Shown: one piece after another, positions 1 through 36,160 of the stretch
How positions within the stretch are numbered: position 1 is the stretch's first letter
Layout of the letters: every line of letters starts with the position of its first letter
Source of the DNA: Hydrotalea sp.
GTDB taxonomy: Bacteria; Pseudomonadota; Alphaproteobacteria; JASGCL01
Assembly: GCA_030054115.1 (NCBI GenBank)
Contig: JASGCL010000009.1
Location: 1-36,160, forward strand
DNA length: 36,160 nt
Direction: 5' to 3'
Made by a program: the position numbers and the translations under genes
The notes under the pieces: generated by a model
Seen by the model: the letters and a program-made list of their open reading frames with translations, nothing else
Databases searched by the model: none
Told to the model about the DNA's origin: nothing

Positions 1-150
1 CGCGAACATTACCCGGCGTAACAATTTATTTTATTAAAGAATGGCGTAAAAGCCTGTCTTGTCTTCAGCCGCCGACGAGGGTGGATTCGCCAGCAACCTT
101 TTCATAAAAAAACCCCATAATAATTTAAAAACGAATTCACGAACCCACCC

Positions 151-258
151 AAAAAACATGGTCGCTTCGCTCCCTGTTTTTATCCCTCGTCGGCGTGTGA
201 AACAAGGGGTGGGGAAAAACGTTTGTCGACCTGTCGGCGTGTGACACACGCCCACAGG
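151..258. repeat. Palindromic repeat module, copy 1
   Basis: This copy contains two stem-loops. The first pairs 152-158 (AAAAACA) with 175-181 (TGTTTTT). The second pairs 230-234 (CCTGT) plus 236-242 (GGCGTGT) with 246-252 (ACACGCC) plus 254-258 (ACAGG), leaving a three-base loop and one mismatch. Between them lies CCCTCGTCGGCG (184-195), the exact reverse complement of positions 70-81. A related module is at 351-416, where the same core elements are contiguous. I see no protein-coding signal. It could be an interspersed palindromic element or part of a structured RNA. Confidence 0.6.
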
Positions 259-350
259 ATAGAGAAATAATGAGCGAGCATTGCGAGCGAATATATTTCT
301 CAGGTAGGTTAGACCCCACGTGCGAATCTGAAATGGTGACTAACCCCCCT

Positions 351-416
351 ATAAAACATAGTCGCTAACGCTCCTTGTTTTATCCATCCCGTCGGCGTGT
401 AACACACGCCAACGGG
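351..416. repeat. Palindromic repeat module, copy 2
   Basis: This copy has the same core order as the module at 151-258 but is more compact. Stem one pairs 351-358 (ATAAAACA) with 376-383 (TGTTTTAT). Stem two pairs 388-392 (CCCGT) plus 394-400 (GGCGTGT) with 404-410 (ACACGCC) plus 412-416 (ACGGG). Relative to copy 1, one A-T pair has become T-A in stem one and one T-A pair has become C-G in stem two, so pairing is kept while the sequence changes. A further shared block, CGCCGACGAGG, is found at 70-80 and 471-481. Confidence 0.6.
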
Positions 417-564
417 TATAACCACCCTTTTTTTTATGAGAAATTGCGCAAAGCCTCCCTTGCTGAAGACCGCCGACGAGGCTTTGTGGCATCGCCATCT
501 TCAGCGACGAAATTTCGGGAATAACGGATAGAGAGAGAGCGCGAGAAAAGGCTTCGCAATATAG

Positions 565-602
565 CCGCCCTATAACTACACTGCTTGAGGGCGGAATTTT
601 TT
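565..602 (+). terminator. Intrinsic terminator, plus strand
   Basis: A perfect 7-bp GC-rich stem, CCGCCCT (565-571) with AGGGCGG (588-594), has a 16-base loop and is followed by AA and six T residues (597-602). Read on the plus strand this is a textbook Rho-independent terminator. On the minus strand, downstream of tRNA-Asn, the hairpin lacks a T tract. Its direction implies a transcript arriving from positions before 565, although no gene is seen there. Confidence 0.65.
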
Positions 603-614
603 GATAGGATATAT

Positions 615-689
615 TGGCTCCGCGGGTAGGATTCGAACCTACGGCCAACCGGTTAACAGCCGATTGCTCTACCACTGAGCTACCGCGGA
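615..689 (-). tRNA. tRNA-Asn (anticodon GTT), CCA encoded
   Basis: Read on the minus strand, the acceptor stem TCCGCGG (683-689) pairs with CCGCGGA (619-625). The discriminator base is G at 618 and the CCA tail is encoded at 615-617. The D-arm (TAGCTCAGTGGTAGAGC), the anticodon loop CTGTTAA with GTT, and the T-arm GGTTCGAATCC are all present. The anticodon GTT reads AAY codons, so the tRNA carries asparagine. There is no intron and no sign of decay. Confidence 0.97.
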
Positions 690-730
690 ATAAATATTGC
701 TGTTTTTGCTGTAGCGAAAAAATCGCTTAG

Positions 731-760
731 TTGCAATGTATTTTATGAAGCAATTATATT
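731..760 (+). promoter_or_regulatory. Possible sigma70 promoter for the ABC operon
   Basis: TTGCAA (731-736) and TATATT (755-760) are separated by 18 bases, giving an untranslated leader of about 80 bases before the permease gene at 846. Match quality is moderate, and the site overlaps the proposed divergent tRNA promoter. Confidence 0.3.
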
Positions 761-768
761 GCCCTCAA
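740..768 (-). promoter_or_regulatory. Possible sigma70 promoter for tRNA-Asn
   Basis: On the minus strand there is a TTGAGG -35 (763-768), a 17-base spacer and a TAAAAT -10 (740-745). This would start transcription about 45 bases before the mature tRNA. The -35 matches the consensus at four of six positions and the -10 at five of six. It overlaps a possible plus-strand promoter for the ABC permease. Confidence 0.4.
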
Positions 769-845
769 GGCAAAAATTGCGCTATGGTCGGCTTAAAGAA
801 TGTTCGGGGATATTCGAAAGATATTGAGGGATATATTTTACCATC

Positions 846-2696
846 ATGCGGGCAAATAATTACACCATAACAAAGTTGGGGTTGGTCTTATTAAGCCTGC
901 TCCCCCTGTGGCCATTGCTGTGGCTGTTGTTCGCGCCGAACGCCGATGGTGGCCGCGCGAATTTTTTTGCCGACGTCGATTTCGCGGTCATCATCCCCTA
1001 TATCCTGACCAGCATCAACATGGTGGCGGTGATTGGCCTGTTGGCGGTGGCGATTGGCATATTGTTGGCCTGGTGGTTTGCATTTTTTACATTCCCGGGG
1101 AAAAAAATATTATCGTGGTTGGTGTTATTGCCCTTTGCCCTGCCGCCCTATATCTCGGCGATGGTTTATATCGAACAATTATCGCCGAGTGGTTGGTTGG
1201 GGCAACATCTGCAAGGGTTGTTGCATTTTTTGCACGCCACCAACCCGCGCGATTGGCGATTGGCGGCGGTGGTGCTGGCCATGTCTTTTTACCCTTATGT
1301 TTATTTGTTGGCGCGGGCGTTTTTGTCGTCATCGCACAGCCTTACCAGCCAGATTGAAATGGCGCGCGTCTTGGGTTATGCGCCGGCGCAATGTTTCTGG
1401 CGATTATTTTTGCCGATGATGATACCGCAAATGCTCGCCGGTTTTATTTTGGTCGGGTTAGAGGTCATGGCCGATTACGGCGCGATGAATTTTTTCGCCG
1501 TCAAAACATTATCGATGGGCATGTTCGACCTGTGGCTTAATTTGGGCCAGGTCGCCTACGCCCGTTATTTCTGTTTGGTGATTTTGTTGTGGGTGCTGTT
1601 GTTTTTGGCGATTGATTACGCGGTGCAGGGTTTTTATATCGATGGTTGGCGCGTCAAACGCAAATCAACCGCCGCCACCATGACGGCTGGGCACGGCGGC
1701 GCGCAACATCGCGCCATCACACCATCGCGCGGCAATATGATATTGATGTTGCTATTTATCTGGGGGTTGTTGTTATTTGCCTTTGGCTTGCCATTGTTGT
1801 CATTATTAAGTTGGTGGTTGCAACCATTGTTTCAGGGGACAAATGATTTCACGGCGAATGTTTTATCCAATATCTTGCCATGGTTGACGGCCATGGGCGA
1901 ATCGGTGCCAGCCATGTTTACCAGTTTCGGCTTCGCGCTGGTGGCCAGCGCGACCATGTTGTTGATTGTTTTGGCGATTGGTTTTGCCGAACGGTTGGCG
2001 CGCGCCAACCACCACGGCGGCAATATCGGCCTGATAAAATTGCCGCTGGTGGTTGGTTACGCCATGCCCGGGGTGGTGCTGGGCTTGAGCATATTGATTT
2101 TCAGCTTGAGCACTATCGATTTGCTGAGGCATTTTATTGGCAAGGGCGCGGCTGGCGTGGCCATCGACCACGGCACCTATAACATCATGCTGGGTGGGTT
2201 GTTGTTTTACGGCTATGTGGCAAAATTTTCGGCCAGCGCGTTCGGCGCGGTCAATGCCGGTTATCGCGCCATCGGCCCCAACCTGGACCAGGCGGCACGG
2301 GTATTGGGCCAACCGCCGATGGTTTTATTCGCCAATTATTTTTCGTATGGCATGGACGGTGTTGGCAATGACAAAAAAAACCATCGGTCAAAAAAATTTC
2401 CAAGAAAAATTCCAAGAAAAATTATCGGCGGGTTGTTGGGGGTGGTGCATTTGCCATTGTTGCGGCCGGCATTATTGTCGGCGTTTTTATTAACCTTTGT
2501 CGAGGTTATCAAGGAACTGCCCATCACGCTGGTCCTGCGCCCATTTGGTATTGAAACCCTGGCCTTAAGGCTTTTCACGCTGGTCAGCGACGAACGGATA
2601 AAAATGGCCGCCCTGCCCGCCCTGTTAATTATGTTGGTTAGCGGTTTATCGATTTGGCTAACCCGCGATTATTGGCTAAAAAGAAATGGCCTGTAG
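846..2696 (+). CDS. Fe(III)-type ABC transporter permease (FbpB-like)
   Basis: This 616-residue inner-membrane protein carries two fused permease domains, as in the FbpB/SfuB ferric-iron uptake family. The first coupling (EAA-type) loop begins MARVLGYAPAQ and is followed by EVMADYGAMNFF. The second begins near residue 481 (DQAARVLG), and the C-terminal part contains EVIKELPITLVLRPFG, which is characteristic of iron(III) permeases. About 35 extra lysine- and arginine-rich residues (roughly 497-531) split the second coupling loop just before HLPLLRP. The ATPase gene follows directly, implying an operon. No periplasmic binding-protein gene is in view, so the substrate (ferric iron is the best guess) is inferred from the family. 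No clear Shine-Dalgarno precedes the ATG. Confidence 0.88.
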   Translation: MRANNYTITKLGLVLLSLLPLWPLLWLLFAPNADGGRANFFADVDFAVIIPYILTSINMVAVIGLLAVAIGILLAWWFAFFTFPGKKILSWLVLLPFALPPYISAMVYIEQLSPSGWLGQHLQGLLHFLHATNPRDWRLAAVVLAMSFYPYVYLLARAFLSSSHSLTSQIEMARVLGYAPAQCFWRLFLPMMIPQMLAGFILVGLEVMADYGAMNFFAVKTLSMGMFDLWLNLGQVAYARYFCLVILLWVLLFLAIDYAVQGFYIDGWRVKRKSTAATMTAGHGGAQHRAITPSRGNMILMLLFIWGLLLFAFGLPLLSLLSWWLQPLFQGTNDFTANVLSNILPWLTAMGESVPAMFTSFGFALVASATMLLIVLAIGFAERLARANHHGGNIGLIKLPLVVGYAMPGVVLGLSILIFSLSTIDLLRHFIGKGAAGVAIDHGTYNIMLGGLLFYGYVAKFSASAFGAVNAGYRAIGPNLDQAARVLGQPPMVLFANYFSYGMDGVGNDKKNHRSKKFPRKIPRKIIGGLLGVVHLPLLRPALLSAFLLTFVEVIKELPITLVLRPFGIETLALRLFTLVSDERIKMAALPALLIMLVSGLSIWLTRDYWLKRNGL

Positions 2697-2740
2697 TTTT
2701 TAACACCCCCCCAAAAAAAATAAATTTTATAAATATAAAA

Positions 2741-3964
2741 ATGAGCAAAAAAGTTACGAAAAAATCAGCCGCATCATCACGCGCCATCAATGGGCCGGTG
2801 TTGGAATTTCGCAATGTCGATTTTGCCTATGGCGCGACGCACGGTCGGGCACCGCAAGAAAAAATATTGGACAGCTTATCCTTTGCCGTGCCGATGCGGG
2901 GGTTGATGTCGCTCCTCGGCCCGTCGGGCGCGGGCAAAACAACCATTTTGCGCTTGGCCCTGGGGTTGGAAAAACCCGACAATGGCGAGGTTTTTATCAA
3001 CCGCCAATTGGTGTCGAACAACCAATTTGTTGTGCCGCCCGAAAAACGGCGGGTGGGGTTGCTGTTCCAGGACATTGCCCTTTTCCCGCACCTTACGGTG
3101 TTTGACAATATTGCCTTTGGTTTAAACAACATTGGGTTAAACAACATTGGTTTGAACAATGGTAATGGTAATGGCGCGGCAAAAAATAGCAACCTTGCGC
3201 CGCTTGATAAAAAAAATATCGTCATGCGGTGGTTGGAACAAATTGGTTTGCCGGATTTTGGCAATCGCTACCCGCACCAATTGTCGGGCGGCGAACAACA
3301 ACGGGTTGCCTTGGCGCGCGCCCTGGCCCCGGGGAGTCGATTGATATTGATGGATGAGCCTTTTTCATCGCTCAACGAACGCACCCGCGATGACATGCGC
3401 AATTGGGTGCTGAATTTTTTGGCGGCGCGCGGCATTGCCGCCCTGATGGTTACCCATTCGGTCGAGGAAGCCATGTTCATGAGCGACAGCATCGCCGTGC
3501 TTTATAATAAAAAATTGCAACAACATGGCACGCCGGCCGATATTTATTATAACCCAAGTAATAAATTTGTCGCCACCATGTTCGGCGCGGTTAATCAATT
3601 TTATGCCGAGGTGCAACAGGGCCAGGTGACAACGCCGCTCGGCCAATTTACCGCCAACCACCAGGGCAAAAAATTTCACGACGGGCAAATGGTCGAGGTT
3701 ATCATCCGCGCCGATGCGGTTGATGTGCAACCAGAAAATAAAAACCTAACAAAAACCACAAACGAAAAAATTACCGGCACCATCACCGACGTGCGATTCC
3801 TTGGCCAACATTCATTGGTTACCTGGCGTATCGATGCAACCACCGCAACCAAAATTTACAGCCGCATCACCACCGACCAGGGGGGGGCAACCGCCCTCGC
3901 CAGCGGCCAGCGGGTGCAGGCCACGGTTGATAAAAAGGGCGTGTTTGTTTTCGCCAAACAATAA
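2741..3964 (+). CDS. ABC transporter ATP-binding protein (FbpC-like)
   Basis: This 407-residue ATPase energises the adjacent permease on its cytoplasmic face. Walker A is GPSGAGKTT near residue 60, the signature is LSGGEQQR near 180, Walker B is LILMDEP near 203, and the switch histidine is in MVTHSVEEA. The last 100 or so residues look like a TOBE-type regulatory domain, as in FbpC. The start chosen is ATG 2741, 44 bases after the permease stop. An in-frame ATG at 2654 would overlap the permease and add 29 atypical residues. An unusual Asn/Gly-rich insertion begins at residue 127 with three GLNN repeats encoded by 15-bp units (3119-3163), in the helical domain after the Q-loop. Confidence 0.9.
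   Translation: MSKKVTKKSAASSRAINGPVLEFRNVDFAYGATHGRAPQEKILDSLSFAVPMRGLMSLLGPSGAGKTTILRLALGLEKPDNGEVFINRQLVSNNQFVVPPEKRRVGLLFQDIALFPHLTVFDNIAFGLNNIGLNNIGLNNGNGNGAAKNSNLAPLDKKNIVMRWLEQIGLPDFGNRYPHQLSGGEQQRVALARALAPGSRLILMDEPFSSLNERTRDDMRNWVLNFLAARGIAALMVTHSVEEAMFMSDSIAVLYNKKLQQHGTPADIYYNPSNKFVATMFGAVNQFYAEVQQGQVTTPLGQFTANHQGKKFHDGQMVEVIIRADAVDVQPENKNLTKTTNEKITGTITDVRFLGQHSLVTWRIDATTATKIYSRITTDQGGATALASGQRVQATVDKKGVFVFAKQ
3119..3163 (+). repeat. 15-bp in-frame tandem repeat, three units
   Basis: Three 15-base units (3119-3133, 3134-3148, 3149-3163) encode GLNNI, GLNNI and GLNNG inside the ABC ATPase gene. A short GGTAAT repeat follows, giving GNGNG. Because the unit is a multiple of three, gain or loss of units keeps the frame. 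Confidence 0.85.
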
Positions 3965-4028
3965 ATAATTGGCGAGGCGACTTGCCGGCGCGACCCAAAA
4001 TAATTTTTATAAAAACATCATAGATTGG

Positions 4029-4058
4029 TTGACAAGCAACGCCGGTCGTGGCTATAAT
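4029..4058 (+). promoter_or_regulatory. Consensus sigma70 promoter for the MttB-family gene
   Basis: A perfect TTGACA -35 (4029-4034) and a perfect TATAAT -10 (4053-4058) are 18 bases apart. Transcription should start near 4065, leaving about 40 bases of leader before the ATG at 4104. This is the only promoter in the window with both hexamers matching the consensus exactly, and it separates this gene from the ABC operon upstream. Confidence 0.85.
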
Positions 4059-4103
4059 TGTTAAAATAAAATAAACAACCAAGAAGTTTTTCCAAAAAAT
4101 ATC

Positions 4104-5636
4104 ATGTCACGCAGAATGGGGGGTCGCGCTACAAGGGTTGCCGCAAGGCAAGCCCCGCTCGAGGTTGACCTCCAGCCCATTTGGCGCGGCATGAAATCTG
4201 GCCGTTTGTCGCTTTTCACAGCTGAGGAGCGGGAGCAAATCGCCGAAACCGCCTTTAATATATTGGAAAACATCGGCTTTGCCGAACCATTGCAATCGAC
4301 CATCGATTATTGCAGCAAATTGGGCGCGACCATGAAAAATGGCCGCCTCTGCTTCCCCAAAAACATGGTGAAGGATTGCGTGGCGATGGCCAACAAAAAA
4401 TTTACACTCTATGGGTTGGACCCCGAATGGGATTTGCAACCATATGACGAACGGGTTTATTACGGCACGGCCGGCGCGGCGGTGCATATGGTTGACCCAT
4501 ACACCATGGAATACCGCGAATCATTGTTGCAAGATTTGTATCAAGCGGCAAAAATTTGTGACCACATGGATAACATCCATTTTTTCCAACGCACCCTGGT
4601 GCCGCGCGATTTGCCCGACCCCTTGGACATGGATTTCAACACCTGTTATGCCTCGGTGCGCGGTTCGCGCAAACATGTTGGCACATCGTGGGTTGACCCA
4701 AAACATTTCGACCTTTCCTTGGCGATGCTTCATGAAATTGCCGGTGGCAAGGAACAATGGTTGGCACGGCCGTTTGTGTCGCAATCTTGCTGTTTTGTTG
4801 TGCCGCCATTAAAATTTGCGCAGGATGCTTGCCGTTGTTTGGAACGCGCCGCGTTGGAGGGCATGCCCATATTGCTGATTTCCGCTGGCCAAGCCGGTGC
4901 CACGGTGCCGGCCAGCCTGGCCGGTGCGGTCGCCCTGGCCACGGCCGAGGTATTGGCCGGGTTATGTTACGTAAATGCGGTCAAGGCCGGCGCGCCGGCG
5001 ATGTTTGGCACCTGGCCATTTGTTAGCGATTTACGGAGCGGCGCGATGAGCGGCGGTTCGGCCGAACAATCATTGTTGATGTCTGGCGTGGGTGAAATGG
5101 GCAAATATTTTGGTTTGATAAGCGCGGTGGCGTCGGGCATGGCCGATTCAAAAATTCCCGATTACCAAGCCGGCGCGGAAAAGGCCTATAACCATGCCAT
5201 CGTTGCGCAATCGGGCGCGAATTTGGTTTATGAATCGGCCGGCATGCACGCCAGCCTGCTCGGGTTTTGCCTCGAAAGTTTGGTGTTAGACAACGACCTG
5301 CTGGGTTCGGTTAGCCGCATCATCCGCGGGATTGAGGTCAATGACGAAACCTTAAGTTACGAAACCATCCGCTCGGTTTGCATCGACGGGCCTGGGCATT
5401 TCTTGGGGTCGGCGCAAACCCTGAAGGTCATGCAAAAAGATTATTTCTATCCGCAAACATTTGACCGCGCATCGCCCAAGGAATGGGCCGCCAACAACAA
5501 ACCAACCGCGTTGGATAAGGCGCGCGGCATCAAGGAAAAATTATTGGCTTTAGATCCCCATGGTTTTGTCGACCCCGCACTAGATAAAGAATTGCGCAAA
5601 CGCTACCCGATTAAATTGCCCGAGGCGCATTTGTAA
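4104..5636 (+). CDS. MttB-family (trimethylamine methyltransferase-like) protein
   Basis: This 510-residue protein is related to the corrinoid-dependent methyltransferases of the MttB superfamily (COG5598). The arginine-rich start, the segment TAFNILENIGF, and the glycine-rich barrel segment AGAPAMFGTWPFVSDLRSG followed by GEMGKYFG support this. The frame is open with no internal TAG, so it is a non-pyrrolysine homologue. The few such proteins with known function demethylate quaternary amines such as glycine betaine, but the substrate here cannot be read from sequence. No corrinoid-protein gene (MttC-like) lies nearby. It stands alone behind a strong promoter and runs convergently to clpB. 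No obvious ribosome-binding site precedes the ATG. Confidence 0.85.
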   Translation: MSRRMGGRATRVAARQAPLEVDLQPIWRGMKSGRLSLFTAEEREQIAETAFNILENIGFAEPLQSTIDYCSKLGATMKNGRLCFPKNMVKDCVAMANKKFTLYGLDPEWDLQPYDERVYYGTAGAAVHMVDPYTMEYRESLLQDLYQAAKICDHMDNIHFFQRTLVPRDLPDPLDMDFNTCYASVRGSRKHVGTSWVDPKHFDLSLAMLHEIAGGKEQWLARPFVSQSCCFVVPPLKFAQDACRCLERAALEGMPILLISAGQAGATVPASLAGAVALATAEVLAGLCYVNAVKAGAPAMFGTWPFVSDLRSGAMSGGSAEQSLLMSGVGEMGKYFGLISAVASGMADSKIPDYQAGAEKAYNHAIVAQSGANLVYESAGMHASLLGFCLESLVLDNDLLGSVSRIIRGIEVNDETLSYETIRSVCIDGPGHFLGSAQTLKVMQKDYFYPQTFDRASPKEWAANNKPTALDKARGIKEKLLALDPHGFVDPALDKELRKRYPIKLPEAHL

Positions 5637-5645
5637 TCCGGGATC

Positions 5646-5709
5646 GGCCTTTTTATCAGGCTGATTTATTAAACAGACTATGAGGCCGTTTTATCAAGGT
5701 CGATTTATT
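5646..5709. repeat. Short imperfect direct repeat between convergent genes
   Basis: Two related segments of about 25 bases, at 5646-5670 and 5684-5709, share the pattern GGCC, TTTTATCA, GATTTATT. They occupy the gap between the stop codons of the MttB-family gene and clpB. No function is evident, and neither copy forms a convincing terminator. Confidence 0.4.
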
Positions 5710-5779
5710 GGGCGGATTGAATATCACGCGGCTATTTGCTTTGCCTTGTGATTAGCCATTTCAGCGCACAATATCGCCC

Positions 5780-8320
5780 TTAATTTTTTCGTTCGCTGTC
5801 GAACGAAAATTTGTCTTTATTAAGCGAAATTTTTATCACATCGCCATCGACAAATTTATTTTGCAAAATGCCATTAGCAATTGGGTTTTGAATTTCGCGT
5901 TGAATAACCCGCCGCAATGGCCGCGCGCCAAACGCCGCGTCGTAACCCAATTCGGCCAAGCGCGCCACGGTGGCGGCGTCGTAAGTCAAGAATAATTTTT
6001 GCTCGGCCAATTTTTTTTCCAATTCGGCCAATTGAATTTTTACAATCGCCGCCATCGATTCCTTTGGCAAGCGATTGAACAGCAAAATTTCATCGATGCG
6101 ATTCAAAAACTCGGGGCGGAATTTGCCACGCAACAGGGCAAAAACCGATTCGCGCAATGATTCGATATCCTCGCCCTCGGGCAAATTGACCATCAGGTCT
6201 GCCCCGATGTTCGACGTCATAATCAGCAAGCAATTGGCAAAATTGACGGTGCGGCCCTGGCCGTCGGTCAAACGGCCATCGTCCAACACCTGGAGCAGGA
6301 TGTTAAAAACATCGGGGTGGGCTTTTTCTATTTCATCGAACAAAATTAATTGATAGGGCCGGCGACGCACCGCCTCGGTCAGGGTGCCGCCCTGTTCGTA
6401 ACCAACATAACCTGGCGGCGCACCGATAAGCCGCGCCACCGAATGTTTTTCCATATACTCGCTCATGTCGATTCTTATCATCGCCCGTTCATCATCGAAC
6501 AGGCTTTTGGCCAACGCCTTGCATAATTCGGTTTTGCCAACGCCGGTCGGGCCGAGGAACAAAAATGAGCCCTCGGGGCGATGGCGGTCGATAAGGCCGG
6601 CGCGGGCGCGTAAAATAGTTTCGGCCACCGCCTTGATGGCGGTTTCCTGTCCGACCACGCGCGACGATAATTCATTTGCCAAATTCAACAATTTTTCTTT
6701 CTCGCCGCTCAATAATTTTTCCACCGGAATGCCGGTGGTGCGACCAACCACAAAGGCTATATCCTTGTCGGTCACGGTTTCAAATGTTGTGTCGCCCGAT
6801 TTTGTTTCTTGCGCCTCCAGCTCTTTGGTCAATTTGGGAATGACGCCATATTGCAATTGGCCGGCCACTTCCAATTGGCCTTTGCGCTTGGCCTCGGCCA
6901 ATTGATGGTTGGCATTGTCCAAATCGGTTTTAATTTTTTTTAACGAAACAATCCGCACCTTTTGCTCCTGCCATTCTTTGGTCAGGGTGGTTTGTTCCTT
7001 TTCCAATTCGCCCAATTCTTTTTTAATCGCCGTGACTTTCTGCATCGATTCCTTGTCCGATTCTTTTTCCAACGCGCTCAATTCGATTTTCAATTGGATG
7101 ATTTTTCGGTCGAGTTGGTCAAGTGCCTCGGGCTTGCTATCCAGCACCATTTTTAACCGCGCGGTGGCTTCGTCGATTAAATCTATCGCCTTGTCAGGCA
7201 TGAATCGGTCAGTAATGTAACGATTCGATAATTCGGCCGCGGCGACAATCGCCGAATCGGCGATGCGCACGCCGTGGTGTTGTTCGTATTTTTCTTTCAA
7301 GCCACGCAAAATGGAAATGGTGTCGATGACCGATGGTTCGGCAACATAAACCTGTTGAAACCGCCGTGCCAGGGCCGGGTCCTTTTCAATATATTGGCGA
7401 TATTCGCTGAGGGTGGTTGCGCCGATGCAATGCAATTCGCCGCGCGCCAACATTGGTTTTAACATGTTGCTGGCGTCCATCGCGCCGTCGGCCTTGCCCG
7501 CGCCGACCAGGGTGTGCAATTCGTCGATGAACAAAATAATTTCGCCTTCCGATTTGCTGATTTCTTGTAACACCGCTTTCAATCGTTCTTCAAACTCGCC
7601 GCGAAATTTTGCGCCGGCAATCAAGCTGGCCAAATCGAGCGATAGTAATTTTTTGTTTTTTAAATTATCCGGCACATCGCCCGACGCAATGCGCAACGCC
7701 AGCCCCTCGACGATCGCGGTTTTACCAACCCCGGGCTCGCCAATCAGCACCGGGTTGTTTTTGGTGCGGCGCGCCAGCACCTGCATCGCGCGGCGAATTT
7801 CATCCTCGCGCCCGATAACCGGGTCGAGTTTTCCATTGCGCGCCTTTTCGGTTATATCGTCGGCGTATTTTTTTAAGGCAGTTTTTTGCCCGCCCGCATC
7901 GCCACCGCCGACGCTCAAGTTTTTTTCCAATTTCTTTAAATCAACCTTTGCCGCCACCATCGCCTTGGTTTCGGGCAAATCGGGCTGGCTGGCAAAGGTC
8001 AACAATAAGGCCTCGGGCGAAATTTGTTCGATGGATTTTTGGCGCGCGACTTTTTTCACCGCCTCCATCACCTTGGCAAAACTTGCGTCGAGCGATAAAT
8101 TATTACCGGCCGGCAGGCTCGACAGAATTTTTTCCAATTGTTTTTCCAACAGGGCGACATCGCCACCCGCCTGGTGAATCGCCTCAACAATTTCCGATTG
8201 TTCGAGTAACGCCAACAACAAATGGCCAGCCGCCAGGCGGCTGTGGTTATTGGCCAATGCCTTTTGCTGGGCGGTTTGCACCGCCATCTGCGCCAAATCG
8301 TTAAAATTTTCTAAATTCAT
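5780..8320 (-). CDS. clpB: ClpB disaggregase
   Basis: This is the cytoplasmic AAA+ chaperone that, with DnaK, pulls proteins out of heat-induced aggregates. Its 846 residues are close to the usual length of about 860. The order is an N-terminal Clp repeat domain (1-140), the first AAA+ module with Walker A GEPGVGKT at 194-201 and Walker B ILFIDE, a coiled-coil middle domain rich in Lys and Glu (about 400-520) that distinguishes ClpB from ClpA and ClpC, and the second AAA+ module with GPTGVGKT near 590 and [11 protein letters not shown]. All catalytic motifs appear intact. The gene has its own heat-shock promoter at 8373-8401, and a weak AGAAAG precedes the ATG. Confidence 0.98.
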
Positions 8321-8372
8321 TTTTTATCTTTCTGACAAATGGTGGCGATGCCATCACCACCAGTCGATTAAG

Positions 8373-8401
8373 ATATGGGAATGAAAAATATTTTTTTCAA
8401 G
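8373..8401 (-). promoter_or_regulatory. Sigma32 (RpoH) heat-shock promoter of clpB
   Basis: On the minus strand CTTGAAA (8395-8401) and CCCATAT (8373-8379) are separated by 15 bases. This matches the classical RpoH consensus (CTTGAAA, 13-17 bases, CCCATnT) and lies correctly placed about 50 bases before the clpB ATG. It fits the known heat-shock control of clpB. It lies between the stop codon of the DUF3108-like gene and clpB, so clpB can be transcribed independently of that gene. Confidence 0.85.
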
Positions 8402-8424
8402 TAGCGATAAAAAATATTTATAAA

Positions 8425-9327
8425 TTAATTTTCATCAAACGGCGTTTTGTTCAGATTCGCCGGCAAGTAATAATAAGAAATCGGCACGTCGTCGACTGCC
8501 TTTAGGGCGAGCACCGGTTGCACAAAAAATGTATCGGCCGAAATTGTTACCGGCAGGGCGAAACGTTTATCAACGCGGAATGTCAGGGTGGATGGCCTGC
8601 TTTTTGCTTTCTTTTCATTTGACTTTAAAAATCCACCGACCCGTTCAAAATCGGCGGTGCATTGGTTGGGGTCGTTTGCGTCGGGGTAAAGTTTTATCCG
8701 CGCCAGGCGAAAACCATCCCAGGTGACGAGTCGCTGGGTGCAGGCCACGGCCGGCCCATTTTTTTGATATTGCGACATCAGGGTTAGCAACGCCGATGTA
8801 ATATCGTAAGAATTCGCCAATAATTTTTGGTCGATGGGGGTGATGGCGGCTTGGTTGCGCGGCGGGTCAAGCTTGGTGATGGGCGCACCGCCATCCTTTG
8901 GATATGTCACGGTGATTTGAAATTTTTTATCGCCAACCTTAAACAGGCCGCTCATCTGGCTGGGCAAGAATCGGCCATTGACCACCCGCCCCTTTATCTG
9001 TTGCCGGCCGACGGCGTTGAACACGGTGGTCCAGGGGGCAATCATGTTAAATTCGGCGCGTGCTTGGTAGGTGTTGTCGCGATTAATTTTCAGCCAAAAA
9101 GTTGCATCGGCCGCCGGCAGGCCGTCTACCGTCGAGCGGTAATCATATTGATGTTCTTTGTAACGCGGGTCGGTTTCTTCCTGGTTTTTTTTAATGACCT
9201 CTTTTTTAAAACTATCCAGCGGCACCGTGGTGCCTTTTTCGATTTGCCCCCATTTGGGAATAATCGGGCAACCCGGTAAGGCCACCACCAACATGGCAAG
9301 CAGAAAAAAACGAAGAAATTTTTGCAT
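8425..9327 (-). CDS. DUF3108-like exported envelope protein
   Basis: This 300-residue protein begins with a basic start and a hydrophobic segment (MQKFLRFFLLAMLVVALPGC), so it is exported. LPGC resembles a lipobox, which would make it a lipoprotein anchored at Cys20, but Pro at -2 is unusual. The body is mostly beta-like. Segments such as the YDYRSTVDGLPAADATFWL region and the C-terminal lipocalin-like stretch fit DUF3108, a proteobacterial envelope family of unknown function. It lies between the mutase and clpB. A 12-bp tandem repeat occupies the space just before its ATG, and no ribosome-binding site is visible. The family assignment is moderate. Confidence 0.6.
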   Translation of the reverse strand: MQKFLRFFLLAMLVVALPGCPIIPKWGQIEKGTTVPLDSFKKEVIKKNQEETDPRYKEHQYDYRSTVDGLPAADATFWLKINRDNTYQARAEFNMIAPWTTVFNAVGRQQIKGRVVNGRFLPSQMSGLFKVGDKKFQITVTYPKDGGAPITKLDPPRNQAAITPIDQKLLANSYDITSALLTLMSQYQKNGPAVACTQRLVTWDGFRLARIKLYPDANDPNQCTADFERVGGFLKSNEKKAKSRPSTLTFRVDKRFALPVTISADTFFVQPVLALKAVDDVPISYYYLPANLNKTPFDEN

Positions 9328-9328
9328 C

Positions 9329-9376
9329 GGTAAGGCTTTCGGTAAGGCGAAGGGTAAGGCTTTCGGTAAGGCGGCG
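9329..9376. repeat. 12-bp tandem repeat, four units, before the DUF3108-like gene
   Basis: Four 12-base units lie at 9329-9340, 9341-9352, 9353-9364 and 9365-9376. Each begins GGTAAGGC and they differ only in the last four bases (TTTC, GAAG, TTTC, GGCG). They end one base before the ATG complement at 9325-9327. On the minus strand the leader therefore reads as repeated GCCTTACC blocks running into the start codon, leaving no room for a normal ribosome-binding site. Confidence 0.9.
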
Positions 9377-9401
9377 AGATGTTACGATGGCGCGATTATT
9401 G

Positions 9402-11528
9402 TCATGACAAATTATGTGGTCGGTTATGGCCGATGCTTTGCGGCAACAATGAAAAGGTTTTTTCCAAAATGTTATTTATATTTTCACCCGGGTCGAACAG
9501 CAATGACACGCCGTGGGCGATAAGCAATTCCTTATCTTGGTCGGGAATAATGCCGCCGACCACGACGGCGATATTTTTATCACCGCCTTGCATTTTTAAT
9601 TCGCCTATCATCGCCGGCACCAATTCATTGTGGCCGGCGGTGTGGGTCGAAATGCCAACAATATCGACCTGTTCTTTTATGGCCATGGCGGCAACCTCCG
9701 CCGGCAACATAAACAACGGCGCCATCACCACGTCAAACCCGGCGTCCAAAAAACAGGCCGCGACCAATTTTGCCCCGCGGTCGTGGCCGTCGAGCCCGAG
9801 CTTGCTGATAAGGATTTTTGGCGCGCGGCCGGTTGATTTTTTAAATTGCGCGGTTTTATTTTGCATCGCCTTGAGCTGGCGGGTATCCTGCAGGTTTTTT
9901 TCATAAACCCCACGGGTAATTTGCGGCGCAATGCTGTGACGGGTAAAAACCTCCTCCAGCGTTTTTGAAATCTCGCCCAATGTCGCGCGGGCGCGGGCGG
10001 CGGCGATGGTTTTTTCCAACAGGCCAAGTTTTTTTTCTTGGCTTGCCACCGCGCGTAAATCCACCAATGCCCCCGCCACCGCATCTGCATCGCGTTGTTG
10101 CCGCAATTGTTTTAAACGCGCGGTCTGTTCTTGCAAAACCTCGCCGCTGGGAATGGATAAAACATCTATCGGGGCTTCTTCCGGCAATTGATAATCATTA
10201 ACGCCAACGATGATGTCTTGTTTTTGGTCGAGCCGCGCCTGCCGCGCCACCGCCGATTCATGTATCATCCGTTGCGGCAGGCCTTGGGCAATGGCGGCCA
10301 CCATGCCGCCGTCCCCAGCTTGTTCGGTTATTTGTTGCATGAGTTTTTTACAATTTTTTATAAGGTCATCGGTCAGGCCCTCGATATAATAACTGCCGCC
10401 GAGAGGGTCTGCTGTATTTATAATACCCGTTTCTTTTTGTAAAATCAACTGTGTGTTGCGCGCCAACCGCGCCGACAATTCAGACGGCAGGGCGATGGCC
10501 TCATCAAAACTATTGGTATGCAGGCTTTGCGTGCCGCCCAACACGGCGGCCATGGCCTCCAGCGTGGTGCGCGCCACGTTGTTATATGGGTCTTGGCGCG
10601 CCAGCGAAACCCCGCTGGTTTGGCAATGAACGCGGAGCATCATCGATTTTGGATTCTTTGCCTTGAATTGTTCTTTCATAATCTCGGCCCACAATTGGCG
10701 CGCGGCACGCAATTTGGCAACCTCCATAAAAAAATCCATACCGATGCCAAAGAAAAATGACAGGCGCGGCGCGAAGTCATCGACCTTTAAACCGGTGGCG
10801 AGCGCGGCCTTAACATAGTCGATGGCGTTGAGCAGGGTGAAGGTTAGCTCTTGCAATATGGTCGCGCCGGCCTCGCCCAAGTGATAACCCGATATCGATA
10901 TCGGGTGGAACAGCGGCATGTGGCGCGTTGTGTAATGGATGATGTCGGCGACGATGCGCATCGATGCCGCCGGCGGATAAATATAAGTGTTGCGCACCAA
11001 AAATTCTTTCAAAATATCATTTTGGATGGTGCCGGATAATTTGGCCTGAGGCACATTTTGCTCCGCCGCCGCGACAATATAAAAGGCCAAGATGGGGAGC
11101 ACCGCGCCATTCATCGTCATCGACACCGATATTTTATCGAGCGGTATTTTTTCAAACAATAATTTCATGTCATCGACCGAGCAGATGGCGACCCCGGCCT
11201 TCCCCACGTCTCCCACCGCCCGTGGGTCGTCGGAATCAAAACCGCGATGGGTTGGCAAATCAAACGCTACCGACAGGCCGGTTTGCCCGGCGGCCAGGTT
11301 TTTTTGATAAAATTGATTGCTGGCACGGGCGGTGGAAAAACCGGCATATTGCCGCACCGTCCAGGGCCGCGCCGGATTTGGTTTTTCATATAACCCGCGT
11401 CGATAGGGGAATTGTCCGGCAGAAGACACCAATTTTGAATTTATGCCCTTCTTCACTTTTGACAGGTTTTTTGCTGGCTTGGTTTTCGCGCCTGTTTTTG
11501 CCGCCGGCTTTTTCTTGCTTTGCACCAT
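9402..11528 (-). CDS. Methylmalonyl-CoA mutase
   Basis: This adenosylcobalamin enzyme interconverts (R)-methylmalonyl-CoA and succinyl-CoA, linking propionate breakdown to the TCA cycle. At 708 residues it has the length of the large, self-sufficient mutase. The N-terminal barrel carries RQYAGFSTARASN and FDLPTHRGFDSDDPR. The C-terminal B12 domain carries the cobalt-ligand motif DGHDRG near residue 575, followed by VGISTHTAGH. Residues 1-35 form a Lys/Ala-rich extension before the conserved start. A strong GGGGGGAGG precedes the ATG. No epimerase, propionyl-CoA carboxylase or MeaB gene is nearby. Ethylmalonyl- or isobutyryl-type mutases are less likely given the close match to the methylmalonyl motifs. 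Confidence 0.93.
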   Translation of the reverse strand: MVQSKKKPAAKTGAKTKPAKNLSKVKKGINSKLVSSAGQFPYRRGLYEKPNPARPWTVRQYAGFSTARASNQFYQKNLAAGQTGLSVAFDLPTHRGFDSDDPRAVGDVGKAGVAICSVDDMKLLFEKIPLDKISVSMTMNGAVLPILAFYIVAAAEQNVPQAKLSGTIQNDILKEFLVRNTYIYPPAASMRIVADIIHYTTRHMPLFHPISISGYHLGEAGATILQELTFTLLNAIDYVKAALATGLKVDDFAPRLSFFFGIGMDFFMEVAKLRAARQLWAEIMKEQFKAKNPKSMMLRVHCQTSGVSLARQDPYNNVARTTLEAMAAVLGGTQSLHTNSFDEAIALPSELSARLARNTQLILQKETGIINTADPLGGSYYIEGLTDDLIKNCKKLMQQITEQAGDGGMVAAIAQGLPQRMIHESAVARQARLDQKQDIIVGVNDYQLPEEAPIDVLSIPSGEVLQEQTARLKQLRQQRDADAVAGALVDLRAVASQEKKLGLLEKTIAAARARATLGEISKTLEEVFTRHSIAPQITRGVYEKNLQDTRQLKAMQNKTAQFKKSTGRAPKILISKLGLDGHDRGAKLVAACFLDAGFDVVMAPLFMLPAEVAAMAIKEQVDIVGISTHTAGHNELVPAMIGELKMQGGDKNIAVVVGGIIPDQDKELLIAHGVSLLFDPGENINNILEKTFSLLPQSIGHNRPHNLS

Positions 11529-11600
11529 GTTGCCTCCCCCCTCTCGGTTTTATTCTATTGCAATTCAGGGGGATTTTCTAGTTTATTTTCTGGCGCGTGA

Positions 11601-12437
11601 TTAAGATGTTTTTGCCCCAAGGTTTTCTAAATCGTCAGCCAACAACTTGGTCAATTGCCAAAATACCGCGACCGATAGATCCTCGGCGCGCGACCGCTCG
11701 GCAATCCCCACCTCGGCCATCACGCGCTTGGCACGCGCCACGTCGCCGCCGATAATTTTGGCCAAGCCATGATGCAATTGTTTGCGGCGTTGTTGAAATA
11801 ATATATTGGTCAGCCGCCCCAAATGCACAATGTTGCATGGCGGCGGCGCAACATTTATTTTTATCTTTACCACCGCCGATGAAACCTTGGGCGGCGGAAA
11901 AAATGCACCGGGCGGCAGGGTGAATAACATTTCCGCCTGGGCGATGGTTTGCACCAAAATACTCAAGCGGCCAAAGGCCGATGTGCCGGGCGTGGCGACA
12001 ATGCGCAAGGCAACTTCCTTTTGAAACATCAGCACCAACTGGCGATAATAAATATGTTGCTGGCAAAAATTGACCAGCAATTGACTGCCAACATTATAGG
12101 GCAGGTTGGCGATAACATCTATCGCGTGGGGTGGCGTGTCCCCCAGCGTTTGTGGTTGCCAGGCCAAGGCATCGGCGAAGGACAGGGTGAGGCGCGCACC
12201 ATATTCATCGACCAGCGGTTTTAACAATGGTTCAAGCGCGCGGTCTTTTTCAATCGCCAACAAATTGGCGTTGCTGTGGCGCAGGATGGCGTGGCTTAAA
12301 ATACCACGCCCCGGGCCAATTTCAACCACCCGCGCCGCATCGGGCAGGTAGGCCAAGCGCACAATTTTTTCGGCAAGGTTGGCGTCTTGTAAAAAATGTT
12401 GTCCATAATGTTTTAATGGCCGAGGGTAGATGGTCAT
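11601..12437 (-). CDS. rsmA: 16S rRNA dimethyladenosine transferase RsmA/KsgA
   Basis: RsmA dimethylates two adjacent adenines in the last helix of 16S rRNA, a late checkpoint in 30S assembly. The protein has 278 residues. It begins with the family opening KHYGQHFLQD, followed by the SAM-binding VVEIGPGRGILS, then ADALAW, and the catalytic NLPYNVGSQ. The C-terminal helical domain contains the FFPPPKVSSAVV segment typical of KsgA. The gene starts 18 bases after pdxA ends, in the common pdxA-rsmA order, and the mutase gene follows. Confidence 0.97.
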   Translation of the reverse strand: MTIYPRPLKHYGQHFLQDANLAEKIVRLAYLPDAARVVEIGPGRGILSHAILRHSNANLLAIEKDRALEPLLKPLVDEYGARLTLSFADALAWQPQTLGDTPPHAIDVIANLPYNVGSQLLVNFCQQHIYYRQLVLMFQKEVALRIVATPGTSAFGRLSILVQTIAQAEMLFTLPPGAFFPPPKVSSAVVKIKINVAPPPCNIVHLGRLTNILFQQRRKQLHHGLAKIIGGDVARAKRVMAEVGIAERSRAEDLSVAVFWQLTKLLADDLENLGAKTS

Positions 12438-12455
12438 GGATGGATAATTTTTTTA

Positions 12456-13493
12456 TTATATTTTTTTTAGCAAATCCTGCGCCAGGGTAATGGCGGCCAG
12501 CATCGACGAATGGTTGGCGATTTTTTTATCGGCGATATCGAACCCCGTGCCATGGTCGGGGCTGACGCGAATGTAGGAAAGCCCGAGCGTCAGGTTAACC
12601 GCGCGGTCAAAAAAAAGCGTCTTCATTGGGATAAGCGCCTGGTCGTGGCTGGGGCATAAAAAAGCGTCGTGTTTTTTTCGCATTAACGGCGTGAAAAGAC
12701 TATCGGCGGATAATGGCCCGTCTATCGCCATCTGGTCGGCCTGCAATTTTTTTATCACCGGTTGCATGATGTCGATTTCCTCGCGCCCCATGATGCCGCC
12801 ATCGCCGGCGTGGGGGTTGATGCCCGCCACCGCCAAGCGCGGCGTGGCAATGCCAAATTTTTTATGCAATTCATCCGCCACCAAGCGAGCGGTTTGTTGC
12901 AATAAATCGGTGGTCATGGTGGTTGCCACATTGCGCAGGGGGATATGGGTTGTCAGGGGCACAACGCGAAAAAAATTGCCGTCATCCTCCCTCGCCAGCA
13001 ACATCATGGCGTGGGGTTTTTTATTATCATCCTTATGGTCGCGCGCCGCCAAATAATCGGTGTGGCCGGCAAACCCCGGCATGACGGCATTGATAATCGA
13101 TTTATCAAGCGGCGCGGTCACCATGCCCTGGACAATTTTTTTTTCAACCAAGTCGATGGCAGTATTCAGCGACGCCAGGGCGGCGCGTGCCGACGATAAT
13201 TTTTCCGCATCATTGCGCGGCTTGCCCAGGCGAAATGGCACATTCATTGCCAGGGGAAAAACCAGCAAATTTTTTTGGTTATTTTGTTGTGCCAAGGCGT
13301 GGTTAATATCATCAACAATTGTAATGGTAATGGGCAGTTGCAAAAAATCTATCAATGACTGGACCCGCGTCGGGTCGTCAATCAACAGCATATTGTTGGT
13401 CGGTTTTTGCGCCGCCAGCCATGATTTTAAAAAAACCTCACCACCGATGCCGCCCGGGTCACCGCTGGTGATGGCCAATGTTTTGTTTTCCAT
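12456..13493 (-). CDS. pdxA: 4-hydroxythreonine-4-phosphate dehydrogenase PdxA
   Basis: PdxA oxidises 4-hydroxy-L-threonine phosphate in the DXP-dependent route to pyridoxal phosphate. The 345 residues show the opening TSGDPGGIGGE, a metal-ligand histidine in GFAGHTDYLA, the second in AGINPHAGDGG, and the third in SPDHGTGFDIA. The length is normal. It lies between surA and rsmA with gaps of about 20 bases each side, implying co-transcription. No Shine-Dalgarno is evident upstream of the ATG, where the sequence is almost pure A/T. Confidence 0.96.
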   Translation of the reverse strand: MENKTLAITSGDPGGIGGEVFLKSWLAAQKPTNNMLLIDDPTRVQSLIDFLQLPITITIVDDINHALAQQNNQKNLLVFPLAMNVPFRLGKPRNDAEKLSSARAALASLNTAIDLVEKKIVQGMVTAPLDKSIINAVMPGFAGHTDYLAARDHKDDNKKPHAMMLLAREDDGNFFRVVPLTTHIPLRNVATTMTTDLLQQTARLVADELHKKFGIATPRLAVAGINPHAGDGGIMGREEIDIMQPVIKKLQADQMAIDGPLSADSLFTPLMRKKHDAFLCPSHDQALIPMKTLFFDRAVNLTLGLSYIRVSPDHGTGFDIADKKIANHSSMLAAITLAQDLLKKI

Positions 13494-13514
13494 TTATTTT
13501 TTTTATAATAATAA

Positions 13515-14588
13515 TTATAATTTTTCAATCACCGCCTCGCGCCACAATTTGTCCTTCATCTGGGCGTCGAGCGGTTGCATCGCGCGGTCCTTGAATTCGA
13601 CCGCGATGCTGTCTTTTAATTCGTTCAATTCCATCGCCGGCACCACACCGCCGCCAAGCAAAATATAGATAATGGCCTTTTGATTATTGCTGGTGTATTT
13701 TGGCCCCATAATCGAACCCGGCGGAATGGCGGCCTTTTGTTGCAACAATTGCGTGGTGAATGGTTCGCCAAATTGTTGCGCCGTCATGTCGGTGCGTTGC
13801 GTGATGCTGATGCGGCCGCTTTGCAAATCGCTGGCTAGCTCTTTTTGCCAACCGGCGGGATTTTTTTGCAATATGTTGATAACCTGTTGCAGGTAATCTT
13901 TGTCGGGGCGTTTCACATCCAATTGGATGGTTTGATAGATATTTTTACCGACCATCGCTTTTTTCTTTTTTAGCTGTTCGTTGATATCAACCGGTGTCAC
14001 CACATTGGATTGGTTTATCAAGCCGTAGAGAATCGATTGCCAGCGAATGGTGGTGGCGATATAGCCCACGATATCTTTTTCGGCGATGCCGCGCTTCGCC
14101 ATCATCTCCAACGTTTGCGCGCGGGTTTGGCGATTTTGTTGCGCGACGCGTTCCAATTGTTGTTGTGCCTCGGCGATGTAATTGGGCGCGCCCGATTGAT
14201 TGGCAAATTGGTCTTGCAACCTTTCCAATATCAGGCTTTTTAAAACCGCCTCGCGGGTTTGCTGTAACGTCGCCGAACTTTCGGTCAGGTTATTTTCCAA
14301 AAAATAAATTCTTTGCCGCACCAACAAATCGTAATTGGTGATGATGTCGCCATTAACCCGCACGATGGCATGGATGGTTTTGTCATTATCAGCGGCGGTT
14401 TTATCACCACCGCCGCTGGCGATGCTATTTTTCATGCCGCTGAAGGCATCACCGAGCGAGGTCTTCATCGATGCCAACCACTGGCTACCCGATAACAATT
14501 GCACCAGGCCAATCGCCAACAACACCATAACCGCCAAGGCGGCCACCACCAATCTATAACGCATGGGTTGTTTCTGCTTGTTTTTCAT
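13515..14588 (-). CDS. surA: SurA-like periplasmic chaperone
   Basis: This 357-residue protein has an N-terminal membrane or signal segment (about 12-30), then a SurA-type chaperone domain beginning AIVRVNGDIITNYDL near residue 70 and running through helical segments to about 210. In other bacteria SurA escorts unfolded outer-membrane proteins to the Bam complex. The C-terminal part lies where a parvulin isomerase domain would be, but it is poorly conserved and I see no clear parvulin active-site pattern, so isomerase activity is doubtful. Its position between lptD and pdxA is the usual one and strongly supports the call. Confidence 0.85.
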   Translation of the reverse strand: MKNKQKQPMRYRLVVAALAVMVLLAIGLVQLLSGSQWLASMKTSLGDAFSGMKNSIASGGGDKTAADNDKTIHAIVRVNGDIITNYDLLVRQRIYFLENNLTESSATLQQTREAVLKSLILERLQDQFANQSGAPNYIAEAQQQLERVAQQNRQTRAQTLEMMAKRGIAEKDIVGYIATTIRWQSILYGLINQSNVVTPVDINEQLKKKKAMVGKNIYQTIQLDVKRPDKDYLQQVINILQKNPAGWQKELASDLQSGRISITQRTDMTAQQFGEPFTTQLLQQKAAIPPGSIMGPKYTSNNQKAIIYILLGGGVVPAMELNELKDSIAVEFKDRAMQPLDAQMKDKLWREAVIEKL

Positions 14589-14615
14589 TGTTTTGATAAT
14601 ATCTATCCCTATATT

Positions 14616-16919
14616 TTAAAATGCGACTATACGCCAATCGAAGCCAAATTGCCAGCCACTCGTGTCGGTCACGTTGGGGCCGGGGAAGACACGATTGGCG
14701 GTTAAGGCCATATACCAGCATTCGTCATTATAGGTAACCCCCAAGCCAATCGAGCGCGTAATATATTGCGGCGTGGAAAAATCACCGACCATGTTCCAAT
14801 TCAATGACCAATTATCACCGATATGCAGGGTCGCCGATGGCACAAGCTGTTGCAATTGTCCGGTGCCGGTATCAACCTGGCTTTGGTTTTGATAATAATA
14901 ATAACTCAAGCCAAGATTTACGTTTTGATAGGTTAGATTAAGGCCGGCGACATGGCGGTCGATGCTAAGGTCGCTGTCTTTTAACAGCAGGCTATCGCGG
15001 ATGTTAAAATATTTGTTGGCTATCCACGTGCCGTTGAGAATGATGGCGGTGCTGGATTTGTTGTAACGCAGGCTGTCCGGCACATGGGGGTTTTGGTTAG
15101 AAAACCAATTATTGCCATGACCAATGAATAATTTATATTCGCCGCCGCTTTTCAATATGTTATCTATCTTTAACCCATAGGCAAGGCGGCCGTAATCTTC
15201 AAAATAGCTAGTGCCAAGGGCGCGGTCGCGCAGGAACAGGTTGTCGCCGTTGATTTCAAGCGGCGCCGAATCGGTATCAAAAATAATATTATTAAGGTCG
15301 CCGCCATTGTTGCCGCCGTTTATTTTCTTGCTCAGCAAGCCGCCAAATGAAAAATAAGCACCCACAATTGGTTCGATAACCAAATTGTTTTTTGCGGTTT
15401 GCGCTATCAACGGGTAGGATAGGGTTGTCATTATCTCTGGCACAACCCGTAAGATGGAACGTTGGTTGTCGCCGAGCGATGCCAAGCTCGGGTCGCGCGC
15501 TGGTATCAATATATTTGGAATCGAAATATAATTTCTATAAAAATGGCTGGCGATGTAATCGAAGCGAATACCCGCGTCGATGTTCAACAACATGCCATTT
15601 AAAAAATGCACCGGCTGTTGCCAGCCAGCATCAAGATGCACCAGGCCGTTGGTGCCCTGGTGAGGTTCTTGATAATAACGCATGTCGCCATTAACCCGCC
15701 ATTGGCCACCGCCCGCGGTTTTACTGCCGCGGCCAAAAAATTCGGTGCGCGGCCCAACCAATATCAAACCAAACGGGTAACCCGCGCGATTATCTTGGTA
15801 GGCATAATAAGAATAATCAACATAATGCGGGCTGATAAAACCAGTGGCATCGATGTAGCTGATAAGGTCATTGCCGGGGCTACCGGGGTTATTCAAAAAC
15901 GTATAATGTTGGAAAAAATTTTGTGGCCATGCCCATTGCACCGCCCCGCTGATTTGCCATTCGCGATTCAGCGAGGTTAAAAAATTAAAATAGCTATAAC
16001 CTTGCCATTGTTTTGCCCGCCCTGGGGTTGGGTTGTCGTAAAGCGCAATGCCACCGGCGTTAATATCGGTATAGGCAAAACGTTGCCTGAACATCACGCT
16101 ACCAATCATCCCCTGCACCGTGTCAAAATAGGGGTTGAACAGCAAGTCGCCAGAATTGGATGTAACGACAAACACCGAAGGACGGAAAATAACCCCGGCG
16201 GTGGTGTCGTATTTAAAAGTCGGCACCAAAAGCCCCGAGCCGCGACGATTGGGGAAGCTAAGATAGGGGCTGTAAAGAATCGGCACGTTAAATACCTCTA
16301 TCCAACCATTATATAGTTTTAACGTATTGTCTGCTTTATCCTCCACCGCCGTGCTGGCGCGCACCCGCCACAGCGGCACATTGTCACCAAACGGCGAACA
16401 AAGAAAACAATTGGTGTAGCTAGCGTCGGTAAAAACCCTATCGCTCCCCTCCCACCGACTTTCGCTAGCGGTGATACTGCCATGGTCGCCAAGGCGGCCG
16501 GTTAAGGCTTGGCTCACCCCCGATTTAAAATCACCGGTCATCTCCATTTCTTGCGACACCAGAATTTTGCTCGCACTGCCGTCGCCACTTTTGAAATAGA
16601 CATTGCCGCGTGCCCATAATTTATTATTGGCTTTATCCAGGGTTAAAAAATCGCACTTTAATAGCTGGTCGTTAAAATAAACCTTAACATTGCCCTCGGC
16701 ACGGACAAGATTTTTTTTCTTATCATCGCTGATGCGGTCGGCCTCAATATTTAATTTTTTTGCCGGCGTTTTTGTCGCCGCCGCGCTTGATGATGCCGTT
16801 GAGGATTTCTTTTTAGAGCTGTTCTTGGTGGTTTGCGCCGCGCTTGATGATGCAAAAATCGACAAGGATAAAGCCATTGTCACCAACCCAGCGGTAACGG
16901 CGCGGCTTATGGCCAACAT
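14616..16919 (-). CDS. lptD: LPS-assembly protein LptD
   Basis: LptD is the outer-membrane barrel that inserts lipopolysaccharide into the outer leaflet. The start chosen (ATG 16919) gives 767 residues beginning with a clear signal peptide ending in ASSSAAQ. An in-frame ATG at 17051 would add 44 basic residues before it and is less likely. After a Lys/Ser/Ala-rich linker comes the LptA-like beta-jellyroll (starting near KLNIEADRISDDKKK) and then the barrel, with typical SPYLSFPNRRGSGLLVP and a C-terminal DECWYMALTANRVF. Cysteines in NCFLC and DECW suit the inter-domain disulfides of this family. GGGTGGGG upstream may serve as a weak ribosome-binding site. Confidence 0.95.
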   Translation of the reverse strand: MLAISRAVTAGLVTMALSLSIFASSSAAQTTKNSSKKKSSTASSSAAATKTPAKKLNIEADRISDDKKKNLVRAEGNVKVYFNDQLLKCDFLTLDKANNKLWARGNVYFKSGDGSASKILVSQEMEMTGDFKSGVSQALTGRLGDHGSITASESRWEGSDRVFTDASYTNCFLCSPFGDNVPLWRVRASTAVEDKADNTLKLYNGWIEVFNVPILYSPYLSFPNRRGSGLLVPTFKYDTTAGVIFRPSVFVVTSNSGDLLFNPYFDTVQGMIGSVMFRQRFAYTDINAGGIALYDNPTPGRAKQWQGYSYFNFLTSLNREWQISGAVQWAWPQNFFQHYTFLNNPGSPGNDLISYIDATGFISPHYVDYSYYAYQDNRAGYPFGLILVGPRTEFFGRGSKTAGGGQWRVNGDMRYYQEPHQGTNGLVHLDAGWQQPVHFLNGMLLNIDAGIRFDYIASHFYRNYISIPNILIPARDPSLASLGDNQRSILRVVPEIMTTLSYPLIAQTAKNNLVIEPIVGAYFSFGGLLSKKINGGNNGGDLNNIIFDTDSAPLEINGDNLFLRDRALGTSYFEDYGRLAYGLKIDNILKSGGEYKLFIGHGNNWFSNQNPHVPDSLRYNKSSTAIILNGTWIANKYFNIRDSLLLKDSDLSIDRHVAGLNLTYQNVNLGLSYYYYQNQSQVDTGTGQLQQLVPSATLHIGDNWSLNWNMVGDFSTPQYITRSIGLGVTYNDECWYMALTANRVFPGPNVTDTSGWQFGFDWRIVAF

Positions 16920-17105
16920 CGTAACAGCCCCACCCTGCGGCGTGGCCAGCCCTACCCCTGCTCCCTTGCGTGGCAATCGCTTGCCAAGGATAAAAGAGCG
17001 CAAGGGCGTAAGATAGCAATCGAGAAAAAATGCGGGCCTATGGTTTATCATTATGAATAATATGTATTTTAAACAGCCTTACCAACCATCGCCCAGGTTT
17101 TCAAT

Positions 17106-17114
17106 AGTATAACA
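17106..17114 (-). promoter_or_regulatory. Possible extended -10 promoter before lptD
   Basis: On the minus strand TGTTATACT is a good extended -10 element (TGnTATAAT-like), sitting in the 224-base gap between lptG and lptD. The matching -35 position is poor. It could give lptD and downstream genes their own start, but this is weak evidence. Confidence 0.3.
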
Positions 17115-17143
17115 GGTCAATGACTTGCGCGGTGGCAGTGAGG

Positions 17144-18361
17144 TTAATGCTCCTCGCGGTGCAAAAACAACGCCAACGATAATAACAATATCATCATCGT
17201 CGGCAACCACGCCGTCAAAAATGCTGGCAATTCTTGGCTGATAATGAAGGCGCGCATGATTTCAAAAAAGAAATGGATAAAAAACCCAAGGATAATAGCG
17301 ACCAGCGTGGTTTGGATTCGTTGGCCACGGCTTTTGTATTGAAAGCTAAAACCCGCCGCCAATAAGGTCATGGCCATAAAAACAAATGGCAAAGACACCA
17401 GGCGGTTAAAATAAATATCATAGGGGTAGGTCGAAAAACCAAGGTTCTCAACTTCTTCCAAATAATTTGATAATTTATAAATCGACAGGTCCTCCGGCCG
17501 CAACAAAAGATCCTTGATGCTTTGCGTGTTGAGCTGGCTGGGGATGGTTTTGCTCGGCACATTTATAACCGGTTGGCCGGGTTTATAACGCGTCACGTTG
17601 GTCATTTCCCATTGGTTGTTATTAAGCAATGCCTCCTTGGCAAGGAATATCATTTTGATATTCCCATCATCGCCTATCAAAAAAAACTGCGCGTCTTTTA
17701 ATTTTCGTTCCTTGCCAATTACCGAAAACCCGTGGATGATAATCGAGCCATCAAAATTTTTTACATCCTCGTCGATGCTGTTGGCAAAAATACCGGTGGG
17801 AAATTTTTCCTTCAACCAAAATTCTTTATCAATCAATTCGACCGTCGCGGTTGGTTTGGGGTCGTCGATATTTTTCCACCGCTGATGCACCCAGGCGGTT
17901 ACGGGGGAAAAGGCAAAGATGTAAAAAATGCCAAACAACAATGAAAAGCTTAAGGCCGGCGCCACCACCCGCCACGGGCTAAAGGCCAAAACCCGCGCCG
18001 CGGTTAATTCTGATTTTTCCTGCAAATCAGAAAAAAACAAAATGGTCGCCAAAATAAAAACGAACGGCAAAAAATTAGCAAATAAATCCAACGAATTAAA
18101 CAGCGATGCTATCACGCCGGCGTAAAAACCTTGATTGATGTTTTCAACAAACCCCAAGATAAATAAAATGGCAAATACCAAAAACAACACGGCAAATATC
18201 GTGCGCGCAAACCGCTTGAGTAGCCAGAAATAAAAAACACCCAGCGACAGCACGTCGCGACCATCGACCAAGAAGCCAACCAATGCCCCCCAGCCGGTGG
18301 CGAACCAGCCCAACGCCGCGATGTTATTTCTGGGGGTGGCACCGCGGTTTGAAAGCGCCAT
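17144..18361 (-). CDS. lptG: LPS export permease LptG (LptF/LptG family)
   Basis: This inner-membrane protein belongs to the LptF/LptG family, which with LptB extracts lipopolysaccharide for transport to LptD. The 405 residues show paired N-terminal membrane segments, the family hallmark SELTAARVLAFSPWRVVAP, a long periplasmic beta-rich domain (about 160-305), and three C-terminal membrane helices. LptG is preferred over LptF because the gene lies directly upstream of lptD. The usual lptF partner is absent upstream, where sodB lies instead. The first 45 or so residues look atypical. A GTG at 18238-18240 is a plausible later start, giving a protein closer to the family length. Confidence 0.85.
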   Translation of the reverse strand: MALSNRGATPRNNIAALGWFATGWGALVGFLVDGRDVLSLGVFYFWLLKRFARTIFAVLFLVFAILFILGFVENINQGFYAGVIASLFNSLDLFANFLPFVFILATILFFSDLQEKSELTAARVLAFSPWRVVAPALSFSLLFGIFYIFAFSPVTAWVHQRWKNIDDPKPTATVELIDKEFWLKEKFPTGIFANSIDEDVKNFDGSIIIHGFSVIGKERKLKDAQFFLIGDDGNIKMIFLAKEALLNNNQWEMTNVTRYKPGQPVINVPSKTIPSQLNTQSIKDLLLRPEDLSIYKLSNYLEEVENLGFSTYPYDIYFNRLVSLPFVFMAMTLLAAGFSFQYKSRGQRIQTTLVAIILGFFIHFFFEIMRAFIISQELPAFLTAWLPTMMILLLSLALFLHREEH

Positions 18362-18404
18362 CTTGAAATAAAAAATTGCGGTTTATAGATATGCCCTTGG
18401 ACGA

Positions 18405-19007
18405 TTAGGCTTTTTTTAATGCCTCGTTGGCATAATCCCAATTAATCAATTTATCCAAAAAAGCCTGGATGTAATCCGGACGGCGGTTTTGATAATCGAG
18501 GTAATAGGCATGTTCCCAAACATCGATACCAATAAGCGCCACCCCGCCCTGGGTCATGGGCGAATCGGCGTTGCTGGTTTTTGTCACGGTTAATTTTTTG
18601 TTTTTATCCAATGCCAACCATGCCCAGCCGCTACCAAATTGAGTTGCGCCCGCGGTTTTAAATAATTCGACAAATTTTTCGTAACCGCCAAGGTCGCTGT
18701 CAATTTTTGCCGCAATGTCGCCGGTCGGCTTGCCGCCGCCGTTTGGTTTCATCGACGGCCAATAAACCCCGTGGTTCCAAGCTTGACCGGCGTTATTAAA
18801 AACACCAACCATGTCGGGTTTGCCCTGCGCCGCCATGATAATCTCGGCCAGCGGTTTATCCAACAATGGGTTATCCTTCAGCAGGTTATTTAAATTGGTG
18901 AGGTAAGCCTGATGGTGTTTGTTGTAATGCAACGACACGGTTTGTTTGGAAATATGCGGTTCCAGCGCGTCCTCGGCATAGGGTAATGGTGGTAATTGAT
19001 GGGGCAT
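18405..19007 (-). CDS. sodB: Iron superoxide dismutase SodB
   Basis: SodB converts superoxide to oxygen and hydrogen peroxide in the cytoplasm. Its 200 residues are the usual length. Metal ligands are visible as His27 (SLHYNKHHQAY), the His in GQAWNHGVYW, and Asp and His in DVWEHAYYLDY. The glutamine in NNAGQAWNH sits where iron enzymes carry it, rather than the glycine-histidine of manganese enzymes, so iron or a cambialistic metal is inferred. A strong AAGGAG lies seven bases before the ATG. A candidate promoter is at 19062-19090. The gene occupies the place where lptF often lies upstream of lptG. Confidence 0.95.
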   Translation of the reverse strand: MPHQLPPLPYAEDALEPHISKQTVSLHYNKHHQAYLTNLNNLLKDNPLLDKPLAEIIMAAQGKPDMVGVFNNAGQAWNHGVYWPSMKPNGGGKPTGDIAAKIDSDLGGYEKFVELFKTAGATQFGSGWAWLALDKNKKLTVTKTSNADSPMTQGGVALIGIDVWEHAYYLDYQNRRPDYIQAFLDKLINWDYANEALKKA

Positions 19008-19061
19008 GGTAATCTCCTTATGATGTTAGGTTGGTTTATGGTAATACACTTCCGATAACCT

Positions 19062-19090
19062 ATTGTATATTTTCACCACCCGAAAAGCAA
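19062..19090 (-). promoter_or_regulatory. Possible sigma70 promoter for sodB
   Basis: On the minus strand TTGCTT (19085-19090) and TACAAT (19062-19067) are 17 bases apart, giving a leader of about 50 bases before sodB. The -10 matches five of six consensus bases and the -35 only three. The -35 lies inside one copy of the 27-bp direct repeat that flanks the neighbouring gene. Confidence 0.4.
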
Positions 19091-19109
19091 GAAAAAATAT
19101 CGCGGGGTT
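19083..19109. repeat. 27-bp direct repeat, left copy
   Basis: This segment (AAAAGCAAG then AAAAAATATCGCGGGGTT) matches 20586-20612 at 25 of 27 positions in the same orientation. It ends on the stop codon of the AT-rich membrane-protein gene. The two copies bracket that gene closely, as expected for an insertion bounded by duplicated or recombining sequence. Confidence 0.85.
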
Positions 19110-20547
19110 ATTTCTTATCAGAAAAAGATAATTTTATAATCCAAATAGCAGGCAACAACATCATCAATGCGGCTGGTAAATAAGTATGTAAAGTATTAAA
19201 AAAATGCCCCCATGGCCCAAAAAATTCATTTAGCCGAAATATAAAAATTATCCCTAAAATCAACAAGGCTATTATCCTTGGCGAATAAGAAAATTTTTTG
19301 ATGGCAAGTTTATTTTGCGGAAATAGCACGGTTCGCCTATCCACCAAAAATGGGATGAGGAAAACCAACTGCACTAAATTATATTCAAAAACCTTGTAAC
19401 CCCATTGACAGCCAATATAGGCCAGCGCAAATAAGAAAAACGGCTCGGTGCTAGCTTGAAAAATGATACTTCTCTTTTGAGGTTGCCGTTGAAAGAGCAA
19501 GGCCACCCACCAATATAAGAAAATGACCAATAAAGGAATAACATAATACCCAAACCAACCTAAATTGCGCGTTAGGGTAAAGTTAACAGCTTGGCCACTT
19601 TCCTGTTGCCTTATCCAACCAGCATAAGTTTTTACCTCATCTATGGGCGCAATAAATAGTAGCAACATAGGCAACAAACCAACGCACAACCCAAAAACTA
19701 TCCTTTTTCTATAATCAAAGAGATATTTTTTTATATTATTTCCGAACGTTGATGTTGTTAGCATCGCGGAGGGCGATATATAAGGCAAGAATGCGAACAG
19801 CGACAAGGCCACTAATAATAAAAACAATGGCGGCAAAAACGATAAATGCAGGGCGGCCAACATGCTCGCCAATAATAAATCAAACGCTTTGTTATCGCGC
19901 CATCCCTTTAATACCAGCAATATGGCCGTAGCGTTAAAAAGATAACGCTGTCCCTTTTCAAAAAACCATATACCCGGCGGGCTAACCAAAAGGATAAAGC
20001 TTACCACCAGCATCGCGGTTATTATTTTAAATAGGGATAAATTTTTTCTACCAAAATAATAAATTATCGCCCCCAAAAATAAAAAATATTGTATAGCCAT
20101 GAAGGCAAGATATGCGTGTGTATACTCTAGCTTGCTCAGGCCAACATAATTAAATAATAAAATAGCGAGGGGCGTGGTTGTATAGGTCGAATTAGCACTT
20201 GAGCCATGGGTTGGAGAATAAAACTTTCCATCTAGCTTTTGCCAATGTGCAGGAAAAAAAGTGCTGATGCCAAAATCAAGCCCAAATTTATTAACCACGC
20301 CAAAACAATCTGAGGATAATACACCGCAGTAGGCCAGTGCCTCCTTCACATTTTCTTTGTATTCTGGTCTATCAGACGTGCCCAACCACGTATCCCAGCC
20401 ATTAAAATAAGGGTATAATTTTTCATACGTGCCGTTAACCCTTTCCCCAAAAACAATCTTTTGATATAGCTTAAAACCATTTACGGCCGTCAGACCCAGC
20501 CCTAAAATAAGGACTATAATTAAAATGGTTTTTTTGTAGAATTTCAT
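19108..20547 (-). CDS. AT-rich polytopic membrane protein of unknown function
   Basis: I do not recognise this 479-residue protein with confidence. It has one N-terminal membrane segment (about 7-27), a large, probably periplasmic loop of about 90 residues containing four or five cysteines and aromatics (FNGWDTWLGTSDRPEY), then roughly ten hydrophobic segments to the C-terminus. WFFEKGQRYLFNATAILLVL faintly recalls the GQ-motif region of GT-C/GT87 polyprenyl-sugar transferases. This is only an idea. The gene is plainly AT-richer than its neighbours: one typical 60-base line (19201-19260) has 19 G/C, against 38 in 21121-21180. It is flanked by 27-bp direct repeats and has no ribosome-binding site. 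Acquisition by transfer is likely. Confidence 0.8.
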   Translation of the reverse strand: MKFYKKTILIIVLILGLGLTAVNGFKLYQKIVFGERVNGTYEKLYPYFNGWDTWLGTSDRPEYKENVKEALAYCGVLSSDCFGVVNKFGLDFGISTFFPAHWQKLDGKFYSPTHGSSANSTYTTTPLAILLFNYVGLSKLEYTHAYLAFMAIQYFLFLGAIIYYFGRKNLSLFKIITAMLVVSFILLVSPPGIWFFEKGQRYLFNATAILLVLKGWRDNKAFDLLLASMLAALHLSFLPPLFLLLVALSLFAFLPYISPSAMLTTSTFGNNIKKYLFDYRKRIVFGLCVGLLPMLLLFIAPIDEVKTYAGWIRQQESGQAVNFTLTRNLGWFGYYVIPLLVIFLYWWVALLFQRQPQKRSIIFQASTEPFFLFALAYIGCQWGYKVFEYNLVQLVFLIPFLVDRRTVLFPQNKLAIKKFSYSPRIIALLILGIIFIFRLNEFFGPWGHFFNTLHTYLPAALMMLLPAIWIIKLSFSDKK

Positions 20548-20566
20548 AATTTATTCTACTAAAATC

Positions 20567-20600
20567 TTTATGCTTGCTTGTGACAAAAAGCAAGCATAAA
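20567..20600. terminator. Perfect 13-bp hairpin, putative terminator
   Basis: TTTATGCTTGCTT (20567-20579) pairs perfectly with AAGCAAGCATAAA (20588-20600) around an 8-base loop. On the minus strand it follows the nitroreductase stop codon and is succeeded by GATTTTAG, so it may end that operon. The stem is AT-rich and the T tract is weak, so an operator is an alternative. The right arm overlaps the right copy of the 27-bp direct repeat. Confidence 0.5.
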
Positions 20601-20612
20601 TATCGCGGGGTT
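20586..20612. repeat. 27-bp direct repeat, right copy
   Basis: This segment (AAAAGCAAG then CATAAATATCGCGGGGTT) matches 19083-19109 at 25 of 27 positions. It lies 38 bases upstream of the start of the AT-rich gene and 21 bases beyond the nitroreductase stop codon. The hairpin arm at 20588-20600 is part of it. Confidence 0.85.
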
Positions 20613-20633
20613 GTGGCGGCGCGGCGATACAAC

Positions 20634-21233
20634 TTAATCCTTAAGGGGCAAAATGAAATCGTCGATTGCCAGGCGTTTTTTCTGCGGCAGGGCGGTTTTA
20701 TCGGCCGGCAATTTTTCCGTGCCGATGTAAATATAACCCAAAAATTCATCGCTTGGCGCAAGGCCAAAGGCGCGTTCAACCAACGGACGATGGTCGGTGA
20801 TAAAGCCAGTTAAAAAAACCGCCTTGAAGGGGAAGCCCGGGTCGCTGGCGGCCAGCATGATTTGCGCCACCGCCATGGCGACGCTGAAGATTTGTTCGCG
20901 GCGCGCGATGGGTTTTCTATCGCTCGGGCTGGCCCAAACCGCCACCACGGTCGGCGCGCGCATCACCTTGGCTTTAAAATTATTAATTTCATCGGCGGTT
21001 GGCGGTCGGTCTTTTTTTTCGGCGACAAAATAATCAATCGCCATGGTGGCGAATTTTTCCAAATCATTATCTTGCAAGATTGAAAAACGCCAAGGGGTCA
21101 GGCCGCCATGGTCGGGGGCCGACGTGGCGCAGGATAACAATGAAATAACATCGGCGCGGGTTGGCCCGGGCGCACCCAGCATTTTGGTAAAGGCCGAGGT
21201 GCGACGTTGGATGAAGGAAAAAATATCGGTCAT
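20634..21233 (-). CDS. Nitroreductase-family flavoprotein (YdjA-like)
   Basis: With the start at ATG 21233 this is a 199-residue nitroreductase-fold protein, probably an FMN-dependent NAD(P)H oxidoreductase. The FMN-phosphate region RRTSAF and the segment ATSAPDHGGLTPWRF closely resemble the YdjA subgroup, small nitroreductases of unclear natural substrate. The C-terminus (FLGYIYIGTEK) is typical. An upstream in-frame ATG at 21284 would overlap the kinase gene by 16 bases and add 17 atypical residues, so the shorter form is preferred. It appears to be the last gene of the his-kinase operon, followed by a hairpin. Confidence 0.85.
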   Translation of the reverse strand: MTDIFSFIQRRTSAFTKMLGAPGPTRADVISLLSCATSAPDHGGLTPWRFSILQDNDLEKFATMAIDYFVAEKKDRPPTADEINNFKAKVMRAPTVVAVWASPSDRKPIARREQIFSVAMAVAQIMLAASDPGFPFKAVFLTGFITDHRPLVERAFGLAPSDEFLGYIYIGTEKLPADKTALPQKKRLAIDDFILPLKD

Positions 21234-21268
21234 GAGGTAATAGTGAGAAATGCCCCGGTTTTTTGAAT

Positions 21269-22387
21269 TTATAACAACTGCCATTGCTGTAGCAGGTTTT
21301 GCAATTTTTTGACAGCCCCCGCCAGCTGGTTGTTAACATTGTCCGTCTGTGCGGTGGCGGCCAACAGGCCGCTCATGCTCCCGCGAAATAATTTTAACAC
21401 CCGTGGCAAATGCTGATGGTAATTGTTTTTGCCATCGCGTTTTTCCAAGCGAACAAAAATACCCAGCACCTTGGCATGGCGCGTCAACCCCAGAAAATAA
21501 AACCAACGTAGAAAATCATCGGCCAGGTTTTTATGAGTTGGGCATTTTGCTTGCCATGCGCCAATAAAATATTGCCATAATATTTTTTTTACGGCTGGCG
21601 TTATGTCGCGCCGCGCATCCTCCAGCAGGCTCATCACATCATACGTCGGGTGGCCGAGCAAGCCGTCTTGAAAATCAAGCCAAGCGATGGCGTCATCGAC
21701 CAGCAACAAATTATCGACATGAAAATCGCGATGGACAAAAACATCAAACGGCGGGGCGCAGGTTGTCGCCAGCTGATGATATATTTCTTGCAACAGCTGA
21801 ACAAATTGTTCGATGCTGGCATCGTCTGGCATCACCTGATTTTTTTCGGGAACATACCATTGCGGCAATAATATAGCCTCGCGCGTTAAGGCCGCCGCGT
21901 CGTAAGCCGGCAACAACCCATTATGTTTCGGCGGCGGCACGCCATAATGTTCATGCCACGCCAATTGGCTACGCACCAAGCCGGCTATAACCTTGGTGTA
22001 AAGTTCTTCCTCCTGCGCCTCATCGGCCGCCAGCAAACGGGTCAGGCTATCGGCACCCAAATCCTCCAGCAACAAAAATCCATTATCATGGTCGCGGGCG
22101 GTGATGGTTGCAATCTTCATGGTGCGAAGCGGCGTTAGCAAATCGGCGACTTTTTCAAAAATAATTGTCGGGTAAAGGTCGGGCGGCGAATCCATCACCA
22201 GCAAATTTTTACCCCGCCATTTTTTATCCACCAGGCGGAAATAACGGCGAAAGGACGCATCGGACGCCAAGGGAACAATTTTTTCATCGGCCATGCCCTG
22301 CGCCAATAAAAAATCGTGGCGCAATTTATCGCGCGCCGCAAAATCGACCGCTGGTTTTTTCATGTCGGGTTTGGTTTGTTGATTCAT
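21269..22387 (-). CDS. amgK: AmgK-like amino-sugar (MurNAc/GlcNAc) kinase
   Basis: This 372-residue protein has the APH (aminoglycoside phosphotransferase) kinase fold. It has an early SDASFRRYFRL, then LLVMDSPPDLYP, a hinge GFLLLEDLGADSL, the catalytic VHRDFHVDNLLL and the metal-binding AWLDFQDGLLGHPTYDVMSLLED. This combination marks the AmgK family, cytoplasmic kinases that phosphorylate recovered MurNAc and GlcNAc at the anomeric carbon in peptidoglycan recycling. The usual partner MurU (nucleotidyltransferase) is not present in this window. It starts six bases after the preceding kinase gene ends. Confidence 0.85.
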   Translation of the reverse strand: MNQQTKPDMKKPAVDFAARDKLRHDFLLAQGMADEKIVPLASDASFRRYFRLVDKKWRGKNLLVMDSPPDLYPTIIFEKVADLLTPLRTMKIATITARDHDNGFLLLEDLGADSLTRLLAADEAQEEELYTKVIAGLVRSQLAWHEHYGVPPPKHNGLLPAYDAAALTREAILLPQWYVPEKNQVMPDDASIEQFVQLLQEIYHQLATTCAPPFDVFVHRDFHVDNLLLVDDAIAWLDFQDGLLGHPTYDVMSLLEDARRDITPAVKKILWQYFIGAWQAKCPTHKNLADDFLRWFYFLGLTRHAKVLGIFVRLEKRDGKNNYHQHLPRVLKLFRGSMSGLLAATAQTDNVNNQLAGAVKKLQNLLQQWQLL

Positions 22388-22392
22388 TTTTT

Positions 22393-23520
22393 TTATCCTA
22401 ACAGCTGTTGCGCCTGTTTGAACAGTTCGGCGACGTCGGGTTTTTCCTGCGGCAGTTCGGGCAATTTATCAAGCCCATGTTGTTTGCGATGCCATTGCTT
22501 CGACAATATCAACCCCCAGCGAATCATCGCCAGGGCCTGAAACCAATGGTTTTGCGCCATGATGGCGGCGATAGTAATTTTTTTGTCGCCGGCTTGGGGG
22601 GGGGCCTTGCGGTGGAACAGGTAATGTTGCAAAAAAACCTCCAGCTTGCCAATGCCGCCGCAGGTCAATTGCGGTTGATGATAAAGCCAGCAAGGGGCCG
22701 ACAACCAACCGATATCCTCCGCCGCCAACCCCAACCCCGCCATTTCCCAATCCAACACCGCCACCAATTTCTGCCCCGCCGCGCCATCGCCGGTATTTGC
22801 TTGCAACAAAAAATTGCCGGTGCGAAAATCGCCGTGGCACGGCACCATGTCGAACCACAGGTTTTCTGGCATGCTCGCCCATAGTTTTTCAATCGCGCGG
22901 GTGGCGGCGCGGGTGGCCCCATCATCCATCGGCCTGGCGTCCTTAAATAATTTTTCTAGCTCGCTATTTTTTTGCGCAAGCCAAGCGGGCAAGGTTTCAT
23001 CGCAACAAAGGTCGGGGAAATTCTGCCGAAAATCATGTTTGCTGTCGTGGATGATGGCAAGCTGTTGCGCCAAGGATTCCGTCAAATCGTCGTCGGCATA
23101 ATTTTTTTGCGTCACCAATCGCCCGTCTGACACACCGCTCAACAGCGGTAACACCAACCATTGACTATCACCATGGAGCGCGCCCGGCGTCATGACGCCG
23201 TGGCGGTGAAAAAAATCATAAAATTTTCGCTGTTGCATGATGTTGCGGCTGATGGCAAATGGCTCGCGCGGAAAAATTTTTAACACATAGCTTGATTTTT
23301 TGCCGCGCAACAAAAAATGATGGTGCGACGCGCCGGCCTTGGTAATAATACTTAAGGGCTGGCAAGTAATAATCTCATCGGCCAAATGTTTCGCCAAGCT
23401 CGGCACCAAGCGCGCCCTGTCGATTAAGAATTCGCTTTCTGGGCCGCTACCCAGGTCTGTTGCTTGAACAGCGTCTTTACCGATGGCGCGATTCGGGGGA
23501 TTATTAAAACCTGTCGCCAT
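22393..23520 (-). CDS. APH-family phosphotransferase
   Basis: This 375-residue kinase-like protein has the APH fold. A nucleotide-binding N-lobe is followed by YVLKIFPREPF (likely the lysine-bearing strand), then the catalytic loop VPCHGDFRTGNFLL and the metal-binding VLDWEMAGLG with AAEDIGWLSAPCW. This catalytic pattern is closer to the acyl-CoA-dehydrogenase-linked and choline-kinase-like members than to AmgK. The substrate is unknown. Aminoglycoside resistance is not implied. It sits ten bases after the UPF0262/phosphatase gene and just before amgK, so two distinct APH kinases are co-transcribed. Confidence 0.8.
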   Translation of the reverse strand: MATGFNNPPNRAIGKDAVQATDLGSGPESEFLIDRARLVPSLAKHLADEIITCQPLSIITKAGASHHHFLLRGKKSSYVLKIFPREPFAISRNIMQQRKFYDFFHRHGVMTPGALHGDSQWLVLPLLSGVSDGRLVTQKNYADDDLTESLAQQLAIIHDSKHDFRQNFPDLCCDETLPAWLAQKNSELEKLFKDARPMDDGATRAATRAIEKLWASMPENLWFDMVPCHGDFRTGNFLLQANTGDGAAGQKLVAVLDWEMAGLGLAAEDIGWLSAPCWLYHQPQLTCGGIGKLEVFLQHYLFHRKAPPQAGDKKITIAAIMAQNHWFQALAMIRWGLILSKQWHRKQHGLDKLPELPQEKPDVAELFKQAQQLLG

Positions 23521-23530
23521 GTCGTTTTTT

Positions 23531-24580
23531 TTAAAGGTCCACGGTGGCGGTGGTTAATTTTTTTGTCAATTGGTCGCGCAGGGCGCGGTAGGCAACCAAT
23601 TTCTGTTCGCGTGACCCTTCGACCAATGTTGGGTCGATAATATCGTGCCAATAAATAATCTTGCTGGCGGGAATTTTTTGCTGTTGTAAAAAATGCAAGG
23701 CGTCGGACGACAGGGCAAAAATTTTATCATATTCTTGCAGGCTGGCGGCCGATAATAATTTTCCCGTGCCGGTTACCGATTGGATATTTTTTTCCTTCAG
23801 CACCGTTGGAATAAATGGGTCAAGGCTGATTTTATCGCTGGTCGCCAGCACGCCGGCCGATTGCCATTTTTCCAACCCCGATTTTTTATTCTGCCACAGG
23901 TGCCGCGCCAAGCTGAGGGCCATGGGCGAGCGCACCGAATTCATCGTGCAACAAAAAAGATATTGCGCCGGCGGTGGTTTGCCCACATTCGGTGGCGGCG
24001 CGGCACCGCGCCCACCAAGCAATGAAAAATCCGGCATCAGGGCGACATGCGGAATAAACAACAGCGACAGCAGGCTGAAAAACAAACGCGCCGTTTCAAT
24101 GTCGATAATAATTTTTCCCTTTAATCGCTCGATAAGCACCGCCGCGGCGTCGTTGTGAATGCCGCGCCGCGCCATGTCGATGGCCTCCATCTGGTGGCGC
24201 GATGGTTTTTGCGCCTGGTCCAAATGCGCCAAGACAATATCTTGGTAATCTTTAAAATGACGTTGCAGGGGGCGGAGCGATAATAAATAAAGATGTATCG
24301 GTTTATCGCGCAACGAAAAAAAATCTAGAATCATTTGGTTTTCATGCGCTGAGATTCGCAAACGATAGGGCGGTTTTTCAAACCCGACCAAACTTAATTT
24401 GCCATGTTGCATTAAATCGGCGGCGATGGTTTCCAATTCGCGTTTTAAGCCACGCGGGTGTTGCGCCACCAATTTTGCGTCTATGACCACCGACTTCAGC
24501 GATGGCGACGGCGATGGTGCGGCATCTTTCTTAATAGCGTGTTTTTTGCTGGGCGGTTTTTTTATTTTTTTAGTCAGCAC
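23531..24580 (-). CDS. UPF0262 / low-molecular-weight phosphatase fusion
   Basis: This 349-residue protein joins two families normally encoded by adjacent genes in alphaproteobacteria. Residues 28-177 are UPF0262, including SLRPLQRHFKDY, IDMARRGIHND and DIETARLFFSLL. After a proline/glycine-rich linker (about 180-205), residues 206-345 are a low-molecular-weight protein tyrosine phosphatase-type domain. It has the CX5R loop CTMNSVRS (Cys211, Arg217), a likely general-acid Asp316-Pro, and the alphaproteobacterial ending EGSREQKLVAYRALRDQL. Both catalytic elements look intact. The frame is continuous with no sign of a frameshift. It follows hisD, as the separate genes do elsewhere. The function of UPF0262 is unknown. 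Confidence 0.9.
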   Translation of the reverse strand: MLTKKIKKPPSKKHAIKKDAAPSPSPSLKSVVIDAKLVAQHPRGLKRELETIAADLMQHGKLSLVGFEKPPYRLRISAHENQMILDFFSLRDKPIHLYLLSLRPLQRHFKDYQDIVLAHLDQAQKPSRHQMEAIDMARRGIHNDAAAVLIERLKGKIIIDIETARLFFSLLSLLFIPHVALMPDFSLLGGRGAAPPPNVGKPPPAQYLFCCTMNSVRSPMALSLARHLWQNKKSGLEKWQSAGVLATSDKISLDPFIPTVLKEKNIQSVTGTGKLLSAASLQEYDKIFALSSDALHFLQQQKIPASKIIYWHDIIDPTLVEGSREQKLVAYRALRDQLTKKLTTATVDL

Positions 24581-24616
24581 GGGCTTATCCTTTTTTCTAT
24601 ATTGCTGATGGATTTT

Positions 24617-26050
24617 TTATTTTTTGACGCGGTTGGCAATCGATTGCCCATGGTGCGGCAATTTTTCTGCATTGGCAAGGTGGATAATATCGCCAGATAA
24701 TTTTTCAATCGCACGCGGGTTGCCGGTAATCATGCTGGTGCGTTTTAAAAAATCAAACAGCGACAGGCCAGACGAAAACCGCGCCGATTGAAATGTCGGC
24801 AGAACATGGCTTGGCCCGGCCAGGTAATCGCCAAATGCCTCGGGGCTGAAATCGCCCAAAAAAACCGCGCCGGCGTTGCGGATTTTTTTTGCCAATGCTT
24901 CGGGGTTATCAACCATCACCTCGACATGTTCGGCCGCCATGCAATCGGCCAGCGCGACCCCCGTGGTCGCAATATCATCCACCACCACCACCGCGCCGCA
25001 ATTTTGCCACGACGCCCTGGCAATTTTTTGCTTGGCCAATATATCCGGGTCGTTGCTTGGCGTGGTTAAAATGGTTGCGACCTGTGCCACAACTTCTTCC
25101 GCCAATGGCGCGTGGTCGGTAATAAGCACCGCCATCGCCTGCGGGTCATGTTCGGCCTGGCTGATTAAATCCAGGGCGATCCATGCCGCCTTGGTCGTCA
25201 TGTCCTTGGCGTTTGATAAGGATTTATCGGCCAGCACCAATACCTCCGACGGGCCGGCTATCATGTCGATGCCGACCTTGCCAAAAACTTGCCGCTTGGC
25301 CTCGGCGACAAATTCGTTGCCTGGGCCAACGATTTTATCAACCGGCATAATGCTCGGCGTGCCATGTGCCATGGCCGCCACCGCCCCCGCGCCGCCCAAA
25401 CATAAAACCGATGACACACCGGCAAGGTAAGCCGCCGCCAACACCAAGGGGTTGGCATGTTCTTCGACGGAAAATTTTTTACCTGGAGATATAGCTATAT
25501 TTTTGTCCAACCCCAGCGGGCAAACCATCGTGATATTTTTTACGCCGGCCACCCGCGCTGGTATGGCATTCATCAAAACCGACGATGGGTAGGCCGACAG
25601 CCCACCCGGCACGTAAATCCCCAATTTTTCAATCGCCGTCCAGCGCAGGCCTAGCTTAACCCCCAATTCGTCTTGCGACATAAAATCCTTATCAAGTTGG
25701 TAATGGTTAAAAACCGCGCGATGAAATTGTTCGATGCGTTCCATCGCCAGCCGCAACGCGGCTTGTGATTCTTCGGACAAAACATCCAGGTGTTTTTGTC
25801 GCGGCACGATAAGCAATTCGTCGATGCTGTTCACCGATGCCGGGATATGGTCAAATTTTTTACCATAGGCCAGCAACGCCGCATCGCCGCCATTTTTTAT
25901 TTGCGCAATAATATCGGTCACCGCGCGGGTTACATTATCGGCATCGGCCTGACGCCGCGCCAACAATGATTGGAACGCCGCCATTACATCCACGTCGGGC
26001 GTGGCATGGTCAATGGTGGTTGGGCGCGGGGTGGCGGGGTTGGACGACAT
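24617..26050 (-). CDS. hisD: Histidinol dehydrogenase HisD
   Basis: HisD performs the last two oxidations of histidine biosynthesis, histidinol to histidine, with NAD and zinc. The 477 residues exceed the usual 430 mainly through an N-terminal extension. Visible motifs are LGIYVPGGLSAYPSSVLM, the GPGNEFVAEAKRQVFG region and GIDMIAGPSEVLVLAD. Likely zinc ligands are Gln and His in ISQAEHDPQA, Asp or His near GDYLAGPSHVLPT, and His in SGDIIHLANAE. It follows hisG by 30 bases in the same transcript. Confidence 0.97.
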   Translation of the reverse strand: MSSNPATPRPTTIDHATPDVDVMAAFQSLLARRQADADNVTRAVTDIIAQIKNGGDAALLAYGKKFDHIPASVNSIDELLIVPRQKHLDVLSEESQAALRLAMERIEQFHRAVFNHYQLDKDFMSQDELGVKLGLRWTAIEKLGIYVPGGLSAYPSSVLMNAIPARVAGVKNITMVCPLGLDKNIAISPGKKFSVEEHANPLVLAAAYLAGVSSVLCLGGAGAVAAMAHGTPSIMPVDKIVGPGNEFVAEAKRQVFGKVGIDMIAGPSEVLVLADKSLSNAKDMTTKAAWIALDLISQAEHDPQAMAVLITDHAPLAEEVVAQVATILTTPSNDPDILAKQKIARASWQNCGAVVVVDDIATTGVALADCMAAEHVEVMVDNPEALAKKIRNAGAVFLGDFSPEAFGDYLAGPSHVLPTFQSARFSSGLSLFDFLKRTSMITGNPRAIEKLSGDIIHLANAEKLPHHGQSIANRVKK

Positions 26051-26080
26051 GGTTTATATAACTAGCAAGAATCATGCTTG

Positions 26081-26827
26081 TTACAAAACACTTTTAAAGG
26101 CCGCCAGCAAATGGGCAAAGGCCTTGGGGTGCGTTTTGTAGGCAACGCGGTTGACCATCAACAAACTGGTGACATCCAAAATTTTATTTTCCTCGAGCAA
26201 ATGGTTATCCTTCAGGGTTTGGCCGGTTGCCACCAAGTCGACAATTTCATCGGCCAGGCCGAGCGTCGGCGCAAGTTCTAACGAGCCAGACAATGGCATG
26301 ACCTCTATCGCTTGGTTTTTGCCGTGGTAGTAGGCGCGCGCCAGGTTGGGGTATTTGCTGGCCACGATTTTTTTGCCATTGAAGTTTTTCACCGATTGCG
26401 CCGCCGACGCCAATCGCGCGGTGCTGAGGCGGCATTTGCCTATCCCCAAATCCAACGGCACATAGATGTTGTCGCGATGGTCGCGCAGGCCCTCTCCCGC
26501 GTCGCGTAATTTTTCTTCCCAAATATCGCGGCCCAAAATTCCCACCACCGCACTGCCGGTGGCAACGAACGAAAAAACGTCCCAATTTTTTACCTCGACC
26601 AATGTCAGGGCTGAAAAATCATCGGCCATCGCCGCCAACTCGCCGCTGAATGGCAGGGTGGTTACCAACCGCCGCCGGTCGTTGGCCAAAAAATCATCGG
26701 GCAAGGCAATGCCAATTTTTTTGAGCAACGGAACGGCCTCGGCCATGACCCGCCCCTTGGGCAGGGCAAAAACAAACGGGGATTTTATATTATCGTTGGT
26801 CACGGGATTGGGTATAGCGGCATCCAT
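26081..26827 (-). CDS. hisG: ATP phosphoribosyltransferase HisG, short form
   Basis: HisG starts histidine synthesis by joining ATP and PRPP. At 248 residues it lacks the C-terminal regulatory domain and so belongs to the short form, which depends on the HisS-like subunit HisZ. Motifs include FALPKGRVMAEAVPLL, the phosphate-binding ELAPTLGLADEIVDLVATG and KNWDVFSFVATGSAVVGI near the active site. No hisZ gene lies in this window. It is preceded by ndk 44 bases away, and a fair sigma70 promoter overlaps the end of ndk, so histidine genes may start there. Confidence 0.95.
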   Translation of the reverse strand: MDAAIPNPVTNDNIKSPFVFALPKGRVMAEAVPLLKKIGIALPDDFLANDRRRLVTTLPFSGELAAMADDFSALTLVEVKNWDVFSFVATGSAVVGILGRDIWEEKLRDAGEGLRDHRDNIYVPLDLGIGKCRLSTARLASAAQSVKNFNGKKIVASKYPNLARAYYHGKNQAIEVMPLSGSLELAPTLGLADEIVDLVATGQTLKDNHLLEENKILDVTSLLMVNRVAYKTHPKAFAHLLAAFKSVL

Positions 26828-26859
26828 GTTTCATCGACATGTTTTTTATGTCCCCTAAC

Positions 26860-26888
26860 CTTATATAGATTTTAACCGACCAGTTCAA
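26860..26888 (-). promoter_or_regulatory. Possible sigma70 promoter for hisG-hisD
   Basis: On the minus strand TTGAAC (26883-26888) and TATAAG (26860-26865) are 17 bases apart, overlapping the end of ndk. Matches are four and five of six consensus bases, with a leader of about 30 bases to hisG. Confidence 0.4.
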
Positions 26889-27300
26889 TACCGGCGAAAA
26901 AGAAGCTTATCTCGTTACGGGCGTTTTCCACGCTGTCCGAGCCATGGACCGAATTGGCCTCAATCGATTCGGCAAATTCTTTTCTTATCGTGCCGGCGTC
27001 GGCCTTTGCCGGGTCGGTCGCCCCCATGATGGTGCGGTTTTTGGCGACGGCGTTGTCGCCCTCCAACACCTGGACAACCACCGGCCCCGATGTCATAAAT
27101 TGGCAGAGCGATTTAAAAAATGGTCTGTCCTTGTGAATCGCGTAAAAATCACGCGCCTGGGCCGGGCTGAGGTGAATTTTTTTCATCGCGACAATTTTTA
27201 AACCGCCGCTTTCAAATTTTTCATTTATTTTGCCGATAAGGTTGCGGCGTGTCGCATCGGGTTTGATAATCGACAGGGTGCGCTCGGCATGGGGGGACAT
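26872..27300 (-). CDS. ndk: Nucleoside diphosphate kinase
   Basis: Ndk exchanges the terminal phosphate between nucleoside tri- and diphosphates. The family pattern [15 protein letters not shown], the kpn-loop region, and the active-site histidine in NSVHGSDS are all present. Starting at ATG 27300 gives 142 residues, the usual length. In-frame ATGs at 27315 and 27351 would add 5 and 17 residues of atypical sequence. No strong ribosome-binding site separates these choices. It faces away from glyQ, with a 190-base divergent gap. Confidence 0.96.
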
Positions 27301-27322
27301 GGTTGTTGCATTCATAATAATT

Positions 27323-27351
27323 GCTATAGATTTTTTTTTAAAACAAATCAA
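27323..27351 (-). promoter_or_regulatory. Possible sigma70 promoter for ndk
   Basis: On the minus strand TTGATT (27346-27351) and TATAGC (27323-27328) are 17 bases apart, each matching four of six consensus bases. The implied start is very close to the ndk start codon, so the transcript would have a short leader or none. Confidence 0.35.
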
Positions 27352-27494
27352 GCAAAAGATAAAATCTTATCATCTTTATCATCGCACGAATTTTTTTCGC
27401 CGCAATGCCCGGCCTATCGTCTTAACCCTGCCCCTCGCCCACCCCAAGCCAAAAACAGCTTTCGTTGCCAGTGATAAAATGATAGATAAAAAAA

Positions 27495-28364
27495 ATGACC
27501 AATAATTCGCAAGCCAACAATTTTCAAACGATGGTGTCCGCCCTGCAACAATATTGGGTGGGGCAAGGTTGCGCATTGTTGTTCCCGATTAAGAACGAGG
27601 TCGGGGCCGGCACGTTTCACCCGGCGACAACATTAAAATGCTTGGGGAAAAAACCATGGCGCGCCGCCTATATCCAGGAATGTTATCGCCCGGGCGACGG
27701 GCGTTACGGCGCGCACCCCAACCGGCTGTGCCATTATTATCAATTCCAAGTTTTATTAAAACCCAGCCCCGACAATTCGCAAGATTTATTTTTGCAAAGC
27801 CTGGCCGCCATCGGCCTTGACGTAAAAAAACATGATGTAAGGTTTGTCGAGGATGATTGGCAAAGCCCCACCCTGGGGGCGGCCGGTTTGGGGTGGGAGG
27901 TTTGGTGCGATGGGATGGAGGTCGCGCAATTTACCTATTTCCAACAGATGGGTGGTTTGCCGCTGGCCGTGCCGTCAACCGAATTGACCTATGGCCTGGA
28001 ACGATTGGCAATGTTTTGCCAGGGCGTCGAAAATGTTTACGATTTGGATTACGGCGGCGGGCAAAAATATGGCGATTTGTTTCAAAAAAACGAGGAAGCC
28101 TATAGCCGATATTATTTTGAATTGAGCGATGCCAAATTGTTGGTGGAAAATTTTAAGCAGGCCGAGGGCGAGGCCACCAGATTATTGAGCGGCGACGCGC
28201 CGGCGATTTTGCCAGCTTACGACGAGGCGATGCGCGCCAGCCATTTGTTCAATATGTTGGAGGCACGGGGTGCAATTTCGGTTTCCGAACGCCAGGCCTA
28301 TATCGACCGCGTGCGCACATTGGTGTCAAAAATCGTTGCCGCGGTGGTTGCCGGCGAACAATAA
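27495..28364 (+). CDS. glyQ: Glycyl-tRNA synthetase alpha subunit
   Basis: GlyQ is the catalytic subunit of the two-subunit bacterial glycyl-tRNA synthetase, which charges tRNA-Gly in the cytoplasm. Its 289 residues match the family length. The hallmark segments [32 protein letters not shown] and [11 protein letters not shown] are present, with [14 protein letters not shown] in the class II motif 3 position. It is the first gene of glyQ-glyS, with 20 bases between them. The ATG is preceded by an A-run and no clear Shine-Dalgarno. Confidence 0.98.
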
Positions 28365-28384
28365 ACCACCTTGGGAAAAATATA

Positions 28385-30391
28385 ATGGATATTGTCATTG
28401 AATTGATGTTCGAGGAATTGCCGGCCAGCGAGCAACGCCGATTACAAACTTATTTTGAAAAAAATTGGCTGGCAAATAGCCAGGCGACAAAAAAAATCCT
28501 TATCGGGCCGCGGCGGGTTGCCCTGTTGGCGTTTGGCATTTCGCCGAATGATTTGCAAACCACCGAATTGAAAAAGGGCCCGCGCACCAGCGCGCCGAAA
28601 GAAGTCATCGGTAAATTTTTGGCGGCCAATGGTTTGCAAGAAAAAAATTTAACAATCGACGGCGATTATTATTTTTATGAAAAAACCAGCGATATAAAAA
28701 ATTGGCTGAGCACGACGTTGGAGGATAAAAATTTATTTTCCAAAACCATGGTGTGGCAAGCGACAATGGAGAATAATCAAAAGGGGCAATCTGGCCAATC
28801 ATCTGGCCAGTGGCGGGCGATTCGCCCCCTGCGCCAAATTATTATTCAGGTCGATGACAAGCCGATGGTGGGGGAGATTTCATGGTCGGGGAAAGCCATG
28901 ACATTATCACAAGAATTTATTGGCCATCGGTTTTTGGATAGCAAGCCGTTCAGCCTTGACCAGGCGAAGAATTATGTGGAAGCGATGGAGAAGCATTATG
29001 TCAAATTTTCGCAAAGCAACCGCGCAATTGGTGGCGCAGATGCCGAGCTATCATTTCCTTGCGTGGAAGAAAAAAATTTACAAATTCTTGAGCAAGCATT
29101 TTTATATAATGAGGTCTTGCCCTTAGTTGAATACCCATTTTCTATGTTGGGAGAAATCGATGATGAATTCATGGCATTGCCCAAAGAAATAATTATCAGC
29201 ACCATCAAGACCCATCAAAAATTTATTCCACTATATGAAAAAAACTCCCTCAAATTCTCGCCCTACTTCTTAATCATTGCCAACAATGGTGGTGATGCGA
29301 CAAAAGAAAAAGAAATCTTGGCGGGGTATCAACGGGTGCTTCGCGCGCGGTTGGCCGATGCCAAGTATTTTTTGCAGGAGGATTTAAAACACGACCTTTA
29401 TTATTTTCGCGAAAAATTAAAAAATCGTTTGTTTTTCCAAGGGCTCGGCACGCTTTACGACAAAACCGAACGGGTGAAAGAAATAGCTTTAAAATATAAA
29501 AAATATTTTACAACATCTCATATCGAAGAGGATGGGCTTAGCGACGATGAAATAAAAACCGCCGCCGAGCTTTGCAAGGCCGACCTGACCACCCAGGTCG
29601 TTAATGAAATGCCCGAATTGCAAGGCAGAATAGGGAGTTATTATGCCACAAAAATGGGATTATCGGAAAACATCGCCAAAGCTATTAAAGAACACGATGA
29701 GCCTATGTTGGTGGCCAATGCCCCTCCTTATTTATCCGCCCTCATCGGCTTCAGCGACCTCTTGGATACCTTGATAGAATTTTTTCGCATCGGCAAAATA
29801 CCGACTGGCTCCAGCGATCCCTTTGCCCTGCGCCGCGCCGCCTCTTATCTCGTGCAAACCTTAATTCAAGGCGATATATCCATGGCGATTAAAGATTTAC
29901 AATTGTCCGACAGCTTAAATAATTTTTTAAAAGAACGATTGTTATATTACCTAGAAATAACAGAAGCTAGCAAATATATTCTTTCTATTCTTGAAAAGAA
30001 AGCCTTATCAATACCGCCGATGCAATTGTATAAATTGTGTGAATCCATGCAATCCATTAACCTGTCCACCATCACCGCCCTGACCAAGCGCGCCATGAAT
30101 ATCGTTGATGCGCAATACACCGCCATCGATGAAAAAAAACTGGCCGAACCCGCCGAAAAAAATTTCTTCGCCGCCTTGCAACGGTTGGATGGTGATTTGC
30201 AATCGGCGTTAAAAGCCGACGACATGTTGGCCGCCCTGCGCCATATCGCCGCCGTTGAACAGCCGCTGAATGATTTTTTTGATAAGGTTTTGGTCAATGA
30301 TAAAGACGAAGCCAAAAAACAAAACCGCCATGCCCTCATCAATAGGTTTTTATCCCTCAGCCATCAAGTCGCCGATTTTTCGCTGGAATAA
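28385..30391 (+). CDS. glyS: Glycyl-tRNA synthetase beta subunit
   Basis: GlyS partners GlyQ and helps bind tRNA-Gly. The 668 residues are close to the usual 690. The start ELMFEELPASEQRRL, the central segment PKEIIISTIKTHQKFIP, LADAKYFLQEDLKHD, and the signature KADLTTQVVNEMPELQGRIG support the call. The C-terminal anticodon-binding region runs to the end. GGGA lies a few bases before ATG. Parts of the gene (around 29040-29320 and 29880-30050) have visibly more A/T-ending codons than the flanks, possibly from recombination or relaxed selection. It ends 12 bases from the convergent birA. Confidence 0.97.
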   Translation: MDIVIELMFEELPASEQRRLQTYFEKNWLANSQATKKILIGPRRVALLAFGISPNDLQTTELKKGPRTSAPKEVIGKFLAANGLQEKNLTIDGDYYFYEKTSDIKNWLSTTLEDKNLFSKTMVWQATMENNQKGQSGQSSGQWRAIRPLRQIIIQVDDKPMVGEISWSGKAMTLSQEFIGHRFLDSKPFSLDQAKNYVEAMEKHYVKFSQSNRAIGGADAELSFPCVEEKNLQILEQAFLYNEVLPLVEYPFSMLGEIDDEFMALPKEIIISTIKTHQKFIPLYEKNSLKFSPYFLIIANNGGDATKEKEILAGYQRVLRARLADAKYFLQEDLKHDLYYFREKLKNRLFFQGLGTLYDKTERVKEIALKYKKYFTTSHIEEDGLSDDEIKTAAELCKADLTTQVVNEMPELQGRIGSYYATKMGLSENIAKAIKEHDEPMLVANAPPYLSALIGFSDLLDTLIEFFRIGKIPTGSSDPFALRRAASYLVQTLIQGDISMAIKDLQLSDSLNNFLKERLLYYLEITEASKYILSILEKKALSIPPMQLYKLCESMQSINLSTITALTKRAMNIVDAQYTAIDEKKLAEPAEKNFFAALQRLDGDLQSALKADDMLAALRHIAAVEQPLNDFFDKVLVNDKDEAKKQNRHALINRFLSLSHQVADFSLE

Positions 30392-30403
30392 AAAAATAGC
30401 AAA

Positions 30404-31159
30404 TTACAAAATATCGGCGACCGAAAAAATTTTTACAACCCCGTCGGTCATCACCCTTAAAGCCCCATCGGGCGTTATGCCTTGGTAAATGCCGGATGTT
30501 TTTTCCGCCCGACCCGGCACGGTGAATTCTATCGCCGTGTCAATTGCCATGGCGCGCGCCGTGTAAAGCGACGCAAAGGGCGCGAATCCTTCCGCTTGCC
30601 ACGGCAGTAAATGGTTATCAATCTGTTGCAACATTTCCTGCGCCAGCTTGCGCGGGGTGGGGACAATATCGGCAAGTTCCGCCAGGCAAGCAAAACCCGC
30701 CGGCGCGTGATGCAGATTCGCCCCGATGCCGATAATCACCGCCCCGTCAATTTTTTCAACCAAAATGCCGGCAAGTTTTTTACCATGCAACAACAGGTCG
30801 TTCGGCCATTTTAAACGAATGGCATCATTGTCATTGTTCGGTAAAAAATTTGCCACCGCGTCGAACAGGCAAATACCAACCAACAGGCCGATGCTTGGCA
30901 ATGCCTCGGCCAGAAAATGAAAATGCGGCAGGTAAAGCGAGAAGAAAAAATTCTCGGTCGCCTCGCCCTTCACAGGTTTTTTATCGCCACCCGAATCCAA
31001 AAATGCACGACCATGCCGGCCGTAACCCGCGCTTTGCCGACCGCTTAAAAATAGTGTTTTTTTATCGCCACCACTTGCATGGTATTGTTTGGCTTCATCT
31101 TGCGTGCTGGGGGTGGTGGCAAATGCCCGCAACCAATAATCGGCAAAAAATCGTTCCAT
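30404..31159 (-). CDS. birA: Biotin-protein ligase BirA, catalytic form only
   Basis: BirA activates biotin with ATP and attaches it to the carrier domain of acetyl-CoA carboxylase. The 251 residues begin directly with the catalytic domain. The conserved SAGYGRHGRAF (in the GRGRRGRxW position) and KWPNDLLLHGKKLAGILVE are present, with IGIGANLHHAP downstream. The N-terminal DNA-binding domain of E. coli-type BirA is missing, so it is not expected to act as a repressor. It follows nuoN after seven bases, the usual nuoN-birA order in alphaproteobacteria. Confidence 0.94.
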   Translation of the reverse strand: MERFFADYWLRAFATTPSTQDEAKQYHASGGDKKTLFLSGRQSAGYGRHGRAFLDSGGDKKPVKGEATENFFFSLYLPHFHFLAEALPSIGLLVGICLFDAVANFLPNNDNDAIRLKWPNDLLLHGKKLAGILVEKIDGAVIIGIGANLHHAPAGFACLAELADIVPTPRKLAQEMLQQIDNHLLPWQAEGFAPFASLYTARAMAIDTAIEFTVPGRAEKTSGIYQGITPDGALRVMTDGVVKIFSVADIL

Positions 31160-31166
31160 AAAAAAT

Positions 31167-32738
31167 TTATGGGCGGAATATCAACAGCCAGCCCATCAAT
31201 TTGCCCAACAACAATGGCGCGCCGATTTGTATCAACACCATCAACCAAAACCAAAAATGCAGCAACGTGTTTTTTTGCCCGTCGTATAATTGGCGCGGCG
31301 CCAGGGTGAAACCATCGGGCACCGCGTCGATATAAATGGTTTTGATAATTTTTAAATAATAGGTCGCCGACACCAAGCTCAACAACACCGCCACCACCGC
31401 CAGCGGGCCAAACCCAAATTTTACCAAGGCAATCAACACCCACCATTTGGAGAAAAACCCGAGAAGCGGCGGAATCCCCGCCAGCGAAAATAACAAAATC
31501 AAAAGGCCAAAGGCCAACTTTGGCCGATAACGCGACAGGCCGGCAAAATCGCTCAAGCATAAATCTTGCTCCTGCAATTCATCTTTTGCGTCACCCTTAT
31601 CGCCCTTGCCGACAACCTTATTTGCCACCTTGCGGTAACCGAGCAATATCGCCATCAAGCCGATGGTTTGGGTTAGGTAAATAAATAAATAGCCGGTGAA
31701 AAAATTCAACGAATCGAAATTGGCGTCCTTTGACAGGGCGACCAAGGCCAATAATAAAAACCCAACATGGCTGACCCCCGACAGGGCAATGAAACGTTTC
31801 AAATTATTTTGTATCAAGGCCGGAAAAGCACCAAACACCAACGACAACACCGCCAAAATACCGACGATGACTTGCCATTGGGCCTGCAACGGGGAAAAAT
31901 ATTCCAACAGCAACCGCGCGATGATAATCAACCCCGCCAATTTTGGCGCGGTGGTGAAGAAAGCGGTAATCGGCGATAATGAGCCCTGGTAAACATCGGG
32001 TGCCCAAAAATGAAACGGCGCGGCCGATACCTTAAAACCCAGCCCAATAATGACAAACAACAACCCAAGCGTCAGCGACAATGTCGCGCCACCGCCGGCC
32101 GCCGTATTACCAAGCGCATTTTTTATCTCGACAAAATCCAAACTGCCGGTCATGCCGTAAATCAAACTAACCCCGAACAGGAAAACCGCCGACGCCATCG
32201 ACCCCAAAATATAATATTTCAACGCCGCCTCGCTCGCCCGTTGGTCTTGGCGGTTCACATTAACCAAAAAATAAAAACATAAAGACGAAAGTTCCAACCC
32301 CAAATACAGCGTGACAAAATGCCCGGCCGACACCATCACCGCCAAACCGGTCACCGCCCACAGCATCAATGTTGGAATTTCAAACCGGAACATTCCCACC
32401 TGCTGGGTGTCGTCCATTATCCCATTTGCCCCCCGCCCATCGCCCCCGCCGGCGGTTTGCCAAAAACGCCCCGACAATTGCAACACAACAAATGTCGAAC
32501 CAAGAATTAATAACCAGCCATAGATTATCAGCGGGTTGTGCGCCATCAAATTAACCGCCGTATCGCCGCCCGCCCCCACCAACAACAGCCCCAGCCCCAG
32601 GCCGATGATAGAAAAAAAATGCGACCAGCGGGCAAAAATACCATAAAGCCCGGTCAGCAAGATAAAAAATCCGGCAAACGCCAGGAAGCTTATCGGTAGC
32701 AGGCTTTTTGATAATAACAAATTAATTATATCGCTCAT
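31167..32738 (-). CDS. nuoN: NADH-quinone oxidoreductase subunit N
   Basis: NuoN is one of the three antiporter-like proton-pumping subunits in the membrane arm of complex I. The 523 residues are about 40 more than usual. About 14 membrane helices are evident, with core segments such as LGLELSSLCFYFLVN and the FKVSAAPFHFWAPDVYQGSL region. The extra length lies partly in two charged cytoplasmic or periplasmic loops: a glycine-rich insert near residue 100, and a GKGDKGDAKDELQEQD insert near residue 405. A good AAAGGA precedes the ATG. It follows nuoM by 27 bases. Confidence 0.96.
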   Translation of the reverse strand: MSDIINLLLSKSLLPISFLAFAGFFILLTGLYGIFARWSHFFSIIGLGLGLLLVGAGGDTAVNLMAHNPLIIYGWLLILGSTFVVLQLSGRFWQTAGGGDGRGANGIMDDTQQVGMFRFEIPTLMLWAVTGLAVMVSAGHFVTLYLGLELSSLCFYFLVNVNRQDQRASEAALKYYILGSMASAVFLFGVSLIYGMTGSLDFVEIKNALGNTAAGGGATLSLTLGLLFVIIGLGFKVSAAPFHFWAPDVYQGSLSPITAFFTTAPKLAGLIIIARLLLEYFSPLQAQWQVIVGILAVLSLVFGAFPALIQNNLKRFIALSGVSHVGFLLLALVALSKDANFDSLNFFTGYLFIYLTQTIGLMAILLGYRKVANKVVGKGDKGDAKDELQEQDLCLSDFAGLSRYRPKLAFGLLILLFSLAGIPPLLGFFSKWWVLIALVKFGFGPLAVVAVLLSLVSATYYLKIIKTIYIDAVPDGFTLAPRQLYDGQKNTLLHFWFWLMVLIQIGAPLLLGKLMGWLLIFRP

Positions 32739-32765
32739 GTTTTTTCCTTTCGTTGTTTCGTGAAA

Positions 32766-34250
32766 TTATTGCAATAGGATAATTTTGCTGATGACGGGTT
32801 CGATGTAACTGGTGATGACCTTAGAATAAATGCCGAACCAGAAAGTGACCGCCACCAACGGAATAAATATAAGCCATTCGCGCAAATCGATATCCTTTAA
32901 TGTTTTGACCAGGCTGTTGTCAGCGGTGTTCATATCGCCAAAAAACACCCGCGCGTATAACACCAACATATAGGCCGCGCCCAACACCATGCCCAGTCCC
33001 ATGCCCAGGGCGACCATCGGTTGCGATTGGTAAACCCCCAGCATCGAAATAAATTCACCCAAAAAGCCAAAGGTGCCGGGCAGGCCAATCGATGACAGCG
33101 TCAAGAAAAAAAACATGGTGGCGAACCACGGCATTTTTTTGGCAACGCCGCCGTAATCGGCAATTTGCCGGCTGTGGGTGCGGTCGTAAAGCACGCCAAC
33201 GCCGAAAAACAAACCGGCCGAGGTTATGCCATGCGCCAACATTTGAACCATCGCCCCCATGATGCTGATGGCGTTGCCGGCAAAAATACCGGCGGTAACA
33301 ATACCCATGTGCGCGATAGATGAATAGGCGATAAGTTTTTTCATATCGGCCTGGGCCAGGGCGACCAGGCTGGCCCACACCACGGCAATAATCGACAGGC
33401 CAAAAATAAAGGGCGCGAACGCCGCCGAGGCCTCGGGCAACCAAGGCAAAGACAAGCGCAAAAACCCATAGCCACCCATTTTTAACAACACGCCGGCCAA
33501 AATCATCGAGCCAGCGGTTGGTGCCTCCACGTGCGCATCGGGCAACCAGGTATGCACCGGCCACATCGGGATTTTTACCGCGAATGATGCAAACAAGGCC
33601 AAGAAAAATAAATATTGCCAAGCGGTGGGAATGGCGGTGGGCAAGGTTTTGTTCATCGCCATTGTCATATCGCTGGTGCCGGCCATCAACATCATGGTTA
33701 TCAAGGCAATCAACATCAGCACCGAGCCCAACAGGGTGTAGAGGAAAAACTTAAAGCTCGCCTTGATACGATTTTCACCGCCCCAGACGCCGATGATAAG
33801 GAACATCGGGATGATCACCCCCTCGAAAAACATATAAAACAAAAACATGTCGAGCGCGACGAAGCAACCAATCATCATGGTTTCCAACACCAGGAAGGCA
33901 ATCATGTAATCGCGCACGCGGTCTTGAATGCCGCGCCAGCTGGCCAACATGCTCAAGGGGGTTAAAAATGTCGACAGCAACACAAAATAAACCGACAGGC
34001 CGTCAACCCCCATGTGATAACCGATATTTAAGCTGGGAATCCATATCGATTGTTCGACCATTTGCGCGTCGGCCACGCCGGGTTTGAAGGCAAACAGCAT
34101 CGCCAACGATAAGAAAAAATTAACCAAGGCAAACACCATCGCCACCACCCGCACCGCCGTTTTGTCGGATTCGCGATTTTTAAACAATAACAACAACAAT
34201 GCCCCCACCAGCGGCAGGTAGGTCATGAATGATAAAATTGGAAAAGACAT
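32766..34250 (-). CDS. nuoM: NADH-quinone oxidoreductase subunit M
   Basis: NuoM is the second antiporter-like proton channel of complex I. The 494 residues show about 14 helices, the conserved glutamate in MFFEGVIIPMFLIIG and the lysine in AVKIPMWPVHTWLPDAH. The family stretch VEAPTAGSMILAGVLLKMGG is intact. An AAAGG sits ten bases before the ATG. It lies 15 bases after nuoL and before nuoN, in the standard nuoL-nuoM-nuoN order. Confidence 0.98.
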   Translation of the reverse strand: MSFPILSFMTYLPLVGALLLLLFKNRESDKTAVRVVAMVFALVNFFLSLAMLFAFKPGVADAQMVEQSIWIPSLNIGYHMGVDGLSVYFVLLSTFLTPLSMLASWRGIQDRVRDYMIAFLVLETMMIGCFVALDMFLFYMFFEGVIIPMFLIIGVWGGENRIKASFKFFLYTLLGSVLMLIALITMMLMAGTSDMTMAMNKTLPTAIPTAWQYLFFLALFASFAVKIPMWPVHTWLPDAHVEAPTAGSMILAGVLLKMGGYGFLRLSLPWLPEASAAFAPFIFGLSIIAVVWASLVALAQADMKKLIAYSSIAHMGIVTAGIFAGNAISIMGAMVQMLAHGITSAGLFFGVGVLYDRTHSRQIADYGGVAKKMPWFATMFFFLTLSSIGLPGTFGFLGEFISMLGVYQSQPMVALGMGLGMVLGAAYMLVLYARVFFGDMNTADNSLVKTLKDIDLREWLIFIPLVAVTFWFGIYSKVITSYIEPVISKIILLQ

Positions 34251-34265
34251 TTTTAAAACCTTTCT

Positions 34266-36160
34266 TTAATGCAATAACAAATAAGCCAACAATGCCATCA
34301 GCCCCAAAATAAATATCATGGCGTAATGATATAGAAAACCGGTTTGCAGGGCGCGGCCGGCGCGACTTACCCCCAGGGAAAACCAGCGGGTAAAATGCGG
34401 CCCGATGTTGTCGATGATGCCTAAATCGCCACCGCGCCAAAAAACCTGACCCAGGTATTTCGCCGGTATGACAAAAATAAAATTGTAAATTTCATCAATC
34501 CACCATTTGTGATAGGACGCAAGGTAAAACGGGTAAAGCAATTTCGCCGTTAAGGATGGCAGGCGGCGCGGCGCGACGATATAAAATAAAAAGGCAAGAC
34601 CAAACCCAGCCACCATCATGATGGTGGGCAATGATTTTACCAACCACGGGGTTTCTTCCAGCGAATCCAAAATGGCGTTATGCGCCAGGGCGTTTTGCCA
34701 AAATTCATCGCGCAGATGGCCAATCAACAATGGTTCGAAATAGAACCCAGCGAACAAGGCACCGACCGCCAACACCGCCAATGGCCACAACATAATGCCG
34801 GTTGATTCATGGATATGCGCCATGATTTTTTTATCGGCGCGCGGCGCGCCATGGAATGTCATGAACAGCAGGCGGAAGCTGTAAAAACTGGTGAAGAAGC
34901 AAGTGATTACCAACAGCAAAAATGGCACGACCGAGGTTGTGCCGCCGCCCAACACCGACCCCATGAAGGAGGATTCTACAATCAAGTCTTTTGAAAAATA
35001 ACCTGAGGTCAAGGGAAAGCCCACCAGGCTCAAACTGCCCAGCCACATAAAAAACCGCGTCAGCGGCATGTATTTACCAACGCCGCCCATTTTGGTTAAA
35101 TCCTGCTCGCCGCTTAACCCATGGATAACCGACCCCGCCCCCAAGAACAACAAGGCCTTAAAAAATGCGTGTGTCAAAAGATGAAACAACGCCACCGAAT
35201 AGGCCGAAAACCCCAAGGCAACAAACATAAACCCAAGTTGCGAACAGGTGGAATAGGCGATAACGCGCTTAATATCTTTCTGCGTCAAGCCAACGAAGCC
35301 GGCGAAAAAGGCGGTAATCGCCCCGACCCAAATAATAACCTGCAACGCAACCGACGACATTTCAAACAAGGGCGATAACCGCGCCACCATAAATACGCCG
35401 GCCGTAACCATGGTGGCGGCATGGATAAGGGCCGACACCGGGGTTGGCCCCTCCATCGCGTCGGGCAACCAGGTATGCAAACCAAATTGCGCCGATTTGC
35501 CCATTGCCCCCATAAACAACAACAAACACACCAGGGTGATGGCATTAAAGTCAAGCCCGAGGATGGTGAAGACGACGCCCGATTTGTTGGGCAGGGCTTT
35601 AAAAATTGCATCAAATTCCAATTCGCCGGTCAATTTGTAAAGGGCAAAAATACCCAGCGCAAACCCGATGTCGCCCACCCGATTGACCAAAAATGCCTTA
35701 ATCGCCGCGGCGCGCGCCGTGGATTTTTCGTGCCAAAAACCAATCAGGAGGTAGGAGGCGAGACCGACCCCCTCCCACCCGAAAAACAATTGCACCAAAT
35801 TGTTCGACGAGATAAGCATCAACATCGCGAAGGTAAAAAAACCAAGGTAGGCGACGAACCGCGAAAAATTTTTATCGCCATGCATGTAACCTTTTGAATA
35901 GACATGCACCAAAAACGACACGGTGGTCACCACCAACAGCATCATCAGGCTTAGGCTGTCGAACATCAGGTTCCATGAAAAATGCAATTTATCCATCGAA
36001 AACCAATCGACCAGCGGGAAGATTTTTGCCTTTAACCCCGCGCCATCGCGCAACAACCCGTGCGCCGCCTCGGTTACGCTGTCGCTCGCCGTGCTGGCGG
36101 CGGTCGTGGCGGCATCAGCCGCCGTGTTGCTCGCCGTGGCCGTTGCATCGCTCGCCGCGC
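34266..36160 (-). CDS. nuoL: NADH-quinone oxidoreductase subunit L, 5' end outside window
   Basis: NuoL is the distal proton pump of complex I and carries the long lateral helix along the membrane arm. The frame is open through the window edge, so the start is missing. Visible core segments are VHVYSKGYMHGDKNF, FFGWEGVGLASYLLIGFW and LHTWLPDAMEGPTPVSALIHAATMVTAG (the last given as position context near 35415-35500). Upstream of the first recognisable helix (about 36000-36160) the translation is a low-complexity run of Ala, Ser, Thr and Asp of at least 34 residues, where other NuoL proteins have a short periplasmic loop. A TTG at 36054-36056 is not the true start because conserved helices 1 and 2 would be missing. 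Confidence 0.95.
   Translation of the reverse strand, partial: AASDATATASNTAADAATTAASTASDSVTEAAHGLLRDGAGLKAKIFPLVDWFSMDKLHFSWNLMFDSLSLMMLLVVTTVSFLVHVYSKGYMHGDKNFSRFVAYLGFFTFAMLMLISSNNLVQLFFGWEGVGLASYLLIGFWHEKSTARAAAIKAFLVNRVGDIGFALGIFALYKLTGELEFDAIFKALPNKSGVVFTILGLDFNAITLVCLLLFMGAMGKSAQFGLHTWLPDAMEGPTPVSALIHAATMVTAGVFMVARLSPLFEMSSVALQVIIWVGAITAFFAGFVGLTQKDIKRVIAYSTCSQLGFMFVALGFSAYSVALFHLLTHAFFKALLFLGAGSVIHGLSGEQDLTKMGGVGKYMPLTRFFMWLGSLSLVGFPLTSGYFSKDLIVESSFMGSVLGGGTTSVVPFLLLVITCFFTSFYSFRLLFMTFHGAPRADKKIMAHIHESTGIMLWPLAVLAVGALFAGFYFEPLLIGHLRDEFWQNALAHNAILDSLEETPWLVKSLPTIMMVAGFGLAFLFYIVAPRRLPSLTAKLLYPFYLASYHKWWIDEIYNFIFVIPAKYLGQVFWRGGDLGIIDNIGPHFTRWFSLGVSRAGRALQTGFLYHYAMIFILGLMALLAYLLLH

Follow-up and report, generated by a model that had tools for sequence, protein, structure and literature searches.

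A UPF0262 domain fused to a low-molecular-weight phosphatase downstream of hisD in an alphaproteobacterium, with related fusions in two other lineages

The DNA stretch analysed, hereafter the window (36,160 nucleotides), carries a gene whose single product joins a UPF0262 domain to a low-molecular-weight (LMW) phosphatase. This protein most likely consists of a functional phosphatase and, tethered to it, a UPF0262 partner that has diverged. As for the fuller reading, in which it is a natural fusion of adjacent, co-directional genes from the alphaproteobacterial hisD-UPF0262-phosphatase cluster, with an active phosphatase and UPF0262 as its tethered partner, we put the chances at about even. 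The sequence-only reading had described UPF0262 and a CX5R phosphatase as one polypeptide with a Pro/Gly linker, giving no strand, and a single minus-strand frame with two Pfam domains was indeed found there. The features concerned are the following.

23531..24580, minus strand: fused gene UPF0262::LMW phosphatase, a single open frame of 349 aa with both Pfam domains above the curated cut-off
24588..24592, minus strand: Shine-Dalgarno-like AAGGA, 7 nt 5' of the GTG start of the fusion (sequence reading)
24059..24499, minus strand: UPF0262 domain, residues 28-174 (Pfam PF06793, E=5.3e-33; pLDDT mostly 85-98)
23963..24055, minus strand: interdomain linker, residues about 176-206, Pro/Gly/Ala-rich (pLDDT <50 at residues 179-203)
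23534..23962, minus strand: LMW phosphatase domain, residues 207-349 (Pfam PF01451, E=1.5e-10; Foldseek)
23930..23950, minus strand: P-loop C211-TMNSV-R217 (CX5R) with the predicted nucleophile Cys211 (C211, N214, R217 and S218 invariant in 62 aligned sequences)
23630..23635, minus strand: predicted general acid Asp316-Pro317 (conserved at 98% and 97%)
24617..26050, minus strand: hisD, directly upstream of the fusion and co-directional with it, gap of 36 nt (Pfam PF00815, E=1e-135)
26081..26827, minus strand: hisG, upstream of hisD (Pfam PF01634, E=7e-40)

The fused gene begins with GTG and ends with TAA, the stop being counted in its coordinates. Ahead of UPF0262, a 27-residue Lys/Pro/Ser-rich N-terminal tail (24500..24580, minus strand) is modelled with low confidence. 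Directly downstream of the fusion lie two tandem APH-fold (APH-family) kinases (21269..23520, minus strand), the second of which is AmgK-like (NCBIfam 9e-50, yet below the curated cut-off). Elsewhere in the window, an ABC transporter ATPase-like ORF (2654..3964, plus strand) contains an internal GLNNIGLNNIGLNN low-complexity repeat.

The linker was checked for a stop or frameshift in the window sequence, and none was found from 23963 to 24055. Its GC content by codon position is compatible with coding, but the stretch is short. Translation of a separate phosphatase from an internal start was considered and is not favoured: inspection of the sequence showed no Shine-Dalgarno-like site ahead of any candidate at residues 174-213. 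That a sequencing or assembly artefact joined two frames is therefore extremely unlikely, given also that about 30 linker codons are open in the coding frame and that five other genomes share the architecture, one of them (G198) on a single 1.86 Mb contig; in favour of an artefact, the window assembly (G000) consists of 91 contigs and is the only one from its order among the sampled genomes. The fusion in the window is almost certainly genuine.

With 62 aligned sequences, AlphaFold2 modelled the whole fusion as two confident domains (mean pLDDT 85.5, pTM 0.55), between which the linker is predicted to be a flexible, disordered tether. A conserved interface near Cys211 had also been proposed, to be sought by structure prediction; none was predicted, and with that pTM and a linker pLDDT below 50 a fixed domain interface at this place is unsupported.

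The usual arrangement of the two genes was surveyed in 385 genomes of the class Alphaproteobacteria, using a joint profile built from eight relatives and the window, which gave matches in 283 of them. Nearly all genomes with both genes have them as separate neighbours; frequently a single stop and a few codons separate the two, in one frame, or else the genes overlap. All 79 readable named loci are unfused, in a set chosen partly for in-frame neighbours. The Sinorhizobium locus L108, for instance, reads murA, DUF2948, hisD, UPF0262, phosphatase and then maf (genes named from their sequences). The claim that UPF0262 and a CX5R phosphatase adjoin downstream of hisD in many alphaproteobacteria was thus borne out, usually as separate neighbours.

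The same survey for fused forms of UPF0262, as had been suggested, brought to light five further genomes with the phosphatase fusion in two other lineages: three species of the genus g206 (G325, G245 and G385) and two genera of the family f84 (G083, 458 aa; G198, 472 aa). According to the taxonomy of the sampled genomes, the window, g206 and f84 belong to three different orders. The f84 fusions give weaker Pfam matches, still above threshold. Both f84 proteins (L190:1568-2944 and L191:2150-3568, plus strand) have large low-complexity linkers or inserts: G083 has about 90 low-complexity residues inserted into UPF0262, and the linker of G198 is TGEAN-rich and pentapeptide-like. Across the fusions, the linkers vary from about 13 to more than 100 residues and differ in composition, all being flexible.

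In g15, a sister genus belonging to the family of g206, the two genes are unfused and overlap at GCATGA (ATGA) in G014 and G146. To judge from the sequences, the g206 fusion looks like the product of a 1-base insertion at this ATGA overlap (GCGATG in G385), the former start Met being kept. Since fused g206 stands beside unfused g15, at least two fusion events are the simplest reading, while gene trees leave a single clade possible. In the joint gene tree, a constraint uniting all fused rows could not be rejected (p-AU 0.84), its likelihood exceeding that of the free quick tree; in the HisG tree, a single clade of the fused lineages was marginally rejected (p-AU 0.045 and 0.023), on very long branches.

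Concerning the other neighbours of UPF0262, a control on domains sharing one open frame was run across the fetched loci, which are not a random sample: UPF0262 and the phosphatase share a frame in 6 of 181 loci, from three lineages, HisD and UPF0262 do so in one genome (G054), and HisG and HisD in none of 60 loci. The HisD::UPF0262 frame of G054 (L208, G054:C1) is open from 2283 on the plus strand over 588 codons, in a 1.7 Mb single-contig genome where a profile search gave no match of the operon-phosphatase family. Another 17 genomes were examined for a HisD fusion in the long open frames surrounding UPF0262, with none found. In G099 (G099:C18), a 330-aa DUF2948::UPF0262 protein with both Pfam domains (L192:1352-2344, plus strand) directly follows murA, with neither hisG nor hisD in between; DUF2948 is absent from the window genome. 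Because UPF0262 is joined to HisD in G054 and to DUF2948 in G099, fusion follows adjacency: UPF0262 fuses with whichever operon neighbour adjoins it.

These cases feed the chief rival explanation, nearly as likely as the reading of UPF0262 as a tethered partner and given somewhat less than an even chance. It regards the fusion as a near-neutral side effect of closely packed genes, where loss of a stop or a 1-bp indel merges neighbours, the domains remain independent and no shared function is implied. Besides the HisD and DUF2948 fusions, it is favoured by the sufficiency of a single-base change, by the occurrence of several fused cases in genomes of 1.7-2.0 Mb, by flexible linkers of such unequal length and composition, and by the lack of a predicted interface between the domains. 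It fits less well with the phosphatase fusion being found in three lineages, against one each for HisD and DUF2948 (small raw counts), with hisG and hisD remaining unfused at all loci of the control, and with the phosphatase never occurring without UPF0262. Since UPF0262 fuses to other neighbours as well, the UPF0262::phosphatase fusion taken by itself is no more than moderate evidence for joint working.

That last pattern came from separate UPF0262 and phosphatase profiles run over the 385 genomes. UPF0262 was found in 247 of them and some phosphatase match in 265; as phosphatase scores were bimodal, the family was delimited by a cut of E<1e-27, chosen post hoc. A hand tally then gave 201 genomes with both, 46 with UPF0262 only, none with the family phosphatase only and 138 with neither, these genomes being mutually related and some of them incomplete. 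The family phosphatase is hence accompanied by UPF0262 in 201 of 201 genomes, and is missing from 46 of the 247 with UPF0262. This nesting may reflect dependence of the phosphatase on UPF0262, or also a phosphatase that is merely lost more easily. Since the phosphatase never occurs without UPF0262, the pattern supports a functional link independently of the fusion. The fusion had been presented as strong evidence that the two domains act together; this was overstated in view of the HisD and DUF2948 fusions, and the functional link itself draws support from co-occurrence.

The UPF0262 half scores 114.7 bits against PF06793 (gathering cut-off 25), with positions 4-150 of the 153 in the profile covered. 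Against NCBIfam PRK02853 it reaches 117.1 bits, under the equivalog cut-off of 162, so that its membership, as a diverged copy, holds at Pfam level only. It resembles the family (PF06793; PRK02853) in having the entire Pfam domain, the charged core motif and the position behind hisD, and differs in being fused at its C-terminus, in falling below the equivalog level and in lacking Cys116, the window having Val at a position that is Cys in all other aligned rows. The alignment shows E132, D135, R138, R139, H142, R165 and F168 to be kept. Modelled alone, the domain reached a pLDDT of 92.7 and a pTM of 0.88, and its predicted fold had no match at E<=0.001 among the PDB structures and viral models searched. 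No mention of UPF0262 or PF06793 by name was found in the literature searched.

Among positions that 85% or more of the relatives conserve, a hand count from the alignment finds the window protein altered at 25 of 53 in its UPF0262 half and at 9 of 39 in its phosphatase half. The changed UPF0262 positions, Cys116 among them, suggest relaxed or altered constraint. They would also suit a UPF0262 half that is decaying in the window lineage while attached N-terminally to a phosphatase still under selection, as would the window row being the longest branch of the joint tree. We consider such decay quite unlikely: the E132-D135-R138-R139-H142 motif and R165/F168 are kept, structure prediction folds the domain confidently, and HisG of the window genome also sits on a very long branch, which points to a fast-evolving lineage as a whole.

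As for the phosphatase half, PF01451 (LMWPc) matches residues 208-318 with 41.9 bits (gathering cut-off 23.2), and Foldseek retrieved LMW-PTP, ArsC, YwlE and Wzb structures with probability 1.00, E down to 2e-8 and target TM up to 0.83. C211, N214, R217, S218, W311 and D316-P317 are all retained, the catalytic residues being 98-100% conserved; the half is probably an active phosphatase. With other LMW phosphatases (PF01451), including the separate operon phosphatase beside UPF0262, it shares the CX5R(S) loop, the Asp-Pro acid and the fold; it differs in standing covalently behind UPF0262 and in the residues after Asp-Pro, where T/S and a GxR motif take the place of Tyr.

By profile, thioredoxin-linked ArsC (B. 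subtilis ArsC, PDB 1jl3; TIGR02691) ranks with the nearest relatives of solved structure, and it has a similar tail with Asp-Pro and Arg-Asp, but its redox cysteines after the P-loop are missing from the window protein. The latter has no Cys at all after C211, and its relatives have no aligned conserved Cys pair there. An arsenate reductase identity was rejected on this missing pair and on a TIGR02691 score of 40.4 bits, far below the cut-off of 174.3.

A functional comparison is offered by S. meliloti SMc02309, which, from the locus numbering of that species, we take to be the phosphatase gene of the hisD-UPF0262 operon. Unlike the window protein, its product is a stand-alone, unfused enzyme. 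In PMC7020829, citing Medeot 2016, this rhizobial LMW-PTP is described as cleaving pNPP and dephosphorylating ExoN on Tyr. By analogy with that account, phosphotyrosine is suggested as the substrate of the window phosphatase.

A mechanism can be proposed along these lines. The phosphatase half would be a cysteine phosphatase of the LMW-PTP/ArsC fold, forming a phospho-intermediate on Cys211 with Asp316 as the acid, and would act on protein phosphotyrosine, not on arsenate. UPF0262 would be its stable partner, an adaptor or stabiliser, and the fusion would tie the two together 1:1 through the flexible linker, not through a rigid interface. Whether UPF0262 does act as the partner of the phosphatase appears to us evenly balanced.

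The HisD and DUF2948 fusions caution that no single fusion proves interaction. Repeated fusion to one phosphatase, together with strict nesting, provides a concrete and cheaply testable hypothesis for the widespread UPF0262. Tentatively, with slightly less confidence than we give to the partnership itself, UPF0262 may be a dedicated partner (adaptor, stabiliser or inhibitor) of an alphaproteobacterial phosphatase, with a fold absent from solved structures, and the two would form a conserved signalling module inside the hisD cluster, exposed by repeated fusions.
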